From a virus, in the IMG/VR virus record IMGVR_UViG_3300021964_006878, positions 1 to 64,000 of that record: a stretch of DNA of 64,000 nt; one strand, 5' to 3'. The notes below the pieces were generated by a model that did not search any database, was not told where the DNA came from, and saw only the letters and a list, made by a program, of their open reading frames with translations. The position numbers and the translations under genes are program-made. Below are positions 1 through 64,000 of this stretch, in pieces (positions within the stretch are counted from its first letter, which is position 1; each line of letters opens with the position of its first letter).

Positions 1-504
1 TGGTACAGAAGTTCCATTAAAATTCAGAACACCGGATGAATAATCAAAGAACCAGGTATCATTAGAACCAGAACCAGCAGAAGATAACTGAACACCACCA
101 GAATTTGGATCTCCTTTATATACTTTGACGATATAATCTGCACCAAATGATGTATCAATCCAATTTCCAAGGATTTCAGTTGATGTATTATTATACGTTG
201 AGTATGCTATGAATGTTCTATTACCAGAAATCGTGCTATCAGCAGTCATCTGATGACCAGAAGTTCCTGCCAGGTATACCTGAACAGTAGCACCTGTTGA
301 ACCAGGTGGTGTTGTTGGAATCAGAGAACTATCTGACCATATATTTGTTGCGGGAACAACCAATGGCGATGGAATTGCTTCGCCAAATGGTGCCTTTTTG
401 GTGCCTGTGAGACTACTTTCATCTTCCGCAATACCAGTCTTGGATGCTACGTATCCAATTTTCTTTAAGAGAAAGTCTACCTTTTGTTCTTGTGATGCTG
501 CCAC
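1..504 (-). CDS. Virion or tail-fibre-like protein, 3' end outside window
   Basis: The reading frame is open from a GTG at 504 to the window edge, so 168 codons are visible and the C-terminus is missing. The start is chosen because a purine-rich AGAGAGG lies about 9 bases upstream; there is no nearer ATG. The protein starts AASQEQKVDFLLKKIGY and is rich in Gly, Ser and Thr, with no signal peptide. I recognise this N-terminal pattern as common in cyanomyovirus structural proteins, but I cannot assign a function. It lies 17 bp downstream of the next gene and probably shares its transcript. Confidence 0.75.
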   Translation of the reverse strand, partial: MAASQEQKVDFLLKKIGYVASKTGIAEDESSLTGTKKAPFGEAIPSPLVVPATNIWSDSSLIPTTPPGSTGATVQVYLAGTSGHQMTADSTISGNRTFIAYSTYNNTSTEILGNWIDTSFGADYIVKVYKGDPNSGGVQLSSAGSGSNDTWFFDYSSGVLNFNGTSVP

Positions 505-521
505 TGTTTATACCTCTCTTA

Positions 522-2396
522 TTAAGTTGCGGAGAATGACATAGCGGTGATAGAATCACCTGAGTCTAATCGCCATCGGATTAGAATTCTATTGTTGCTA
601 TCGTTTGATGATGATTCAGTTCCAAATACAGAAGTAAATGTTCCGCTAGAACCACTCATATTTCCACCAGAGGCACATCCAGGTTCTGCTGATGTTGGAA
701 TACCAGAACCACGATATGCTGTGAACATACTTGCCCAACCATTTGTTCCAGACAAGGATGAAGTCCATGCAGAGTTATCAGGTAGGCAGACCCAACATCC
801 TCCATAAGAACCAGTCACCGAAATATTGAACTGGGAGACATTTGAGCGAATCAGTTCCATCTGAAAGTATTGTGCTCCACTTCTACCGGAAGAATAATCA
901 GGACCAGCAGGAAGATACCCAGTTGAATAATTGGTTTGGTCATGTCTTAACACTGCTCCTCTCACAACCGCTTCATAGGAAGCAACTTGAGTGCTTGAGG
1001 ACCAGGCAGTATAAACCGGAGTTGGGTTGTCTCCAGTCGCTCCTGCATTGACCCTATCGGCATTACCAGACCCAGTACCGAGTGAAGTAATTAAAATGTT
1101 ATCTTCATCAATTTCATTGGTTCGGGCAGTGGTGCCCATAATATTGATATTTGTACTATAACTTATTCTTTGATTATTATGACTTCCGTAAGGAGTAGAG
1201 CAATCATATCTTGAGAAGTGATTTGATGTAAGTGTGAGGTGCAAATCTCTAACTGTATTTGTGATTACACAGTCAGTACCTGTTCCAACACCAAAGTTTC
1301 TGACTGGTGGGTTTGCTCCACCGAAGTCGGTATATGTTTTATCTCCTGGATTATTGAATCCAGATGTTTGACCGTCTGATGTTACGAATGTGTGATTACT
1401 ATACATATCACCAGTCGCATTAGTGACCGTCATTGTATAAGTGAAGTTATTTGCTGCTGCTTCTGTATAGTGAGGAACACCAGAAGAATAGTTAAGTGTT
1501 GGACTACTAGGTGCAGTGACTCCACTGAATGAAATTACTGGTGCTGAAACTGTGCTTGGATCTTCATACCAGAAAACATCTGCTGTATTATTTGACCCTT
1601 GATTGATATGTGCCTTATTATATCCGTCTGGTGATGCAGCATCAATTAATCTTGCGTCATAGACTTCATAAAATAGTGAAGTGATGCCTACATTTCTTGA
1701 AGAATCTGCTGCATCCTTATCATTTGCAATTTGCAATGCATCGTATGTTCCATTATCAGACTTGACTGCATAAAGTCCGAATGAGATATTGAGTGTTGTT
1801 GTTCCGACTCCAACTGCATTCACAAAACCGGTAACTGTTCCAGATTCACCAGGACCATATTCAGTGATGTAATTAGTCGTGACTGTGCTGTCAGTATTTC
1901 TCGTATATTGAGTTCCTGCTACCGGTGCTGCTCCTCCAGTATTATTGGTTGGTGTGAATCCTGCACAAAGTCTACCTACACCTGCTGTCCCAGTCAAAGA
2001 TAACGAAACACCATCAATATCATCTGGTTGCGGTGGAACAAGTTTTCCTAAAATATAGTTAAGTTCATCCACTGAGTCGTCAATTTTATGATTTGCTGCT
2101 GGTGTATATGCTCCTCCTCTAAAACTACCAGAGGTTGGAGTGCCGAGAGTTAAATTTCCACCTTCTCCATGAAAATTAGTTGCTGTTACAACCCCCACAT
2201 ATTGTATTGCTCCCCCACCAAATGACTCCTTCCAAGGAGTTAAAAGCGTAATGGTGGTTCCAATTCCAACTCCACCTGTATCTCTTTCTGCAAACAGGTG
2301 ACCATCAAAAAAGTTAATTGCTAATTCGCCTTTCTGTAATTCGTCGGGACGTTTCCCGGTCACAGAAGACCTCTTTAACCTAAAAGGTGTTGCCAT
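522..2396 (-). CDS. Tail-fibre/adhesin-like virion protein (624 aa)
   Basis: The N-terminus contains RLKRSSVTGKRPDELQKGEL followed by a segment with GHLFAERDTGG. This resembles the short N-terminal module of many phage tail fibres and tropism determinants, in which a basic xRxxxxGxxPxxLxxGEL motif precedes a small beta domain. The remaining ~550 residues are low-complexity Ser/Thr/Gly/Asn-rich beta-type sequence with no catalytic motif. It is probably an exposed receptor-binding or decorating protein. A strong hairpin lies just upstream at 2418-2446. No clear promoter of its own was found between that hairpin and the ATG. Confidence 0.7.
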   Translation of the reverse strand: MATPFRLKRSSVTGKRPDELQKGELAINFFDGHLFAERDTGGVGIGTTITLLTPWKESFGGGAIQYVGVVTATNFHGEGGNLTLGTPTSGSFRGGAYTPAANHKIDDSVDELNYILGKLVPPQPDDIDGVSLSLTGTAGVGRLCAGFTPTNNTGGAAPVAGTQYTRNTDSTVTTNYITEYGPGESGTVTGFVNAVGVGTTTLNISFGLYAVKSDNGTYDALQIANDKDAADSSRNVGITSLFYEVYDARLIDAASPDGYNKAHINQGSNNTADVFWYEDPSTVSAPVISFSGVTAPSSPTLNYSSGVPHYTEAAANNFTYTMTVTNATGDMYSNHTFVTSDGQTSGFNNPGDKTYTDFGGANPPVRNFGVGTGTDCVITNTVRDLHLTLTSNHFSRYDCSTPYGSHNNQRISYSTNINIMGTTARTNEIDEDNILITSLGTGSGNADRVNAGATGDNPTPVYTAWSSSTQVASYEAVVRGAVLRHDQTNYSTGYLPAGPDYSSGRSGAQYFQMELIRSNVSQFNISVTGSYGGCWVCLPDNSAWTSSLSGTNGWASMFTAYRGSGIPTSAEPGCASGGNMSGSSGTFTSVFGTESSSNDSNNRILIRWRLDSGDSITAMSFSAT

Positions 2397-2417
2397 TTAT
2401 TCTACTCGGTATATACC

Positions 2418-2446
2418 AAAAAAGGAGACTTATATAAGTCTCCTTT
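2418..2446. terminator. Bidirectional intrinsic terminator
   Basis: A near-perfect inverted repeat, AAAAGGAGACTTA facing TAAGTCTCCTTTT, has A- and T-runs on both sides. It separates the 56-residue gene at 2450-2620 from the adhesin gene that starts at 2396. The symmetry predicts termination in either direction. Confidence 0.8.
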
Positions 2447-2449
2447 TAT

Positions 2450-2620
2450 TTATCCTTCTTCTTGGTTGCCTTCCCCAACCATTGTGAGTGCTTCAATTGC
2501 ACCTTGAATTTTGAGGTATTGTTCTTTTTTTACATTGAACTGTTTTTCTAGGTCAAGTAACTCTGTTCTGAGTTCTGCTTCTTGTGAATTTAATTCTTCA
2601 AGCATCATTTCTGGATCCAT
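2450..2620 (-). CDS. Small coiled-coil protein (56 aa)
   Basis: A short ORF begins MDPEMMLEELNSQEAEL and ends GEGNQEEG. It is highly acidic and almost entirely predicted helix with heptad-like Leu spacing, so a small coiled coil is likely. The terminator immediately follows the stop codon. A late-promoter-like AATAAATA lies 25 bp upstream of the start. Similar short acidic proteins occur among cyanophage tail genes. Function unknown. Confidence 0.65.
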   Translation of the reverse strand: MDPEMMLEELNSQEAELRTELLDLEKQFNVKKEQYLKIQGAIEALTMVGEGNQEEG

Positions 2621-2644
2621 ATATCTTAAATAGTAATGGTAACT

Positions 2645-2652
2645 TATTTATT
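2645..2652 (-). promoter_or_regulatory. Late-promoter-like -10 (AATAAATA)
   Basis: On the minus strand the sequence reads AATAAATA, one base from the T4 late consensus TATAAATA. It is 25 bp upstream of the 56-residue gene and back to back with the plus-strand CTAAATA at 2658. Confidence 0.4.
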
Positions 2653-2657
2653 CTACA

Positions 2658-2664
2658 CTAAATA
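2658..2664 (+). promoter_or_regulatory. Late promoter CTAAATA
   Basis: An exact CTAAATA, the form of the T4-type late promoter reported for cyanomyoviruses, lies 15 bp before the ATG at 2680. It explains how the isolated plus-strand gene is transcribed. Confidence 0.7.
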
Positions 2665-2679
2665 CTAGAAAAAGTCAAA

Positions 2680-4851
2680 ATGGCATCGCAAAGAAAGATT
2701 TTCAAAAGAGTTGGTTTACGAAGAGATAAGAATTTCTCAGACCTTTCTGATTCAACACTTGCATTGAACAATTTGCTTGATACACTTGTTGATAGTGTTG
2801 ATGCGACTTTTATATCTGAAGATTTAGACGCAATTCGTAATATTTTTTCATCAGGACTAACTCAAAGTGAGTATAGGGAGTTTATTGGTAGTGCTGTAGA
2901 AGAAACTGATATTAATGGTATCAATGTTGGAGTTGTGCCTAGAATTACGTATCAGAATCGTTTAGATAAATTTCAAGTTTCTTCTGGAACTCCTAGACTT
3001 AATGGTGGTAATGGTCTTACCGCCAAATATTTTAACGCAGACCAAGTTCAAAATACCACAGATGTTTTTACTGGGATTACCACTGGAGGTTCAATTCCAA
3101 GTGATACTTTTTGGGAAGCTGGAAACTTTGAATATACAGCAAAAATCCACCCACAATCAGTAAATACTGCTGGTGGAGTTCAATGGGAAGGTTTCTTCGT
3201 TCCAGCACAAACCGGTGTTTACAGATTTACTTCAAGTGGTAGTTTAGGGTTTACTGCTGATTTTCAAACCGAAGGATATACGTCTGGTATCAACACATAT
3301 ACAGAATATTCTAGAGTTCTACTATCCAAATCAACTACTGGGACAACTGAGGGTACTACATTAGTTGTAATTCCAGCAGGAGATGTGAAAAATATTGGAA
3401 TTGGTATGACTGCATCTGGTTCTGGAATTCGTACAGGTTCTATAGTAAGTGGAATAGGAAACACTGGAATAATTACACTTGAAAACCCAGATGGAGACCC
3501 GATTACATCTATTGCTACTGGTGCTATTAATTTTACTAGAGAAGCAGGAACTTCGGTTTCAAGTAATTTTGATACCTATACATTAGAAAAGTTTGAACAA
3601 TATAGAATTAGATTTAGATTCTTCGTTCCGGTTGGAGTTCCTAGTTTAGGAGTTGATAAAGCAATGGCATTTCTTTTTCTACCTCCAGGTGCTACTAGCA
3701 GTTCATATCTACGATATAATAACTTATATTCATTAGATTATGATTTTTCAGAACCAGCAAAGGGTAGTTTTAATAAATTCCTAGACCAATCTATATTATT
3801 TGGCGGTGGTCTTATTGGTGGAACAAGTAGTAGTGGATATGTAAAAGTTAAATCAACTAAAAAAATTGATATTAAATATGTCCCCAAAACAAACTATGCG
3901 GGAATCTTAAGAAAAACTTTCACAGCAAGTTGGAGTACAGGATCTAAAGTTATATCATTGAGTGATACTACAAATATTGAAATTGGAAATTATCTTTTTG
4001 CATCGGGATTAACATCAAATGTAAATATACCGGTTCGTGTGATTGACATTGTAATCAATGATTTTATTATTATTGACACTGCAACAACTGGTAGTGGTTC
4101 AAATGCTACTATTAATGCTATCAATCATCGTGGTTTTGTTAAAAGAGTTACAGCAAGTTCTAGTGCTGGAACAGTTACTATTAGTAATGGAAATACCAAT
4201 GACCTTAAAAGTAAACAACTTGCAATATGGGATGGGGTTTCACAATATACTGGAATTACTACTAATGGTTCTTCCAATCAAGTAACTCTTTCCCCATCTT
4301 CGGGATTTGGTACTAGAGCACTTTACTTTTATGAATCTAGAGGTCTGATTGATAAAGCATTAAATTCTTTCTGTGTTCCTACTCAGACGCAATGTATATT
4401 AGTAACTACCGCAGCAACAGCAGGTGATACAACACTAACAGTTGAAAGTGTTGCAGGAGCAATCGCACAAGGTTGGGTGATTCAAGGATTCCCATTTGCA
4501 TCAGGAACAACAATTTCTTCAATTGTAGGCAATACAATTACTCTAAGCACAGGAATTACTAAAAACATTAATCCTGGTTCTAATTTTACTGTTACAAATT
4601 CTGGAGGTGATAGATCACTATGCTGTCCTCCAACAGATACATCACCACCATTTAACCCAACTGAAGAAGGATTAGAAACAACCACATCATCACCAAACCT
4701 TGAAATTGTTGGTGGTAATGTTAAATTTGATGCACTTAATGCAACTATAAATCCATCTAAAATATCATTATACTCTTCTACAGACAAATCTAATAATAGA
4801 TTGCAACTAAAAGGTGGTGACGGAATCACATACAATATCTTATGTGTCTAA
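2680..4851 (+). CDS. PA14-like virion adhesin (723 aa)
   Basis: This is the only plus-strand gene in the first 37 kb. Residues ~1-90 begin with MASQRKIFKRVGLRRDKNF, a basic N-terminal pattern similar to the neighbouring protein MAVKQNQGFRRDLNF. Residues ~110-330 contain GLTAKYF, then GVQWEGFFVPAQTGVYRFT, and later YRIRFRFFVP. This is the layout of a PA14-type beta-barrel carbohydrate-binding domain, apparently split by a Gly/Thr-rich insertion. The C-terminal half is Ser/Thr/Gly-rich beta repeats, ending with a Cys-Cys pair (SLCCPP). It has its own late promoter and a terminator after the stop. It is probably a cell-surface-binding virion component; the PA14 assignment is from pattern only. 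Confidence 0.65.
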   Translation: MASQRKIFKRVGLRRDKNFSDLSDSTLALNNLLDTLVDSVDATFISEDLDAIRNIFSSGLTQSEYREFIGSAVEETDINGINVGVVPRITYQNRLDKFQVSSGTPRLNGGNGLTAKYFNADQVQNTTDVFTGITTGGSIPSDTFWEAGNFEYTAKIHPQSVNTAGGVQWEGFFVPAQTGVYRFTSSGSLGFTADFQTEGYTSGINTYTEYSRVLLSKSTTGTTEGTTLVVIPAGDVKNIGIGMTASGSGIRTGSIVSGIGNTGIITLENPDGDPITSIATGAINFTREAGTSVSSNFDTYTLEKFEQYRIRFRFFVPVGVPSLGVDKAMAFLFLPPGATSSSYLRYNNLYSLDYDFSEPAKGSFNKFLDQSILFGGGLIGGTSSSGYVKVKSTKKIDIKYVPKTNYAGILRKTFTASWSTGSKVISLSDTTNIEIGNYLFASGLTSNVNIPVRVIDIVINDFIIIDTATTGSGSNATINAINHRGFVKRVTASSSAGTVTISNGNTNDLKSKQLAIWDGVSQYTGITTNGSSNQVTLSPSSGFGTRALYFYESRGLIDKALNSFCVPTQTQCILVTTAATAGDTTLTVESVAGAIAQGWVIQGFPFASGTTISSIVGNTITLSTGITKNINPGSNFTVTNSGGDRSLCCPPTDTSPPFNPTEEGLETTTSSPNLEIVGGNVKFDALNATINPSKISLYSSTDKSNNRLQLKGGDGITYNILCV

Positions 4852-4856
4852 ATTCT

Positions 4857-4907
4857 AAAAAAGGTCTGGAGTGAATTTTTGCCCAGACTTTTTTTTCGAC
4901 CTTTTTT
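4857..4907. terminator. Bidirectional terminator, copy 1 of a 51-bp repeat
   Basis: An outer stem AAAAAAGGTC/GACCTTTTTT encloses an inner TCTGG...CCAGA stem. It lies between the convergent stops at 4851 and 4930, so it can terminate both. It matches the element at 23752-23802 in 47 of 51 positions. Confidence 0.8.
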
Positions 4908-4929
4908 TGAATTAAAAAGGCATTTTGGT

Positions 4930-6135
4930 TCAGGGAGTCATTAACAGGTAGTATGTCTCTCCATTGATTGTGACTGGAACTTTATGAGTGAAAGATTCTA
5001 TATCTACTTCTGAGCCTGCTATTTGACTCGTCCCTGTAATTGTAATATCACTTGCAAATAAAAGTTCTCCTACCGTAACTTCTTCACTATCAGTTTTTAA
5101 ATTAGTTCCATCAATTGTCCATGGATTATTATCGGTTGAAAATGCACGAGTCTCTCCGATAAAAATACCTGGAGATTGTGCATCATCAAGTGCTGAACTA
5201 GTAGTATTAAATTGACCGGGATCAAATAAATTAACAGTTCCTTCAAATTTTATTTCATCATCTGTGGTTGTATTGTCTGTACCTTTATATTTTTTAGTAA
5301 TAAAATAACCAGCATTCTCAACATTTGCTTGAGTAGATTCAAATACATCATTAATTGAACCACTTAAGTAACTGCCAAATTCCTCATTGTCTTGGATATC
5401 TGGTCTTGTAAAATTAATTAAATTCTGTTGATGGACAAGTTCTTTTCTAATAAAATCAAATTGTGATGGAGTTGATGTTATATTAATCGTGCTTATGCCA
5501 GCAGTGCTGCTATTAAATGATAACTTAAATTTGGTTTCAGAATCAGAATTGCATATGAAATATTCAGTGCCAGGACTTAGAGTTGTTGAACCTACACTTA
5601 CAGATTCACTTACAGTAACAACATCATCTTTTGTATATACAAACTGGGTTCCTGATTTAAATGTTATCTTTGCATTGGTCAAATCACTTGAAGGTGCAGC
5701 ACTATTAAAGAGCACATTATCTACTTTATATGTAAAGAATGTTCCTCCTGCTCCTATGGTTTGTGTAGTAAACTGACCATTGAAAATTGTTGATGCTGTT
5801 CCTGCTGTAGTTACATTTTCAAGTATAACAAGTTCCCCACGATATGTATTATAAGGAACTGTTGTTGTTACAGTGACTAAACTAGAATTATCATCAAAAG
5901 GTATTGATTTAATCGAATCTATATTCAGAACTTTATCCGAATTAAAAATAAATTCATCAGTAGTTAAATTTACGGAATTGAATGCTAGATAAGAAGTATT
6001 TCTTAGATTATTTTGAATAACTCTCAGGTCACCAGCGATTCCAACCCCACCCAGATTACTTAATGACAGAACGTCATTTGTGTTTTCTTCAAAGTTTAGA
6101 TCTCTTCTAAATCCTTGGTTCTGCTTTACTGCCAT
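4930..6135 (-). CDS. Virion structural protein (401 aa)
   Basis: The N-terminus MAVKQNQGFRRDLNFEENTN, followed by LSLSNLGGVGIAGDLRV, is a form seen on several cyanophage structural proteins. The rest is Thr/Ser/Asn-rich beta sequence without a recognisable domain. It ends near a convergent terminator and follows the leucine-rich-repeat gene by 6 bp, so the two are co-transcribed. It is probably a tail fibre or decoration subunit; no catalytic residues can be picked out. Confidence 0.6.
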   Translation of the reverse strand: MAVKQNQGFRRDLNFEENTNDVLSLSNLGGVGIAGDLRVIQNNLRNTSYLAFNSVNLTTDEFIFNSDKVLNIDSIKSIPFDDNSSLVTVTTTVPYNTYRGELVILENVTTAGTASTIFNGQFTTQTIGAGGTFFTYKVDNVLFNSAAPSSDLTNAKITFKSGTQFVYTKDDVVTVSESVSVGSTTLSPGTEYFICNSDSETKFKLSFNSSTAGISTINITSTPSQFDFIRKELVHQQNLINFTRPDIQDNEEFGSYLSGSINDVFESTQANVENAGYFITKKYKGTDNTTTDDEIKFEGTVNLFDPGQFNTTSSALDDAQSPGIFIGETRAFSTDNNPWTIDGTNLKTDSEEVTVGELLFASDITITGTSQIAGSEVDIESFTHKVPVTINGETYYLLMTP

Positions 6136-6141
6136 TGTTTT

Positions 6142-8616
6142 TTAATCGTGAGTGACGTTCCAACCTTTTGATCTCAAAATTGTGATAAATTCTAAACCAA
6201 TTTCACTAGGTGGTCCATTTCCACGAAGATTTATTGTAACTCCTCTACGATTTACGGATACCCAGTTATCGTATAAATCTTCAAGTAATTGGTCAATTGC
6301 TTGTTGTGATAAAGAATTATCAGATAAATCTATATATCTGATGTAATATAATTCCTTGAATGCTCCTGTCTTATATCCAGTAAATTGATTATTAGACATA
6401 ATCAAATAATACAATCTAGGACATTCACTAAGGTCAGGAATTGCTCCAGTAATCTGATTATTATGAACGTAAAGGTATCTTAAAGCAGGTAAGTTTTCAA
6501 ATTTACCAATTCCGGTAAACTTATTATTTTGTAAAGCTAGATAATAAAGTCTTGCAAGATTTTTATAAGTTGGAATTGCATTACTAAGTTGATTATTGTT
6601 AAATTGTACAAAATATATATTTTGATTTGCTGCTAGGTTTGGTACTGACCCAGTAAAAGCATTTTGAAACAATCTAAGGTATGTTAGATTGGGATTACCA
6701 GCAAAACTTGGAAGAGTTCCACTAGTTCTACCATAAGAACGATACCACAAATAATAAAGAGCACTAACATCTACAAAAGCATCAGGGTGAATTGCAGAAG
6801 TCAATAAATTTCCAGAATCTATATAAAGACCACTTAAATTTGTTGCAAATTGGAAAGTGTCTCTTGGGATTACAAAACTTTCATTTCCATTTGGAGCACC
6901 TCCCTTGATTCCAGTATATCGTAAGTCTAGACTTGTTAGATTGGGATTAGTAAATACTGGGAATCTGCTTCCTGATATACCACCTGCGGCATATAATCCA
7001 ATAGTTTTTAACTCACTGCATCCATCAAATCTATAATCAATACTATTTCCTCCCTCTAAATCAACTAGTTTTCCAAGACTTCTACCATATGATGCACTAA
7101 AAGATTCTAATGAATTTTTTCCCTGAGTTCCAGTAGGAAACGGTAATCCAGTTGACCCTATGTTTATAGATTTAATAACATTATTGCCCGGAGCGATTCC
7201 AAAAGTACTACTACCGAGATAATAATTACTAGCAAGGTTTAGTGTAACAAGATTTTCTAATTGATTTACATTGAATCTTGTTGTACCATCTGCAGTAAGG
7301 TCAATTGATCTAAAGTCATTTCTACGAATACTATAAGTTTCTACTGTAGACGCAACATTGGGAATAGTATTACTAGAATCTGTGGAGTCGGGATGGAAAT
7401 ATGCTCCACCACCTCTACCAACATCGAATACAGTCAACTGCTGAAATCTATCTGCAAATATATTTTGTGTAATAGAACCATAAAAAGTTCCTTCAAGATA
7501 TAACTGTTTAACTCCAGTAGGAATCTTGTCTAAGATGGTATTTGTTGTTGTTCCACTAGGTGTGGAAGTACTCTGTAATTTTCTTTCACTTTCAACTTCA
7601 CTCAAATAGAATGGATTTCTTCGTAAAAGTAATTCATTTATATTTGGTGCAACGAAATTAATATCAGGAAACTCTCTTAATGCATTATAAGAAAGTTCAA
7701 TTCTTGTTGCTGCTTGGAACTTGACTGGGGGGAGACTTCTAATATTTGCAGACGTAATACTAATTTCACGAATTCTATCGGGATTATAATAAAATTGTAT
7801 AAATCTTTCTCTAGAGATTGAAGATCTATACCTTATTGAAGATGTTGTTCCGCCTATATTTTTAAAATTTGAGTATCTGTTTGCGTTTCCTGTCTCAACA
7901 ATCTTCCAACTTGCAGGAGTATCATTAACTAAATTTGTTAATGTGATTGTTGCATTTAGATTCCTAAAGAAACCTTTGAATATAACAGGAATACCCTTCA
8001 TCGCATAAAGAGTTACTGTCTGACCACCAATGGTTGTTTGTACTTTATGAGTTGGAAATTCTGAAGGAAATTCTTTTTCCTGTGGTACAATAGAAGTCTG
8101 AAGTCTTGGTCCTGCAACAGTTGCTGTTCCGAATACTAATGAACCACCACTACGAATTCCAAGTCTTGCACCATATGATATTGGAGATGTAGATAGAACT
8201 GGACTTGCAGAAGAACTCCATGCACTAGTTCTTGAAGTTGAAATGTCTGCAATTTTAATGGTAGCACCACTACCAGTCCCATCAACATACCTATATCTAA
8301 TTGCATTACCACTCAATGAACCATTAATTTTTAAATTACCGAACAGAGAACCATCTGTTCCTGCTCTTTCTAAAAGTAAACCATTAAATTGACCCGAATC
8401 ACGATTTAATCTATCTAAAGTCTTATGGAGAGGGTCAACTAATCGTGAAAAACTAATCCAATCATTACGTGTTGCACCAGCATCACTTGAACCAAGAATT
8501 ATTTCTAGGTCTAAGGGTGGTAAATTGATATTTTGTAAAGATAAATTTTTATCCCTAACATCAGCAAAAGAACTGAGTACATTAAGACCAAATAATTTTG
8601 GATTTTTGATTGCCAT
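6142..8616 (-). CDS. Leucine-rich-repeat virion protein (824 aa)
   Basis: Residues ~1-60 include FADVRDKNLSLQNIN, a head shared with other phage structural proteins. Residues ~275-800 contain many leucine-rich repeats. The last ones are clear: YLYVHNNQITGAIPDLSEC, then YLIMSNNQFTGYKTGAFKE, then YIDLSDNSLS. The LxxLxLxxNxxxGxIP form is the extracellular plant/bacterial LRR type. LRR solenoids bind proteins or glycans, so I infer a receptor-binding or adhesive role. Upstream is an 83-residue structural gene with 12 bp spacing. The repeats are irregular, and Ile/Tyr often replaces Leu. Confidence 0.75.
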   Translation of the reverse strand: MAIKNPKLFGLNVLSSFADVRDKNLSLQNINLPPLDLEIILGSSDAGATRNDWISFSRLVDPLHKTLDRLNRDSGQFNGLLLERAGTDGSLFGNLKINGSLSGNAIRYRYVDGTGSGATIKIADISTSRTSAWSSSASPVLSTSPISYGARLGIRSGGSLVFGTATVAGPRLQTSIVPQEKEFPSEFPTHKVQTTIGGQTVTLYAMKGIPVIFKGFFRNLNATITLTNLVNDTPASWKIVETGNANRYSNFKNIGGTTSSIRYRSSISRERFIQFYYNPDRIREISITSANIRSLPPVKFQAATRIELSYNALREFPDINFVAPNINELLLRRNPFYLSEVESERKLQSTSTPSGTTTNTILDKIPTGVKQLYLEGTFYGSITQNIFADRFQQLTVFDVGRGGGAYFHPDSTDSSNTIPNVASTVETYSIRRNDFRSIDLTADGTTRFNVNQLENLVTLNLASNYYLGSSTFGIAPGNNVIKSINIGSTGLPFPTGTQGKNSLESFSASYGRSLGKLVDLEGGNSIDYRFDGCSELKTIGLYAAGGISGSRFPVFTNPNLTSLDLRYTGIKGGAPNGNESFVIPRDTFQFATNLSGLYIDSGNLLTSAIHPDAFVDVSALYYLWYRSYGRTSGTLPSFAGNPNLTYLRLFQNAFTGSVPNLAANQNIYFVQFNNNQLSNAIPTYKNLARLYYLALQNNKFTGIGKFENLPALRYLYVHNNQITGAIPDLSECPRLYYLIMSNNQFTGYKTGAFKELYYIRYIDLSDNSLSQQAIDQLLEDLYDNWVSVNRRGVTINLRGNGPPSEIGLEFITILRSKGWNVTHD

Positions 8617-8628
8617 GTATCTTTCCTA

Positions 8629-8880
8629 TTACCAAGTAGCGAGTGCGGATCTTTTCCAAGTGTTTGTTGCAACACAGACATATAGATAACTGGCATCATA
8701 ACGAATATCACCTGCGGTGCCACTACTAGTTGCAGAGGCAGGTGCAGAACCTTCTAATGTGATTTCACCAGTAACACCACTAACATCTATACTAAAACTA
8801 CCAGACAAAGTATCAGAATCACTAATCTCCTGAATTTGTTGAGCAGATGCATTTATAATAAGTGGTCTACGGTTTGCCAT
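8629..8880 (-). CDS. Small tail-fibre-like protein (83 aa)
   Basis: The protein begins MANRRPLIINASAQQIQEI and ends with GTAGDIRYDASYLYVCVATN then TWKRSA. The motif GDIRYD..YLYVCVA...W is a typical short beta module at the C-terminus of phage fibre proteins. It sits between two large structural genes in the same orientation. It may be an accessory fibre subunit. Confidence 0.65.
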   Translation of the reverse strand: MANRRPLIINASAQQIQEISDSDTLSGSFSIDVSGVTGEITLEGSAPASATSSGTAGDIRYDASYLYVCVATNTWKRSALATW

Positions 8881-8905
8881 TGTATAACCTAGAGTTTCTT
8901 TCTTT

Positions 8906-8913
8906 TATTTATT
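8906..8913 (-). promoter_or_regulatory. Possible late promoter (AATAAATA)
   Basis: AATAAATA on the minus strand lies 25 bp upstream of the 83-residue gene and overlaps the stop of the 1,250-residue gene. It has one mismatch to TATAAATA, so this is a tentative call. Confidence 0.35.
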
Positions 8914-11900
8914 ATTGTTCTTTGTAGTTCAATGTTGCTTCGATTTCACCAGAGGAACCAGAGTCAAGTTTCTTAGCAACTAAGAAAGTTGCTTCGATAT
9001 TTTGGTTATCTGGAGTGATTACATTACGATCTGGTCCAAAGATTTTAGACATATCAATTTCATCAGTTTGGTTTGCACCAATGTATATTGTATCAATTGC
9101 AGTCGTTGGTCTCAAATTTTGTTCATTTTGTTTATCAATTAGAGCAGATGAAAGTCTACTAACTTCAAGGAAATTGGTAGGTGCTGCTCCAGATATATCA
9201 GCTTCACCTCCAGCATTAGTGACTTCTATGTTGTCACCAAATGTATACAATTTTGGTGAAATTGTTCTTTGGAATTTTCCTGATGTCTCTTTAATTGAGA
9301 TATTATTGATTGCAGCATTATCACCCAACTTAGCAAAGAAATATAATGGATATGGGTCAAAATTAAATAACTTCTGTCTAACAGGATTACCACTCGCTGA
9401 GATTTTGATTGGTCTAATATCAACAGAAAAATTAGAACCTGGACTTCCAAGAGTCTCACTGATTTCAATATAACTGAATATATCACCATTAGTATCAAGA
9501 TAAGTTTCAACATTTCCGACATATGTTGCTGATGATGGAGATATCTCTGAAGTCAATTTAACTTGACCTCCGTCAAAATCAATTCCCGTTGGCATAGTAC
9601 CTTGTTTGAGTAAGAATAATCTACCTAGTGGGTCTGGTCCAGTTCCATTTGGTGGGGGATTACCTGGTTCAAAATTAATTTGAGTTAAACCAGAAATTTC
9701 TGAAGTATCAAGAACTTCAACAGTTACTAATGAACATCTACCACTAGAATTACCTGGAGGTGAGGGAATTCTATAATCTAAAGCCATTCTTCTTGGTGGA
9801 TTTACAGGACTCCAAGTTTCATTGATCTCAGTACCATCTTCATTTTGTCCTGCTCGTGAATGAGTATGTTCAGCATATAAAACATCAGATTTATCCAGAA
9901 CAGTTGTTAATCCTACACCAGGTTTTATGAAACCCAACAATTGGTCTGGAACTGATATTGATGGTTGGAAATTCGTCATACCAACTGTAAAATCAGCAAA
10001 GTGTCCATACGAATCATTCTGAGAAGGATTTAAGAATTGAATTTCAATTTTAGTTCCAGTAAATTTAAAGTCACAAGCAGCATAATGATTATTCTGACTA
10101 CTCAGGCGAATTGGATACCCATAATTTGGAACAGTAGGACCAGCATTTAGAGTAGTTACTATACCAGAAACAGCATCCTTAACTTGGATATCGTAGTTTC
10201 TATCAGTCAGAGTTGGATAACCATCTGCACCAGGATAACCCTTAATTGTTGCAGTCGTAAATGATTTTCCACTTCCAACAGGAGTATCATCCTCTAGGTT
10301 AGTAATATATGCATTCCAAATACTTGGAGCAATAATTTTAGAACCAAGATCAGATGCCTCAAAATATGAATCATTGACTGCTGCAAGTGTATTGCTACCA
10401 ATCATTCTAACTTCAACACTTGGTCCAGTTGTAGTAGCAGCAATTCCAGGAGTATAAACATGCCCAAATCCAGGACATGCTCTACATTTTACAACCTCAA
10501 CTTTTGCTAAAGAATCACTAGTAACATTCATTGTGGTTGGAATGATTAACTTTTTATTTTTAATCTCTGTTCCAATACTATTCAAAATAAAATTCTTTGG
10601 TGTGACTCCAAGTAAAGTTCTACTCGTAACATTGTTAATAGTTTTTATCTTAGAACTTGTAGAGAATATTTGTGAGGTTCCCTCGTCACCACCATCAATA
10701 TAATATGAAGCACCATACTTATAAAGAAATTGTGGTGTTCTAACATCAGTTGTCTTAGCAACATTGAGTGAATATGCTAGTCTAAAGTATGAGTCTTCTA
10801 AACAAGGAGAACCCATTGAGTTTTCAATCACAAAAGTATGAATGACTACCCATCTTGCCTCACCAGGACCAGCAGGAATATATGCATAGAATCTAGCACC
10901 AATAGCACCATACCAACCAAACTCAATCTTATACATGGTAACTTTATTTGGTTGAATCAAATAACCTGATGGTCCATTACCATTCAGTGGGTCACCATTA
11001 AACTTATCTCTAGGAACTTCTATAGTCCAATATTCTTCACTATCGAACGGGTCACCAGTTCCTTTACGTACTTGGTCTAAAGAAGTCAAACCACTTCTCT
11101 TTAACGCAGATAATGGAAGAGGTATTGAACTTCTACGAATGATTTTAAGTTGTCCTGCTTCAATTTGGAATACATACTGGTCTGTTGGGTTTTTGATACC
11201 CCATTCCAAAGTAACACCACTAACTGTTTCAACAGAAGACCTTAAACCGAAAGTGAATCCACTAATACGACCAGGTTGATATCTGAATACTCTTCTAGAT
11301 TGTAGATATGAATATCTTTGATTACTATCACTATATCCTGGACGAGTATCATCAGAACCAAACGGTCCACTAGCTAAGTCTAGTCCATTAATTGTGGCAA
11401 AAGTATATGCTAGAGAAGTAGTTGGATTGATAAGAATACTATCTCTAATATCCCTCCAGGTATCAGTCCAAGTATCAACTAGTGCAAAAGACTGTGCAAT
11501 ACCAGCTGCATATACAACATCACCCGACAATACATATGTTTTTGATGGGTCTAAAAATTTATCTTTCCAATCAGCAGGGTAACCTTCACTTGCTCCTGGT
11601 CCGCTATTGTAATAATTAAATAACTCATTTCCAAGTTGAATGAATTTTAGATAACGATTAAACAAATCTTCATTGTAAAATCCTACTTGTGTAAATCTAG
11701 GTCCAAAAGGATATGAATATGGTACGGCAAATGCTTCTAATCTAATAGCAGACTCTTGTACTTCTTCTCTCCTAGATGCATTATATCTGTTACCATAAAT
11801 TGAATTTGCTCTCCCATCCCAAGAACCAAAACTGGTTCCTGCAGTGATTGCAAAAAATTCAAACTCATCATTATTCAAACCATAAGATGATACATTAGAA

Positions 11901-12664
11901 AATAAACTCAGTTGAGTTTCTGCTCTATTAACACCAAGAAGTGTGGTGCTAACTTCACTCGACTCTTTAAATTGTTCTACTACTTTAAGGACATTATTTG
12001 ATGTATTTACTTCCCTTACTGCCCTATTGATACCTATTATACTTGTCTGTATTCCAACAATATCAACATTATTTGATAAATCAATCCTAGAATTGAATAC
12101 CTTTGAAACAAAAGTTCCATCTGGGATACCAAGACCTTTTACTCTATCAAAAACTCGAACATTTAGTGTGGTAGAAATACCAACATCATCAGAAAAATAT
12201 AATTTATTTTTTAAATCACCTCCCTGATCACTCTGAGTCTTAACATCAACAAATGGAAACTGAGAAAATTGTGTGCTTCCAAGACCAATATCAACAGAAC
12301 CACCTGCTACAAGAGGAACAGTTTGTCCAAATGCAACTGTAGATCCGCCACTTTGTAATACATTTGCAGCACTGATACTGACATCAAAGTTCACATTATA
12401 AGTTGCTGTTGATGTACCAACAGTTGAAAATTTTAATCTCGTGTATGCATCTTCAGGGTCTTTTGGTAGTACAATAGATGTCGATCTTTCTGCTGTCGCA
12501 TCGGCAACGAAGAACTGATCAACATTAGTAATAAGTGGTGTTCCAAATTCGTCAGTTAATAATTCTCCATTGGCGATATTATAAAGGTTATCTTCATTCT
12601 TCGGTATAATACTTACTGGGCGTTTATCGTCGCCCAGTTTTACATCCTTTCCTCCGTTCGCCAT
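8912..12664 (-). CDS. Large virion structural protein, paralogue A (1250 aa)
   Basis: This very large protein has no signal peptide or enzyme motif. It shares ordered blocks with the next gene upstream: FRYQPGRISGFTFGLRSS, KVTMYKIEFGWYGAIGARF, GEARWVVIHTF, KYGASYYIDGGDEGT and, further on, RTLLGVTPKNFI. The shared blocks cover roughly residues 470-740, so the two genes are diverged tandem duplicates with different N- and C-terminal ends. The C-terminus is beta-rich. It is probably part of the tail fibre or baseplate periphery, where cyanomyoviruses carry proteins of this size. It begins 3 bp after the stop of paralogue B. Confidence 0.7.
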   Translation of the reverse strand: MANGGKDVKLGDDKRPVSIIPKNEDNLYNIANGELLTDEFGTPLITNVDQFFVADATAERSTSIVLPKDPEDAYTRLKFSTVGTSTATYNVNFDVSISAANVLQSGGSTVAFGQTVPLVAGGSVDIGLGSTQFSQFPFVDVKTQSDQGGDLKNKLYFSDDVGISTTLNVRVFDRVKGLGIPDGTFVSKVFNSRIDLSNNVDIVGIQTSIIGINRAVREVNTSNNVLKVVEQFKESSEVSTTLLGVNRAETQLSLFSNVSSYGLNNDEFEFFAITAGTSFGSWDGRANSIYGNRYNASRREEVQESAIRLEAFAVPYSYPFGPRFTQVGFYNEDLFNRYLKFIQLGNELFNYYNSGPGASEGYPADWKDKFLDPSKTYVLSGDVVYAAGIAQSFALVDTWTDTWRDIRDSILINPTTSLAYTFATINGLDLASGPFGSDDTRPGYSDSNQRYSYLQSRRVFRYQPGRISGFTFGLRSSVETVSGVTLEWGIKNPTDQYVFQIEAGQLKIIRRSSIPLPLSALKRSGLTSLDQVRKGTGDPFDSEEYWTIEVPRDKFNGDPLNGNGPSGYLIQPNKVTMYKIEFGWYGAIGARFYAYIPAGPGEARWVVIHTFVIENSMGSPCLEDSYFRLAYSLNVAKTTDVRTPQFLYKYGASYYIDGGDEGTSQIFSTSSKIKTINNVTSRTLLGVTPKNFILNSIGTEIKNKKLIIPTTMNVTSDSLAKVEVVKCRACPGFGHVYTPGIAATTTGPSVEVRMIGSNTLAAVNDSYFEASDLGSKIIAPSIWNAYITNLEDDTPVGSGKSFTTATIKGYPGADGYPTLTDRNYDIQVKDAVSGIVTTLNAGPTVPNYGYPIRLSSQNNHYAACDFKFTGTKIEIQFLNPSQNDSYGHFADFTVGMTNFQPSISVPDQLLGFIKPGVGLTTVLDKSDVLYAEHTHSRAGQNEDGTEINETWSPVNPPRRMALDYRIPSPPGNSSGRCSLVTVEVLDTSEISGLTQINFEPGNPPPNGTGPDPLGRLFLLKQGTMPTGIDFDGGQVKLTSEISPSSATYVGNVETYLDTNGDIFSYIEISETLGSPGSNFSVDIRPIKISASGNPVRQKLFNFDPYPLYFFAKLGDNAAINNISIKETSGKFQRTISPKLYTFGDNIEVTNAGGEADISGAAPTNFLEVSRLSSALIDKQNEQNLRPTTAIDTIYIGANQTDEIDMSKIFGPDRNVITPDNQNIEATFLVAKKLDSGSSGEIEATLNYKEQ

Positions 12665-12667
12665 GAA

Positions 12668-15600
12668 TCACTGCTCCTCCCAAGTAATACTTGCCGATAC
12701 ATTTCCTGTTGCTGTAGGAGAACCTGCTGCGGGGGAGAATAATCCAGGTTTATATTCTTTCTGTGTAGAACCACATAGATATAAACTATCTACAATATTT
12801 GTGAGTGGGAAAGAAAGATACTCTTTATTGTAATCAAAGTATGGTGATAAGTCGTAGTTCTCACCTGATGCGGGGATATAGAGACTTGCTACAATTGTTC
12901 CCGTCTTTGGAATAGGCGATTTATTCTGCGGACTCACTTTAATTGAAGATAATTGTGCAAGTGTAAATTCACTTGGTTCTGCGCCAACTGTATTTCCTTC
13001 TGCGTCTGCATCTTCTTCCCTAATAAATGGTTCAGTGTTGTTTAGAACAATATTAGCAGAGGTTGAATCTAATGCATAGAAGTAGTAACTATCAGTATCA
13101 ATATTCTTAGTTCTATTTTTTCCTCTGTTTTCTAAGTAACCTAGAACTGAAATTGGTTTCTGTGCGCCATCAGTCTCAAAGTATCCTCTGAGATATCCGT
13201 AAGCACCACCACCAATGTCTCTAATATATTCTGCAGATGAACCAACATTACCAGTATTAGCATCAGTAGTAACACTGAATACTAAAGTGCTTCCACTAGT
13301 TCCACTACGAAGTATGATTGGTCTACTATAATCACCGGAGATTGCTCCGTCAAAGTCTGTACCGCCTGGAGCATTTCCATCAAAGATTGGATCAGTAACA
13401 CGAGGATATACTTTAATAGCAGTGTTGTTATCTAAGGTGCAAGTGAATGCTAGAGACTCTTTCTTAATTCTGATTTCAGTTCCAGCACTCAATCCGTGAG
13501 CAGAACCTGTAGTTGCACTAATCAAACCAGTTGACGAATCATATGTTACTGCTGTAATTGCATACTTGGTGCTGGTATTCAATGAAGCAATCGCATTTGC
13601 AAGATCACTACTACCAGGAACAAATGTATGTGCTCCAGTATATTGAACTAATGGTAGTTCAATAGGAGTTGGTTTTCCTCTCTTTCCAATATTAACTTCA
13701 GTACTAAGTTGTGGAAGTGCAGAAGTTGGTTTAACGATTACTGAGGTTGTTTGAAAGATTGGTGTCTTCAAAAGATCAACCTTAATCACAGCATCAGAAC
13801 CAGTAGACATTCTGGTTGGATATACTTGAGTTCTATTTCTTACGTCTCTACCGGTGCTACTCTGAATGAAGTCTCTACACTTAATACCTACCAGTGGTGT
13901 TACACGGTTTGGAATAACAGTGATACTTGCTGGATTGTCTGTATTGAGTGGAGAGTTGAGATGTAAACGACCATTGGATGTGTTTACATAAGTAACTTCA
14001 ATATTCTGATCAAGAGGGTCAGTAGTTATAATTTTTGCACCAGTGTAATAGGCAGTGGATAATCCTGATGTTGCACCAGCAGTGATATATGGATCAGATG
14101 TATCAATTGCATTGGTAAGTGATGCCTGTGTTGAACCTACACCTGTTGAGAACTTTCTCTTCAGTCCAAATACTTCCTGTTCTATTGGAGTTCCATGGCT
14201 GAATAGTTTAACCGTTCCACGGTCGCCACCATCAATATAATATGAAGCACCATACTTAACGATATGCTCTGAAGCACTGCCATAACCAAAAGCACTTGCT
14301 GTTCTTAGTCCATTAGCATATCCAAATCTATTTGGATTACCTCCACCATACACCAGATAAGTGATAGGAAGTGTCGCATTGCCCAGTGAGGAGACCTTCA
14401 ACTGGTTTGATGCCCGGAGATGATGAACTCTAACCCAACGTGCTTCTCCGTTGCTTACAGGCACATACGCAAGGAACAGAGCACCAACAGCACCATACCA
14501 TGAGAATTCAACCTTATACATGGTGACCTTCTCAAGGTCAAGATCCCAGATACTGGTGTCGGTTAGAATTTCATTTGTATTTTCATCAATAACAGGACTT
14601 CCTGCTCTCTTATCTGCTACAGCATCACTATAAAGTAATGTATCAGTTGAATCATCTAATCGGTCACCACTAAACCTAGATCTTGGAACACGATACTCAT
14701 AGACACCCCAGTATTGGATATCAACGTTTTGATTTACCCACTTATTATAATAGTCATTAACATTATCAATCTGACCTTTAAGTGTTGCAGTATTTGCAGC
14801 ATTTAATGATGTATCAATATAACCTTCAGAATTATCATCAGCATCCGTATACTTATACGGGAACATACCCGTTGGTTTGACTGTAGTATACTTAGTAAGA
14901 CCTGAACCAATCAAACTACCAGTTATTGGTTGAATAAATGGAACTGGAGTCACTAGAACATGTGAAGAAATACCAGTAAAGTTTGTCAATCCACTTAAAG
15001 CAGTGCCATCTAAATTTTCTAGTGAAACAGTACTGATACCAGTAATAGTGTTAACACCAACAGCACCTACCTTATAAATTTTTTCATCAGTAAATCCTGT
15101 AGTAACACCGGCATTTACTCCTTTTGAATACGAAACATACTGTCCATCTGTAAGACCAACTACGTATCCACCACCATTAGTAGCATAATACGTTTGAACA
15201 GTTGAAACACCAACATTAACTGTAAATTGCTTGACACCATCAACTCTTACGACATTATAACCAGTTGTCCTATTTGGATAATACTTTGGTGATGAACTAT
15301 ACTGACAGGTCATTCCGATCCCAGTCAGTGTTACATACTTACCATTCTTATATCCATGATCATTTTCGGTTGTGATTGTCATCAAACCGGTATTGATATT
15401 ATATACTGCGTTCGTGACTGAATTAGCAAGACCTGCTAAACTAATTGTATTACCATCAAAGACTGATGTAATACCTACTTCGTGTTTTGGTTGTAATAAA
15501 GACTCATCATAAACAGCAGCATGAGTCATCATCAAGTTATCTCTCACGATAACAAGGTCACCCAATTTGCGATTAGTATAACCAGGAGGAACAGAAGTTG

Positions 15601-16333
15601 CTCCTGCACCAACAGATTCAGATGCTCTTGCATCTAGAGGATTGTATGGATTTGTAACACCATAGTCTGAAGTTTGTTCACCAGAACCATTTCCAAATGG
15701 TAAAGGATTAGCAAAAGTATTTGCCTGAGTTCTTCTTACAACACAGAAGTTATCATCTACACCATTGTTTCTTGATTCCCAATAATATCCATCGTAATTA
15801 TCAAAGATACCATACTTACGAACTGCTGGATTCTGAACATTAGAACCGTCAGAATTAATTAAAGTCGTTTTAACACCAAATGTAGCGGATGAAACACGAC
15901 CAGGTTGATATCTAAAGAATCTTTTAGATGAAAGAATAGCAGATTTATCAGCAGGTGCTTCAAGTAATGCACCAGATTCTTCTGGAACATGAGTCAGACC
16001 CCATCCCATTGTCTGACCAACACCAGCATATACACCTTCAGTACCAACCGAAGCAAACTGTTCTGGAGTTGATGTCCATTCTGTAGGGTTAACATCATAT
16101 GTGTTAACGTCGGCAAAGATACCAAGTGCAACTTCCGATCTTGGAATACCTAGAAGTGAAAGTGCAACTTCTGATTGAACTTTATTCTGTTCTTCAACTG
16201 GAATTGCAGTTTGGTCACTTGCTACAACAACAGGTATTGACTTATCAGATTTTTGTTGACCAGGAGGAACCGGAGCAGTTCTACCTACAACAGTTACCGC
16301 TGAATTAGCATTTACGTTTGTATTGTCTGGCAT
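12668..16333 (-). CDS. Large virion structural protein, paralogue B (1221 aa)
   Basis: The protein starts MPDNTNVNANSAVTVVGRTA and contains SDKSIPVVVASDQTAIPV, a short motif common at the N-termini of cyanophage structural proteins. The core repeats the blocks of paralogue A: FRYQPGRVSSATFGVKTT, KVTMYKVEFSWYGAVGALF, GEARWVRVHHL, KYGASYYIDGGDRGT and KCRDFIQSSTGRDVRNRT. The order is identical, so duplication is the simplest explanation. Function unknown; virion location is inferred from context. Confidence 0.7.
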   Translation of the reverse strand: MPDNTNVNANSAVTVVGRTAPVPPGQQKSDKSIPVVVASDQTAIPVEEQNKVQSEVALSLLGIPRSEVALGIFADVNTYDVNPTEWTSTPEQFASVGTEGVYAGVGQTMGWGLTHVPEESGALLEAPADKSAILSSKRFFRYQPGRVSSATFGVKTTLINSDGSNVQNPAVRKYGIFDNYDGYYWESRNNGVDDNFCVVRRTQANTFANPLPFGNGSGEQTSDYGVTNPYNPLDARASESVGAGATSVPPGYTNRKLGDLVIVRDNLMMTHAAVYDESLLQPKHEVGITSVFDGNTISLAGLANSVTNAVYNINTGLMTITTENDHGYKNGKYVTLTGIGMTCQYSSSPKYYPNRTTGYNVVRVDGVKQFTVNVGVSTVQTYYATNGGGYVVGLTDGQYVSYSKGVNAGVTTGFTDEKIYKVGAVGVNTITGISTVSLENLDGTALSGLTNFTGISSHVLVTPVPFIQPITGSLIGSGLTKYTTVKPTGMFPYKYTDADDNSEGYIDTSLNAANTATLKGQIDNVNDYYNKWVNQNVDIQYWGVYEYRVPRSRFSGDRLDDSTDTLLYSDAVADKRAGSPVIDENTNEILTDTSIWDLDLEKVTMYKVEFSWYGAVGALFLAYVPVSNGEARWVRVHHLRASNQLKVSSLGNATLPITYLVYGGGNPNRFGYANGLRTASAFGYGSASEHIVKYGASYYIDGGDRGTVKLFSHGTPIEQEVFGLKRKFSTGVGSTQASLTNAIDTSDPYITAGATSGLSTAYYTGAKIITTDPLDQNIEVTYVNTSNGRLHLNSPLNTDNPASITVIPNRVTPLVGIKCRDFIQSSTGRDVRNRTQVYPTRMSTGSDAVIKVDLLKTPIFQTTSVIVKPTSALPQLSTEVNIGKRGKPTPIELPLVQYTGAHTFVPGSSDLANAIASLNTSTKYAITAVTYDSSTGLISATTGSAHGLSAGTEIRIKKESLAFTCTLDNNTAIKVYPRVTDPIFDGNAPGGTDFDGAISGDYSRPIILRSGTSGSTLVFSVTTDANTGNVGSSAEYIRDIGGGAYGYLRGYFETDGAQKPISVLGYLENRGKNRTKNIDTDSYYFYALDSTSANIVLNNTEPFIREEDADAEGNTVGAEPSEFTLAQLSSIKVSPQNKSPIPKTGTIVASLYIPASGENYDLSPYFDYNKEYLSFPLTNIVDSLYLCGSTQKEYKPGLFSPAAGSPTATGNVSASITWEEQ

Positions 16334-16336
16334 GGA

Positions 16337-19300
16337 TTAGATAACTCCGACTCTTCCTTTGGCGATTACGAATTGCTTCCTTATAACTATATATCCACTC
16401 TCGTCACCATTGATTTGAGAAGTAGTTGTGAATCCAGTCAATTTCACTTGTTTTGTTACTATATCAACGGTAATCTTATCTGCAACAGTAAGAACCTTAG
16501 AAGAAAGATTTGGGGTTGATGAGTGACTAACAAGTTTCACAACATCTCCAAGAGAGATGATATCAAGATTTTCTGGTTTTGTGAGTGTAACTGTGTATTC
16601 AGTTGCCCCTGCGCCAATAGTATTCCAGGCACCTGTGCTGATTCCAATGTATGTTGAAATACCACTAGGAAGATCTAGATACTCTTGTGCAATAATGTTA
16701 TATCCAAGAGCACTGGTAAGACCGATTTGACTGGTCTTGGAAAGGGGCATTGAAAGATTAATGTAACCACTTTCTCTACCAAACTCTCCAGTATCCTGTG
16801 TGGTAATATCAAAGTCAACAAATCTAGTTCCAAGAGTTTCATTGGTTGTTCCCTGACCAACAATAGTTCCGATACCAGCAGATACGATAGTAACCTTAGA
16901 AGAACTAATATCCTTAGCATCTCCATCTTCAATGTATTGTAGAACAGGACCAACAAAATCTGCTGCTCTATCAATAGTGATGTTGATAGAATTGAAATCA
17001 CTATCATAGATATCTGGTGATGGGATAAACTCATCAGATGGTCCAAGAATAATATTGTTGCTAGTGGTAATCTTACCAGTTGCATAAGTTCTAAGACCAG
17101 TTCCACAGTTACGAATAATATTACCACCGGTAGAAACTACAGAAGTAACAGATACATCCACAGGTCCAGGATAGTTCTCAAACAGAGAGTCATTGATTCT
17201 TAAGACTTGAGATTCTTGTGCATTAATTGGTTCATACGCATATCTATCAGTGATTGAACCATCAACAAATGATGAGTTCTCAATAGATACTCTGGTGCTT
17301 TCTTTAATTAGCAGACCATGTGCGGGACTATTACGAAGTTCAATGTTCTTAAAGAGAGATGAAGAAACTCCTCTGAAGTATACCATGTAGTTATCATCAT
17401 CTGATTCAAATCTAATGTTATTAGAGTTGTTACCATCAATTGTAAGATTATCAATTGTGATATCTGTACCATTAGTAACTCCAATACCAACAAAGTTATT
17501 ATCAAATGCAAGAGAATTTCCTGCTCCATCAGTCGCATCGGTAGCATAGTACTGTTGCTTCAGGATAGTATTCTTTCCTGAACCCTTAATGGTAAATGAT
17601 GTTGGAAGGACAAGTTTCTCCGCAAGATATGTTCCACTTGGAATGTTGAGGTAACTACCACCCTTCGCAAGAATATCATTGACTGCTAGGGTAAGACCGT
17701 AAGTGTTATCATGGACAACTTTTACATTGTTATCTGTTCCAAATCCAACAGCATTATTGAAGTCGTATGGATTATTTACAGTGATACTATTTGCTCCAAT
17801 GGATACAATTTCATCCATTGCCCATCCTCTTCTCTGTCCAGTGGTTGCAATACTGGGGAAGTGGATTTGGTCATCATCAAACTGATTCTTATTGCCATTA
17901 GATGACCATTCAGTTTGGTCATAAGTTCCATAATCTTTATATGTAATACCAGCAGTTGAATTTTCTAGTTCTTTCGGTCCAAGAATTCCAACCAGATGTG
18001 CATCATTAATGTTTGCAGGAGCACCTACAGCAGACTCTTGACGATAAACCAAGATACCATGATTAGTATCTGATCTATTCAAGGTGATAATGATGTGGTT
18101 TTGGTCATTAAAGTTATCAATAGTTGCGTGTCCGACACCAGCATCTGGAGTAATTTGAGTACCAACACCAACCTTACCAGTTCTCATATGATACTGAGCA
18201 ACCCAGTAGCGATATGTTTTAGCGGTAGCAGCAGTTCCGACTCTAGTGAATGTAGGAACAGCAGGAATACCAGGAGACAATACACTATCACTGGATTGAT
18301 TTACACCAAACAGTTTGACCTTTTCACCAACAGCAAACTTGGAAGTACTAATTCCACTAATTTGAAGTTTGTTGCTTACTGTACTACCAGTTCCAACATA
18401 TACCGTTCCATCATTACTAACACCATAACTTGATAGAGAGAATGCATCAAGTGTATTGATATCAACTAACTCATATCCATCACCAGTAGAATTGACTTTC
18501 AGAACACGATTCTTAGCAAAAGTAGATTCTTCGCTCGTGGTGTTTGGTAGGTCACTTAACTTAAAGTTTTCATATATGTCAGCACGAACTGTACCGCTAA
18601 CGTCTAGTTCAAATTGAGGAGTAGCAGTTTTAATGCCAACCTTTCCACTAGATTGATTGACAACTAAAGAAGGACTTGAATCAGAACCAACTTGGAAGAA
18701 TGGATTTGCTTGAACGTTTCCTTTCAACTGCAATTTAATTGCATTGATTCCATTTACAGTATCTAATGATGTAATCTTATTAGTAAAGTTAACTGGTCCT
18801 CTGAACTCGGAAGGAAGATTTCTGTTGAGTCCGCCACCAACACGTAGGGTGTTTCTTACGTAAAGGTCATCAAAGATTCCAGTAAAGTCATTTCCGACCT
18901 CACTAATATACTTTTCAACCGGTTTGATTCTTCCATCCCAAGTGAAAAACTCACCACGATCATTCATACCAGAGAAGAATGTAACTCCACCCTTCTTCTC
19001 ACAGTAAATAGATAGAAGTTCTTCTTCTGATGTAAGAGTTCTTTGAATTCTCTGTGGAAGTGCAGTTGAATAGTTACCAGGTCCATAACCAATGTACTCA
19101 AAGGTATGACCGGAAGCACGAATACTAGAGAATCTACGAACCTCAGAAGGAATAACTTTAATTCCTTTAGCAATAACACCACTAACATGTGGTTTTGCTA
19201 TAGTTCCCATCACACCTCTGATGACTGTGAACTGAGTGTTGCTATCTACACTCTTGATTCTTACAATCTCGTCTTCTATTTGAAGGAAATTGCCTTGTTC

Positions 19301-22300
19301 AATTGTTTCTGAGTGGTCATTAGCAGTTACAAGTAAAATAGTTGAGGTTGTATTGATACCTGAACTTGTTTTTATTGATAGTCCAGCAGAAATACTAAGC
19401 AAACTACCAGAGATTTTCTCATTTTGTAGTGAGGTATCTTCACCATATGCACCGAAACCAATCTTTATTACACCCACATTTGCAGTTACTTTTGGAGTGA
19501 ATACAGCATTGATTGTAAATGTGGAGAGACCTACAACTTCTTTTACAATAAATTCTTTATTGTATGCAGAAATTTCTTCTGATTGTAGAAATCCTTCAAG
19601 TTTGACTCTGTTTCCAACCGCAAGTCCATGCTCTACAGCAGTAGTTACTGTACAAATACCAGACAATGTAGTTCCTGCTGCACCAACAATAGTACTGATT
19701 TGTGATCGTTGTTCTACTGGGAATAGAACACCACTAGATGTGGTGTAGATTCCTGGATTAGTTACAGTTGAGGTCGTTGCAGCAAACGATACTTCAGTAG
19801 ATGATGGGAATGAAGGAGCAAAGAATACTCCGTTATAATTACTTGAATTTCTGTTTGATACTGTTCCAACACCAATGACTTGGAATCCAAGTAAATCTTC
19901 TCTACTAACATTATTAATCGTAACAACACCAGCGTCACCACCAGAAACCGACATTGTATTACCAACACCGTATGCAGAACCACCATCAACTATTGAAACA
20001 CTAGTGATTGTTCCTGCTGCACTAACCGCAATATTTGCAGTTGCACCGTCTCCAGTTCCAGTTCCACCAGTCAATGCAACATTATATAATGTAGTGCTTA
20101 CACCAGGACCATAGTTACTACCTTCACTAGTTAGGGAAAGTTTCGTAACTTTAGAGAATCCGTGATTTCTTTCGGTATAATATCTTACTGTGCCGCTATC
20201 GTAAATTGCTCCAGTAATTCCAACACCAATTCTGTTATCCTTGATATACTCAATTACAGATTCTTTGGTGATACTATTGAGAGGATCATTAACCGCAACT
20301 TTACCAATGAGTTTATTAGATGCTGCAGATACTGTCTGGTTTGGGTCAACAACTGTGTTGTCCCTATCAACAGTTGGGTACAGGTATCTAAAGTTCTGTT
20401 TAAACTTCTGATGGGCAAATTGTGAAACTGTTGGTGAAATATTTGAAAGTAAACATGTAAGATAGTAAATACCATCTTGAACTCCATCCTCATATGGTTG
20501 GAGAGTATCTACATCTTGAATAATGTAAGTAGTATTGTATTCATTCTTTTCAAATGATGGAAGGTTTGAATTTCTAGTTGAAATATTATCAATAAATGTT
20601 CCACCATTTGCATTTTGAACTGTGAAGGTATTAGTTCCTGTTACAGTTTTTACAAAGAAGTAACCATTATATCCCTGCTCGGCAGTTCCATCAGTATTTG
20701 TTGAACTTTTTATATTTTTGAGACGAACTCTATCGTCAACAAACAGTCCATGAGGTTTTTCGGAAGTAACATTTACAACATCAGATCCAGAAGTACTAAT
20801 ATTTGCAATGATACGAGGATTACGATTTGAATTTACATCATTAATAACAGTTTCTTCGGTGACTGTCTTTGATTCTTGCAGAATAAAGTTCTTTGTAGGT
20901 GCCTTTGCATTAGAAAAATCTTTGGGGATTACATAACGTAACTTGTAAATTCTATTGGAAAGGTCACGATTTTCTGGAATTCTCTGGACATACGATGATG
21001 AATTACTTGCTGCAATTTGAGTTGAGAACCCAACAAATTTTTCATAAATTTTATTTGTAGTTACAGTGTTTGAAGATGAGATATACCAATTGCTATTAAT
21101 TGAATCATATTGGATTGGATGACCAAGTTCTCCAGGAAGTTTATCAGTTACTCTACTTAGAACTGTTAAGATACCACCATTTGTGTTCTTGATATCAACA
21201 GCACTTCCATTCACTGCATTGTTGACTGAGTTTGCAATTTTAATCTCATCAGTACCAAGAGTTCCACCAGTGATCGCAAAATATGCACCTTCAGGTTCAA
21301 TGCCATCAGGGAGAACACCATTGTCTGAGAATATACGAATACTTTCACCATTAAAGAATGTATGATTATCATTTAATGTAATTACATTCGTTGAAATATC
21401 AATATCGTTTATATTTAAAGTTCTAGTAACTGTGAATTCTTTTTTGCTTGATGGACCATCACCTGATGGAACCTGCATCAGAACTGGTGAATTGAAAGTT
21501 GAAGTGATACCAGCAATATTTGTGTCTAAGTACACAACTTCGTTCTCACGAGCACCTATTCTAAAACCTTCTGAGATATTAGATGGTGGATTACCCTCAT
21601 CAGTTTCCCCAAGAATATAGAGTCTTGATGTTATACCAATACCGATAGTAGTACTTGGGTCTAATGGTCTCCAAGTAACATTGTTTGTTTGTTCTTGAGA
21701 ATCTTTTGGTGGTATAATATGAGTGATATATCCAGTATTATCTCTATCAAATGATTGATTTCTAAATCCCTTAGAGATTAAAGATTTTGCACCAAAGTTA
21801 GAGTTTGAGTTTGTAATTGATTGGTCTGCACCATCTTCTGTTAAGAAGTGATTTGCAAAACCAATAGCAAACACAGACACTGCCTGAATGACAGAATCAT
21901 TGGATGCCTTTACATGGAAACTTTCGTAGTTTGGATTATAAACTGCTTCTTGATTAATATAAAGTGGTTTAGTAACAGTGTTTGGGGCAGTATCGTTAGT
22001 GTCATACTGACCGGTAGTTTCATTATAAATTAGGAATGCTTTGGGGTCCTTTTGAAGTCCAATTCCAGTGAATTGGGCCACAACCATAGATTTAAATCCG
22101 GTTGCCTTTGAACCATCAGCGTGGAGTCCACACATACCAAAAGCAGATCTCAAAGAGAGATTAAATATGTATGGTGAAGCACCTGTTACATTGTCTGCTT
22201 CAATAACAATCTTTTCATTTCCACCGATTGTAATTACATCATCAGTAGGATCTGCAAGCATAGAGTATGTAAACTTACGCTCACTTGTGATACCAGTAAC

Positions 22301-23269
22301 TTTGAAACTTCCATTATAGGTATCAGAACCAACACCAATAACACGGAAGGAATCATCAACATTCAAATTATGTTTGATTCCAGTTGTAACTGATGCAATT
22401 GTTCCAGATGAAGTTAATTCTGAGACATTAAAATCATTTGCACTTAAATCTCCAACAATTTTAAACTCTGGACTGTTAGGTTGGAAGTCCGTAGACGTTG
22501 GGAAGTCGGTGATTTCCCTGTTACCAGTATCAGCACCATATGCATTCATCAACTTGAAGTAATACATCTGAAGGTCACTTAGACCTGTCAGAGATTTTAC
22601 ATTAACACCATCAGCATACTCAAAGCAAGTCAGTTTGTGATGAGAGAAACTTGGATTTGCTTTCTGACTATAATTTTTGTTGAAGAAAACTGCTTGATTT
22701 GCATCAAACATACTGAACTGCCAGAAATAGCAACCACCAGTTACACGGAACAGTGCAGACCTTTCTATCGTTGTGTTTTCTGGGTCAGGGACATATAGCG
22801 GTCTAATCTTGGTCTTTCTTAAGTCAAGACCAACAATAGATGTTCCCTTTGGAACAATGAGACCACCATCAACAGAATTGAATTTGTAAAGAACATTAGA
22901 AGCGTTATCTAAATCAAATATCGAACTATTCGTAAGTTCAATATTGGGAGACGCTACAATAGATTCATTTTGGTCAAAGTATTGTGGAGACCCGCCATTG
23001 TTTTTAACAAAAAATCCTGGTCTATTGTCAATAGTATGAGTTCCAGGATATAATAGAACCGTAGTTCTATCAAATCGGTCATTGCTATCACCAATTTGAT
23101 AAGAAAATCTTGCCGCTTCAATCAGTGCCCTTTGTAGAGTTTTAAACGGTCTAGTTAAAGAGTTACCTTTATTATCAAAACTATCCGTAGCGTCCAGATC
23201 TGATGGATTTACGTAAAGAATATTACCATCGGTATTAATCAGAAAATTTTCTAATCTTGAAAGAGGCAT
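16337..23269 (-). CDS. Giant virion protein with beta-helix segment (2310 aa)
   Basis: This is the largest gene in the window. The N-terminus has ILYVNPSDLDATDSFDNKG then RPFKTLQRALIEAARFSYQ, the typical start of a pectate-lyase-like fold (phage adhesin type). Around residues 1545-1565 the fibre motif VGIKTATPQFELDVSG appears. Residues ~1860-2080 read as a right-handed beta-helix: YLNIPSGTYLAEKLVLP, then TDITIDNLTIDGN, then SSLFKNIELRNSPAHGLLI. No catalytic residues can be assigned, so an enzymatic activity on host polysaccharide is only possible. A GATAAATA late promoter is 30 bp upstream. It heads the structural series that runs down to 4930. Confidence 0.75.
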   Translation of the reverse strand: MPLSRLENFLINTDGNILYVNPSDLDATDSFDNKGNSLTRPFKTLQRALIEAARFSYQIGDSNDRFDRTTVLLYPGTHTIDNRPGFFVKNNGGSPQYFDQNESIVASPNIELTNSSIFDLDNASNVLYKFNSVDGGLIVPKGTSIVGLDLRKTKIRPLYVPDPENTTIERSALFRVTGGCYFWQFSMFDANQAVFFNKNYSQKANPSFSHHKLTCFEYADGVNVKSLTGLSDLQMYYFKLMNAYGADTGNREITDFPTSTDFQPNSPEFKIVGDLSANDFNVSELTSSGTIASVTTGIKHNLNVDDSFRVIGVGSDTYNGSFKVTGITSERKFTYSMLADPTDDVITIGGNEKIVIEADNVTGASPYIFNLSLRSAFGMCGLHADGSKATGFKSMVVAQFTGIGLQKDPKAFLIYNETTGQYDTNDTAPNTVTKPLYINQEAVYNPNYESFHVKASNDSVIQAVSVFAIGFANHFLTEDGADQSITNSNSNFGAKSLISKGFRNQSFDRDNTGYITHIIPPKDSQEQTNNVTWRPLDPSTTIGIGITSRLYILGETDEGNPPSNISEGFRIGARENEVVYLDTNIAGITSTFNSPVLMQVPSGDGPSSKKEFTVTRTLNINDIDISTNVITLNDNHTFFNGESIRIFSDNGVLPDGIEPEGAYFAITGGTLGTDEIKIANSVNNAVNGSAVDIKNTNGGILTVLSRVTDKLPGELGHPIQYDSINSNWYISSSNTVTTNKIYEKFVGFSTQIAASNSSSYVQRIPENRDLSNRIYKLRYVIPKDFSNAKAPTKNFILQESKTVTEETVINDVNSNRNPRIIANISTSGSDVVNVTSEKPHGLFVDDRVRLKNIKSSTNTDGTAEQGYNGYFFVKTVTGTNTFTVQNANGGTFIDNISTRNSNLPSFEKNEYNTTYIIQDVDTLQPYEDGVQDGIYYLTCLLSNISPTVSQFAHQKFKQNFRYLYPTVDRDNTVVDPNQTVSAASNKLIGKVAVNDPLNSITKESVIEYIKDNRIGVGITGAIYDSGTVRYYTERNHGFSKVTKLSLTSEGSNYGPGVSTTLYNVALTGGTGTGDGATANIAVSAAGTITSVSIVDGGSAYGVGNTMSVSGGDAGVVTINNVSREDLLGFQVIGVGTVSNRNSSNYNGVFFAPSFPSSTEVSFAATTSTVTNPGIYTTSSGVLFPVEQRSQISTIVGAAGTTLSGICTVTTAVEHGLAVGNRVKLEGFLQSEEISAYNKEFIVKEVVGLSTFTINAVFTPKVTANVGVIKIGFGAYGEDTSLQNEKISGSLLSISAGLSIKTSSGINTTSTILLVTANDHSETIEQGNFLQIEDEIVRIKSVDSNTQFTVIRGVMGTIAKPHVSGVIAKGIKVIPSEVRRFSSIRASGHTFEYIGYGPGNYSTALPQRIQRTLTSEEELLSIYCEKKGGVTFFSGMNDRGEFFTWDGRIKPVEKYISEVGNDFTGIFDDLYVRNTLRVGGGLNRNLPSEFRGPVNFTNKITSLDTVNGINAIKLQLKGNVQANPFFQVGSDSSPSLVVNQSSGKVGIKTATPQFELDVSGTVRADIYENFKLSDLPNTTSEESTFAKNRVLKVNSTGDGYELVDINTLDAFSLSSYGVSNDGTVYVGTGSTVSNKLQISGISTSKFAVGEKVKLFGVNQSSDSVLSPGIPAVPTFTRVGTAATAKTYRYWVAQYHMRTGKVGVGTQITPDAGVGHATIDNFNDQNHIIITLNRSDTNHGILVYRQESAVGAPANINDAHLVGILGPKELENSTAGITYKDYGTYDQTEWSSNGNKNQFDDDQIHFPSIATTGQRRGWAMDEIVSIGANSITVNNPYDFNNAVGFGTDNNVKVVHDNTYGLTLAVNDILAKGGSYLNIPSGTYLAEKLVLPTSFTIKGSGKNTILKQQYYATDATDGAGNSLAFDNNFVGIGVTNGTDITIDNLTIDGNNSNNIRFESDDDNYMVYFRGVSSSLFKNIELRNSPAHGLLIKESTRVSIENSSFVDGSITDRYAYEPINAQESQVLRINDSLFENYPGPVDVSVTSVVSTGGNIIRNCGTGLRTYATGKITTSNNIILGPSDEFIPSPDIYDSDFNSINITIDRAADFVGPVLQYIEDGDAKDISSSKVTIVSAGIGTIVGQGTTNETLGTRFVDFDITTQDTGEFGRESGYINLSMPLSKTSQIGLTSALGYNIIAQEYLDLPSGISTYIGISTGAWNTIGAGATEYTVTLTKPENLDIISLGDVVKLVSHSSTPNLSSKVLTVADKITVDIVTKQVKLTGFTTTSQINGDESGYIVIRKQFVIAKGRVGVI

Positions 23270-23299
23270 TTTATCAGCGCACTAATTTTTCTTCTGCTT

Positions 23300-23307
23300 T
23301 ATTTATC
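23300..23307 (-). promoter_or_regulatory. Late promoter (GATAAATA)
   Basis: GATAAATA on the minus strand is one mismatch from TATAAATA. It lies in the 54-bp gap between the stop at 23324 and the start at 23269. It is the likely promoter of the giant virion gene. Confidence 0.6.
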
Positions 23308-23323
23308 ACAGACAGAACTGTCT

Positions 23324-23590
23324 CTAATCTACAGGTAGTAATTCAGGGTTCTCTAATTCTAAATCAAAAATAAGTGGATGGCATTCTTCCATTACCAAGT
23401 AGTTTGACCACCCATACAAGTCATCTAAATCGTATTGAGTATTTCCATTTGCCCACTCTATAATCTCTGAGTCCAAATAAAAACTATCGTCTACATCATC
23501 AAATGTATATGGAATACCATTTATAAAATACATCAAAACTAATTGCGTTTTCTTAAACCAGCAATACTTGATGTCCAGATGATACTTCAT
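23324..23590 (-). CDS. Hypothetical acidic protein (88 aa)
   Basis: The protein begins MKYHLDIKYCWFKKTQLVLM and continues with many Asp, Glu, Tyr and Trp residues (DDSFYLDSEIIEWANGN). There is no membrane segment or known domain. It is preceded by AGGA and, 21 bp upstream of the ATG, by an exact CTAAATA late promoter. It is probably expressed late with the structural genes. Confidence 0.65.
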   Translation of the reverse strand: MKYHLDIKYCWFKKTQLVLMYFINGIPYTFDDVDDSFYLDSEIIEWANGNTQYDLDDLYGWSNYLVMEECHPLIFDLELENPELLPVD

Positions 23591-23611
23591 TCACGTATCC
23601 TATTCTGGGAA

Positions 23612-23618
23612 TATTTAG
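23612..23618 (-). promoter_or_regulatory. Late promoter CTAAATA
   Basis: An exact CTAAATA on the minus strand lies 21 bp upstream of the ATG at 23590 and just downstream of the tRNA gene. Confidence 0.7.
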
Positions 23619-23667
23619 TGGGGTGGGGGCGCTGCTTCTACTTGCAGATCTTTTGTACTCCCTCGAA

Positions 23668-23741
23668 TACGAGTGGTGGGAGTCGAACCCACACTGTCGA
23701 AATTTTAAGTTTCGTTTCTCTGCCTGTTGGAATACACTCGC
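23668..23741 (-). tRNA. tRNA-Leu (anticodon UAA), short variable arm
   Basis: It folds as a 74-nt cloverleaf. The acceptor is GCGAGTG/CACTCGT with discriminator A. The anticodon stem CGAAA/TTTCG carries the loop CTTAAAA, giving anticodon UAA. The T arm is GTGGG-TTCGACT-CCCAC. CCA is not encoded. The variable loop is only about 5 nt, whereas cellular tRNA-Leu has a long arm. The D stem is weak (TTC/GAG). It reads UUA, a common codon in A+T-rich phage genes. It lies just downstream of a terminator and upstream of a late promoter. Confidence 0.85.
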
Positions 23742-23751
23742 ATAAAAATTC

Positions 23752-23802
23752 AAAAAAGGTCTGGGATGAATTTTTACCCAGAATTTTTTTTCGACCTTTT
23801 TT
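23752..23802. terminator. Bidirectional terminator, copy 2 of a 51-bp repeat
   Basis: The architecture is the same as 4857-4907: outer stem AAAAAAGGTC/GACCTTTTTT and inner stem TCTGGG/CCCAGA. It stands between the stop at 23829 and the tRNA at 23741 and would terminate minus-strand transcripts before the tRNA or produce a 3' end that is processed. Confidence 0.75.
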
Positions 23803-23828
23803 GTAATCAAAAGTCAATTTTGGATTGA

Positions 23829-24122
23829 CTATAATGTTCTCTCTAATCTTTCAGTTGCTTGGTCTGGAAAGTCTCTTGGTCTACTATCTAGAGCATTATC
23901 AGTTTTAGGTGAACCTTCATTTGCTTTCATAGTATGCTGAAAATTGATTCTCTTATATCTGATACTAAATGGATCAGGCATCCAATATGTTACTTGCCAA
24001 TTAATATCAGGACACATTTCAAGATGTTTCTCTACTGAGTGATTGAAGATACCCATTTGAACATGTCCATCATGAGTAATACATCTACTATTACCAATAT
24101 CAACTAGAAATAATTGTTTCAT
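23829..24122 (-). CDS. Hypothetical protein (97 aa)
   Basis: The start is set at the ATG preceded by GGAAGGGGG, which overlaps the stop of the upstream gene as ATGA. The protein begins MKQLFLVDIGNSRCITHDGH, has a Trp/Tyr-rich centre (WQVTYWMPDPFSIRYKR) and ends charged (RPRDFPDQATERLERTL). No known domain is evident. It is the last gene of a three-gene operon from the host-type promoter at 24.5 kb. Confidence 0.65.
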   Translation of the reverse strand: MKQLFLVDIGNSRCITHDGHVQMGIFNHSVEKHLEMCPDINWQVTYWMPDPFSIRYKRINFQHTMKANEGSPKTDNALDSRPRDFPDQATERLERTL

Positions 24123-24274
24123 TCCCCCTTCCAAGTTGGTGGATGAAAAACACAATACTCATTGAATGTGATTTTCATTTCTTTTTCTGTTAGGTTGCAA
24201 TTTTTTGCTGCTTTGGGTAAATTCCACTTCGCCGCGAACAACATTTCCATAGATTGACGGGTTTCTGGTCTCAT
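24119..24274 (-). CDS. Small conserved-type protein (51 aa)
   Basis: A short ORF starts MRPETRQSMEMLFAAKWNLP and continues KAAKNCNLTEKEMKITFNEY to end in HPPTWKGE. The pattern KAAKNCNLTEKEMK looks like a small helix-turn-helix (repeat of Ala/Asn, then a recognition-type helix). I recall similar short proteins in cyanomyoviruses, but the function is unknown. It overlaps the next gene by ATGA. Its start follows the 24323 gene by 48 bp. Confidence 0.65.
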   Translation of the reverse strand: MRPETRQSMEMLFAAKWNLPKAAKNCNLTEKEMKITFNEYCVFHPPTWKGE

Positions 24275-24322
24275 AGTCGTAACACTTTAAGATTTCTTGA
24301 TAGAGGGAATGTGAATACTGCA

Positions 24323-24493
24323 TCAGTCAGTAAGAGATACTTCTCCACGTAACTCCATAAGTTTAATCTCTGCAAGAGTCCCAACACATTCCCAGTATGT
24401 TTCTCCACTGATACGAGTATCATCGCAGTAATGTTCTGCAATGTCTTCCTGTAGATGCTTGAGATTAACAAGGTCGTCTCGGTCGATTTGCAT
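24323..24493 (-). CDS. Small acidic protein (56 aa)
   Basis: The start is placed at the ATG at 24493 (MQIDRDDLVNLKHLQED) and not at a longer upstream start, because the longer form would span the promoter -10 at 24518-24523. The protein is acidic and helical and contains GETYWECVGTLAEIK. It is the first gene after the host-type promoter, so early expression is likely. Function unknown. Confidence 0.6.
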   Translation of the reverse strand: MQIDRDDLVNLKHLQEDIAEHYCDDTRISGETYWECVGTLAEIKLMELRGEVSLTD

Positions 24494-24517
24494 TTGAGAT
24501 TCGTTGGTTACCTGATT

Positions 24518-24546
24518 ATTATAGCAGGTCTGGAGTGGGTCGTCAA
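24518..24546 (-). promoter_or_regulatory. Host-type (sigma70) promoter TTGACG-17-TATAAT
   Basis: On the minus strand, TTGACG (24541-24546) and TATAAT (24518-24523) are separated by 17 bp. The -10 is flanked by the inverted pair ACCTG and CAGGT. The -35 starts immediately after the stop of the 520-residue structural gene. It should drive the three small genes 24493-23829. Confidence 0.8.
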
Positions 24547-24548
24547 CC

Positions 24549-26111
24549 CTATGGTTCAAACTCACTAAGGTCAGACCCATCCAGTGTGCTAATCTGATTA
24601 TTGATTCTATTCATCTCTGAAGTCTCAAATGCAGATCCAGTTAACAAACTATATGCTTCTAGTTCGTCTTCATCTCTTATCTCTCTCAATACGGAAGAAA
24701 GGTCATTGAGACGATTTATTTCATCAATATTAGAATTGATTGTATTTGTAAGCGTAGTCTCACTAGCAGCGATAGTGTTATCGATAACAAGACAAGAACC
24801 AACACCATCAACCACACCAGTTGGAGAAATACTAGTAACAGTGGCTGTTGATTGAGGACCAGCAAGTGTGCTACTAGTTGAAACTAAAACTTGCCCCTCA
24901 AAAGCATAAGTAGCAACACCAAAAGCAACACCAGCAGCAGGACCAGAAACAGTTGGCCAACTTGTATTTCCTACGTAATATACAGCAGCACCAGCACCAA
25001 CGGCAGGTTCAGGGTCATCTGATTGTTCTTTCCATTGTACTGGACCTGGAGGTGCTCCATTATTAATAATTTCTGTCTTGTGTCCTATGCCCAATTGTGT
25101 TCCTAAAATACCAATAGTAACAGGGTCTATGGGACTCTTCAAATAATCAAAGTCAGAATCAATATCTTTTGTAGATCTAATAACAGTAAAACTCTGCCCA
25201 AAAGCATCTCCATTTCCAGTCTGATCTAATATTAATGTAGGTTTAACGCCAGATGTACCAAGATAAAGAGTACCATTTACAGTAGATGCTACAGCAACAT
25301 TACTTAGAATAAGAGATGGACAAGTAACTGTTATATTAGTATTGGTCTGACTAGTGGCATCATAAAAAGGCACAACAGCATTTGCAGTTCCAAATCCAAT
25401 GACAGTTGTTCCCTCAGGAAGGATACCAGTAAATGAAACTGCACTTCCTACTTCAGCAGCAAGAGTAGTTCCAATGCCGACATTAACAAAATGGTCTGAA
25501 CCCACACCAATACTACCCCCAAGTGATGTGGTGAAACCAATAACATTTGCTGTTCCAAATCCAATTACTTTTGGAATAAAACCTTGACTGAATACTGATG
25601 GAGAATCAAGGTTATCTGTGACAAGATCACCTAATTCAATACCATCAATTCCTTCATCACTAGTTACAGCAATTGTAATTCCTCCGCCAACAATATTACC
25701 TGTCAGTTCAGAGATTATATTTGAACCAAAGTCTCTATTTAAAGGTTTTCTATAATACTTCTGACCATAGTAGTTTTTTTGTTCCTTAAGAGCATCATTT
25801 TTGACGCAAGTATATATCGTATATGTTGAATCATCTGCTTGATTTATTCCAGTCTCAGTAATTTCCCACTTCAAATCACTTCTACATCCACTGGAAATTC
25901 TTGATAGGTATGCTGCTTGTGCTTCAGTAGACCTAGTATTAATTTCATCAATAAGACTTGGAATTTTTCTATCAATGTTGATAATCAATTCATCAATCTT
26001 ATCAATCTTAGCATCTTTCAATGCAAGTTGTCCAAGAATACTCTCTCTAGAGTCTTTCTTGTACTTTATTGTCTGTTTTAGTTCTTTGATTATATTATCT
26101 TTGGTTGACAT
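24549..26111 (-). CDS. Virion structural protein with coiled-coil N-terminus (520 aa)
   Basis: Residues 1-65 are a charged helix (MSTKDNIIKELKQTIKYKKD) with heptad spacing, suggesting a trimeric coiled coil. Next is a small Cys-containing module around residues 75-110 (SSGCRSDLKWEITE, then YTIYTCV). The bulk is Gly/Val/Thr beta repeats (VGIGTTL, VIGFGTA). A second charged helix, around residues 460-490, contains EINRLNDLSSVLREIRDEDE. The layout suits an elongated fibre. It is 3 bp downstream of the next gene. No known enzymatic domain. Confidence 0.65.
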   Translation of the reverse strand: MSTKDNIIKELKQTIKYKKDSRESILGQLALKDAKIDKIDELIINIDRKIPSLIDEINTRSTEAQAAYLSRISSGCRSDLKWEITETGINQADDSTYTIYTCVKNDALKEQKNYYGQKYYRKPLNRDFGSNIISELTGNIVGGGITIAVTSDEGIDGIELGDLVTDNLDSPSVFSQGFIPKVIGFGTANVIGFTTSLGGSIGVGSDHFVNVGIGTTLAAEVGSAVSFTGILPEGTTVIGFGTANAVVPFYDATSQTNTNITVTCPSLILSNVAVASTVNGTLYLGTSGVKPTLILDQTGNGDAFGQSFTVIRSTKDIDSDFDYLKSPIDPVTIGILGTQLGIGHKTEIINNGAPPGPVQWKEQSDDPEPAVGAGAAVYYVGNTSWPTVSGPAAGVAFGVATYAFEGQVLVSTSSTLAGPQSTATVTSISPTGVVDGVGSCLVIDNTIAASETTLTNTINSNIDEINRLNDLSSVLREIRDEDELEAYSLLTGSAFETSEMNRINNQISTLDGSDLSEFEP

Positions 26112-26114
26112 ATT

Positions 26115-27017
26115 TTATTTCCAGTTAGGTTTTCTTCTATCGTAATCCCATCCACCAACTAAGAATTGCTCTGGGTTTCCTGGGTAATCATCAGGAGATT
26201 CACCATCATAAACGACATGAAGTTTTTCATCATGGTTTCTAGGATCAATCCATCGTGCTACCCATACGTGGTAGAAACATTCAAATGGTTTATCGTCTGC
26301 TTCCTTTACAACTATCTTTTCTTTATCCATTTCAATTATATTTAAATGATAATGTCTTTCACCAATAGGTTGTAGTTGAACAGTGATACTATCATAGTCA
26401 ACCAGACCATCCCAATAATCAGGTAATTGTATCACATTACTATCTTTAAGTCTACCTCTGATATAAATTCCTGCTTCAGGTCCCTCTGCACATAAGTGAC
26501 GTATTCTTTTTCCTTCATCTTTCCAATGAGGAAGATCAAAAGCACTTAATGGTTTGTTTCCAGTAGCCTTTCCAATAAGTTTTGGAGCAACAACAATTGG
26601 TGCTACAATACCGGCATTTGCAAACAATTTACCATTGAAATTACTTACAGCATTCGCAACATTCAGACCATTTTTAATGTCAATAGAGTTCTTAATAGAG
26701 AAACCATTTTTTATAGTTCCCCCAAACATCGTATTTAACCCAAACAGATTAGTAGTTCCAAAATTATTCAAGACCCCAAAATACTGAGACACACCACTAA
26801 CTTCTAATGAGAATGGTAATGTTGTTCCCGGAATAGTAAGAGGAGGACCGATGCTTACACCTGCTCTTACTACTCCTGTCTGAAGTGATGCACCAAATAT
26901 ACTAATGCCAGGATTTGTAAGAACTCCTGACGCAGTATATTGTGACACACTAAGTTTTGATAAATCTGGTGTTCCTATACTGACTTTACCAAATGAACCT
27001 TTTGCTGCCTTATACAT
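26115..27017 (-). CDS. Virion protein with EGPEAG-type C-terminal domain (300 aa)
   Basis: The first 165 residues are Gly/Val/Ile-rich beta sequence. Residues ~170-300 start with LPHWKDEGKRIRHLCAEGPE and continue AGIYIRGRL, LPDYWDGLVDYDSITVQLQP and IGERHYHL. This block (HxCxEGPEAGxYxRG...LPDYW) is a recurrent domain in phage and bacterial fibre-like proteins, often near intramolecular chaperone domains. I infer a tail-associated role. The gene follows the needle-like gene by 5 bp and lies in the gp5 operon. Confidence 0.65.
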   Translation of the reverse strand: MYKAAKGSFGKVSIGTPDLSKLSVSQYTASGVLTNPGISIFGASLQTGVVRAGVSIGPPLTIPGTTLPFSLEVSGVSQYFGVLNNFGTTNLFGLNTMFGGTIKNGFSIKNSIDIKNGLNVANAVSNFNGKLFANAGIVAPIVVAPKLIGKATGNKPLSAFDLPHWKDEGKRIRHLCAEGPEAGIYIRGRLKDSNVIQLPDYWDGLVDYDSITVQLQPIGERHYHLNIIEMDKEKIVVKEADDKPFECFYHVWVARWIDPRNHDEKLHVVYDGESPDDYPGNPEQFLVGGWDYDRRKPNWK

Positions 27018-27022
27018 ATATC

Positions 27023-27631
27023 CTATCCACCGAATGTCCTACCCAATTTCTTTGCCTTGTCTAAGACATTGAAAATTGTAGTGATTAAAGATGGACTGAG
27101 AACCGGATCTTGTCCACTTCCGGCAACAATAGACCCAGTTTCAGAATATAATGTTAAACTACCAGCAGTTAATAGCATATCTGAATAAGCAGTTATATTA
27201 GATTTAGTTGCAAAAACATTGAACTCTGGTGACTCTGTGGTAATAGTTTTGTTAGATTTAATAGACACATCACCATCAGCATCTGTTGCTTCAATCTTTA
27301 CATTAGCACCCTGTAAAATCAAATCACCATTTCGTGCTGTGATTTTAATATTTCCTTTCGCAGCATCAAGAACTATTGTCATACTCGTTTCATCTTCTGA
27401 TAGTTCTCCTGAATATATTTCAAGAGAATCATTACTAAGGATTTTACAATTCCCCTTCTTATAGAAATGAATTCCTTGATCGGTATCAGTGCTCATAGAA
27501 AATTCTGCTTTTCCATGTTCTTGAGAATTATATTCAGATTCAATATTAAATCCAGGACGACGCATTGCAAAATACTCTTCTGCATATCTTCCTATTTCTT
27601 CTTTTAATATTTGTACTTCTTTTTCTGTCAT
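27023..27631 (-). CDS. Needle/spike-like beta-repeat protein (202 aa)
   Basis: The start is placed at the ATG overlapping the gp5 stop (ATGA). Residues ~60-150 have short repeats: GNIKITARNGDLILQGANVK, then DGDVSIKSNKTITTESPEF. This alternating pattern resembles the triple-stranded beta-helix of gp5C and VgrG spikes. T4 gp5 has that helix at its own C-terminus, while the gp5 here lacks it. The position right after gp5 makes a separate spike-forming subunit plausible; this is inference. Confidence 0.6.
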   Translation of the reverse strand: MTEKEVQILKEEIGRYAEEYFAMRRPGFNIESEYNSQEHGKAEFSMSTDTDQGIHFYKKGNCKILSNDSLEIYSGELSEDETSMTIVLDAAKGNIKITARNGDLILQGANVKIEATDADGDVSIKSNKTITTESPEFNVFATKSNITAYSDMLLTAGSLTLYSETGSIVAGSGQDPVLSPSLITTIFNVLDKAKKLGRTFGG

Positions 27632-30030
27632 ATACAATCAATAACGCTAGTGATTCCAACAAGACCAGACCTATTGGGAGTTGTGTCTGTATTTCCCAAC
27701 TGCTTGTAGGACAAGATTGGTATTAAGTCAGCACCCCTTCCTGTTCTAGTATTTATTGTAATTGAGGGAATGAAATTATACTCACTATCAATGTTGGGTA
27801 TATTAACATCAATAATTGAACCATTACCCGGAGTAAGAATAGGTGTAACAATATATCCTGGTAAATTTACCTCTCCAGATTCACCTGGTGTTCCTGGTAC
27901 AGTGTCATCAATAATTCTCGGTAAAGGAATTAATATACTATCACCACTGGTGTATCCAATACCTGGTGAGACAATGTAAATCCCAGTAATAATTCCAACA
28001 GGGTTAGATGAAATTGGTCCATCATTACTCACATAATTATTACCACAGTTTAGGACAACAATATCACTAATCTTACCATCATCAACGATAACTTTAAGTC
28101 TTGCACCAGAACCATAGTTACTATTATCAATCACAGATGCTGCAGTATCAGAATCATATCCAGAACCTGGATTCGTAACCTGAACTGCAATGATGCAATT
28201 AGAACCACCTACAATAGGCACTGCAGTAGCGCCAGACCCTCCACCTGATATTTGAATTTCTGGTGGTATACCTTTTTCAAACTTGTATCCCATAGGCATA
28301 GGAATCAAATCTCTTTGGCGTGTTGGATTATTAATTTTTTCAGTACAAGCATCAAATATAGTATTAGTTCCAAACAATGATGTAGTAGAAATTGCACTTT
28401 CAATAGAACCTAGTCCTTTATCAAGTGCTCCAGATGCATTACCTCCAGTAAGACTATCAGTTACTTTTAATATACTTCCCAATTTCATTCCACTGTAGTC
28501 AGTGTCTTGGAATTGATCAGAACCAAAGAAATTACCAATATCAGATTCTGCTTCGCTACGAATTCTTGAAAGGTCAGAGGATACTCCCTTGAGAATATTG
28601 ATATTACTAACTTGTTTTTCCCAATCGTCTGCTGCTGTAGAAATAGAACCACTTAATGTAGATACCCATTTAGATGGAGTAGTACATTTTCTACCATCAC
28701 AACCAATGAAACTCAGGATTTGAGACGCAAGGTTAGATGCCTTTCCAATAAAATCTGAGATTACTCCAATACCACCAGTCAACCAATCAAGTCCATCTAA
28801 AACTGGTCCCAATAAATCTTCAAGTGATTCAAATAATTTAGCAAAGATACCTGAAACAAATTGCTCTGCCGCACAAAAAGGACCATTAACAATATTTTCA
28901 ATTAGAGTTCTAAACATATTTCCCAAGAACCCAGTCAAATCTTCTATAACTTTTTCAAATATACAGAAGATAGTATCAAGAATTCCCTGAAGTGCTTTTC
29001 TTGATACTTCATCAGAAATAAAGTCTAATGGATTAACAAGATTTAGTTTACCTAAGAACTGAGAGAAGATAAGATTTAACTTTCCAATAATTCCATTTCT
29101 GATATTATTAATTATTCCTTTTACAATTCCCTTTACCTGCCTTACAATTCTCTTTATTTCTGCATCCATATCAATGATTGCATTCGTAATCGGATCAACA
29201 AACTTGTTTATAGAATTTTCTAAACTATTTGTGAATGCGATAAAGTCAGTAAGTATCTGAGTTATTCTTCCGATTGCATCATTACCACAGTTACTTGGAT
29301 TTACTTGTACCTTAGTTGCTCTTTTTTCTATATTTTTTGCAGCATTACTACCAGTTCCACCTGATTGAATAACACCCTGTTCAACTGTTGATATTAGTCT
29401 TTTAGAAACAATGTCTGCTTGTATCTGATCAAATGTAAGATCAGCATCTGCTGCAGCAGCAGATGCTGCTCCAATAGCAACTGCATCGGGGACAAAAGGA
29501 ATTACATCTAATTGTATGCTACCCTTTATTGCAGGAGATTTTGGTGTTTGTATAGGATTTGTATTACGAGATTTCCCTTTAGTTGACCTTTCATTATTAC
29601 CCCCAGTGAAATTTTTAAAAGATGAAGTGCCACTTGATAATAGTTCTTCTTTAGGAAGAGAATTTGGTATTGAATTGTGTCTGTTTAAGAGACCAATGAT
29701 AACTGGTTGTTGTGCTTCTTCCCCATCGAGAAAAAACCCCATGCATGTTTCTCCACCAACCAAACACAAAGAGTCTCCCATACCACCCTGACCACCGCCA
29801 GTGACAGCATCCATCATTACTTCTGCCCAAGGCAAATCCTTCTCTGGTAATTCATTAGTGAATGGGTGATACCCAATTATTCTCACCTTACATCGTTGCC
29901 CCAAACTATCCGATTGAGACATAACGACATTTTCTTTTTTCCATACAGAAGAATCGGCAACTCTACCAATCCACCATACAAAACCATCTCTACCGAGAAA
30001 ATTAGATTTTAGTAATGACTCGTCTATCAT
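27628..30030 (-). CDS. 5: Baseplate central hub protein gp5 (800 aa)
   Basis: Residues ~15-125 match the OB-fold of T4 gp5 in order: WWIGRVADSSVWK, CKVRIIGYHP, LPEKDLPWAEVMMDAVTGGG, then MGFFDGEEAQQPVIIG-like (here MGFFLDGEEAQQPVIIGLL). There is no lysozyme domain as in T4 gp5. The middle, ~190-480, is helical with many Ile/Phe (VKGIIN, EKVIEDLTGFLG). The C-terminal ~580-800 is Gly/Pro/Ile-rich. The family forms the trimeric hub below the tail tube. Cell-wall cleavage is likely done by the two peptidase/lysozyme genes further upstream. It overlaps cp12 by 1 bp. Confidence 0.85.
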   Translation of the reverse strand: MIDESLLKSNFLGRDGFVWWIGRVADSSVWKKENVVMSQSDSLGQRCKVRIIGYHPFTNELPEKDLPWAEVMMDAVTGGGQGGMGDSLCLVGGETCMGFFLDGEEAQQPVIIGLLNRHNSIPNSLPKEELLSSGTSSFKNFTGGNNERSTKGKSRNTNPIQTPKSPAIKGSIQLDVIPFVPDAVAIGAASAAAADADLTFDQIQADIVSKRLISTVEQGVIQSGGTGSNAAKNIEKRATKVQVNPSNCGNDAIGRITQILTDFIAFTNSLENSINKFVDPITNAIIDMDAEIKRIVRQVKGIVKGIINNIRNGIIGKLNLIFSQFLGKLNLVNPLDFISDEVSRKALQGILDTIFCIFEKVIEDLTGFLGNMFRTLIENIVNGPFCAAEQFVSGIFAKLFESLEDLLGPVLDGLDWLTGGIGVISDFIGKASNLASQILSFIGCDGRKCTTPSKWVSTLSGSISTAADDWEKQVSNINILKGVSSDLSRIRSEAESDIGNFFGSDQFQDTDYSGMKLGSILKVTDSLTGGNASGALDKGLGSIESAISTTSLFGTNTIFDACTEKINNPTRQRDLIPMPMGYKFEKGIPPEIQISGGGSGATAVPIVGGSNCIIAVQVTNPGSGYDSDTAASVIDNSNYGSGARLKVIVDDGKISDIVVLNCGNNYVSNDGPISSNPVGIITGIYIVSPGIGYTSGDSILIPLPRIIDDTVPGTPGESGEVNLPGYIVTPILTPGNGSIIDVNIPNIDSEYNFIPSITINTRTGRGADLIPILSYKQLGNTDTTPNRSGLVGITSVIDCI

Positions 30031-30257
30031 TAGTCTTCATACACCAGACATTCTGGTTCTGATGGGTTAGCATCACAGTATAATTCTAGTGGCGTAGGAT
30101 CATGATGATCACCTGCTTCAATCTCTGACTTATGATGTTCTACATACTCTTCCAATTCATGCAGTTCGCTCTCAATGTGACGACGTTGTTGTGGGGATAT
30201 AGTTGAGTTGTCTAGAATTTCTTTATCAACTTTAATATGCTTTTCGATGCTTTCCAT
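30030..30257 (-). CDS. cp12: CP12-like Calvin-cycle inhibitor (75 aa)
   Basis: The C-terminus PLELYCDANPSEPECLVYED (56-75) is the CP12 signature. Two Cys (C61, C70) are separated by eight residues including Pro, followed by a (R/L)VYED end. In CP12 this loop inserts into GAPDH and the Cys pair is redox-regulated; the complex with PRK shuts the Calvin cycle down. The N-terminal Cys pair of many cellular CP12s is absent, and the usual AWDxVEEL core is replaced by a charged helix (ELHELEEYVEHH). The gene lies between two baseplate hub genes with no spacing, so it would be made with late structural proteins. This matches a role with talC in diverting carbon to the pentose phosphate pathway. Confidence 0.85.
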   Translation of the reverse strand: MESIEKHIKVDKEILDNSTISPQQRRHIESELHELEEYVEHHKSEIEAGDHHDPTPLELYCDANPSEPECLVYED

Positions 30258-31562
30258 TTAGTTTACTCCGTATGAATCTCTCATTAGTTTAATACTTGTT
30301 GTGTTCTGAGTAGAGGAAAAATGATGTCGTAGTTCTCTAATCAAATATAATCCGCTGGATTCTGGATCAATTTCTTTTGATCTTCCTGCAGACATTTCTG
30401 GGAACTCACAGTATATGATATCCCCTACCTTTAATTTAACATTAAGTGGTATAAGAATATTTAGTGCCTGTGAGAATAATAGATTATATCTAGCAGAAGA
30501 CTTAGCAAAATCTGCTGGTGTCCTTCCTGAAGTTTCAGTTCCTCCATTCTTTGACATTATACCATTGTCTGTGGTCCTGACAAGTATTCTGCTAGAATAT
30601 TGAGATATATCATCAGGCACTGACAATTTGTCTTGTTTGGTTAGTTTCTTATTTTTAATTTCATTTTTCATATCATAATTATAAACACTTACTTCATTGG
30701 TTGAAATATCAAACAGATATGTAAAATTATTATAGGTTCCTGTTCTTAATGCCTTTCTCATATCAATATTTTTTTCATGAACAAATTCTATGATATCAAA
30801 ATTATTTCTGATATCATTTGCCTTAATAATTTTACCACCATAAGAATACTTAAATATATCTTTCTCGTCTGCACTCCCAGATTCTTTTAAGTCAGATGTC
30901 AAACTATCAATACTTTTAAAATTAAACCCTTCACTATTTTCAAAAAAGAAAAATCCAGAAGTTCCTTTTGCCTTTTCTCTTACAGAACCTGATGGGTCAG
31001 GATCGGATTCTCCTGCATTAATTGATAATGATTTTGGACCCAACCACTGCAAAACATTAAATGGTTTTCGCATCGAACCAATAAAAGAATATGCATTCGC
31101 AGATTCCTCTATATTATTATCTAAAAATTTTGAAGTATTTAAATCATTTTGAAGAATGTTTTTCACTGAGTCACTTATCTTTCCTTCATATCTTTTATAT
31201 GACCTAGAAACTTCATTATTAAAATACTCTTGAGTTGTGAGATGTAGAGTAAAGTTCTCTGCCATTCTAGTCCCATCAAGACCACTTACTTTATAAACAC
31301 GAAGATGATTATCTTCATCATTTATTGTAAAGTCACCAGATGCTGTCTCAATATCAATTTCTACTTTCTCTCCACCACGAATTGGTAGATTACTTACAAT
31401 ACTATATGAATTAGTCACTTGAACAGTCATAGTTACTGAGGGACTTAATATATCCTCAAAATAATCTATAGATAAAATTGAGTTTGTGATATCAATTTTA
31501 TTTCCATCCATAGAAGTAATGAAAAATTGTTTTGGTTTATATCCTCTATATGCTTCTGACAT
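30258..31562 (-). CDS. Baseplate hub protein, gp27/gpD-like (434 aa)
   Basis: The protein starts MSEAYRGYKPKQFFITSMDG and shows the features of hub proteins: early IDYFEDILSPSVTMTVQVTN, then RGGEKVEIDIET and LRVYKVSGLDG. Near the C-terminus are LKVGDIIYCEFPEMS and LYLIRELRHHF followed by SIKLMRD. The last segment, a barrel strand pattern before RDSYG, is typical of late-control gpD/gp27 families. It lies next to gp5 (separated by cp12), as expected for the hub partner. It overlaps the next gene by 1 bp. Confidence 0.7.
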   Translation of the reverse strand: MSEAYRGYKPKQFFITSMDGNKIDITNSILSIDYFEDILSPSVTMTVQVTNSYSIVSNLPIRGGEKVEIDIETASGDFTINDEDNHLRVYKVSGLDGTRMAENFTLHLTTQEYFNNEVSRSYKRYEGKISDSVKNILQNDLNTSKFLDNNIEESANAYSFIGSMRKPFNVLQWLGPKSLSINAGESDPDPSGSVREKAKGTSGFFFFENSEGFNFKSIDSLTSDLKESGSADEKDIFKYSYGGKIIKANDIRNNFDIIEFVHEKNIDMRKALRTGTYNNFTYLFDISTNEVSVYNYDMKNEIKNKKLTKQDKLSVPDDISQYSSRILVRTTDNGIMSKNGGTETSGRTPADFAKSSARYNLLFSQALNILIPLNVKLKVGDIIYCEFPEMSAGRSKEIDPESSGLYLIRELRHHFSSTQNTTSIKLMRDSYGVN

Positions 31563-33748
31563 TATGCTCCATCTAGTTTAGTTAACATAAGTGTTTCTAT
31601 CATACTATCTAGTGAAACGCCAGCAACTATTACGCTATTGTTTCCATTACTACCACCGCTACTTCCAATAGGAATTGGAATTACATCACCACCTTGTTGC
31701 TGCTGAGGTGGTGCTACCTCTCTGATAACAACGATATTATCAGAATTTGCTGCTTCTGCCTCAGGAGTAAGCATTGAAACGTTCATATCCTTTGGAGTGG
31801 TAGATGCTACTGGTGGTGCTTCACTGCTTGCAGTGCCTAACAATTCAGCACCATCGGCAGTAACAGAATTTATAATTTCTGTTGACCCTTTTGCTAAGAC
31901 AGATTTTTTAGAATCGGGAGTTCCTAGAAGAACATTGAAGATGCTCATCAATCCATCTAATCTTTTAGCATATGATTCAAGCATTGCGACCTGAGGGTCA
32001 ACTCTTTGTTCTGTATTTTGGGAACGAGCAGGTAAATTACTTGGATTTAATTGAGCTACCCGATTATTTTGTGATGTTTTATCAGGGTCGAGTCTACCAA
32101 TAACCAGAGCAGAGACATATGGTTCTGGGTCTATATCAGACCCACCTCCGCCTCCAGCAGGTCTCACCTCAAAATGTAAGTGTTGACCGCCACCACCAAA
32201 ACTTCTACCAGTATTTCCAATCTCACCAATGATTTCTCCATTATATGGTTGTCCTGGTTTTAAATTTGATTTTCTTGCCAAGTGGGCAAAGATGAAATCT
32301 AGATTACCAATTTGAATAATAACTGTATTACCATAACCACTTAGATACTGAACTAAACTTACTCTTCCACTTCTTCTATATGCAACATAGTATCCAGTCT
32401 GACTACCAGTGCCGATGTCTACACCGCCATGACCACTACTTCTACCTCTGGTTCTAACTGGACCAGTAGCAACACCATAAGTCTCCTTTATTGCTTTCTG
32501 AGATATCACATCCGTGAGTGGACCATTTCTAGAACCAGTCATCGAAACATTTCCAAAATCAGTAGATGGACCTGTGTTATTCATTGGAGTCAATTGACCA
32601 GTATCAGTCGTTCCCATTAATTCTTCTTCAGACCTTTCATCTGCGGCTGCAGGAATATTTGGTGATTGTCCCTTATTGAAAATCTTATCATATAACCACC
32701 CACCAAGCATATCACCAACATATCCTCCACCAATAAAACCAATAGCAGTTCCAATTCCAGGAACTATACTAAGCATTGCACCAAGTATCCCAGCACCAAG
32801 AGCAGAACCGATTGCTTTGAATGCTGCTTTACCTGGATGCACTTTAAATATAAAAACATCCATAGCAAAACCTATTAAAGATCCAATAAATGGAATTCTT
32901 TTAACAAATTTTCCCAGCGTCTTTGCTAGTGCAGTACGACCAGCTTTAGATTTAAATATCCTTTCAACTAATCCCTGTATGGGATTCTTACCACCAAGAC
33001 CTCTAGTGATTGCTGGTCTAGATCTAAATGGATTTTGTGGTCGTTGTATCCCAAACCTTTGTGTTGATGCACCCCTTCCATATCTTTGTTGATATCTACT
33101 CTGTGCTGCGTCTGGTCCACCCCTTCCTCGCGAGGGTCTTTCCCTTCTTCGCAATGGGTTCCTTAGTCCACCCCTATTTACATTTCCACCACCACTTTGG
33201 GTAATTGCAGTTCCTCTATTGAGACCCAAAGATTTTCTAAGACCTGGTGTGCTTCTGCTACTAGTTACACCGCGACGACCAGTAGTAGAACGACTAGTAC
33301 CCTTTACTGCTGACTTGAATCCTGCTTTACCTAAAAACTTTTTTATTCCAAATCCACCGAGACCAAGACCTAATGCTCCACCAAGTCCTGATGCTCCAGC
33401 AGCAACACCACCAGCAAGAGCAGTAACACCACCAGTAGCAATCGTAGCAAGACCACCAAATGCAGCACCACCTATGCCCAAAGCAGACGCTGCTAGGGGT
33501 AATGCCGCAAGAACTCCTAGCAGTCCAATTTTGGAAGGTTTGGCTAAGTTTACATCCTTTTCTAATTTTTTAAATTCTTCTTCTTTAGGAAGGTCAGACT
33601 TTTCTTTAGAAACAAACTCTAACCACTTTCTAAATTTTTCAAGTTCACCTTTACGGTCAAGATCAACTGCAGCAATACGCCTAGTTGCTGCTACAGGTCT
33701 ATACTTTTTTTCTTTTGGATTTTGTTGAAACAGAGAAAGTGTTTTCAT
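31562..33748 (-). CDS. Tail protein with M23 peptidase domain (728 aa)
   Basis: Residues 1-70 are charged helix. Residues ~74-135 are Ala/Gly-rich hydrophobic, and ~150-250 are Arg-rich. A second hydrophobic block lies at ~285-350. Residues ~425-530 are an M23/LytM fold with H440 and D444 in GHGGVDIG, H489 in FAHL, and H523/H525 in QHLHFEV, which are the zinc ligands and catalytic His. It should cut peptidoglycan cross-links during infection. The remaining 200 residues are Ser/Gln-rich and end hydrophobic. Hydrophobic segments plus a lysin domain suggest a tape-measure-like or ejected protein; that part is inference. Confidence 0.75.
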   Translation of the reverse strand: MKTLSLFQQNPKEKKYRPVAATRRIAAVDLDRKGELEKFRKWLEFVSKEKSDLPKEEEFKKLEKDVNLAKPSKIGLLGVLAALPLAASALGIGGAAFGGLATIATGGVTALAGGVAAGASGLGGALGLGLGGFGIKKFLGKAGFKSAVKGTSRSTTGRRGVTSSRSTPGLRKSLGLNRGTAITQSGGGNVNRGGLRNPLRRRERPSRGRGGPDAAQSRYQQRYGRGASTQRFGIQRPQNPFRSRPAITRGLGGKNPIQGLVERIFKSKAGRTALAKTLGKFVKRIPFIGSLIGFAMDVFIFKVHPGKAAFKAIGSALGAGILGAMLSIVPGIGTAIGFIGGGYVGDMLGGWLYDKIFNKGQSPNIPAAADERSEEELMGTTDTGQLTPMNNTGPSTDFGNVSMTGSRNGPLTDVISQKAIKETYGVATGPVRTRGRSSGHGGVDIGTGSQTGYYVAYRRSGRVSLVQYLSGYGNTVIIQIGNLDFIFAHLARKSNLKPGQPYNGEIIGEIGNTGRSFGGGGQHLHFEVRPAGGGGGSDIDPEPYVSALVIGRLDPDKTSQNNRVAQLNPSNLPARSQNTEQRVDPQVAMLESYAKRLDGLMSIFNVLLGTPDSKKSVLAKGSTEIINSVTADGAELLGTASSEAPPVASTTPKDMNVSMLTPEAEAANSDNIVVIREVAPPQQQQGGDVIPIPIGSSGGSNGNNSVIVAGVSLDSMIETLMLTKLDGA

Positions 33749-35415
33749 TATCCTATAACACCATTTGCGATTCTACCAGAAATAGATGACTGAACATTAT
33801 CACTATTGGAAGTAGAATAAAATGCGACTGTAGGACTACCTCCTAATGATCTACCTGCGTCCGGTTGAATAATTCTTTGAGGTCTGCGTGATGCTACTTG
33901 TTGTACTCCTGGAACAGTAATAAAGGATACATTCGGTCCTTTTTTAGGAGGTATTAGTTTCTTTAATCTTTCAAAATGTGCCTCCCATTCTGCTGGTGTT
34001 GCATCAGCATCTGGCATCTCACTTAAAGGAACAGTATATTGCTGTTGTGTAGTAGGTTGTGGTCTATTGAATTTTTGTATCGCTTGTTTTGCTGCTCTAA
34101 TTCTATTCTCATCATGTGCTTCATGTTCTCCAGGTCTTTCATAATATATTCTAACTGCCATAGATGCTTCTTCAACAGTTTTTGCCTTTTTAATTTGACT
34201 CATAGCTCTACTTTCAGAACCTTGCAATTCCGTCATAGAAAATTTTAATTGTGTTTTAATATCTAAAGGATTTAAATTATTACTTGCTGCATAATTATAC
34301 AAATCATCCTTTCTAGATCCTAACCATTGTCCAATACCAGTAGCACCAATTTGATTTACTGCTTTTGGATCATATTTACTTTCTTGATAATAATTCCCAA
34401 CAAATCCTGCTGCTTGTTCTGGAGTGAACCCTTGTGATTTGTAAAAATTAAAAATCTTTTCAGCATTACTACCACCAGTAAAATCTGCTGCACCACTTGC
34501 TCTAGTAGAACTGCTACTACTGCGTTTTAAATTAAATGGATTAGTTACTGCTCGTTGAGGACCAAACATATTCCCCAATCCAAGTAAACTGGATGCCTGA
34601 TTTCCTTTCTCTGTAAGACCAAGCATGGAAAGGAAATTATTAAATATATCCCCCATGAAATCTCCTGTCCCGCCAAGAAAATCTCCAATACCTGAACCAA
34701 TACTACCTACCATACCACCCAGAGTTTTACCTTCTAAAAAGTTAAATCCACCAGCACCAAATGCTTGTTCATATGAAGGCATCTTCTCTGGTTGACCAAT
34801 TTTTGGAAGTGGTATTCCAATCTTATCCGCAATAGTTTGAACTGCATTATTATATGTTTCAATTAAACCAACAAATTTATTATTATAGAGATCCATAACA
34901 AAGGTATAAATCCCTTTAATTTTTTCGTCTATATTTGATAAGAAACCTTTAACATTTTCAAATACATTTTCTGCTTGTCCTACAATAAATTCATATGCTT
35001 TCTTTATCTGGGGACCAAATATTGCTGCGACTCCAACTACAACTGCCGCAACAATTCCAATAATACCTAGTTTACCAATACCTCCCCCACTTGTACCTTT
35101 ACCAAGTCCCTTAATCTGTCCAACAATATTTCCAATCGATGCTCTCAAACTTTTAGCAGCCATGAAACCTTCTACCAGAAGGTTTTTAAGCGAAACAATT
35201 GCTGATCTAATTGCTTTAGTATTTTTCTTACCACTAAAGAAGTTTAGATAGTCGAGACCAGATGCTTTACCAAAACGACTCTTCGATTGAGGATTTGCTT
35301 CAACTAAACTTGGTTTGGAACTAGCAGGCGCAAGCACTCTACGCTTAGATGCAAAAACTGAACTAGCAGTTCCACCTCTAATAAAGTTTTTTGCTCTTAC
35401 TCCCGATGGTCTCAT
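33748..35415 (-). CDS. Tail lysozyme / tape-measure-like protein (555 aa)
   Basis: The N-terminal ~110 residues are basic. One membrane-like helix (~115-135, IGIVAAVVVGVAAIFG) is followed by amphipathic helices. Residues ~315-450 match the phage tail lysozyme family: FNFYKSQGFTPEQAAGFVGN, then YYQESKYDP with a candidate catalytic Glu at ~345, then GATGIGQWLGSR, then VRIYYERPGE. It lies directly downstream of gp26 and its small partner ORF, the place where a tape measure gene sits in most tailed phages. No separate gp29 is seen, so this protein or its neighbour may do that job. Confidence 0.7.
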   Translation of the reverse strand: MRPSGVRAKNFIRGGTASSVFASKRRVLAPASSKPSLVEANPQSKSRFGKASGLDYLNFFSGKKNTKAIRSAIVSLKNLLVEGFMAAKSLRASIGNIVGQIKGLGKGTSGGGIGKLGIIGIVAAVVVGVAAIFGPQIKKAYEFIVGQAENVFENVKGFLSNIDEKIKGIYTFVMDLYNNKFVGLIETYNNAVQTIADKIGIPLPKIGQPEKMPSYEQAFGAGGFNFLEGKTLGGMVGSIGSGIGDFLGGTGDFMGDIFNNFLSMLGLTEKGNQASSLLGLGNMFGPQRAVTNPFNLKRSSSSSTRASGAADFTGGSNAEKIFNFYKSQGFTPEQAAGFVGNYYQESKYDPKAVNQIGATGIGQWLGSRKDDLYNYAASNNLNPLDIKTQLKFSMTELQGSESRAMSQIKKAKTVEEASMAVRIYYERPGEHEAHDENRIRAAKQAIQKFNRPQPTTQQQYTVPLSEMPDADATPAEWEAHFERLKKLIPPKKGPNVSFITVPGVQQVASRRPQRIIQPDAGRSLGGSPTVAFYSTSNSDNVQSSISGRIANGVIG

Positions 35416-35592
35416 TTAGATGCCTTGCTGTTGAATTCGTGTATTCTCTTCTTCAACATATTGATTTAACAATCCAAGATATATATCTCTCTCCCATGGC
35501 ATCATATTTTCAATCTCTGTTAAACTATATTTATGATGCTGCATGAGAGAAAAATTAACCTTATAGTATGACTCAAGATCAATATGTGCCAT
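35416..35592 (-). CDS. Tail assembly chaperone C-terminal ORF (58 aa), probably reached by frameshift
   Basis: The ORF starts 2 bp after the gp26 stop and has no Shine-Dalgarno. It contains KYSLTEIENMMPWERDIYL, resembling the short downstream partners of tail assembly chaperones (a Trp/Met-Pro-x-(W)-E-R pattern after a helix). It is in the -1 frame relative to gp26, and that frame is open from a TTTTTTC heptamer at 35601-35607. A fusion would be about 300 residues. Its stop is directly adjacent to the ATG of the lysozyme gene. T4 gp51 has the neighbouring role, but similarity to it was not established. Confidence 0.65.
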   Translation of the reverse strand: MAHIDLESYYKVNFSLMQHHKYSLTEIENMMPWERDIYLGLLNQYVEEENTRIQQQGI

Positions 35593-35594
35593 GA

Positions 35595-36317
35595 TTAACC
35601 GAAAAAACTTTGTAACCCCTCCAATACAACTTCACTTTCAATCTTTGTATTTGGATTCTTCACCTTAATTGTATGAGTAAGTTTTGGCATAGTTGCAAAA
35701 AACTTTTCAATTTCTTTGAACTGATTAGAATTTAAATCATCCATCCAAGTAAGTAATTCTTTCTTGGTACAATCAGATGTAGACCAACAATCATCTTCAT
35801 TAAAGATCATATCAATACATGAAGAAATAATCTCAAATGATTGAGTCAATGATTCACCTTCTTCATCAAAGTTAAAATTAGTAGAAACAAATTGATCCAA
35901 AGACGGATACTTCATACGAAGTGTTAATGTATCATCTAATTTAATATCAGGTGTATGGTCACTATCCTTAATAACACCAATCTCATCAATATAAACTTTA
36001 ACTGGAACCGTAGTCTCCCCATCATCTGGGCAAGTAATAATTAAATCTACTGCTTCACCTACAGACTTACCTCTGATATTCAAAAACAAATATTCAATAT
36101 CAAATGTAGGAAGAGATTCAACTTTGATTCCTCTAGTTTGAATGCAATCTTTCAGTGTTTTCTTAATTGCATTTGCAATCTGAGTAGAATCTTCGCTTTC
36201 TAATGCAAGAATAAGAACTTTTTCTTCTCTAACTAAGAAAGGACGATACTTAATCTTCTTTCCTGTTGATGGTAATTCCAACTCATATGTCGGGGTAGAA
36301 ATCTTTGGTAAAGGCAT
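35595..36317 (-). CDS. 26: gp26-like baseplate hub assembly protein (240 aa)
   Basis: The protein begins MPLPKISTPTYELELPSTGK, followed by KIKYRPFLVREEKVLILALE. The N-terminal 'LPSTGKKIKYRPFLVREEK' block, then the central FLNIRGKSVGE and TCPDD, is the signature of the T4 gp26 family (T4_baseplate). Length is close to T4 gp26. The protein assists hub formation and is related in position to tail assembly chaperones. The last codons contain the slippery sequence TTTTTTC. A GATAAATA late promoter lies 27 bp upstream. Confidence 0.8.
   Translation of the reverse strand: MPLPKISTPTYELELPSTGKKIKYRPFLVREEKVLILALESEDSTQIANAIKKTLKDCIQTRGIKVESLPTFDIEYLFLNIRGKSVGEAVDLIITCPDDGETTVPVKVYIDEIGVIKDSDHTPDIKLDDTLTLRMKYPSLDQFVSTNFNFDEEGESLTQSFEIISSCIDMIFNEDDCWSTSDCTKKELLTWMDDLNSNQFKEIEKFFATMPKLTHTIKVKNPNTKIESEVVLEGLQSFFG
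35601..35607 (-). other. -1 slippery heptamer T TTT TTC in gp26
   Basis: In the gp26 frame the codons are AGT TTT TTC GGT TAA. The heptamer T-TTT-TTC fits X-XXY-YYZ. A -1 slip reads TTT TTT CGG TTA ATC ATG, entering the 58-residue ORF with no stop between. Both tRNA-Phe contacts re-pair after the shift except the wobble base. Confidence 0.6.
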
Positions 36318-36344
36318 AATATCCTATAGATGTTTCAGTAAAAT

Positions 36345-36352
36345 TATTTATC
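36345..36352 (-). promoter_or_regulatory. Late promoter (GATAAATA)
   Basis: GATAAATA on the minus strand lies in the 50-bp gap between the gp54-like stop at 36368 and the gp26 start. It is the same variant as at 23300. It probably starts the hub operon running to 24.5 kb. Confidence 0.6.
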
Positions 36353-36367
36353 AGGTATACTCAACAG

Positions 36368-37099
36368 TTACTTTTTCTTTGGGTTCTGTTTACATACAGT
36401 GTATCTAGAGTAACTAAAATTGACAGTGACTTTTGTTAGCGTGCTTCCATCATATGAAAATGGAATAGCAGCAATGTTCATTGGGAAGGCATCAATGAAA
36501 TCATATTTTAGAAGGGGTTGCTCAAGTAGTTTCTTTTCCTTGTTATCTTTATTTGGATTTCTCCAAAACCCTCTTTCAAATTTAAGAATAGAAATACGAG
36601 TTTTATATTGATTGGGATATCTAAACCTAAAGAAGCTATTACTTTCATTAAATCCTTCTTGCCCATCTTCATCACCAAAATATTGATCTGACCCTCTACT
36701 CAATGGGTCAACCCAATTCAACCACTCCTCAAAGAGACGAATAGTATTATACTCTCTATCAACATAAAATGATAAATCAAAGTCAGCATAAATTCTACGA
36801 ATTGGAAATCTTTCAATGATTCCTTGACGACTACCACTCTCTTCTGACATATCAAAAGATGAACCTGGTAAGGATGCTTCCGAACATAAGAAATCATATG
36901 TTTCTTCTGTGGATTTGGATTGTCTAAACAATCCACAATCAGTAAGATATCGATTCAACTCACCAATACCACTTTGTCGAATAGCAGAACGTCCAAGATT
37001 CAATGATACCATAAATTGAGATGTCTGCGACAATGCACCGAATGTGTCCTGGACATCATTCATTCTCTTATACAACATCTCAGGCGAATATGTTGCCAT
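36368..37099 (-). CDS. Baseplate tail-tube initiator, gp54-like (243 aa)
   Basis: The protein begins MATYSPEMLYKRMNDVQDTF. The middle has RRIYADFDLSFYVDREYNTI followed by RLFEEWLNWVDP, which parallels the T4 gp54 segment in which a beta strand leads to a helix ending WVNAVEDP. The end has TLTKVTVNFSYSRY, the final strand of tube-like folds. It would nucleate tail tube polymerisation on the baseplate with gp48. T4 gp54 is longer (~320). A tail-tube homologue is the alternative. Confidence 0.55.
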   Translation of the reverse strand: MATYSPEMLYKRMNDVQDTFGALSQTSQFMVSLNLGRSAIRQSGIGELNRYLTDCGLFRQSKSTEETYDFLCSEASLPGSSFDMSEESGSRQGIIERFPIRRIYADFDLSFYVDREYNTIRLFEEWLNWVDPLSRGSDQYFGDEDGQEGFNESNSFFRFRYPNQYKTRISILKFERGFWRNPNKDNKEKKLLEQPLLKYDFIDAFPMNIAAIPFSYDGSTLTKVTVNFSYSRYTVCKQNPKKK

Positions 37100-37106
37100 C
37101 TAAATA
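37100..37106 (+). promoter_or_regulatory. Late promoter CTAAATA
   Basis: An exact CTAAATA is directly adjacent to the ATG of the divergent gp54-like gene and 25 bp before the gp4 ATG. It drives the plus-strand operon gp4-gp53. Confidence 0.7.
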
Positions 37107-37131
37107 CTTTGAAACTACTTATATACTATGT

Positions 37132-37572
37132 ATGTCGTATAAGGGAAGGTATCTCCCGTCTTATCCGAAGAAATATAATGGGAATGCTAAGAATATAGTC
37201 TATCGTTCCTTGTGGGAGCGAGGTTTTATGAAGTATTGCGACCTTACCGAGTCAGTGAAGGAATGGCAGTCAGAAGAATTTTTCATTCCATATGTTTCGC
37301 CTGTAGATAAAAGAGTTCATCGTTACTTCCCAGACTTCTTTATCAAGTATGTGGATAAGACCGGTAAGTTAAGACAGATGGTTATTGAAATAAAACCAAA
37401 GAAGCAAGTAGCACAACCAAATATGAATCCCAAAAGGAGAACTAAGGCATGGCAGAACTCCATAGTAACTTGGGCAGTTAATCAAGCAAAGTGGAAAGCA
37501 GCACGAGAGTTCTGTGCTGACCGCAAGTTTGAATTCAAGATTATGACTGAAGACGATCTAGGAATCAAGTAA
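37132..37572 (+). CDS. 4: Head completion protein gp4 (146 aa)
   Basis: The start is the ATG of MSYKGRYLPSYPKKY, which aligns with T4 gp4 MGYKGRY. Longer forms would cross the late promoter. Conserved T4 gp4 blocks follow in order: IVYRSLWERGFMKYCD, WQSEEFFIPYVSP, VHRYFPDFFIKYVD and IEIKPKKQ. The pattern E...D...IEIKPKKQ is the TnsA/PD-(D/E)xK-like nuclease core of this family. It completes the DNA-filled head before tail attachment. It overlaps the next gene by 1 bp. Confidence 0.9.
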   Translation: MSYKGRYLPSYPKKYNGNAKNIVYRSLWERGFMKYCDLTESVKEWQSEEFFIPYVSPVDKRVHRYFPDFFIKYVDKTGKLRQMVIEIKPKKQVAQPNMNPKRRTKAWQNSIVTWAVNQAKWKAAREFCADRKFEFKIMTEDDLGIK

Positions 37573-38135
37573 TGGTAAGACGACGTGCTAAACGAAGACG
37601 CGCAGGCGGTCCTTCTTATGAAGAAGTAAAAGCACAGATAGATGCGAGAGAAGAGGCATCTAAAACTATTGGTCGAAGAATCATGGACCGAGCAGGTCAA
37701 GGTGAAGATCCTGACTGGTATGCAAATGAACTGTTCACTGAACTCCAAGAGTATGGCACATCACCTACAATAGGTGCTCTCTGTTTCTTCAGTTACAATG
37801 CAGCATATCCTGCTAAGTATCCTTTCTATGATAGAAGACCCCTTGCATATATTGTTGACATTAATGAAAATAGAATACTTGGCGCTAACTTGCATTACTT
37901 AAATCCTTCACTCAGAGGACAACTTGCTGCTTCCTTGATAAATAAGAAACAAGTAGACTTTTCAATAGGTTACTCTAAACTTATACACAGTTACTTTCCT
38001 GGTAACATGGGTGATTTATATGCTATTCCAGTTGATGGAAATGAATGGAATGATGTTGCAAAACTAGTGACTGAAAGTTTTGTGAACAAGTCAGGAACAT
38101 ATGTCGAACCTCAAACCGCTTGGGATAGTATTTAA
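37572..38135 (+). CDS. Conserved phage protein, possible gp2-like DNA end protector (187 aa)
   Basis: The N-terminus is very basic (MVRRRAKRRRAGG). The core has YPFYDRRPLAYIVDINENRI followed by LGANLHYLNPSLRGQL. The motif (F/Y)DxRPLxxxxxxxxxxxGxNLHYLxP is widely conserved in large phages, in proteins often annotated as DNA end protector. Position between gp4 and gp48 suits a head/DNA completion role. A basic N-terminus fits DNA binding. The specific assignment to gp2 is from memory of the motif and is not certain. Confidence 0.6.
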   Translation: MVRRRAKRRRAGGPSYEEVKAQIDAREEASKTIGRRIMDRAGQGEDPDWYANELFTELQEYGTSPTIGALCFFSYNAAYPAKYPFYDRRPLAYIVDINENRILGANLHYLNPSLRGQLAASLINKKQVDFSIGYSKLIHSYFPGNMGDLYAIPVDGNEWNDVAKLVTESFVNKSGTYVEPQTAWDSI

Positions 38136-39998
38136 ATGGCAGTAAGAACGGATGCAAATGTATTATCCTTTAATCCACTCGATCCTGGTGCAGGCAATAC
38201 TTTAATCACTAAAGGAACCAGTAGTCTTAAGACTATGAAAGTCACTATCAATGGTGAGCAATATTTTGTACAGACTCGTTATGATCAAGGTGATGGAACT
38301 ACAGCAGCAGTAGCTGTAGCACAAACTGAAACTGTGACTAAATCTGGGACGGGGAGAAAAAGTAGAACCACAGTCAGAAAGACAGATACTCCATGGGTAA
38401 TATTTACAGTAAATTCAAAGGGTGAAACTACATTTGGTGGAGAGGGTAGAACTGATAACCCCGACACACTTGGTGATATTGGTCCTATGCATATTACATC
38501 TGAAGAGACTGCAAAAGCAATTGCAGCAACTTTTGAGATTGATGGTGCACCTGCTACTCTAGCAGAAGGAGTATCTGAACATAATACCAGAGCAAAAGTA
38601 TTACAGAAAAAGTCTACCCGAATATTTCATACTAAAGATGAAAGCAGGGTAGTACAAGGTGTAGCAGTAAAAGAAGCAGTAATAGAAGAAACAACTCCTG
38701 TTCCTCCAGTGAATATTAACGAATCTCCCAATGTTGACACAGATAATGGTGAAGAACCATCGAATAATGACGTGAATGCCGATTCGATTACTGATGCAGA
38801 AGGAAATACATTAGCAACAATTGGAGATAAAAGCAAAGATGTACTCCAATTAATTCAAGAAAAACTTGGACAAGCAAATGCCTTAATTAAAATATCACCA
38901 GAAGATCGTGCAGCATTTGAAAAATTATTTGAAGAAGGTGGTGGAGATACAATCGTTGGTGGTAATTATCCAATCGATAATACCTATGGGGAATTTTTCG
39001 GGCAAGATTATGTCACCATTGACCAGTTCATATATCAACCACCGAGGAGAGATCAAATATTTGGGGAAAATGCACTACAAAATATAACAAGTGGGAATCA
39101 AAGAGTCACACCATTGAAAAAGTTTGTAGCAATGGTCAAGTTACCAATGCCCAATACTATTACAGATGCAAATGCTGTTGCTTGGGGTGATGATGTAATG
39201 AATAATCTTTCTGCAGCAATTACTGCTGGTACTATGAATAACCCAGTAGCAGTTGGTGCTGGTGGTTTTCTTGGTAGTCTGATTGGTCAGGGTCAGTTAG
39301 GAGCACTAGCAGCACTAGCAATCGCAGAGAATAAGAGTAGTATAGAGGATATAAAAAACTTTAACTTTGCAGGTGCTTTTGGTAGTGGTGCTAGTGGTGC
39401 TTTGATGGGTAAAGCTAGTTTGGGTGCTGCAATCTTGGGGATAGCAGGTTCTAATGTCTCGGCAGATGATATATTACAAAGAGGTGTTGGGGTTGTTCCA
39501 AATTCAAATATGGAACTTATGTTTAATGCTCCAGCACTGAGGGATTTTAATTTTAGTTGGAAGATGAGTCCAAGAGATGAAAAGGAAGCATTAGAAGTAA
39601 AGAAAATTATTCGTTTCTTTAAGCAGGGAATGGCTGCAAAAACAATGACGAACCAGGCAGGACAAAGAAGTCTATTCCTAGGAACACCAAATGTTTTTAG
39701 ACTTCAATATCGAACTGCAAAAGGAGAAATTATTGAAGGTGTAAATAGAATTAAACCCTGTGCTGTTGTTGGAACATCGGTGAACTATACACCTGATGGG
39801 GCATGGGCATCGTATGATGGTGGTCAACCTGTCAGTACTATCCTATCAATCAATATGAAAGAACTTGAAGCAGTATATGCTTCTGATTATAGTGAGAAAC
39901 AGATTCTTTCAGAAAGACGATCCAAAGATATTACTGATGGGACAATGGGAGAGGATGGTGATCTTTATTCAATTAGTCCAAACGAGGTAGGTTACTAA
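38136..39998 (+). CDS. 48: Baseplate tail tube cap gp48 (620 aa)
   Basis: The C-terminal ~240 residues match T4 gp48: LRDFNFSWKMSPRDEKEALE and VKKIIRFFKQGM, then NRIKPCAVVGTSVNYTPDG and LSINMKELEAVYASDY. A Gly/Ala-rich hydrophobic stretch at ~370-450 corresponds to the T4 segment before the PR(S/D) motif. The N-terminal ~280 residues (KVTINGEQYFVQTRYDQGDG and so on) have no T4 counterpart, so the protein is much longer than T4's 364. It caps the baseplate and starts tube growth. It overlaps gp53 by 1 bp. Confidence 0.85.
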   Translation: MAVRTDANVLSFNPLDPGAGNTLITKGTSSLKTMKVTINGEQYFVQTRYDQGDGTTAAVAVAQTETVTKSGTGRKSRTTVRKTDTPWVIFTVNSKGETTFGGEGRTDNPDTLGDIGPMHITSEETAKAIAATFEIDGAPATLAEGVSEHNTRAKVLQKKSTRIFHTKDESRVVQGVAVKEAVIEETTPVPPVNINESPNVDTDNGEEPSNNDVNADSITDAEGNTLATIGDKSKDVLQLIQEKLGQANALIKISPEDRAAFEKLFEEGGGDTIVGGNYPIDNTYGEFFGQDYVTIDQFIYQPPRRDQIFGENALQNITSGNQRVTPLKKFVAMVKLPMPNTITDANAVAWGDDVMNNLSAAITAGTMNNPVAVGAGGFLGSLIGQGQLGALAALAIAENKSSIEDIKNFNFAGAFGSGASGALMGKASLGAAILGIAGSNVSADDILQRGVGVVPNSNMELMFNAPALRDFNFSWKMSPRDEKEALEVKKIIRFFKQGMAAKTMTNQAGQRSLFLGTPNVFRLQYRTAKGEIIEGVNRIKPCAVVGTSVNYTPDGAWASYDGGQPVSTILSINMKELEAVYASDYSEKQILSERRSKDITDGTMGEDGDLYSISPNEVGY

Positions 39999-40660
39999 TG
40001 TCTTATTTCAGAGAGTTACCAAATATATCTGCTCTATCTTTACTGCCAGGAAGAGCACGAGATGATGAAAGAGTTTTAATCAAAAACTTTTTCAAGAGAC
40101 CAAAACTTAGAAGCGATATTGATATTGCAATTACTGCCTTTGATTTTAAGGTTATTAAAGATGGGCAGAGACCTGATAACATTGCAGAAATTATGTATCA
40201 AGATCCAGAATTGGATTGGGTAGTTCTGATTACTAATAATATTACAAATATAAGGGACCAATGGCCACTGTCTAACAATAATCTTCATAATTATATGCTA
40301 GATAAGTATGGTTCTGAACAGGCACTTCAGGAAGTCCACCATTATGAAACATTTGAAATTAAAGATGAATATAATAGAACAGTTTTAGAATCTGGTCTTG
40401 AAGTAGATGAAGATTTTTCATTCACATTCACAACAGTTAATGGTAACCTTGTAACGAAATCAAATGCAGCAGGTCCAGTTACAAATTATACTTATGAAAG
40501 TACAAGAAATGATGCGAAAAGAATCATTCGTGTATTGAAACCAAAATTCGTTGGTAGTTTTATCAGTGATATGAAAAAGATGATGAAGTATGAAACATCT
40601 TCCCAATATATCAATAGAACTACTAAGGCAGCGTTTAACACCAGAAAATTTGGGTTATAA
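39998..40660 (+). CDS. 53: Baseplate wedge protein gp53 (220 aa)
   Basis: The protein begins MSYFRELPNISALSLLPGRA. The block DGQRPDNIAEIMYQDPELDW followed by VVLITNN matches T4 gp53 RPEELANAIYGNPQLYWVLLMCN. A charged C-terminus ends RVLKPKFVGSFISDMKKMM. This wedge subunit connects wedges to the hub. It is the last gene of the plus-strand operon, followed by a bidirectional terminator. Confidence 0.9.
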   Translation: MSYFRELPNISALSLLPGRARDDERVLIKNFFKRPKLRSDIDIAITAFDFKVIKDGQRPDNIAEIMYQDPELDWVVLITNNITNIRDQWPLSNNNLHNYMLDKYGSEQALQEVHHYETFEIKDEYNRTVLESGLEVDEDFSFTFTTVNGNLVTKSNAAGPVTNYTYESTRNDAKRIIRVLKPKFVGSFISDMKKMMKYETSSQYINRTTKAAFNTRKFGL

Positions 40661-40682
40661 AAAAACCCTCCTTTCGGAGGGT
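40659..40682. terminator. Bidirectional terminator between gp53 and gp32
   Basis: The stem ACCCTCC/GGAGGGT with a TTTC loop is next to an A-run at the gp53 stop. For minus-strand transcripts the A-run becomes the U-tract, so it terminates gp32 well; on the plus strand it has no clear U-run. Confidence 0.75.
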
Positions 40683-40689
40683 GTAAAGG

Positions 40690-41649
40690 TCAGGAGTTGA
40701 CCAGTTTAGCAAAGTAGTTGAGGGAGTCGTCTTCATCTTCCGTGTTGCTACTGAGAGTGGTGTCGGGGTCATTAAATGACTTACTGCGACCTTCACTCAA
40801 GTCCTCATAGGAAGCACCAGCGGCACTAGGTTCAGAGTAGTCACCACGACGCTCACGTTCCCATTGTGCTTCTTCTTCCTGAGTCTCAGGGTCTTGCATC
40901 TTAGGAGTACCCTTGTTACCAAGAGTATAATCAAGACGCTTCTGAAGTGCATCATATGCCTTGAAGTTCTTAGGGTCAAGGAACTCATTCAGGTCATAGA
41001 GATTGTTGTAGATTTTCTCTAGTTTATCATCGTCATCGAACAATGCGCTAGGGTTAGCAAACTCACTGCTATCATAGTTCTGATAACCAGCAACACGGCG
41101 AATCTTCAGTTTGAAGTTTGCACCCTGCCAGAAATCAAAAGGATTGATAGGTTCTTCGTCAGCAAACTCAGGCTTCATTGCTTCCATGATTTTATCATGG
41201 ATCTTCTTACCATACTTGTAAAGGAAAACTTTACCGTCGTTATCGGGATTAGAAGGATCACTTACAACAAGAATGTTGCTATAGTATGAGAGTTTACGCT
41301 TTTGCTTACGTGCTTGCTCTTTACCAGCATCAGTGCCGTTGTTCCAAAGGGTAGAATTATATTCACATACAGGACATTTCTGCTCTTTAGTGGTTAGACA
41401 TTGGTCAATCAACCAACCACCAGGACCTTGGAATGCATGGGTATAGACTCGTGCCCAAGGAAGTTCATTTCCATCTGCTTCAGGGAGGAAACGAATAACT
41501 GCAAAACCATTACCAGTCTTATCAACTGATGGTTTCCAGATACGCTCGTCAGCACCATTCCCCTTGTCGTTGAGTTTTTCGACAGACTTGATTAGTTTAT
41601 CAGTAAGGGAACCAGAACGGGACTGCTTTTTGAGATTTTGAAAAGACAT
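40690..41649 (-). CDS. 32: Single-stranded DNA-binding protein gp32 (319 aa)
   Basis: The protein begins MSFQNLKKQSRSGSLTDKL. Zinc-ligand pattern H71, C84, C92, C95 (TKEQKCPVCEYN) matches the T4 gp32 H-C-C-C site. A Trp/Tyr-rich OB-fold lies at ~45-230, and the C-terminus is acidic (SSNTEDEDDSLNYF), the interaction tail for replication partners. It coats single-stranded DNA and coordinates replication and recombination. A perfect host-type promoter and a repeat-containing leader without Shine-Dalgarno precede it, as expected for an early gene with autogenous control. Confidence 0.95.
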   Translation of the reverse strand: MSFQNLKKQSRSGSLTDKLIKSVEKLNDKGNGADERIWKPSVDKTGNGFAVIRFLPEADGNELPWARVYTHAFQGPGGWLIDQCLTTKEQKCPVCEYNSTLWNNGTDAGKEQARKQKRKLSYYSNILVVSDPSNPDNDGKVFLYKYGKKIHDKIMEAMKPEFADEEPINPFDFWQGANFKLKIRRVAGYQNYDSSEFANPSALFDDDDKLEKIYNNLYDLNEFLDPKNFKAYDALQKRLDYTLGNKGTPKMQDPETQEEEAQWERERRGDYSEPSAAGASYEDLSEGRSKSFNDPDTTLSSNTEDEDDSLNYFAKLVNS

Positions 41650-41650
41650 A

Positions 41651-41680
41651 GGATTGATTAGGATAAATTAGGATGTGTTG
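41651..41680 (-). repeat. Three tandem 10-mers in the gp32 mRNA leader
   Basis: On the plus strand the units are GGATTGATTA, GGATAAATTA and GGATGTGTTG, in exact 10-bp register. In the mRNA these are unstructured, A/U-rich 10-mers ending in AUCC and running up to the start codon. No Shine-Dalgarno is present. This is similar in layout to the T4 gp32 autogenous operator, though sequence differs. Confidence 0.5.
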
Positions 41681-41695
41681 GATGTGGACAGGTCT

Positions 41696-41724
41696 ATTAT
41701 AAGGCATGTGCCTTCAGATGTCAA
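41696..41724 (-). promoter_or_regulatory. Consensus host-type promoter of gp32 (TTGACA-17-TATAAT)
   Basis: TTGACA (41719-41724) and TATAAT (41696-41701) match the sigma70 consensus perfectly with 17-bp spacing. The -35 lies inside the last codons of the DUF1825 gene. The spacer contains the inverted repeat AAGGCA/TGCCTT. The following TAGACC is the same as at the 47.7 kb promoter. Confidence 0.9.
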
Positions 41725-42043
41725 GTGTGTGCTCTAGATTTGCGATAGTTTTGTCGAGTTGCTCAAAGAACTTTTCCATGCCGTCACTCTCGGTATATCC
41801 GAACATCTTTGCTGCTTCAATTACCTTCTCCTTAATCACTAAGGCGTCAGGGTCATCAGACAGTGAGACACGAAAGAAGAACAGTTTCTGTTTCTCAAGG
41901 AATGTCTTAAGTCGCGCCAAGTGATCTCTTCTTTCTTCAACACTATACTCTGCAAGATGCATTAGATCAATAGTGAGTTCTTGTTGCAGTTGCTCAAGCT
42001 CCATGACTGTACCACGGACTTGATCTGAGTCAAAAAATCTCAT
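41714..42043 (-). CDS. DUF1825-like cyanobacterial-type protein (109 aa)
   Basis: The protein starts MRFFDSDQVRGTVMELEQLQ and contains FLEKQKLFFFRVSLSDDP followed by MFGYTESDGMEKFFEQLDKT. The start FFDSxxVxxEx...L and the central FFFRxxLSDDPxA are typical of the DUF1825 family, found in cyanobacteria and their phages. All-helical; function unknown. It overlaps gp59 by 4 bp (ATGA) and carries the gp32 -35 box in its last codons. Confidence 0.75.
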   Translation of the reverse strand: MRFFDSDQVRGTVMELEQLQQELTIDLMHLAEYSVEERRDHLARLKTFLEKQKLFFFRVSLSDDPDALVIKEKVIEAAKMFGYTESDGMEKFFEQLDKTIANLEHTLDI

Positions 42044-42633
42044 ACTACCTGCTCTTTAAGAATCGACTTGAATTTGTTCACATCAATATTTAGGAATGGT
42101 TTATACTTTTTAATTTTGAGACTGACGGTATTCCACACCGGGTCTTCGAGTTTTTTATCAAAGTTCTTCACATATTCTAGGATAATATCTAATATTACCA
42201 TGGTCTCAATAGACAAAGCACCCTGCAGATATTTCTTCAATACCTCAGGGTGTGACTGTCCCTTGATAGAGAACAGTTGTTGAAAGTTTTCTTTGTTGAC
42301 GAAGACTTCTACTTCTGTCTTGAACATATAGGTTAAAGTTTGTGACCTTTTCATCCAAGATTTATAATTATCTTCTCCAGAGGAAATAATATCGCCAATC
42401 CATAGACGGTCTGGGTCATCACACTCAACAAAGTTTGCTAAAAAGTATTCTTTAATCTCACTATCATCTTTTTTGCGAGACATTCTTTCAAAAAAGTAAC
42501 GATCTTTACGATTGTTATATGCTTGAACAGATGCCCTAGACTTACCAGAGTATTTGAAGTAACTATAACTCTGCTTTGTAAAATGATTTTTGAATGCTAG
42601 ATATGTTTTGTATACATCAATCGGTGTCATCAT
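42040..42633 (-). CDS. 59: Helicase loader gp59 (197 aa)
   Basis: The start is taken at the ATG of MMTPIDVYKTYLAFKNHF, which corresponds to T4 gp59's VYKLYLMIKQHM. Longer forms overlap the upstream gene heavily. Further T4-like blocks are YNNRKDRYFFERMSRK, ANFVECDDPDRLWIGDI and LEDPVWNTVSLKIKKYK, then FLNIDVNKFK. The family loads gp41 helicase on gp32-covered forks, which fits its place between gp32 and gp33. It overlaps its upstream neighbour by 17 bp. Confidence 0.85.
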   Translation of the reverse strand: MMTPIDVYKTYLAFKNHFTKQSYSYFKYSGKSRASVQAYNNRKDRYFFERMSRKKDDSEIKEYFLANFVECDDPDRLWIGDIISSGEDNYKSWMKRSQTLTYMFKTEVEVFVNKENFQQLFSIKGQSHPEVLKKYLQGALSIETMVILDIILEYVKNFDKKLEDPVWNTVSLKIKKYKPFLNIDVNKFKSILKEQVV

Positions 42634-42805
42634 CAATTCGTTCAAAATCTTCAATTTCGTCTGCAGTAACTTCGTGTTCATTATTGATTAGATACCAATG
42701 ATGGCCAGAACGTTTACCAAGATACTGTAATTCTTCATCGATCCATGAGTTTTCACGCATTGCTGCTTGAATTTTATAATGAATCAATTCACCTCTAGAA
42801 ATCAT
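42617..42805 (-). CDS. Hypothetical protein (62 aa)
   Basis: The protein starts MISRGELIHYKIQAAMRENS, has a Trp/His-rich centre (GKRSGHHWYLINNEHE) and a very acidic tail (FERIDDDTD). No known domain. It overlaps gp33 by ATGA and gp59 by 17 bp, so it is translated within the gp33-gp59 unit. Confidence 0.65.
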   Translation of the reverse strand: MISRGELIHYKIQAAMRENSWIDEELQYLGKRSGHHWYLINNEHEVTADEIEDFERIDDDTD

Positions 42806-43056
42806 AATGGAAGTTTTGCTCGTGTAGTTTTTTTCAAAAAGTTAAGTTGAGTAGCGTCACATTTAAGTTTTTCTTTCAATGGTTTTGAAATTAATTTACC
42901 AACAGATTCCATTTCGATCTTGTTCTCTTCACAAAACGTGAGGATAGCATCGATGTAATTGAACTTGTAAGTCTTGACTAGACTCTCAACCTCTTGTGCA
43001 AACTTTGCTGGACACAGAAACTTTTCCTTGATGAGTTCATCAACTTGATTCTCCAT
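42802..43056 (-). CDS. 33: Late transcription accessory protein gp33 (84 aa)
   Basis: The start is the ATG preceded by AGGAGAAT, inside the end of the nuclease gene. The protein has VESLVKTYKFNYIDAILTFC followed by EENKIEMESVGKLISKPLKE. This matches the conserved helix pair of T4 gp33 (Y-x-A-I-x-x-x-C-x-E-x-x-I-E...LIS). gp33 links RNA polymerase flap and sliding clamp, activating the CTAAATA/TATAAATA promoters seen in this window. Size is slightly below T4's 112. Confidence 0.8.
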   Translation of the reverse strand: MENQVDELIKEKFLCPAKFAQEVESLVKTYKFNYIDAILTFCEENKIEMESVGKLISKPLKEKLKCDATQLNFLKKTTRAKLPL

Positions 43057-43726
43057 ATTCTCCTGTTTTATATTCGACGAACTTTTTGATGTACTCTGTG
43101 AGAAGTTTAATATAGTGACCCTTGTTTGTTTTTTCGTAGACAAAGCTTTCTCCATTTTCTGCAACCATAATAGTAATTAATTTTTTAACTGGGATACCAG
43201 TCATTTCAAAATACATGCAAGCATAAGCAGTCTCTTGCACGAAATAATTTTCAATCCATTTTTCGGGTTTGATCTTGGCCGAGGTCTTAAAGTCGATGAC
43301 TGCAAGTTCTCCGTCGTACTCTGCTATGCAGTCTACTCTACCTGCAAGACCAAGATAATCACTATACAGCGATTGTTCTATAACATGTATGTTATTTATA
43401 CGGTCAAGATTCTTTTTCGCTGAGAGTAGAAGAAACTTTGTAGAAGGAAGCATATCAATGTCCTTGATGGGAACATTCTTGATGTATTGTTCTACAGCGT
43501 CATGGAACTTTGTCCCACGAAATGTAGATTCCCTAAGGACTTTATTTGCTTCTTCTTCACCGACTCTCTTTCGCCATTTGACAAAAACTTCACGGTTATA
43601 GAAACTCGTTACAGAAGTGATGGATGGATACATCTTTCCTGATGGAACTTCGTAAAAACGAGTTCCATCAATCATGGTTGCTTCTAAATCAGTTTCGCCT
43701 TTTAAATTATCTAGATGGACAAACAT
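43040..43726 (-). CDS. PD-(D/E)xK exonuclease, RecB/MGME1-like (228 aa)
   Basis: Core motif: GRVDCIAEYDGELAVIDFKT, where D...D-x-K are the metal ligands of the PD-(D/E)xK fold. It is preceded by RGTKFHDAVEQYI, with the His of the RecB/Cas4-like first motif, and followed by QETAYACMYFEMTG with the QxxxY motif. There is no helicase domain or Fe-S cluster Cys. It probably acts in recombination or DNA end processing. It overlaps phoH as TAATG and gp33 by 17 bp. Confidence 0.8.
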   Translation of the reverse strand: MFVHLDNLKGETDLEATMIDGTRFYEVPSGKMYPSITSVTSFYNREVFVKWRKRVGEEEANKVLRESTFRGTKFHDAVEQYIKNVPIKDIDMLPSTKFLLLSAKKNLDRINNIHVIEQSLYSDYLGLAGRVDCIAEYDGELAVIDFKTSAKIKPEKWIENYFVQETAYACMYFEMTGIPVKKLITIMVAENGESFVYEKTNKGHYIKLLTEYIKKFVEYKTGEYGESS

Positions 43727-44487
43727 TAAATACCGAGTGCAATTTTAGTCATGATGTAGTTACGAACAAATCCAGATCTAACAATATCATTGACATCATA
43801 CTCTACACAAGTAAAGTCATCAGTCATTGCTTGGATGATCTTCATGAAATCAAGAATTCCATTACGCTCGTTGGTCTTCACAAGGTCAGACTGTGCTGCG
43901 TCTCCACAGAAAACAATCTTACAATTTTCACCAACTCTTGTTATTATACTATCAAGTTCATGAAAATTCAAGTTCTGCATTTCGTCAACGATGATAATAC
44001 AATTATCCATTGTAGTTCCACGAATGAATGAGGTAGACCAGAAGCGAATAGTCTCCTGTGCTTTGAGTGCTCCATAAAGCATCTCAAATTCATTCTCATT
44101 CTGCATCTCAAACATATACTTCACCATATTCTTATATGGAATTTGGTATAGTGCTGCCTTATCTTCATGGTCTCCAGGAAGAAATCCAATCTCACGAGTA
44201 GAAACAAGAGAACGAACCACATACACCTTTTCATAAGGTGTGAATTGATCTAATACGTCTTTAAGTGCAAGGTATAGTGCAACAAAAGTTTTGCCTGTAC
44301 CTGCTGCACCATAAGCAAACATATTTTTGCCTGCATTATATGCCTCAAAGAACTTTTCTTGGTTATCTGTTAATGGTTTGATGTCAACCATTAAATCAGA
44401 ATTGATTGGATGCTTTCTCTTCAGTTGTCTTGAACTCATACTGCCGACTCCAACACTGGAACCGCCTTTTCTCTTTTTAGCTGGCAT
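43726..44487 (-). CDS. phoH: PhoH-like P-loop ATPase (253 aa)
   Basis: Walker A is GAAGTGKT (60-67), Walker B is CIIIVDEMQN, and the third motif is RVGENCKIVFCGDAAQSDL. This is the PhoH family, distantly related to RecD/superfamily 1 helicases. The N-terminus is basic and disordered (MPAKKRKGGSSVGVG). PhoH is common in marine phages; its role in phages is not settled, with nucleic-acid-dependent ATPase activity most likely. It follows the 82-residue gene by 2 bp. Confidence 0.9.
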   Translation of the reverse strand: MPAKKRKGGSSVGVGSMSSRQLKRKHPINSDLMVDIKPLTDNQEKFFEAYNAGKNMFAYGAAGTGKTFVALYLALKDVLDQFTPYEKVYVVRSLVSTREIGFLPGDHEDKAALYQIPYKNMVKYMFEMQNENEFEMLYGALKAQETIRFWSTSFIRGTTMDNCIIIVDEMQNLNFHELDSIITRVGENCKIVFCGDAAQSDLVKTNERNGILDFMKIIQAMTDDFTCVEYDVNDIVRSGFVRNYIMTKIALGI

Positions 44488-44489
44488 AC

Positions 44490-44738
44490 TTAGATTTTTT
44501 GAATGTTAGCACCTGGGACTGATTTTACCTTGGATAGAACATCGTTCCATCCAGGATTCTTCTTACGAAGTTTATCCTTCCATTCACCGACTTCACCTGA
44601 AGCAGGACAAGTAGATGGATCACTCCAGTCCCTATGCCAGTCAGGATTATCGTTACACCACTGAGACCATTCAGTGACACTCATTACGATTTCTTTTTGC
44701 TCACCAGTCTCTTTATGGACTATTGGATATGTTGCCAT
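44490..44738 (-). CDS. Small conserved protein (82 aa)
   Basis: The start is set at the second ATG (MATYPIVHKETGEQKEIVMS) because the first would overlap the late promoter. N-terminal pattern xTYxxxxKxTGExxxxxMSxxE is shared with short phage proteins related to FmdB-like regulators. The Trp-rich middle (WSQWCNDNPDWHRDWSDPST) then leads to CPASGEVGEW. The zinc ribbon Cys pairs of FmdB are not complete. Function unknown. It heads the phoH-gp32 block. Confidence 0.65.
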   Translation of the reverse strand: MATYPIVHKETGEQKEIVMSVTEWSQWCNDNPDWHRDWSDPSTCPASGEVGEWKDKLRKKNPGWNDVLSKVKSVPGANIQKI

Positions 44739-44758
44739 GGTTACAAAACTCAATGAAT

Positions 44759-44765
44759 TATTTAG
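44759..44765 (-). promoter_or_regulatory. Late promoter CTAAATA
   Basis: An exact CTAAATA overlaps the last codons of the HNH gene; its TAA is the HNH stop. The ATG of the 82-residue gene is 20 bp downstream. Confidence 0.6.
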
Positions 44766-45364
44766 ACCCATTCAAGGGCTTCAGCAATGATAGAAAGGTT
44801 GTTGTGTATTTTTTTGATATGCTCTGCAAAATGTTTTACATCCATATCTAACTTCATACTATTACATATTCTACAGCAAGGAACGCAGTTCTCTTTGGTA
44901 TAACCAAGAGTATTATCTACTCTATCAACACCTGTATAGTAGAAATCGCCACTGGTTTTTCCTCCTCCCTTTACTCTATTCTGACCTTGACTTCCACAAT
45001 AAAGACAAGGAGCAGTTGCTATACCACAAAACTCATCTTTTGTCAAGTCAAATGTGTGGTTTCTTTTCTCCGCACATTTAGAGTATTGATAGTATAAGTT
45101 ATTTTTTGCAGCCTCACCAGGAGCAAGTTGCCAAGACCTGGTGTATGCTCCACCATTATGTTTCCAAGTAGAGGATATTTTTTGGTTACATCCACAGGAG
45201 TATCTCCTCTTTATGTTGAAACTATACATCTCCTTTACATTATCACATAAAGAACACCTCACAACTCCTCTGGTGTGTCGTCCTGATTTAGTTGCAGGTA
45301 TTACTTCCAGTATAGTAAAGTTTCCTACAACATCTCCAACATTGATAGAAGATTTTCTTCCCAT
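44762..45364 (-). CDS. Free-standing HNH homing endonuclease (200 aa)
   Basis: The N-terminal zinc-finger-like module has CSLCDNVKE and ends YSCGC. The nuclease domain has CLYCG, followed by GVDRVDNTLGYTKENC and then PCCRICNSMK, the HNH core with two Cys pairs. Such genes cut cognate alleles and spread with flanking DNA. The gene is inserted between thyX and the phoH block. It has an exact TATAAATA late promoter 24 bp upstream of the ATG and its stop codon lies within the next late promoter. The N-terminal module is shared with the genes at 54524 and 59938. Confidence 0.85.
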   Translation of the reverse strand: MGRKSSINVGDVVGNFTILEVIPATKSGRHTRGVVRCSLCDNVKEMYSFNIKRRYSCGCNQKISSTWKHNGGAYTRSWQLAPGEAAKNNLYYQYSKCAEKRNHTFDLTKDEFCGIATAPCLYCGSQGQNRVKGGGKTSGDFYYTGVDRVDNTLGYTKENCVPCCRICNSMKLDMDVKHFAEHIKKIHNNLSIIAEALEWV

Positions 45365-45388
45365 AGTAGTAATGTATCCAACTACTTA

Positions 45389-45396
45389 TATTTATA
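45389..45396 (-). promoter_or_regulatory. Late promoter TATAAATA of HNH gene
   Basis: An exact TATAAATA on the minus strand lies in the 37-bp gap after thyX, 24 bp before the HNH ATG. Confidence 0.75.
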
Positions 45397-45401
45397 TTAT
45401 A

Positions 45402-46055
45402 TCATATCAACCACTCATTATCAATACCTCCAAGTGCTTCTGCTGTTATGGGAAACTCTTTACAAAATATCTCCTTACAAGATTTTGCAATTTCCATATG
45501 CTCTTTCTGTGTTCCATTCTTCTCTCTCAGAGCAATGTAAGTAATCCAACTCCGCAGACTGCCAGTCATGTAGATTCTGGTGGGAGTACAGAGGGGAAGC
45601 ACATTTCTTGCACATTCCTTTGCCACACCACGCTCAAGCATCTGCTGATATAATGCCATAGAAGAATCAAACAGAGTCTGCATTTGCAGTTCCATGTTCT
45701 GAATTATAAAAGGATCAAGGTCATCAATCGAGTTCTGACGATTCTTTGTATCCTGACGGCGAAGTTCAGGCAAAGGAATCTTATCACCAAGCAGAGATGA
45801 ATCTGCATACCGTTGTGAAAATTCTTGATATGTGAAACTTCTATGACGCAATATCTGAGCCGCAATAGCACGGGTAGTCTCAATCTCTAAGGTCATAGTG
45901 GATTGTTCAAACACAGACCAGTGGTTGTGCTTGATACAGTAACGTAAAAGACCAGCGTACTTATCGTTCTCCTGGTTACTGGGGTTGGAAACTCTAGCGA
46001 TATACGCCATAGTCTTTTCTGCGTCAGGAGTAACGCTTACTAGTTGTGCTCTCAT
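45402..46055 (-). CDS. thyX: Flavin-dependent thymidylate synthase ThyX (217 aa)
   Basis: The ThyX signature RHR-x7-S is present as RHRSFTYQEFSQRY. It is preceded by HNHWSVFEQSTMTLEIETTR and followed by the substrate-binding C-terminal part (RSWITYIALR). It makes dTMP from dUMP using methylene-THF and NADPH/FAD, supplying DNA precursors. Length matches the family. It overlaps the stop of a homing endonuclease gene by ATGA and is followed directly by another one, so it is bracketed by mobile genes. Confidence 0.95.
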   Translation of the reverse strand: MRAQLVSVTPDAEKTMAYIARVSNPSNQENDKYAGLLRYCIKHNHWSVFEQSTMTLEIETTRAIAAQILRHRSFTYQEFSQRYADSSLLGDKIPLPELRRQDTKNRQNSIDDLDPFIIQNMELQMQTLFDSSMALYQQMLERGVAKECARNVLPLCTPTRIYMTGSLRSWITYIALREKNGTQKEHMEIAKSCKEIFCKEFPITAEALGGIDNEWLI

Positions 46056-46561
46056 AACATTTGCAATAATCTATGTTCTTTGTGATGATTTCTTGTGCCC
46101 TTATATGTTTTGTGTAGAGTTTGTTTGTTTAAATCATTCTCTAAACAAAATGTCGTAAGGTTTTTCACCTCTATTATATCACCAGAAGGGATTTTAATCA
46201 ACCACCTTTTAGAGTTGTCTGGCATTTTATAAACCCCATTCTTAATGGCGTCTTCAACATTTTCTTTTATTGTTCCCCATTTTAGATTAGATAAAGAGTT
46301 ATTATCTTTATTGTCGTCAAGATGTCTAACTACTTCGTGGTTCTTTGGGTTTGGAATAAATGCCATAGCAAGAAGTTGATGTAGTCCTTTCTGCCTTCTT
46401 TTTCCTTTTAAATCATACAAAGAAAAAGCATAGTATCCCCTTTTGTTTTTATGCCCGTTAATATATCTTTTAAGTTTAATCGAATAAACTTTTCCATCTG
46501 GGTATATTTTATAATGAGGATACTCATCTAGTATTCTACAATCCATCTCCATCATCGTCAT
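46052..46561 (-). CDS. NUMOD4/HNH homing endonuclease (169 aa)
   Basis: NUMOD4 start: ILDEYPHYKIYPDGKVYSIK. The HNH_3 core follows: HQLLAMAFIPNPKNHEVVRH then LDDNKDNNSLSNLKWGT. A C-terminal NUMOD1-like DNA-binding part has TFCLENDLNKQTLHK. It belongs to a different family from the other three endonucleases here. It is directly upstream of thyX with ATGA overlap, and its first 26 bp overlap the previous gene. Several in-frame ATGs occur at the start; M1, M3 or M4 is possible. Confidence 0.85.
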   Translation of the reverse strand: MTMMEMDCRILDEYPHYKIYPDGKVYSIKLKRYINGHKNKRGYYAFSLYDLKGKRRQKGLHQLLAMAFIPNPKNHEVVRHLDDNKDNNSLSNLKWGTIKENVEDAIKNGVYKMPDNSKRWLIKIPSGDIIEVKNLTTFCLENDLNKQTLHKTYKGTRNHHKEHRLLQML

Positions 46562-46757
46562 TGATTAGTAGGTATGGATTATTTATACTTTTAGTCACGC
46601 CATCATCATCGTCTTCAAAAATCTCATCGTAGTCGCCTACAATTGTAGTATTTCTCTCATATGTATATGCTTCTATATCCGAGTAAACCTCAGACTCCAA
46701 AGCATCGACAAGAGATTTTAAATTACGTACAATGAGTTTTAGTTTTTGTTTGTCCAT
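46536..46757 (-). CDS. Hypothetical acidic protein (73 aa)
   Basis: The start is set at MDKQKLKLIVRNLKSLVDAL rather than 7 codons earlier, because the earlier ATG is only 2 bp after the -10 element. The C-terminus is very acidic (DYDEIFEDDDDG). It is the first gene after the terminator/promoter element at 46.8 kb and precedes the homing endonuclease and thyX. Function unknown. Confidence 0.65.
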   Translation of the reverse strand: MDKQKLKLIVRNLKSLVDALESEVYSDIEAYTYERNTTIVGDYDEIFEDDDDGVTKSINNPYLLINDDDGDGL

Positions 46758-46780
46758 AAACTCAATTACAGTATCCATAC

Positions 46781-46809
46781 ATTCTACACAAAAAAAGCGT
46801 GTCTGTCAA
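46781..46809 (-). promoter_or_regulatory. Host-type promoter TTGACA-17-TAGAAT built on a terminator
   Basis: TTGACA (46804-46809) and TAGAAT (46781-46786) are 17 bp apart. The -35 is exactly the loop and closing base pair of the terminator hairpin; the U-tract lies within the spacer. Confidence 0.75.
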
Positions 46810-46818
46810 GACACGCTT
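46788..46818 (-). terminator. Intrinsic terminator with -35 box in its loop
   Basis: On the minus strand a 10-bp stem AAGCGTGTCT/AGACACGCTT with a 4-nt loop is followed by seven Ts. It ends the transcript of the 56-residue gene at 46825-46995. Confidence 0.85.
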
Positions 46819-46824
46819 CGTATA

Positions 46825-46995
46825 TTAATTTAATAGTCTCCTACATATTCGTTTACATACAGATTGAGAATCATCGCACTCAATCAAACAATCAAAGTAG
46901 TCGTTTGTCAAATCCATTTCATCATTATATAAATTTAAACTTTGTCCAATATTCCTCCATTCAGCTAATTGGTTACTTGACATGACATTGTGCAT
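46825..46995 (-). CDS. Hypothetical protein (56 aa)
   Basis: The start MHNVMSSNQLAEWRNIGQSL is chosen for the AAGGG 7 bases upstream; an internal ATG four codons later is possible. It ends with a Cys/Arg-rich segment, CLIECDDSQSVCKRICRRL, with four Cys. It lies directly upstream of the terminator. A CTAAATA late promoter lies 74 bp upstream. Function unknown. Confidence 0.6.
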   Translation of the reverse strand: MHNVMSSNQLAEWRNIGQSLNLYNDEMDLTNDYFDCLIECDDSQSVCKRICRRLLN

Positions 46996-47069
46996 AGTTT
47001 AACCCTTAAGAGTTTACATCATTGATATAGAAAGATTTTCAGATCATAGGAAGTTTTTTAATTCTGTAT

Positions 47070-47076
47070 TATTTAG
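47070..47076 (-). promoter_or_regulatory. Late promoter CTAAATA
   Basis: An exact CTAAATA on the minus strand lies between the terminator at 47.13 kb and the 56-residue gene. Two direct repeats of TGTTAATTC lie next to it, at about 47.09-47.11 kb. Confidence 0.55.
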
Positions 47077-47124
47077 GTTAGTTTGTGTTAATTCACTAAC
47101 ATTTGTTAATTCGTTACTTAAAGA

Positions 47125-47154
47125 CAAAAAAAGAGAGGATAGTCAATCCTCTCT
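47125..47154 (-). terminator. Intrinsic terminator
   Basis: The stem AGAGAGGAT/ATCCTCTCT with loop TGACT is followed by a T-run on the minus strand. The loop plus one stem base reads TTGACT, similar to a -35 box, but the matching -10 position is poor (TTTAAG at 18 bp). Confidence 0.85.
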
Positions 47155-47172
47155 GCAATGTAAGTTAATGAA

Positions 47173-47340
47173 TCACTTAGTATAAGTACGACCACGATAG
47201 CAGAATGTACCGTGCGACTCTTTGTTTTCTACACAACGAGTAGAATACTCAACACCACGATATGAAGTGTGAAGAATTTGTGCGTTATGCAGTGCAGATG
47301 CTTTGTTGATCTGCTGCTTTACCATTTGAAGGGTGTTCAT
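47173..47340 (-). CDS. DUF4278-like YRG-repeat protein (55 aa)
   Basis: The protein starts MNTLQMVKQQINKASALHNA. It has two copies of a short strand motif, YRGVEYSTR and YRGRTYTK. This YRGxxY repeat is typical of DUF4278, a short cyanobacterial family of unknown function. RBS AGGAG lies 7 bases upstream. A terminator follows. Conserved in cyanomyoviruses as far as I recall. Confidence 0.7.
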   Translation of the reverse strand: MNTLQMVKQQINKASALHNAQILHTSYRGVEYSTRCVENKESHGTFCYRGRTYTK

Positions 47341-47381
47341 GTTGTTACTCCTAAAGTAGTTGGATTTTTAGGTCCGTTCCT

Positions 47382-47549
47382 TTAGTCGTTTGCGTCCCAA
47401 TACCACTCACATTCTGGTGCTGAGTCCTTAAGAGTCTCAATCAATTCAATCTTAACTATATTACTAAGATTAGAATTTTTCTCAATCTTCAGCATAATAG
47501 CATCAGTTTGAGTACAGCTGAGTGTTGTATAGAATAATAGTTCTAACAT
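47382..47549 (-). CDS. Small protein (55 aa)
   Basis: The N-terminus MLELLFYTTLSCTQTDAIML is hydrophobic and the C-terminus is PECEWYWDAND. Short proteins ending in ExxxECEWxWDAND are, as I recall, common in cyanomyoviruses. No Shine-Dalgarno is visible. Function unknown. Confidence 0.6.
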   Translation of the reverse strand: MLELLFYTTLSCTQTDAIMLKIEKNSNLSNIVKIELIETLKDSAPECEWYWDAND

Positions 47550-47560
47550 GGGATGAACGA

Positions 47561-47641
47561 TTAGAGTGATTTTTTCCAGCGACGAATAGAAGTATGAGAT
47601 GTTTGATAATCTTCTGCAAGTTTTCTAATAGGCAGTGTAGC
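47561..47641 (-). pseudogene. Possible remnant of a helix-turn-helix protein
   Basis: One frame reads LPIRKLAEDYQTSHTSIRRW then KKSL and a stop, an HTH-like pattern. The only upstream in-frame codons lead within a few residues to a TGA (RNGELE, stop). No start codon is present. It may be the decayed C-terminus of a homing endonuclease DNA-binding part, or chance. Confidence 0.3.
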
Positions 47642-47724
47642 AAATCATTCTAATTCTCCGTTCCGCGACTTACTTGCGTCTCCTAATCAAGTCCAAATTT
47701 GTTCCAAATTAGGAGATGAACGAT

Positions 47725-47759
47725 AGGTCTATTATAGACCTCATACATTATTTAGTCAA
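47725..47759 (-). promoter_or_regulatory. Host-type promoter TTGACT-17-TATAAT with palindromic -10
   Basis: TTGACT (47754-47759) and TATAAT (47731-47736) are 17 bp apart. The -10 lies at the centre of a 17-bp palindrome, AGGTCTATAATAGACCT (47725-47741). The -35 overlaps the stop codon of the upstream gene. The likely targets are the small genes at 47549 and 47340. Confidence 0.8.
47749..47755 (-). promoter_or_regulatory. CTAAATA overlapping the -35 box
   Basis: A CTAAATA late-type element on the minus strand overlaps the TTGACT -35 box, so the same start region could be used early and late. Confidence 0.45.
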
Positions 47760-47934
47760 GTAGTTCTGCATTATCGTTTTCTTTCATAAGATTAGATACT
47801 ACTTTTTCTGTACCGTCAATAACTTTAATCTGATACAGGTTAGACTTCATATACTTTTTAATTTTCTTGTACTTCTTCTTGACTTGCTCAATACCATCAA
47901 AGTTGATATCAACATTCAGATTATTGTCAGTCAT
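47752..47934 (-). CDS. Hypothetical basic protein (60 aa)
   Basis: The protein starts MTDNNLNVDINFDGIEQVKK and continues KYKKIKKYMKSNLYQIKVID. There is no recognisable domain. Its ATG overlaps the stop of the upstream gene (ATGA). It is the last gene of the 53-47 kb operon before the 47.7 kb promoter. Confidence 0.65.
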   Translation of the reverse strand: MTDNNLNVDINFDGIEQVKKKYKKIKKYMKSNLYQIKVIDGTEKVVSNLMKENDNAELLD

Positions 47935-48206
47935 TTCTTTTTCTTTTCTTCTTTCTTGGGTTCACTACCAGGAGCATTCCACATTTTGGGATTCATTGTT
48001 CCACTAGATTGTTTCATATCAATAAAGTTATCACGATACTTGTCCCAATAATGATCAAAGATATCTACTTTCTTAGTTGCAATAACTAAATCAAAATGTT
48101 TTCCACCATCTACCTTATACTCAATAAGATAGCAGGTATAAGGTAGAGACTTATCCTTTGATAATTCTGGATCACAATCTTCATGCAATATTTTAAGTTT
48201 ACTCAA
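47931..48206 (-). CDS. Hypothetical protein (91 aa), TTG start
   Basis: The start is the TTG at 48206 (reading SKLKILHEDCDPELSKDK), because GGGAGG lies just before it and TTGA overlaps the upstream stop. The middle has YLIEYKVDGGKHFDLVIATK. The tail is Lys-rich (EPKKEEKKKK). Function unknown; similar proteins lie next to the next gene in other cyanomyoviruses as far as I recall. Confidence 0.65.
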   Translation of the reverse strand: MSKLKILHEDCDPELSKDKSLPYTCYLIEYKVDGGKHFDLVIATKKVDIFDHYWDKYRDNFIDMKQSSGTMNPKMWNAPGSEPKKEEKKKK

Positions 48207-48829
48207 CTTCTCCCTCCCCAAGTGATATCAGGATATGCTTGAGAAACAATATCCTTAGTAATATTATACTTATTTTCTAGGTTCTTATCCTTTACAAGGC
48301 ACAAGATCTCTGCGTCAAGTGGATGCAGACCTTCAAGCATCTGAATAAACATGGTCTCTCTACGAAGACTCTTAAGTTGGTCGTTACCACCTTTACAGAA
48401 GTTGTAAAATCTCCGATACTCTTTACGAATAGTGGTCTTGCCTTTCTTCAGGTCACTAATTCCCATGGAATCATTCTGATTATATTCCATGGTACCAACT
48501 GCCTGAGCAATCTTAGTGCTCAGAGTACCAGTAGTAATTTGCTCATCCTTCATACTAGAGTATGGCACTTCACCAGGAGGGAGCAGAGAAATCACACTCT
48601 CATCAAAATTCCAAATGAATAATGCTTTGATAGAATCATGTTCATGCTTCTTAAGCACCTCTATCTTCTTTGCTTTTGTTTTCTGCTTATTCACCAGAGC
48701 AAAAACTTCAAAGGTAAAAGGATTAGGTGGCAGTTCCAGTGTTGCTGGTGCTGCCTTCGGTCTAGGAGTAGACGCTTTCTTAATCGTCGTCTTCCTCGTC
48801 GTGGTCTTGGGTTTCGTAGTCATTTTCAA
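48203..48829 (-). CDS. Conserved phage protein, possibly DUF6433 (208 aa)
   Basis: A basic Thr/Lys-rich N-terminus (KPKTTTRKTTIKK) is followed by LPPNPFTFEVFALVNKQKTK and AKKIEVLKKHEHDSIKALFI, then WNFDESVISLLPPGEVPY. A later part has GLHPLDAEILCLVKDKNLEN. This arrangement is seen in many T4-like marine phages; I think it is the DUF6433 family but could not check. Function unknown. The N-terminus overlaps the next gene upstream by 50 bp. Confidence 0.7.
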   Translation of the reverse strand: MKMTTKPKTTTRKTTIKKASTPRPKAAPATLELPPNPFTFEVFALVNKQKTKAKKIEVLKKHEHDSIKALFIWNFDESVISLLPPGEVPYSSMKDEQITTGTLSTKIAQAVGTMEYNQNDSMGISDLKKGKTTIRKEYRRFYNFCKGGNDQLKSLRRETMFIQMLEGLHPLDAEILCLVKDKNLENKYNITKDIVSQAYPDITWGGRS

Positions 48830-49007
48830 ATCTTACAGCTAAAATTTCATCTGGTAATACATTACCATATTCATCCAACATTTCAGGATGAATGTACGGG
48901 AGTGCCTGTCTTTGGAATATTTCTCTTGCAATGAGTCCAATCAAACCACCAATAAGCAGAAATTGAACAGATACAAGGGAAAAAAGAGTTATAGTTGCAG
49001 CATTCAT
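48780..49007 (-). CDS. Small membrane protein (75 aa)
   Basis: One membrane segment at ~5-27 (TLFSLVSVQFLLIGGLIGLI) is followed by a cytoplasmic acidic tail ending HDEEDDD. RBS GGAGAAGG lies 4 bases upstream. The 3' end overlaps the 208-residue gene by 50 bp in another frame. Function unknown. Confidence 0.65.
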   Translation of the reverse strand: MNAATITLFSLVSVQFLLIGGLIGLIAREIFQRQALPYIHPEMLDEYGNVLPDEILAVRFENDYETQDHDEEDDD

Positions 49008-49213
49008 AAACCTTCTCCAAGAGATTTTTTTCTAATAAGTAAATTTATCTCAAAGTTAAAATGAATCTCTCTTCCAAAGAAAGAGACCATTTTGGCAAAC
49101 TTCACATAGTTGCCTTTTTGGGGTGCTGGTCTCCCTCCCAATAGTAATTCTACACCTTTATTTATTGCAATATCAGAGGAGTTTTTCTTCCCTGAGGTAT
49201 TTGATGGTTTCAC
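49004..49213 (-). CDS. Conserved small protein (69 aa), GTG start
   Basis: The GTG at 49213 is chosen because GGAGG lies 6 bases upstream. The protein reads KPSNTSGKKNSSDIAINKGV and then ELLLGGRPAPQKGNYVKF, followed by GREIHFNFEINLLIRKK. It overlaps the glutaredoxin gene by 41 bp. Function unknown. Confidence 0.6.
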   Translation of the reverse strand: MKPSNTSGKKNSSDIAINKGVELLLGGRPAPQKGNYVKFAKMVSFFGREIHFNFEINLLIRKKSLGEGL

Positions 49214-49409
49214 TACATCCTCCAAGTTTCTTTTGGTCCGCTAGAATTTGGGGAAATGATGTACCATGTCCGAATTCATTATAGAATTCATCAGGGGTGA
49301 AGTCTCTTCCAAGTTTATATTCTACAAACTTTTGTTCGGTTAGTGTGAGGACCTGAACGATCTTATCACAATATGGGCATCCTGGTTTTGAATATACAAT
49401 TAAATTCAT
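49173..49409 (-). CDS. grx: Glutaredoxin (78 aa)
   Basis: The start is the ATG of MNLIVYSKPGCPYCDKIVQV, with active site CPYC. Thioredoxin-fold features follow: the cis-Pro in TSFPQILADQKKLGGCSE. It reduces disulphides, most likely of ribonucleotide reductase, keeping deoxynucleotide synthesis going. The ATG overlaps the talC stop (ATGA). Confidence 0.9.
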   Translation of the reverse strand: MNLIVYSKPGCPYCDKIVQVLTLTEQKFVEYKLGRDFTPDEFYNEFGHGTSFPQILADQKKLGGCSETIKYLREEKLL

Positions 49410-50050
49410 TGTTGTACTCCTTTCCAATCATTTTCAAAGATTGCCATTCCCATATCGGTAAGGATATGATCATGCATCTGTTCAAATATAGAAGGTGGCA
49501 TAGTTACTACACTAGCACCATTATACCATGAACGGACAGCACGTTGCACACTACGAATAGATGCCGAGAGTACTTGAGTAGGAGCACCCTGTATACGATA
49601 CAGTTCAGAAATAGAACGTACAACTTCTAGACCTGCTACTGATTGGTCATCCAATCGTCCTACGAAAGGAGAAACATAATATGCACCTGCTCGTGCTGCA
49701 AGAACTGCCTGGGCAGCAGAGAAGATAAGAGTCACATTGACACGGATGTTATTGTATGATAATTCGCTGCAAGCTTTAAGACCTTCACGAGTCATAGGAA
49801 CCTTAACAGTGCAAGGAAACCCAAATGTTTCAAACAAACGACGACCTTCTGCAATCATATCATCAGCATTCCCCATGACTTCCATGCTGATATCTCGGAT
49901 ACCCATGTCCTTGATCTCTTGATAGACATCATCAGGTTTCCGACCACTCTTCATAATCAGAGTAGGATTTGTAGTGATGCCATCAATCAATCCAGTATCA
50001 TTATATTTACGAATCAATTCTGTGTCTGCTGTATCCAGAAAAATTTTCAT
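49406..50050 (-). CDS. talC: Transaldolase TalC (214 aa)
   Basis: The protein starts MKIFLDTADTELIRKYNDTG and has GITTNPTLIMKSG. The Schiff-base Lys is K83 in CTVKVPMTREG. Later NVTLIFSAAQAVLAARAGAY and YVSPFVGRLDD are typical of the short TalC/fructose-6-phosphate aldolase family. It moves dihydroxyacetone units between sugar phosphates, driving the pentose phosphate pathway; together with CP12 it should raise NADPH and ribose-5-phosphate. Length fits the family. Confidence 0.95.
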   Translation of the reverse strand: MKIFLDTADTELIRKYNDTGLIDGITTNPTLIMKSGRKPDDVYQEIKDMGIRDISMEVMGNADDMIAEGRRLFETFGFPCTVKVPMTREGLKACSELSYNNIRVNVTLIFSAAQAVLAARAGAYYVSPFVGRLDDQSVAGLEVVRSISELYRIQGAPTQVLSASIRSVQRAVRSWYNGASVVTMPPSIFEQMHDHILTDMGMAIFENDWKGVQQ

Positions 50051-50247
50051 TTGAGTTTATTTAAAAATTCTCTCTCGTCATTATATAGAAACTTCATATC
50101 TTTGTCAAGGAAATATTCAATTCCTATCACGACTTCTGGTAGCAACCATTCATGCACTGGTAGACATGCTTCCCAGTTCACAGGTTGAATACAATTCATA
50201 ACCACCACCGACCAAAAGGCAGCAGCATAATTGATGATGCTAGTCAT
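50047..50247 (-). CDS. Hypothetical protein (66 aa)
   Basis: The start is the ATG overlapping the purM stop. The protein begins MTSIINYAAAFWSVVVMNCI and has WEACLPVHEWLLPEVVIGIE. It could have one weak membrane segment at 5-22. No known domain. It is translationally coupled between purM and talC. Confidence 0.6.
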   Translation of the reverse strand: MTSIINYAAAFWSVVVMNCIQPVNWEACLPVHEWLLPEVVIGIEYFLDKDMKFLYNDEREFLNKLK

Positions 50248-51173
50248 GTTACTTTCCCGATAACCCATGACCTCATACCGAATGGAGTATCAGCAATCAG
50301 AGTTTGAGTTAGTGTTGCTACCTCTTGTGGCACCACCAAACAGAATCCAATACCAAGATTGAATACATTACGCATCTCATCTTCAGCAATGTCTCCTGCC
50401 TCCTGGATCTTGTTAAAGAGTTCTGGTCTCTCCCAAGCATCATAGTCAACATCAACTTTAAGACCTGCTGGAAGGCATCGTGGAAGGTTCTCAGGCAGTC
50501 CTCCACCTGTGATGTGTGCCATGCCTAGGATAGGAACCTCATCCAACAGGTGCTGGATCAGACGAGAATAGATGGTGGTTGGAACCAGCAGCTCAGGCAT
50601 CTCTTTATAATAGATGTAATTTCTCCACAGCATATCATTGACGAGTGTGTATCCATTACTATGAAGTCCACTGCTCTCAATACCAATGACTACATCACCA
50701 GGTCTGATGTTACTACCATCAACAATATCATTCTTCTCTACAATACCAGTACAGAAACCAGCAAGGTCATATTCAGTTGCTCTATAATGTTCTGCCGTTT
50801 CTCCACCTAGGAGTTCCATACCAGCCATTACACAACCAACATTAACTCCATACACAATGTCACTGACGTTAGCATCAAGTGATTTAGTAGAGATATAATC
50901 TAGAAAATATAATGGTTTAGCACCAGAACATATAACGTCATTGACGCACATAGCAACAAGGTCCTGACCAATAGTGGTGTAATCAAAAGCAATCCTACAG
51001 ATATTAATTTTAGTTCCGACACCATCAGCACCAGATACCAGCACAGGTTTCTCATATCCTGATGGAATCTCCATCATTCCATTGAACCCACCAATGTTAG
51101 GTGCCAGTGCTTTGATATACTCTACAAAGGAACGTCCCTTAATAATATCAACACCAGAAGTTTTATAATCCAT
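50244..51173 (-). CDS. purM: Phosphoribosylaminoimidazole synthetase PurM (309 aa)
   Basis: The protein begins MDYKTSGVDIIKGRSFVEYI. Signature GADGVGTK is at about 48-55, followed by QDLVAMCVNDVICSGAKPLY and FLDY. Further blocks are GGETAEH, GLHSNGYTLV and HITGGGLPENLPRCLP. PurM uses ATP to close FGAM to AIR, step 5 of purine synthesis. It is slightly shorter than the bacterial enzyme (~345). It works with PurS and PurC in this operon. Confidence 0.95.
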   Translation of the reverse strand: MDYKTSGVDIIKGRSFVEYIKALAPNIGGFNGMMEIPSGYEKPVLVSGADGVGTKINICRIAFDYTTIGQDLVAMCVNDVICSGAKPLYFLDYISTKSLDANVSDIVYGVNVGCVMAGMELLGGETAEHYRATEYDLAGFCTGIVEKNDIVDGSNIRPGDVVIGIESSGLHSNGYTLVNDMLWRNYIYYKEMPELLVPTTIYSRLIQHLLDEVPILGMAHITGGGLPENLPRCLPAGLKVDVDYDAWERPELFNKIQEAGDIAEDEMRNVFNLGIGFCLVVPQEVATLTQTLIADTPFGMRSWVIGKVT

Positions 51174-51370
51174 CAGTCTCTTCCCAAACGAATGTACAAA
51201 GTAATCAATGATTGTGAGATTAGATCACAAGAATATGTGAATCCAATCTTATCTTCCTTGTCCCAGTGTTCTCTTTGACTTTTAAGAAGTGTGGAAAACT
51301 CCTTAATTTTAGACCTCATTTCCTCTTTAGATAATTTATCCAATGATTTCACCTTTGGCAATTTGTTCAC
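51173..51370 (-). CDS. Hypothetical helical protein (up to 65 aa)
   Basis: The longest form uses a GTG at 51370. A TTG at 51343, with GGTG upstream and overlapping the previous stop, is an alternative start. The body has EEMRSKIKEFSTLLKSQREH then YSCDLISQSLITLYIRLG. Predicted all-helix. It abuts purM by 1 bp. Function unknown. Confidence 0.55.
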   Translation of the reverse strand: MNKLPKVKSLDKLSKEEMRSKIKEFSTLLKSQREHWDKEDKIGFTYSCDLISQSLITLYIRLGRD

Positions 51371-51608
51371 GACGTTTTAGTTTCCATACGATGTAATCCA
51401 TTGTAGGGATACACATAGGATTCCAACCAACAAAGGATGTTGATTCTCCACTTGGTATCTTCCAACAGGGAGCATCATCATTCTCAAGGTCTAATGACTT
51501 ACGATACTCTTCCTCACCAAACATAACAACAGCACGTTCTGCTTCATTCAAACTCTTGAAGCAATCAAAAGAATTCTTTCTAATGATGTCAGGGATGTGA
51601 TGTTTCAT
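51336..51608 (-). CDS. Hypothetical protein (90 aa)
   Basis: The start is the ATG of MKHHIPDIIRKNSFDCFKSL. It has WKIPSGESTSFVGWNPMCIP then TMDYIVWKLKRREQ. No known domain. It overlaps the genes on both sides by 20-35 bp. Function unknown. Confidence 0.6.
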   Translation of the reverse strand: MKHHIPDIIRKNSFDCFKSLNEAERAVVMFGEEEYRKSLDLENDDAPCWKIPSGESTSFVGWNPMCIPTMDYIVWKLKRREQIAKGEIIG

Positions 51609-51825
51609 TTTGAATCTCAAGTTTAAGTTTACGAATACCAGTGATGAAATAACCAAAGTCCCTGGTTTCTGTGATGGGTTTTGTCTCACCACATACACCA
51701 CACTTTGATTCATACACAGATGAACATCCTACAGAATAAACTCCATACTTATGTCCACAATCAAAACAAGTGTTGTAGGCAGTTTCAAGTTTCTTAAGTA
51801 GGGTCTTTTTTTCTTTGATGGTCAT
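51589..51825 (-). CDS. Zinc-ribbon microprotein (78 aa)
   Basis: The start is MTIKEKKTLLKKLETAYNTC. Three Cys pairs or singles follow: CFDCGHKYG, a single Cys in VGCSSVY, and CGVCGETKP. The first and last pairs can form a zinc ribbon. It may bind nucleic acid or a protein. It lies in the purine/PPP operon. Function unknown. Confidence 0.6.
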   Translation of the reverse strand: MTIKEKKTLLKKLETAYNTCFDCGHKYGVYSVGCSSVYESKCGVCGETKPITETRDFGYFITGIRKLKLEIQNETSHP

Positions 51826-51827
51826 TA

Positions 51828-52058
51828 TTAAAATCTCCAAGTGCGTTCCAGTAATCCAATATTCAATCCAAACTTATAAACACTAAACAAAATAGAAATT
51901 AGATTGCCCATACCAGATTGGATTTGAAGAAAAGGCCAAACAGGATACTCATACCAATGTGCTGATGCTTGAAAAAGTGCCCATCGTTTGGTGAATAATA
52001 CTTGGACATACCAATCTTGTCCAAAATCACAATCACGGGTGAACTTAATTAGTTTCAT
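51828..52058 (-). CDS. Hypothetical aromatic-rich protein (76 aa)
   Basis: The protein begins MKLIKFTRDCDFGQDWYVQV and is rich in Trp, Phe and Tyr (RWALFQASAHWYEYPVWPFL). It ends GLNIGLLERTWRF. Perhaps membrane-associated. Its ATG overlaps the upstream stop. Function unknown. Confidence 0.6.
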   Translation of the reverse strand: MKLIKFTRDCDFGQDWYVQVLFTKRWALFQASAHWYEYPVWPFLQIQSGMGNLISILFSVYKFGLNIGLLERTWRF

Positions 52059-52318
52059 GTTTCATATCCGTAATACTTCTCGTTGTAGTATGGGTTGCTG
52101 TTTATAAAGAACGACTTAATAAACTCTTCTTTACTTTCTTTCTTTGGTGGCACATAGTACATCTCCAACCATCCTTTATTGATGAGCTCAAAGAAACTTG
52201 GTTCCCACGATGCTAATGAGTTTAATGGATCAAACCTTTCACTGATTGCTAACCACCAAGTATCATACCAGTCTCCACCAAATCTAAAACGGATCTTGTC
52301 AAGTTGTTCTTCGGTCAT
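52055..52318 (-). CDS. Hypothetical protein (87 aa)
   Basis: The protein begins MTEEQLDKIRFRFGGDWYDT and has WEPSFFELINKGWLEMYYVP, then basic/acidic helix. The ATG overlaps the purC stop (ATGA). No known domain; translational coupling to purC is visible. Confidence 0.6.
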   Translation of the reverse strand: MTEEQLDKIRFRFGGDWYDTWWLAISERFDPLNSLASWEPSFFELINKGWLEMYYVPPKKESKEEFIKSFFINSNPYYNEKYYGYET

Positions 52319-53013
52319 TGGATTGCAAGTGGTTGTAGTCTATCTAGAATCTCACGATAGGCAGGTACAATATCTCCTTCATCCTTTCGGAATAGGTCTT
52401 TATCAAATCTTTCATCACTACCAATCTTCCATAGTCTCATACTATCAGGACTAATTTCATCGGCAAGATACAAATCACCATGAGCATCATAACCATACTC
52501 AACTTTAAAATCTACAAGGTCAACGCCCATGATGTAAAACATCTGACGTAAGAAATCATTGATACGCAATGTCATCTCAATGAAAGGTTCAGGATCATAT
52601 CCCATCAGACGCACACGGTCAGGGGTGAGTAGAGGATCATGCTTGCTATCATCCTTCAGGAAGAATTCTACAATAGGATGTGGTAGTGGAGAACCTTCTA
52701 CTAAAGTTGTTTCTCTTACAATAGATCCAGCAGCACGATTCCTACAAATAACTTCTAGAGGAACAATTTCTACCTTCTTACAGATCATCTTGTTAGCACC
52801 AACCATATTAATATAATGAGTTGGAATAAGTTCTTTGGAAAGTTTCTCAAAAATGATAGATGAAATACTGCAGCAAAGAGATCCTTTTCCTAAAGGATGA
52901 TCAACCATCTCACCATTGCCAGCAGTTACCTTATCATGATACTCAATGATGACTTGCTGTGCATCGTCACCTGCGTATACCGTCTTTACCTTTCCTTCTG
53001 TAATTACTTCCAT
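52315..53013 (-). CDS. purC: SAICAR synthetase PurC (232 aa)
   Basis: The protein begins MEVITEGKVKTVYAGDDAQQ. Later conserved blocks are VEIVPLEVICRNRAAGSIVR and YDAHGDLYLADEISPDSMRLW (given here in part: LADEISPDSMRLW). Purine synthesis step 7: CAIR + Asp + ATP to SAICAR. Length fits bacterial PurC (~237). It lies between purS and purM in one operon. Confidence 0.95.
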   Translation of the reverse strand: MEVITEGKVKTVYAGDDAQQVIIEYHDKVTAGNGEMVDHPLGKGSLCCSISSIIFEKLSKELIPTHYINMVGANKMICKKVEIVPLEVICRNRAAGSIVRETTLVEGSPLPHPIVEFFLKDDSKHDPLLTPDRVRLMGYDPEPFIEMTLRINDFLRQMFYIMGVDLVDFKVEYGYDAHGDLYLADEISPDSMRLWKIGSDERFDKDLFRKDEGDIVPAYREILDRLQPLAIQ

Positions 53014-53207
53014 TAATTAACCTCAGATTTGTATGTAATAGTAATTTGATTATATACTTCATCTCTATTGTCGCTGTTGTAAACATGACAACTTTCCATC
53101 TTAGCATCTAATAATCTCACCACATTATCTAGTTGCCATTTAGCAGCATACTCTTTAAATTCAGGAGTGATACCTATCTTATTAGATCCTGGTGTGTTAA
53201 ATTCCAT
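53013..53207 (-). CDS. Hypothetical protein (64 aa)
   Basis: The protein begins MEFNTPGSNKIGITPEFKEY and contains AAKWQLDNVVRLLDAKMESC. It is an all-helix/short beta protein lacking known motifs. It abuts purS and purC by 1 bp on each side. Function unknown. Confidence 0.6.
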   Translation of the reverse strand: MEFNTPGSNKIGITPEFKEYAAKWQLDNVVRLLDAKMESCHVYNSDNRDEVYNQITITYKSEVN

Positions 53208-53482
53208 TACTCAATACCTTTAGGAAATTCTTCAATCTCAGTCAGTTCGTAGTCCCAGTCTTCCATGACTGTATTGGCAAGAAATCTATCAGATAGCATT
53301 TCAAGTTCCTTCTCAGCATACTCTCTGCTCTCTGCTTCTAACCAAATATCAATCACCTTACCTAGTCTAAGTTTCTTGATATTTAACTCAGACAATCTCT
53401 TACAGGCATCTCTCACGGCATTACCAGGAGAGTCATCAACCTGTGATCTCAGACGGACAAATACAAGTGCTTTAAACTTCAT
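53207..53482 (-). CDS. purS: FGAM synthetase subunit PurS (91 aa)
   Basis: The protein begins MKFKALVFVRLRSQVDDSPG, followed by NAVRDACKRLSELNIKKLRL and GKVIDIWLEA. The pattern VxxRxxxxDSPGNAVxxACxRL..LG(I/x)xKLRLGKxIDI resembles PurS (V-x-V...D-x-x-G-x-A-V...L-G). PurS bridges PurL and PurQ in FGAM synthetase, step 4. The partners are not in this window. It overlaps the next ORF by ATGA. Confidence 0.85.
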   Translation of the reverse strand: MKFKALVFVRLRSQVDDSPGNAVRDACKRLSELNIKKLRLGKVIDIWLEAESREYAEKELEMLSDRFLANTVMEDWDYELTEIEEFPKGIE

Positions 53483-53643
53483 GCTTGTTCCCTCTCATCA
53501 AGTGCTTCATTGATAATCTGCTTCAACTCTTCACGTTCTTCTGGTGTGAAGATTGTACGGATTTTCACTGGCATCGGTTCATAGCTACTTGGTTTCTTTG
53601 ATTTACCAGGAAGACTCATGCCTTGAGTATCAATTTTGTCCAT
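53479..53643 (-). CDS. Hypothetical small protein (54 aa)
   Basis: The protein begins MDKIDTQGMSLPGKSKKPSS and continues EPMPVKIRTIFTPEERE then ELKQIINEALDEREQA. A disordered start is followed by a charged helix. It overlaps the next gene (53630) by 14 bp and purS by ATGA. Function unknown. Confidence 0.6.
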   Translation of the reverse strand: MDKIDTQGMSLPGKSKKPSSYEPMPVKIRTIFTPEEREELKQIINEALDEREQA

Positions 53644-53779
53644 TGTTCTTTTTCACCCAGCAAGGTTTACATAACGAATTTGTCCAACTACCACCAGGTG
53701 CTTGGTGTCCTACTTGAGGTGTTTGATTCGCTGGCACCATTTTACCACACCCAACGCATTTTGTCTCCCACATTTCCAT
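53630..53779 (-). CDS. Zinc-ribbon microprotein (49 aa)
   Basis: Four Cys in two CxxC pairs: CVGCG (8-11) and CKPC (37-40). They are joined by a Pro/Gln/Gly-rich loop (QTPQVGHQAPGGSW). This is a minimal zinc-ribbon arrangement. It may bind RNA polymerase, DNA or tRNA. ATG at 53779, with ATGTGG six bases later as an alternative. Function unknown. Confidence 0.6.
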   Translation of the reverse strand: MEMWETKCVGCGKMVPANQTPQVGHQAPGGSWTNSLCKPCWVKKNNGQN

Positions 53780-53781
53780 AA

Positions 53782-54012
53782 TTACTTTTTGCGGGTTTTT
53801 ATTTCATTGCAAATTTCTGTGATTTCAGATTCAAAATAATTCCTATCTCTTTTTATTAGATCCCGAATATTGATACTAGTTACATAATTATAATTATGAA
53901 TATCATTTTTGATATCATATTCCAATTTATGAATACGATATCCAAGTTTACGCATTTTAAAATATAAAATACAAATTATAACAACAAGAAATCCTATTGC
54001 GTAGTTGATCAT
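53782..54012 (-). CDS. Membrane-anchored coiled-coil protein (76 aa)
   Basis: One N-terminal membrane segment, YAIGFLVVIICILYF (~4-18), precedes a long charged helix (MRKLGYRIHKLEYDIKN) with heptad spacing. A type like this is seen in phage spanins and host membrane effectors, but no specific identity. A terminator lies directly upstream. Function unknown. Confidence 0.6.
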   Translation of the reverse strand: MINYAIGFLVVIICILYFKMRKLGYRIHKLEYDIKNDIHNYNYVTSINIRDLIKRDRNYFESEITEICNEIKTRKK

Positions 54013-54038
54013 TAAAAAAGAGGGTCCTTAACCCCCTT
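54013..54038 (-). terminator. Intrinsic terminator
   Basis: On the minus strand the stem AAGGGGG/CCCTCTT, with one G-U pair, is followed by six Ts. It ends the 54045-54263 transcript just before the ATG at 54012, so some read-through must occur or the start lies close by. Confidence 0.65.
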
Positions 54039-54044
54039 ATTATA

Positions 54045-54263
54045 TCACTGATTGTTCTGCTTGTAAAGGTCTTCAAGTCTTTCTCTACTGAGATCAACAT
54101 ACATCAACTCTTCACCTGCTTGTGGTGCCTCGGGATGCTTTGGTTTGGGAGGATTCCTCATCTCTACGTTAATAGATTGAATGTTACTCCACATCATAGC
54201 AAACGCAGCACCAGCAATGAGAGCAAAGCATACACCGTAAACAAAAACAAGATAGTGATTCAT
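54045..54263 (-). CDS. Small membrane protein (72 aa)
   Basis: A membrane segment at ~4-26 (YLVFVYGVCFALIAGAAFAM) is followed by a Pro-rich linker (RNPPKPKHPEAPQAG) and a charged helix ending LEDLYKQNNQ. Possibly a host membrane effector or spanin-like component. It lies upstream of a terminator. Function unknown. Confidence 0.65.
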   Translation of the reverse strand: MNHYLVFVYGVCFALIAGAAFAMMWSNIQSINVEMRNPPKPKHPEAPQAGEELMYVDLSRERLEDLYKQNNQ

Positions 54264-54268
54264 AGTAG

Positions 54269-54460
54269 TTATTTGTTGTTTTTACATGATAGTCCATAAT
54301 AATAAATCTTATTGTGATTGTTCTGCCCCATTCGATAAGGAAACATTTCTTCTGCTCTTTCCTTTATCTGAAGTTCAGTTAAGTTTGGTGCCTCATAACA
54401 AATCGTAGACATGTAATAAGACATTCCTGCTGCTAATAAGAAAGACATAAAACTTATCAT
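54269..54460 (-). CDS. Small membrane/exported protein (63 aa)
   Basis: A hydrophobic N-terminus (MISFMSFLLAAGMSYYMSTI) is followed by a Leu/Glu-rich helix (LTELQIKERAEEMFPYRMG). One Cys pair, in TICYEA and GLSCKN, might form a disulphide if exported. It is the first gene after the 54.47 kb promoter. Function unknown. Confidence 0.6.
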   Translation of the reverse strand: MISFMSFLLAAGMSYYMSTICYEAPNLTELQIKERAEEMFPYRMGQNNHNKIYYYGLSCKNNK

Positions 54461-54466
54461 AATTTA

Positions 54467-54495
54467 ATTATCTATAATAAAAGCACCCCTGTAAA
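54467..54495 (-). promoter_or_regulatory. Host-type promoter TTTACA-17-GATAAT built on a terminator
   Basis: TTTACA (54490-54495) is the whole 6-nt loop of the terminator hairpin. GATAAT (54467-54472) lies 17 bp downstream. It can start the transcript of 54460-47.8 kb. Confidence 0.6.
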
Positions 54496-54503
54496 GGAGT
54501 GCT
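54476..54503 (-). terminator. Intrinsic terminator with -35 box in its loop
   Basis: The stem AGCACTCC/GGGGTGCT with loop TTTACA is followed by TTTTATTAT on the minus strand. It ends the homing endonuclease transcript (stop at 54524). Confidence 0.75.
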
Positions 54504-54523
54504 GTGACGGTTTGGGAAGTGGT

Positions 54524-55087
54524 TTAGAGTGCTTCCAGATTTTCTACCAGTGTTTTGAGTTCTGTAAGTGTGGCATCATTCTTGAGAGTATTAGCCCTAT
54601 AACTTATTACCCAGATATTATCAGGAGTATATCCTTTTCCAGGAACTTTTTGATCTAAACTTGGATTTCTTGGGTCTGTCTTATCACTTGTAGATACTAA
54701 TGGTATTCCAAGTAAAGGACAAACTTCTGGTATTACAATATCATCCATAGAGATTGTAAAGGGTATACCTTTTTTCTTTGCTCTGTGTTGAGCATTATGA
54801 TACATCTTATATCTACGGTCGTCTCGTTTGAGAGTTCCTTCAGGTTTCTTTTTAGTTTTATTGAAGGTAATTGTAGTTTCTCTTCTAACACACCCACAAC
54901 TTGTAGTTCTTCCAGTCGTTAATCCACTTCTGTCACAAGTTTTTTCTCCACCACATTCACATTTACAAGTTGCATATACTCTGGTTTTTCCACTCTTTAA
55001 AATAACTTCTTCTTTTAAAACAGTAAGTTTTCCAAACTTCTCATCAACTAAAGCACCACAAGGTTTTGATTTATTATTTAATCCCAT
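54524..55087 (-). CDS. Homing endonuclease downstream of psbD (187 aa)
   Basis: N-terminal zinc module CKCECGGEKTCD ending TSCGC is like the genes at 44762 and 59938. The C-terminal nuclease part has IVIPEVCPLLGIPLVS, then PSLDQKVPGKGYTPDNIWVI, then RANTLKNDATLTEL. This matches 59938 closely. A Vsr/HNH-like fold related to the cyanophage endonuclease near psbA in S-PM2 is likely. It is inserted after psbD with its own exact TATAAATA promoter. In this copy, the expected DRID (seen at 59938) is DQKV, so catalytic competence is open. Confidence 0.8.
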   Translation of the reverse strand: MGLNNKSKPCGALVDEKFGKLTVLKEEVILKSGKTRVYATCKCECGGEKTCDRSGLTTGRTTSCGCVRRETTITFNKTKKKPEGTLKRDDRRYKMYHNAQHRAKKKGIPFTISMDDIVIPEVCPLLGIPLVSTSDKTDPRNPSLDQKVPGKGYTPDNIWVISYRANTLKNDATLTELKTLVENLEAL

Positions 55088-55112
55088 GACACGAACTATG
55101 AATAACTATTAT

Positions 55113-55120
55113 TATTTATA
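55113..55120 (-). promoter_or_regulatory. Late promoter TATAAATA of the psbD-flanking endonuclease
   Basis: An exact TATAAATA on the minus strand lies 25 bp upstream of the ATG at 55087, just below the psbD terminator. Confidence 0.75.
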
Positions 55121-55146
55121 TAATATCATACTCTGGGTCTTATGTA

Positions 55147-55171
55147 AATAAAAAAGACCCCGAAGGGTCTT
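55147..55171 (-). terminator. Terminator of psbD
   Basis: The stem AAGACCC/GGGTCTT with loop TTCG is followed by a T-run on the minus strand. It lies 5 bp after the psbD stop. Confidence 0.85.
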
Positions 55172-55176
55172 GAGTA

Positions 55177-56235
55177 TCAAAGAGCATTTCCTCTTGGAAG
55201 GATCTCCTCAATTACAGGAAAGTTTTCGTGTGGTTGGTCAATAGTCATCATCCATTCACGGAGGCCATTGTTCAACAAAATATTTTTCGTGTAGAAAGTT
55301 TCGTATGAAGCGTCCTCTGCTGCTCTAATCTCTTGACTCACAAAATCATAGGCACGAAGATTAAAAGCAAGCCCAATGATCCCAATAGAGGAGACCCAAA
55401 GACCCATGACAGGAACAAAAAGCATAAGGAAATGAAGAAACCGCTTATTGCTAAACGCAATCCCGAAGATTTGCGACCAGAAACGGTTCGCAGTAACCAT
55501 CGAATAGGTCTCCTCCTCCTGAGTGGAATCGAACGCTTTAAATGTGTTTGCCTGTTCTCCATCTTCATACAATGTATTTTCTACTGTGACACCATGGATA
55601 GCACTGAGTAGTGCTCCTCCTAGTATACCAGCAACTCCCATCATATGGAAGGGGTTGAGGGTCCAGTTGTGGAAACCCTGAAGGAACAATAGGAATCTAA
55701 AGATTGCTGCTACCCCGAAACTAGGTGCAAAGAACCATGAAGACTGACCCAGTGGATAGATAAGGAATACACTGACAAAAACAGCAATAGGACCAGAGAA
55801 CGCAATAGCATTGTAAGGACGGATACCAATCAGGCGAGCAAGTTCAAACTGTCGAAGCATGAAACCAATGAGAGCAAAGGCTCCGTGGAGTGCCACAAAA
55901 TTCCAGAGTCCCCCAAGTTGGCACCAGCGTTGAAAGTCCCCTTGAGACTCAGGACCCCAAAGTAGCAAAAGAGAATGACCCATAGCGTCAGCAGGCGTCG
56001 AGACAGCTGCCGTAAGAAAGTTAGCACCCTCAAGATAGGAAGAAGCAAGACCATGGGTGTACCAACTCGTAACAAAAGATGTGCCAGTAAGCCAACCGCC
56101 AATGGCAAGATAAGCAGTGGGAAGAAGTAAGAGTCCAGACCAACCCACAAAGACAAAGCGATCCCGTTTAAGCCAGTCATCCAGGACATCAAACCATCCC
56201 CTCCCTTGTTGCTGTGATAATGTTGATGTTGTCAC
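55177..56235 (-). CDS. psbD: Photosystem II D2 protein PsbD (352 aa)
   Basis: It is full length (352) and has all five membrane helices. Start is a GTG preceded by AGGAGG, overlapping the TAG of the previous gene. Typical D2 sequence: [40 protein letters not shown], and [20 protein letters not shown] with the chlorophyll/iron His. The C-terminus ends [10 protein letters not shown] as in cyanobacteria. It forms the reaction centre heterodimer with D1. The phage supplies both, which keeps photosynthesis running while host D1/D2 decay. Confidence 0.98.
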
Positions 56236-56498
56236 TATTTAAACCCTCCTTTTAGATTTTTTTGTTTTTTGTTTTTAATATCCAAAACTTCTATATGAGA
56301 TTTGAATACTGTTGGAAGATTAAACCATTCTTCTTGTGCTCGTTCATAACCCTCAAAGATTTTACTTTGACCGTCTGAATACACAAATCGGTAGTGATGT
56401 CTATCATATGGTGTGTCAGAAGTTTGAGCAAACCATTTCGGTAGTTCTGGTAAGACATCATCCAAGATTCTTTCTTCTGGATCTAATTTTCCATTCAT
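56235..56498 (-). CDS. Hypothetical protein between psbA and psbD (87 aa)
   Basis: The protein begins [20 protein letters not shown] and has [20 protein letters not shown], ending Lys-rich. No membrane segment, so not a photosystem subunit. It overlaps psbD start by 1 bp and carries the psbD ribosome-binding site in its last codons. A terminator separates it from psbA. Function unknown. Confidence 0.65.
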
Positions 56499-56531
56499 GA
56501 GAATAAGTAATTAAACTTAACATTTGTAAGT

Positions 56532-56559
56532 AAAAAAAGAGGGGATCCGAAGACCCCCT
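56532..56559 (-). terminator. Terminator of psbA
   Basis: The stem AGGGGGTC/GATCCCCT with UUCG tetraloop is followed by seven Ts on the minus strand. It lies 28 bp after the psbA stop. Confidence 0.85.
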
Positions 56560-56586
56560 TGCTTCCTATTAATTATAGCAGATATA

Positions 56587-57666
56587 TCAACCAACTGTGG
56601 GTGCAATTAAGGCCACAGGTGTGGACTCTACTGCTGCCAAATCAAGTGGGAAGTTGTGTGCGTTTCTCTCGTGCATCACCTCCATACCAAGTCCTGCTCG
56701 GTTAAGAACGTCTGCCCAAGTGTTAAGAACTCTACCCTGTCCGTCGATAACAGACTGGTTGAAGTTAAATCCATTCAAATTGAATGCCATGGTGCTTACG
56801 CCCAGTGCGGTGAACCAGATACCAACAACAGGCCATGCAGCAAGGAAGAAGTGCAATGAGCGTGAGTTGTTGAATGAAGCGTATTGGAAGATCAAACGAC
56901 CAAAGTAACCGTGAGCGGCAACAATGTTGTATGTCTCTTCTTCTTGTCCGAACTTGTAACCATAGTTCTGTGACTCAGTTTCAGTCGTCTCACGGACGAG
57001 TGAAGATGTAACCAAAGAACCGTGCATCGCTGAGAACAATGAACCACCGAAGACACCAGCCACTCCAAGCATGTGGAAGGGGTGCATCAGGATGTTGTGC
57101 TCTGCTTGGAAGACAAGCATGTAGTTGAATGTACCACTGATACCCAAAGGCATCGCATCAGAGAATGAACCTTGACCGAAAGGATAGACGAGGAATACAG
57201 CAGATGCTGCTGCTACTGGAGCAGAGTATGCTACACAGATCCATGGACGCATACCTAAGCGGTAAGAAAGTTCCCACTCACGTCCCATATAAGCATAGAT
57301 GCCGATAAGGAAGTGGAAGACTACGAGTTGGAAAGGACCACCGTTATACAGCCACTCATCAAGAGATGCTGCTTCCCAGATGGGATAGAAGTGAAGACCA
57401 ATTGCGTTGGAGGATGGGACAACAGCACCAGAGATGATGTTGTTACCGTACATGAGTGAACCAGCAACTGGTTCGCGGATACCGTCAATATCGACGGGGG
57501 GTGCTGCTACAAAAGCAACGATGAAACAGATGGTTGCCGCCAACAGAGTTGGGATCATCAGCACACCAAACCAACCGACATAGAGACGATTGTTGGTAGA
57601 TGTAACCCACTCGCAGAATTGTTCCCACGAAGAGGTTGATTGTTGTCTAGAAAGAGTTGAAGCCAT
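56587..57666 (-). CDS. psbA: Photosystem II D1 protein PsbA (359 aa)
   Basis: The start is the ATG of [20 protein letters not shown] (57666) rather than an upstream ATG 12 bases earlier. The protein has D1 features: the D-E loop [20 protein letters not shown], the sensor [15 protein letters not shown], and the C-terminal processing site [16 protein letters not shown]. It is intact and intron-free. D1 turns over fastest under light, so phage copies support photosynthesis during infection. A long leader (about 160 nt) with a hairpin, a consensus host promoter and an exact late promoter precede it, so it can be transcribed early and late. Confidence 0.98.
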
Positions 57667-57716
57667 TGTTTTGAACAAAAAAGTAAGACCATCAGGGAAT
57701 GGTGGAGTTACTATTT

Positions 57717-57737
57717 CCCAGACACCCTAAGTCTGGG
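57717..57737 (-). other. Hairpin in the psbA 5' leader
   Basis: The stem CCCAGAC/GTCTGGG with a 7-nt loop is located 51 bp upstream of the psbA ATG. No U-tract follows, so it is not a terminator. It could affect leader stability or translation. Confidence 0.5.
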
Positions 57738-57830
57738 ATATGAAAGACTGTTGTTTAGACACGCTGTTTAGTCTTGGTAAGGCGTGTTACAAATGGTTAA
57801 GAAATGTGTTGGTTCCGTAACCTCTCGACT

Positions 57831-57838
57831 TATTTATA
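57831..57838 (-). promoter_or_regulatory. Late promoter TATAAATA of psbA
   Basis: An exact TATAAATA on the minus strand overlaps the -10 of the host-type promoter by three bases. Confidence 0.75.
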
Positions 57839-57864
57839 ATACCACTGTTTTGGGTCTCTGTCAA
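57836..57864 (-). promoter_or_regulatory. Host-type promoter of psbA (TTGACA-17-TATTAT)
   Basis: TTGACA (57859-57864) and TATTAT (57836-57841) are 17 bp apart. The leader to the ATG is about 160 nt. Confidence 0.8.
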
Positions 57865-57868
57865 CCCC

Positions 57869-58030
57869 CTAGTACCGATATTCTTGAATTCTATCCAAGA
57901 CTCGATTGAGATACTTGTGTGCTAGATCCTTTTCTTTCTGCCAAACCGATTTCGATTCTCCGTCAACCTCATGCTTGAGTTTGAGAACATGGCATATCAG
58001 TTCATCTTTGTTCAATTGATTCTTTGGCAT
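57869..58030 (-). CDS. Small conserved-type protein (53 aa)
   Basis: The protein begins MPKNQLNKDELICHVLKLKH and continues with EKDLAHKYLNRVLDRIQEY. Highly charged helical protein; I recall similar short ORFs next to psbA in cyanomyoviruses. The psbA -35 box lies 4 bp past its stop. Function unknown. Confidence 0.65.
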   Translation of the reverse strand: MPKNQLNKDELICHVLKLKHEVDGESKSVWQKEKDLAHKYLNRVLDRIQEYRY

Positions 58031-58036
58031 ATTACA

Positions 58037-58076
58037 AAAAAAGACCTTACTCAGTATATAGAGTAAAGTCTTTTTT
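58037..58076. terminator. Bidirectional terminator
   Basis: Stem with A-run AAAAAAGAC on one side and GTCTTTTTT on the other, continued by TTACTC/GAGTAA after one mismatch; 8-nt loop. It ends the hli operon. Confidence 0.75.
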
Positions 58077-58081
58077 GTCTG

Positions 58082-58207
58082 TTATTGGATTGGGTTTTGT
58101 GCTGGTATCAACATACCACCATCAAAATGGTCATCGTCATCAACATCTTCTGTAAGCACTGAATGAATTATAAAAGCACCCAACATAAAGGTTGCTAATA
58201 ACATCAT
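58082..58207 (-). CDS. Membrane microprotein (41 aa)
   Basis: The protein begins MMLLATFMLGAFIIHSVLTE (one membrane segment at ~2-18) and continues with a very acidic tail (DVDDDDHFDGG). ATG overlaps the hli stop (ATGA). It lies last in the hli operon, so photosynthetic membrane location is a fair guess. Function unknown. Confidence 0.65.
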   Translation of the reverse strand: MMLLATFMLGAFIIHSVLTEDVDDDDHFDGGMLIPAQNPIQ

Positions 58208-58314
58208 CAAAATATGCCCGGAATCAATTGACCTGTGGTTGCATATGCTCCGATTGCTGCAATGACTCCAATCATTGCTGCCCAACCGTTAATACGTTCT
58301 GCTCTTTCGTTCAT
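58207..58314 (-). CDS. hli: High-light inducible protein, short (35 aa)
   Basis: The 35-residue protein is almost entirely the Hli motif: ERINGWAAMIGVIAAIGAYA then TTGQLIPGIF. The chlorophyll-binding ExxNGxxAMxG and the C-terminal TGQxxPGxF are intact. Hli proteins bind chlorophyll/carotenoid and protect photosystem II under stress. ATG overlaps the upstream stop (ATGA). It is too short for standard gene callers with a length cut-off. Confidence 0.9.
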   Translation of the reverse strand: MNERAERINGWAAMIGVIAAIGAYATTGQLIPGIF

Positions 58315-58547
58315 GAGTTTTCTCCTAGTTTAAGATAAAATTGAGTTTGGTCTTTTGGTAACTTTGGTGAAGGATCATAGATCGAACTATCACCATATGT
58401 TTTGTGGTCTTTATATCCAACCATACGTCCTTTCGTATTTTGGATTGCTCCCATCATAGCAATAATCAGGAAGATTGCAGGCGGTCCTATAATAAGGGCA
58501 CCACCAATTACATAATAAGTAAGGAGTTCAGCAATAGAAGTTTCCAT
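58311..58547 (-). CDS. Membrane protein in hli operon (78 aa)
   Basis: One strong membrane segment at ~10-33 (TYYVIGGALIIGPPAIFLII) is followed by AMMGAIQNTKGRMVGYKDHK and an acidic/polar tail. The start is the ATG overlapping the previous stop (TGATG). Function unknown; it is in one operon with two hli genes. Confidence 0.7.
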   Translation of the reverse strand: METSIAELLTYYVIGGALIIGPPAIFLIIAMMGAIQNTKGRMVGYKDHKTYGDSSIYDPSPKLPKDQTQFYLKLGENS

Positions 58548-58633
58548 CAATAAGTTTCAGATAAGTTTTCAATAGAGAAGCAAAGTAAGACAAGAAATGC
58601 AATGCTTGTCATGGTAAAAACAAATTCAATCAT
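58547..58633 (-). CDS. Single-span membrane micropeptide (28 aa)
   Basis: The ORF of 28 codons begins MIEFVFTMTSIAFLVLLCFS and ends IENLSETY. It overlaps both neighbours by TGATG, which strongly supports translation. One membrane helix with a short polar end resembles the build of small photosystem and cytochrome subunits, but no family match is visible. Confidence 0.6.
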   Translation of the reverse strand: MIEFVFTMTSIAFLVLLCFSIENLSETY

Positions 58634-58851
58634 CAGAATCCGAAGACACCAAAGAAAAATACGCTACCACTGAAAGTATAAGAGACAACAGCAGCAACAA
58701 ATCCAAGCATAGCAGTACGTCCATTCAACTTCTCAGCTCTCTCTGCATATGTCTCAAGACCATAACGTTCTGCATCAGTCTCAGAGATATACATTCTAGG
58801 TTCTGTGGCATACATGTTTGTGCGCCCACCGTCTTCAGTTGTTACAGTCAT
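58633..58851 (-). CDS. hli: High-light inducible protein (72 aa)
   Basis: The N-terminal extension (GGRTNMYATEPRMYISETDA) precedes the Hli motif AEKLNGRTAMLGFVAAVVSY. The C-terminus SGSVFFFGVFGF is hydrophobic and lacks the usual TGQxxPG end. RBS GGAG lies 8 bases upstream. It is the first gene after a perfect host-type promoter and heads a five-gene membrane operon. Confidence 0.92.
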   Translation of the reverse strand: MTVTTEDGGRTNMYATEPRMYISETDAERYGLETYAERAEKLNGRTAMLGFVAAVVSYTFSGSVFFFGVFGF

Positions 58852-58878
58852 GTTACACTCCGTAATGTTTCTTTACAT

Positions 58879-58907
58879 ATTATATAGGAAACATAAAAAT
58901 TTGTCAA
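58879..58907 (-). promoter_or_regulatory. Consensus host-type promoter of the hli operon (TTGACA-17-TATAAT)
   Basis: TTGACA (58902-58907) and TATAAT (58879-58884) match the consensus with 17-bp spacing. The inverted pair GTTTC/GAAAC flanks the -10. Confidence 0.9.
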
Positions 58908-58975
58908 GCAGTCTGAGTGACGGTATCTTGCGGAACATATATTTCTCATAAAACTCTAATAAAAATCACATCTTT

Positions 58976-58982
58976 CTAAATA
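58976..58982 (+). promoter_or_regulatory. Late promoter CTAAATA
   Basis: An exact CTAAATA is located 29 bp before the ATG at 59012. It drives the plus-strand exported-protein genes, divergently from the hli promoter. Confidence 0.7.
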
Positions 58983-59011
58983 CATATACATACCTCCTTC
59001 GGAAAAAAAAT

Positions 59012-59506
59012 ATGAAAAGGTTATTGCCTTTCATAATGTTATTGATGACCGCACCAGCAGCAAATGCAGGCGGACTTGTATCAAAAATGTCTTCTAGTGT
59101 TCAACTAACTGTTGAATCTGCTAGATCAACTGCTGTAAGAGTTGGTAATTCTTATAGTATTTCAGGTAGTGGTATTAATACTACTGATGGCACCACAGCA
59201 GGAACTGTTTCTGCTGGCACTATTACTAGTGGCATCTATTCTCCTGGAACTATCTCAGCAACTCAGGCAACTGATGGTAATGCTTTCACATATAGCACCT
59301 CGTTTACTCAAGGTGATGATATCCCAAGTGCTGCTCCTACTGTAGGAGATGTCCCTAACTTCAGTAATGTAACTTCTTACACTGCTGGTGTTGCTGGATC
59401 TTTGGCTGGTACTGTAGCGACTACAGGTGCTCTAACGGTGACGGCTGGTGGTGCTGGTACTACTGCAACTGGACAATTCGTTTCTGAGATTACTGTTATC
59501 GACTGA
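59012..59506 (+). CDS. Exported Ser/Thr/Gly-rich protein (164 aa)
   Basis: A signal peptide, MKRLLPFIMLLMTAPAANA, with cleavage after ANA is followed by a mature protein of Gly/Thr/Ser-rich beta repeats (GTVSAGTITSGIYSPGTISA). The segment VGNSYSISGSGINTTDG parallels YQYSATGSGVTASG in the next gene. Probably a secreted or periplasmic beta-rich protein; it may be a virion-assembly or cell-surface factor. It is the first gene of a late plus-strand operon. Confidence 0.7.
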   Translation: MKRLLPFIMLLMTAPAANAGGLVSKMSSSVQLTVESARSTAVRVGNSYSISGSGINTTDGTTAGTVSAGTITSGIYSPGTISATQATDGNAFTYSTSFTQGDDIPSAAPTVGDVPNFSNVTSYTAGVAGSLAGTVATTGALTVTAGGAGTTATGQFVSEITVID

Positions 59507-59517
59507 GGAGGAACGCA

Positions 59518-59955
59518 ATGAATACTATGATTCGTTGGTCTGTCCTAAGTGCGGTGGGTGTAAGTGTCACACTTGCTCCTGCCCTGTCGGTCCCCGTGGT
59601 CCCAAACTTCACACAGGGATCAATGACGAGCAGAACGGAAACAACTCAGAAGATAACTGAGACAATAAATAGCATGGATTATAACACTGGGTATCAGTAT
59701 TCTGCTACTGGTTCTGGTGTCACAGCATCTGGAAACCTTTCACCAGGAACAGGTGCTACAAATGTAACTATTAATGGAGTGACTTCATCATGGACTGGAG
59801 TAACAAGCAAACCGCAATTCACACAAACAGTACCAGGAGCAGCGTTTCAGTTCACAGAAACTTATCGAGGACCTGGTTTAAGCAACCAAACGATTATCCA
59901 AAGAGAAACCGAGGTTACAAGCATAACTGAAACAACCTCAATTTTTAGTCAGTGA
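59518..59955 (+). CDS. Exported protein (145 aa)
   Basis: A signal peptide is likely: MNTMIRWSVLSAVGVSVTLA then PALS. RBS GGAGGA lies 6 bases upstream. The mature protein has GYQYSATGSGVTASGNLSPG and FQFTETYRGPGLSNQTII, again beta-type. The last 18 bp overlap the end of the convergent endonuclease gene. Function unknown. Confidence 0.7.
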   Translation: MNTMIRWSVLSAVGVSVTLAPALSVPVVPNFTQGSMTSRTETTQKITETINSMDYNTGYQYSATGSGVTASGNLSPGTGATNVTINGVTSSWTGVTSKPQFTQTVPGAAFQFTETYRGPGLSNQTIIQRETEVTSITETTSIFSQ

Positions 59956-60471
59956 TTTCAGTGCCTCATAGAGCATTCCAATTTCCTCTATGGTGGCATT
60001 ATTCTTTATACGATTAGCACGAGCAGAAATGATCCAAACATTATCTTTTGTATAACCTTTGGTGCTATCAATCCTATCAACAGAAGGAGAACAATCTTGA
60101 TGAGTGTCTGATCCTGGTTGTAATTTAATACCAAGCACAGGACAAAACTCTGGGATTACAATATCATCCAGAACCAAACTACATTCTTCACCTCTTCTTC
60201 TGGCATTACGACGAGCATAGTTTAGCAGTCGTGTTTCATTCTTTTTAGTAGGATTAGCTCTGGGATGTGTGTAACCTGCTGACTTTCTACACCCACAACT
60301 TACTACTGGTTTCCTACCTCTAAATATATCAGAACTAATAAGTTTTTCATTATTACACTCGGAACACTTACACCAGTAAGTTCCTCTCTTATTTTTCTTG
60401 GTTGCCTCTTCATCCTTACGAATAACAAGAAGAGCACCAAATGTTTGTCCCGACAAATCTACTACTTTCAT
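59938..60471 (-). CDS. Homing endonuclease inserted in exported-protein operon (177 aa)
   Basis: The N-terminal zinc module has CKCSECNNEKL ending VSCGC. Nuclease part: IVIPEFCPVLGIKLQP, PSVDRIDSTKGYTKDNVWII and RANRIKNNATIEEI. This is a close paralogue of the psbD-flanking gene, with an intact DRID. It is oriented against its neighbours and sits between the second and third gene of the plus-strand operon. Exact TATAAATA promoter lies upstream, within the coding start of the third gene. Confidence 0.85.
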   Translation of the reverse strand: MKVVDLSGQTFGALLVIRKDEEATKKNKRGTYWCKCSECNNEKLISSDIFRGRKPVVSCGCRKSAGYTHPRANPTKKNETRLLNYARRNARRRGEECSLVLDDIVIPEFCPVLGIKLQPGSDTHQDCSPSVDRIDSTKGYTKDNVWIISARANRIKNNATIEEIGMLYEALKSLTKN

Positions 60472-60486
60472 TATTGTGATAACATT

Positions 60487-61290
60487 ATGTCTTTACTAAA
60501 ACTATTTATACACAATAGATATTCTAAATCACTTCTCGCAGTAACTTTATTATTTGCTAATCCTTCTTATGCTGAAACCGTTGGTGGTGTGTCTGCTACT
60601 GCTAATCCTGTTGCTAATTCCTCAGGTAGTGTTACAAACCAAGCTATTCAGGTCCTTCAGGGACCTTACATTACGAACACCTACGGTGGAGGTATACAAT
60701 GCCAAGGTCCCACTCGCAATTTCACTCCGTATGTAACAGGAAGTGTTTCTGCTGCTAAACCTTTTCAAGGTTATTATAATGACCCAGTATATGATGTCAC
60801 CGATAATTTTGGTGCCTTCGATTCTGACGGGAATCCAACTGGAGATGGTATCTTAGATAATCCTGGTGATGTAAGTTTCTTTAAAAGAACTAGAACAGGA
60901 CAGAAAGATAACTATAGTTTAGGTGTAGGGTTCTCTATGACATGGAGCACACCTACGGATAAAAACTTACAAGACCTGTGTAAGAAAGCAGCAACTACAC
61001 AGATTGAATTGAACAGTCAAATTGTTGCCAATAAAAGATTGGACTTTGAGATAGCCAGACTTAAAAATTGTGGGGAGTTGAAGTTAAAAGGAATTCAATT
61101 CCATCCTAAGAGTCCTTACTATTCTGTGTGTGCTGATGTATTGGTAAACAATCCACCAGGACATAATCATCCACACTACCATGAGATTCCTAGCGTTTCT
61201 TCTTCTTCCTCGGGAAGACAGAACGTAATGCCTTCACTGCATGATTCATCTGACGCTGCTCTGCTCGGCGCTCCCCTGACGACAAGATAG
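60487..61290 (+). CDS. Exported His-rich protein (267 aa)
   Basis: The start at the ATG at 60487 (MSLLKLFIHNRYSKSLLAVT) gives a signal peptide ending PSYA. A mature protein has GPYITNTYGGGIQCQGPTRN, VGFSMTWSTPTDKNLQDLCK, a helix (IVANKRLDFEIARLKNCGEL), then the His-rich PPGHNHPHYHEIPS. Four Cys may form disulphides. The last 101 bp are overlapped antisense by the 61190 gene. The His cluster suggests metal binding; function unknown. Confidence 0.7.
   Translation: MSLLKLFIHNRYSKSLLAVTLLFANPSYAETVGGVSATANPVANSSGSVTNQAIQVLQGPYITNTYGGGIQCQGPTRNFTPYVTGSVSAAKPFQGYYNDPVYDVTDNFGAFDSDGNPTGDGILDNPGDVSFFKRTRTGQKDNYSLGVGFSMTWSTPTDKNLQDLCKKAATTQIELNSQIVANKRLDFEIARLKNCGELKLKGIQFHPKSPYYSVCADVLVNNPPGHNHPHYHEIPSVSSSSSGRQNVMPSLHDSSDAALLGAPLTTR
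60503..60510 (-). promoter_or_regulatory. Late promoter TATAAATA of endonuclease gene
   Basis: An exact TATAAATA on the minus strand lies 31 bp upstream of the ATG at 60471 and inside the signal peptide codons of the divergent gene. Confidence 0.7.
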
Positions 61291-61990
61291 GAGGTTTCTT
61301 ACCACGTAAGGTAGCAATCTTCTTCATAACTTTCTTAACCGTTGGTTTGACTGACTTTAGTAAGATGTCTGCCAACGGTTTTGCTAATAGTGCTGATGAT
61401 GTAGCGATGACAGCAATACCACCCACCTGCATCACTTGTCCACCACTAGGTAGACCAGCAAGTATTTGTGTAGGTAGAGGAACTGGTTCTGTTATCTGAA
61501 CACATGTCTTATCAATGAGTTTATAACCAGTAACTTTCTTTCTAAATCCTTCTACTAATGTCCCTACAGGTTCTTGTGCCTGTTGTACTTTAGTAGGACA
61601 TTCTACTACAGCACTAACAACAGGTTGTTTTGTTTGTGGTGGTTTAACTTCAGGTGGTGTTGGTTTGTCAGGAGATCTAGTATCCACTTTTGGTGGACCA
61701 GTCAGTATCATCTGGTTTGGTTCATAAGAAATAGGATTAAAACTGGGATAACCAGAATCGCAATACGTAACCACACCATTGGGATCGTCCTCTCTTAGTT
61801 GATTATTTTTAGCACTATTAGTTTCAGTCGCCTCAACACATCCTGGAATGTTAACCACAGGCACACCAATATTTACAACTACTGGTGGTGCTGTAGGAAC
61901 TACTGGTGTTGTATATTGATATGTTTGAATATCATTGATACCAATATTATTAATATCGATATCCATTCCAGTAATCAAAGGTATATCCAT
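61190..61990 (-). CDS. Hypothetical protein with basic C-terminus (266 aa)
   Basis: The N-terminal half is Pro/Val-rich (TTPVVPTAPPVVVNIGVPVV) with four Cys (PGCVEA, TYCDSG, VECPTK, KTCVQI). A hydrophobic segment (~190-210, VMQVGGIAVIATSSALLAKP) precedes a basic tail (VFPRKKKKR). A topology with exported N-terminus and cytoplasmic basic end is possible but no signal peptide is seen. Its 3' end overlaps the convergent exported-protein gene by 101 bp. Function unknown. Confidence 0.65.
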   Translation of the reverse strand: MDIPLITGMDIDINNIGINDIQTYQYTTPVVPTAPPVVVNIGVPVVNIPGCVEATETNSAKNNQLREDDPNGVVTYCDSGYPSFNPISYEPNQMILTGPPKVDTRSPDKPTPPEVKPPQTKQPVVSAVVECPTKVQQAQEPVGTLVEGFRKKVTGYKLIDKTCVQITEPVPLPTQILAGLPSGGQVMQVGGIAVIATSSALLAKPLADILLKSVKPTVKKVMKKIATLRGKKPPILSSGERRAEQRQMNHAVKALRSVFPRKKKKR

Positions 61991-62000
61991 CAGTCGATAA

Positions 62001-62174
62001 TCATAATATATTACTGCCTCTAGAAGGAATTAATTGATATGCCATCTTATCTCTCAACTTATTTACACGTTCTTCATTATATTGTTTAAAGTTACCTCTC
62101 TTCTCCACTTTCTTATAGTAGTGTAGTGCATTGAGAATAATTGCATAATCCTCCATTGTTAATTCAAAATTCAT
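62001..62174 (-). CDS. Small conserved-type protein (57 aa)
   Basis: The protein begins MNFELTMEDYAIILNALHYY and continues KKVEKRGNFKQYNEERVNKL then RDKMAYQLIPS. All-helical and basic. ATG overlaps the upstream stop (ATGA). I recall similar short genes in cyanomyoviruses. Function unknown. Confidence 0.65.
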   Translation of the reverse strand: MNFELTMEDYAIILNALHYYKKVEKRGNFKQYNEERVNKLRDKMAYQLIPSRGSNIL

Positions 62175-62431
62175 AGTCCAGGAATAACACTGTTAGTTGT
62201 AGTTGGCATGGTAGGAATAACACCACCAGTAGCATCAGGTAATTCTGGCATTGCTGCATCCATCATTCCGGGAAGAGCACCAGTAATTGCTTCTGCAGCT
62301 GCAGCAGCAACTTGAGATTTGATATTCTCAACAATGGAATCTTTATTGAGATAAACAAAAGTGCCTGCGCCAACGATGGCAGCAGACACAGAAAAAGACG
62401 TGATAGCTAATACATTAATTACTTTTTGCAT
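62171..62431 (-). CDS. Membrane-anchored Ala/Pro-rich protein (86 aa)
   Basis: An N-terminal membrane helix (VLAITSFSVSAAIVGAGTFV, ~7-26) is followed by SQVAAAAAEAITGALPGMMD and a Pro/Thr-rich end. It follows petF by 31 bp, containing the inverted repeat CTAGTTAAGAACTAG. Function unknown. Confidence 0.65.
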   Translation of the reverse strand: MQKVINVLAITSFSVSAAIVGAGTFVYLNKDSIVENIKSQVAAAAAEAITGALPGMMDAAMPELPDATGGVIPTMPTTTNSVIPGL

Positions 62432-62462
62432 GACTAGTTCTTAACTAGAAGTATATATCACT

Positions 62463-62759
62463 TTAATAGAGTTCTTCCTCCACTTCTGCCTGAATAACGC
62501 AATCACTAGTAGGATATGACACACAAAGAAGTGCGAATCCTGCTTCAAGTTGATCATCGTCAAGGAAAGATTGATCTTCCTGATTTACCGTTCCTTCCAA
62601 CACTTTACCAGCACAAGTAGAACATGCGCCAGCACGACAGGAGTATGGAAGTTCTAAACCTGCTTCATCTGCTGCATCTAGGATATAAACATCGTCGTCA
62701 CAAGAGACTACATTCTCAGTTCCATCAGAGGAACGAACTGTTACGTTATAAGTTGCCAT
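62463..62759 (-). CDS. petF: Plant-type [2Fe-2S] ferredoxin PetF (98 aa)
   Basis: Cluster ligands: [10 protein letters not shown] (three Cys, C-x4-C-x2-C) and a fourth in FALLCVSYP. Length and acidic charge match cyanobacterial ferredoxins. It accepts electrons from photosystem I and passes them to FNR, bilin reductases or other enzymes. It is 7 bp from petE, so electron carriers on both sides of photosystem I are made together. Confidence 0.97.
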
Positions 62760-62766
62760 TGTTCTT

Positions 62767-63090
62767 TTAATTTACGTGAATTGTACCGGTCATACCAGCA
62801 CCTTGGTGTGGACCACAGAAAAACTCATAGTCTCCTGCATCCGCAAAAGTGATGTCTTGTGATTCTCCTGGAGAAAACATAAGTGATTCTCGTGAGAGAT
62901 CAGCACGACCCTCAACAATAATATTGTGAGGAGGCAACATACCATTTATAAAATGTATAGTTTCGCCTGCGTCAATTGTAACATCAGATGGATCAAAAAT
63001 CAAGTTTCCACCTGAACCCATTGTGATATCTACTGCCCATGCTGGAGCAGCAAGAAATAGTGTAGCAAAAAATGCAAATAATACTTTCAT
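62767..63090 (-). CDS. petE: Plastocyanin PetE (107 aa)
   Basis: A signal peptide ([19 protein letters not shown]) directs it to the thylakoid lumen. Copper ligands are His in MLPPHN and Cys, His, Met in [11 protein letters not shown] (C-x2-H-x4-M). The mature part is ~88 residues, ~10 shorter than typical plastocyanin. It carries electrons from cytochrome b6f to photosystem I. RBS GGAGGA lies upstream. Confidence 0.95.
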
Positions 63091-63091
63091 T

Positions 63092-63295
63092 TTAATCCTC
63101 CAAATACTTTTCGATTACTTCGATACGTTCTTCTTCTTTTGCAATTGCATCAATCTGATCTTGAATTGCACCAAGAACGTCAGGATGCTCACCAATACCT
63201 ACAGGATTTGTAAGGTATATCTCAATATTCATTTTTGCTTTTTTAATACTCCCAACAGACAGTGCCTTGAGAGCGTCTAACATTTCTCTTCTCAT
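63092..63295 (-). CDS. Hypothetical helical protein (67 aa)
   Basis: The protein begins MRREMLDALKALSVGSIKKA and continues KMNIEIYLTNPVGIGEHPDV, ending in a charged helix (AKEEERIEVIEKYLED). Phage small proteins of this type with 'NPVGIGEH' are conserved in cyanomyoviruses as I recall. It abuts petE by 1 bp and carries its ribosome-binding site. Function unknown. Confidence 0.7.
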   Translation of the reverse strand: MRREMLDALKALSVGSIKKAKMNIEIYLTNPVGIGEHPDVLGAIQDQIDAIAKEEERIEVIEKYLED

Positions 63296-63350
63296 AATTA
63301 GTCTACCAATGTTCCGTGTGCTCTACGAATCTCTCACAATGCTTCGAGAT

Positions 63351-63521
63351 TCATATCTTTTGTTCCCCCATCGTATTGGACCCATCATCCAATTCGCTAA
63401 ATGCAATTTTCATTATATAGAAGATATATCCCCCAACTCCGCCAAGTAATATAAGTAATGAAATAATAACACTCCAAACAGGATCACTAACATTCTCCAG
63501 AGGTCTCAGTAATAAATTCAT
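63351..63521 (-). CDS. Single-span membrane protein (56 aa)
   Basis: The protein begins MNLLLRPLENVSDPVWSVII and has SLLILLGGVGGYIFYIMKI as one membrane helix (~16-38) before an acidic tail ending MGEQKI. It lies 32 bp downstream of the next gene. Function unknown. Confidence 0.65.
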   Translation of the reverse strand: MNLLLRPLENVSDPVWSVIISLLILLGGVGGYIFYIMKIAFSELDDGSNTMGEQKI

Positions 63522-63553
63522 ATATTATATAATTGGGTTCAAATATATCTATA

Positions 63554-64000
63554 TTATTCTCCTTCACAATCTAGTTGCATTGTGGCGATTTCCGCACCTA
63601 CATCTGCGCCAGTATCTTGACCTAACATTACTGCCCAACCAGATATCAACCAACCAACATATGGGATACCCGTGAAGATAGGAGCAATGCCTGATGCAAC
63701 ACTAGCACCTACCATTCTTCCGGTTGATTCTCCAGCGCCCTCCGCTTTGATGCATGCCAGGTTTTGAGCAGTCAACTTTCCCTCAGCACCTCCTAGATGC
63801 CTTACCCCATCCATTGTATATTCTTCTTCAGTTACAATTACTGAGTTACCACCAATACCAAACAACCCATTGTTCTTATTAATATTTCTCCTAACTCCCA
63901 TGACCTTGGGATCATTGGAACTATATTCTATACTGTATCCGTCTTTACCTGCTTCTACACTATATGAGGTATAGTCACCCACAGGTAAATTTATGATAGG
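63554..64000 (-). CDS. Hypothetical protein, 5' end outside window
   Basis: The frame is open to the window edge; the first visible codons read PIINLPVGDYTSYSVEAGKD. A GTG inside the window at 63982 might be a start but lacks good context, so truncation is more likely. The C-terminal half has a Gly/Ala/Ile-rich, weakly hydrophobic part (FTGIPYVGWLISGWAVMLGQ) and ends acidic. Function unknown. Confidence 0.6.
   Translation of the reverse strand, partial: PIINLPVGDYTSYSVEAGKDGYSIEYSSNDPKVMGVRRNINKNNGLFGIGGNSVIVTEEEYTMDGVRHLGGAEGKLTAQNLACIKAEGAGESTGRMVGASVASGIAPIFTGIPYVGWLISGWAVMLGQDTGADVGAEIATMQLDCEGE

Follow-up and report, generated by a model that had tools for sequence, protein, structure and literature searches.

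A leucine-rich-repeat protein of the tail module of T4-like marine phages keeps a constant number of repeats and may be a conserved adhesin

The stretch of DNA analysed here (the window) comprises the first 64,000 bases of a viral record of 85,366 bases. Close to one end it carries a gene for a leucine-rich-repeat (LRR) protein, for which computational analysis established an LRR fold, membership of a family, a fixed gene order, homology to a protein of phage S-TIM5 annotated as a virion protein, a constant number of repeat units and purifying selection. The best reading of these data is that the protein is more likely an adhesin than a scaffold, and that its gene is not a fast-changing host-range gene. 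With middling confidence we propose a virion protein (tail or baseplate periphery) of T4-like marine phages that is built from an anchor, a beta domain and a ligand-binding solenoid and most likely acts as a conserved adhesin.

The window contains T4-like cyanophage genes for the baseplate hub, tail lysozyme, tail tube, and baseplate cap and wedge proteins, and in addition genes for a gp32-like single-strand-binding protein, a helicase loader, PhoH and two photosystem reaction-centre proteins. The first-pass annotation had placed the LRR gene among virion genes, which was confirmed: it lies in the tail module, in the company of a gp5-like hub/lysozyme, the tail tube, baseplate proteins, a 2310-aa tail fibre and phrog_1645 virion proteins. 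We infer that the protein itself is located on the tail. The gene starts with ATG at 8616, runs to 6142 without internal stops and encodes the following parts:

6142..8616 (stop codon included), minus strand: LRR virion-associated protein gene, 824 aa
8365..8616, minus strand: N-terminal anchor, residues 1-84; helices predicted at 23-84 with modest to low confidence
8050..8364, minus strand: linker region, residues 85-189; sequence kept (ADISTSR, PTHK), model not confident
7786..8049, minus strand: beta domain, residues 190-277; contains YAMKGIP; about six strands, for the most part modelled with high confidence
6307..7785, minus strand: LRR solenoid, residues 278-770; 19 units
6145..6306, minus strand: C-terminal cap, residues 771-824; helix, strand, helix, ending in LRSKGW

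A Pfam scan of the 824-aa protein detected LRR families only, all above their cut-offs (LRR_8, 1.8e-21, 76 bits with a cut-off of 27; LRR_4, 7.6e-13, 48.7 bits with a cut-off of 27; LRR_1, 1.9e-8), and neither a kinase nor any other enzymatic domain. The structure was predicted with AlphaFold2 using an alignment of 23 homologues. The mean pLDDT of the model is 80, with 498 of 824 residues at 90 or more; confidence is mostly high from residue ~210 to the C-terminus, which covers the beta domain, the solenoid (mostly above 90) and the cap. Regular LRR strands extend over residues 282-763 and form a curved solenoid to which each unit contributes a single short strand, giving 19 units of 22-43 residues each, followed by the cap. 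In a second model (residues 1-296, 46 homologues) the head is helical as far as residue 84, and the linker that follows is ill-defined. Searches with the beta domain (190-277) against solved structures returned weak beta-sandwich matches, none with an E-value below 0.001. The Pfam matches and the model thus bear out the LRR solenoid that the first-pass annotation had described, with structure prediction suggested as a check. Its extent had been given as more than 500 residues; about 490 are in repeats, and the larger figure is reached only when the cap is included.

The repeats had also been assigned to the LxxLxLxxNxxxGxIP class. Strict L..L.L..N motifs occur eight times in residues 278-790, compared to a mean of 1.1 and a maximum of 6 in 2000 shuffles, confirming LRR repeats; the G-x-IP spacer is clear in units 13-17 only (residues ~618-732), and the remaining units are irregular. 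Solved structures that match by sequence and by fold are chiefly ectodomains of plant LRR receptors. In the Foldseek search plant LRR receptor kinases rank first (MIK2, HSL1, BRI1 and FLS2 are the top PDB matches), with long alignments and modest overall TM-scores to the query of ~0.26-0.44. They have solenoids of the same repeat class; however, no kinase was found in the phage protein, it has no receptor architecture, many of its repeats are irregular and residues 1-190 form a phage-type head. The likeness to plant receptors is one of repeat class, and descent from plants does not follow from it. Internalins and other bacterial LRR surface proteins likewise present an LRR ligand-binding surface, but their matches are weaker than those of the plant receptors and confined to the repeats. 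LRR-like stretches of PHROG families 6688 and 21719, neither of which has an assigned function, match 23 and 15, respectively, of 28 members of the family described below, while their matches to the window protein are confined to the repeats (~630-778) and do not cover the head.

A scan of IMG/VR with the head region found 26 loci, which encode the same kind of protein wherever enough of the gene is present, and a scan with the alignment found homologues of the same layout on at least 70 uncultured viral contigs. Clustering of the 66 open reading frames of 700 aa or more (window included) gave 51 clusters at 95% identity and 14 at 50%. LRR_4 and LRR_8 were detected in all 28 family members scanned (E <= 0.01). 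In four members (L059, L062, L068 and L069) large insertions towards the C-terminal cap enlarge the protein to 1044-1407 aa, and the insertion in L059 holds a GGSGYxxGD stretch. On a 236-kb contig (L017/L040) the LRR frame breaks after residue 36 and resumes in another frame, owing to either an assembly error or a real break.

The neighbourhood of the gene is conserved as well. The loci examined preserve the order 1221-aa gene, 1250-aa gene, variable slot, LRR gene, 401-aa gene and inverted 723-aa gene, even at identities as low as ~25%; exceptions are partners that are lost where a contig ends or that have diverged too far to be matched. In the window the members of this cassette around the LRR gene are:

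12668..16333, minus strand: 1221-aa virion structural protein (phrog_1645)
8912..12664, minus strand: 1250-aa virion structural protein (phrog_1645); lies upstream of the LRR gene in all cases, with or without the variable slot in between
8629..8880, minus strand: 83-aa gene in the variable slot; a conserved anchor of ~30 residues is followed by a short end resembling a fibre tip
4930..6135, minus strand: 401-aa protein adjoining the LRR gene; aligns with S-TIM5 and S-TIM54 proteins at the matching position
2680..4851, plus strand: 723-aa protein whose N-terminal anchor is common with the LRR protein

A homologue of the 1250-aa protein was also observed among the tail genes of the 69-kb Synechococcus phage S-CBS4 (gp044).

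Profile comparison showed that ~56 residues of the head (~6-61) are common to the 723-aa neighbour (hhalign 92.6%, E 4.7e-7), which suggests a common docking site of the LRR and 723-aa proteins on the particle. Residues ~6-61 are also common to the S-TIM5 protein AEZ65694. A candidate occurrence of the anchor in the 401-aa neighbour was dropped, as it covers 24 residues only at 54% probability. The head had been called typical of cyanophage structural proteins. This applies to the 723-aa neighbour and to S-TIM5 and not in general: tblastn with the head alone found nothing in 50,697 phage records, so the head belongs to this cassette.

Searching the same 50,697 records by tblastn with the window protein and its head revealed no cultured-phage homologue, and neither did searches with three relatives (two whole, one with its C-terminal repeat part); each returned four Listeria records with unrelated LRR matches, or nothing. 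A pattern scan of 84,980 species genomes found no relative of the LRR family, and there is therefore no evidence of a cellular donor. A cultured counterpart was detected by structure. Among predicted viral proteins the best Foldseek match is S-TIM5 H6WFW9 (1193 aa; E 4e-19, TM 0.56/0.41), which leads the next viral match by seven orders of magnitude and corresponds by name and length to AEZ65694 in the S-TIM5 record. Comparison of the LRR protein with AEZ65694 by hhalign gave 98.9% and an E-value of 1.4e-17 over residues 7-337, i.e., the head and first repeats. The AEZ65694 gene directly follows a homologue of the 1250-aa gene and precedes a 644-aa gene and an inverted 1392-aa gene, and the arrangement in S-TIM54 is as in S-TIM5. 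In the cultured-phage collection only S-TIM5, S-TIM54, S-TIM61 and S-TIM66 (Aurunvirus) carry such a protein. These homologues share the head by profile, the LRR fold by Foldseek, and the gene neighbours, order and strand switch; they differ in being longer (1193-1217 aa, with longer insertions in the solenoid), have ~22% identity and are missed by tblastn from the window protein. Pfam LRR families match the S-TIM5 protein only weakly, in keeping with its lack of an LRR name: we found no LRR annotation for it in the records examined.

The annotation of AEZ65694 reads 'virion structural protein and packaging'. A later paper (PMC10665884) mentions, with reference to Sabehi et al. 2012, that proteins (kinases) were identified in virions of S-TIM5, and the virion label of AEZ65694 may rest on proteomics. 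Since the homologue at the matching position is annotated as virion structural, a virion role of the LRR protein is well supported by homology. An alternative is that the protein is not part of the particle and is instead delivered into or acts on the host cell, or serves as an assembly chaperone for the neighbouring fibres. Some LRR proteins are indeed effectors inside cells and chaperone genes often lie beside fibre genes; against this stand the annotation of the S-TIM5 homologue, the anchor common to a cassette neighbour and the lack of enzymatic domains in the Pfam scan, and we regard this alternative as improbable. The LRR protein is probably a part of the particle, serving either to bind the host or to hold further components of the tail.

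The first-pass annotation had suggested that the solenoid is a host-range determinant with rapidly changing repeats, to be checked through repeat-number variation and positive selection among related phages. All 19 units are present in each of 23 members. Units 1, 15, 16 and 18 have a single length, the length of units 14-16 and 18 is nearly constant across the family, and residues 601-775 of the window protein align without gaps in 22 relatives; most of the insertions that occur fall within units 3-9 or the C-terminal cap. For 12 pairs dN/dS is 0.06-0.36 over the whole gene and 0.06-0.32 in the LRR region, and wherever a value was obtained, for any pair or region, it is well below 1. When eight close pairs are pooled, it amounts to 0.18 for the concave face, 0.05 for the LRR core and 0.12 for the protein outside the LRR. 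The mean identity to the window across 17 loci is 56.4% for the LRR protein, 57.5% for the 1250-aa protein, 53.8% for the 401-aa protein and 50.5% for the 723-aa protein; the LRR gene is conserved about as well as the 1250-aa gene, and in 17 of 17 loci it is better conserved than the 723-aa one. The repeats are under purifying selection, and neither positive selection nor variation in unit number was found among the relatives. LRR solenoids can bind varied ligands, and within the family the concave positions vary more than the core and rank among the most variable positions of the repeat. Nevertheless, the constant units, the low dN/dS, also at the concave face, and a rate of change like that of the neighbouring genes make a rapidly changing determinant very improbable. 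At three register positions of the concave face 30-41% of the residues are aromatic. An aromatic sugar-binding face was considered and dropped, as the enrichment over a plant receptor (~20-26%, a rough count by eye) is modest.

The real variability resides in the slot directly upstream (8629-8880 in the window). Between the 1250-aa and LRR genes, relatives have zero to several genes, and most of the proteins start with the same ~30 residues (RRPLIVN..A.QIQEL.DSD) followed by differing domains, which in relatives include phage tail collar, Gp10 C-terminal-like and other C-terminal domains. This variable slot is present in the window, L002-L013, L025 and L052, and it looks like a classical exchangeable fibre tip. 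A lectin-like gene and a subtilase gene are extras in two cases. Open reading frames resembling 2-oxoglutarate oxygenases were observed in the slot in places.

A structural scaffold could also account for the constant unit number, the purifying selection and a rate of change similar to that of neighbouring structural genes. In this reading the solenoid would bind other virion proteins, such as the swappable slot fibres or the 1250-aa and 401-aa proteins, and hold them on the tail, with no contact of its own with the host. Low dN/dS and fixed length fit a scaffold as well as an adhesin, the cassette partners travel together and the variable fibre gene sits between the 1250-aa and LRR genes. However, several relatives (L014, L015 and L018) lack the variable fibre gene and keep the LRR gene, so carrying that fibre cannot be its sole task, and the most variable positions of the repeat include those of the concave face. 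A scaffold is therefore a serious reading, though we rank it as the less probable one. As regards an adhesin, the putative anchor is shared with a neighbour and the fold suggests a binding domain; neither hypervariability nor domain swapping, which mark the binding part of adhesins, was detected in the LRR region (family alignment, dN/dS, 17 loci). As a conserved adhesin, the protein would dock to the tail through its helical N-terminal anchor, the beta domain would cap the solenoid, and the long concave face of the 19 units would bind a ligand via protein-protein or protein-glycan contacts. The solenoid would then read a host-surface feature that varies slowly, and the adjoining fibre gene would provide the variable specificity.

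To our knowledge, descriptions of long LRR solenoids as components of phage virions are rare, and a literature search found no paper on LRR tail proteins of cyanophages. An LRR has also been proposed for a tail-module protein of a coral-mucus vibriophage (PMC10945359), a claim that differs in resting on 10% HHpred probability and an LxxLxLxxN segment.

Genes of the psbA or psbD family are present in 6 of 25 records checked (G000 included). In the window the two photosystem genes lie side by side on the minus strand (55177-56235 and 56587-57678); PHROGs names both D1, and scores of 240 and 300 bits suggest a psbD-like gene and psbA. The longest of the records (236 kb) encodes a capsid protein with 83.7% identity to its counterpart in Synechococcus phage S-SRM01. 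The capsid protein of a more distant one (G015, L093) is nearest to those of Sinorhizobium phages (68.6%). No photosystem genes were found in this record or in G016 (L094), distant family members on T4-like contigs; as most records are fragments, a missing psbA carries little weight. Phages of more than one host group probably carry the cassette.

As a tentative interpretation, this widespread marine-phage tail cassette may divide host recognition between a slow LRR adhesin for a conserved host feature and a swappable fibre tip for strain specificity. Since the cassette occurs in psbA-bearing cyanophages and in relatives with a Sinorhizobium-phage-like capsid, the LRR protein may recognise a feature common to different host groups. 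With at least 51 clusters of intact neighbourhood, reaching to the cultured S-TIM5 (Synechococcus WH 8102), the question of its ligand can be tested in the laboratory.
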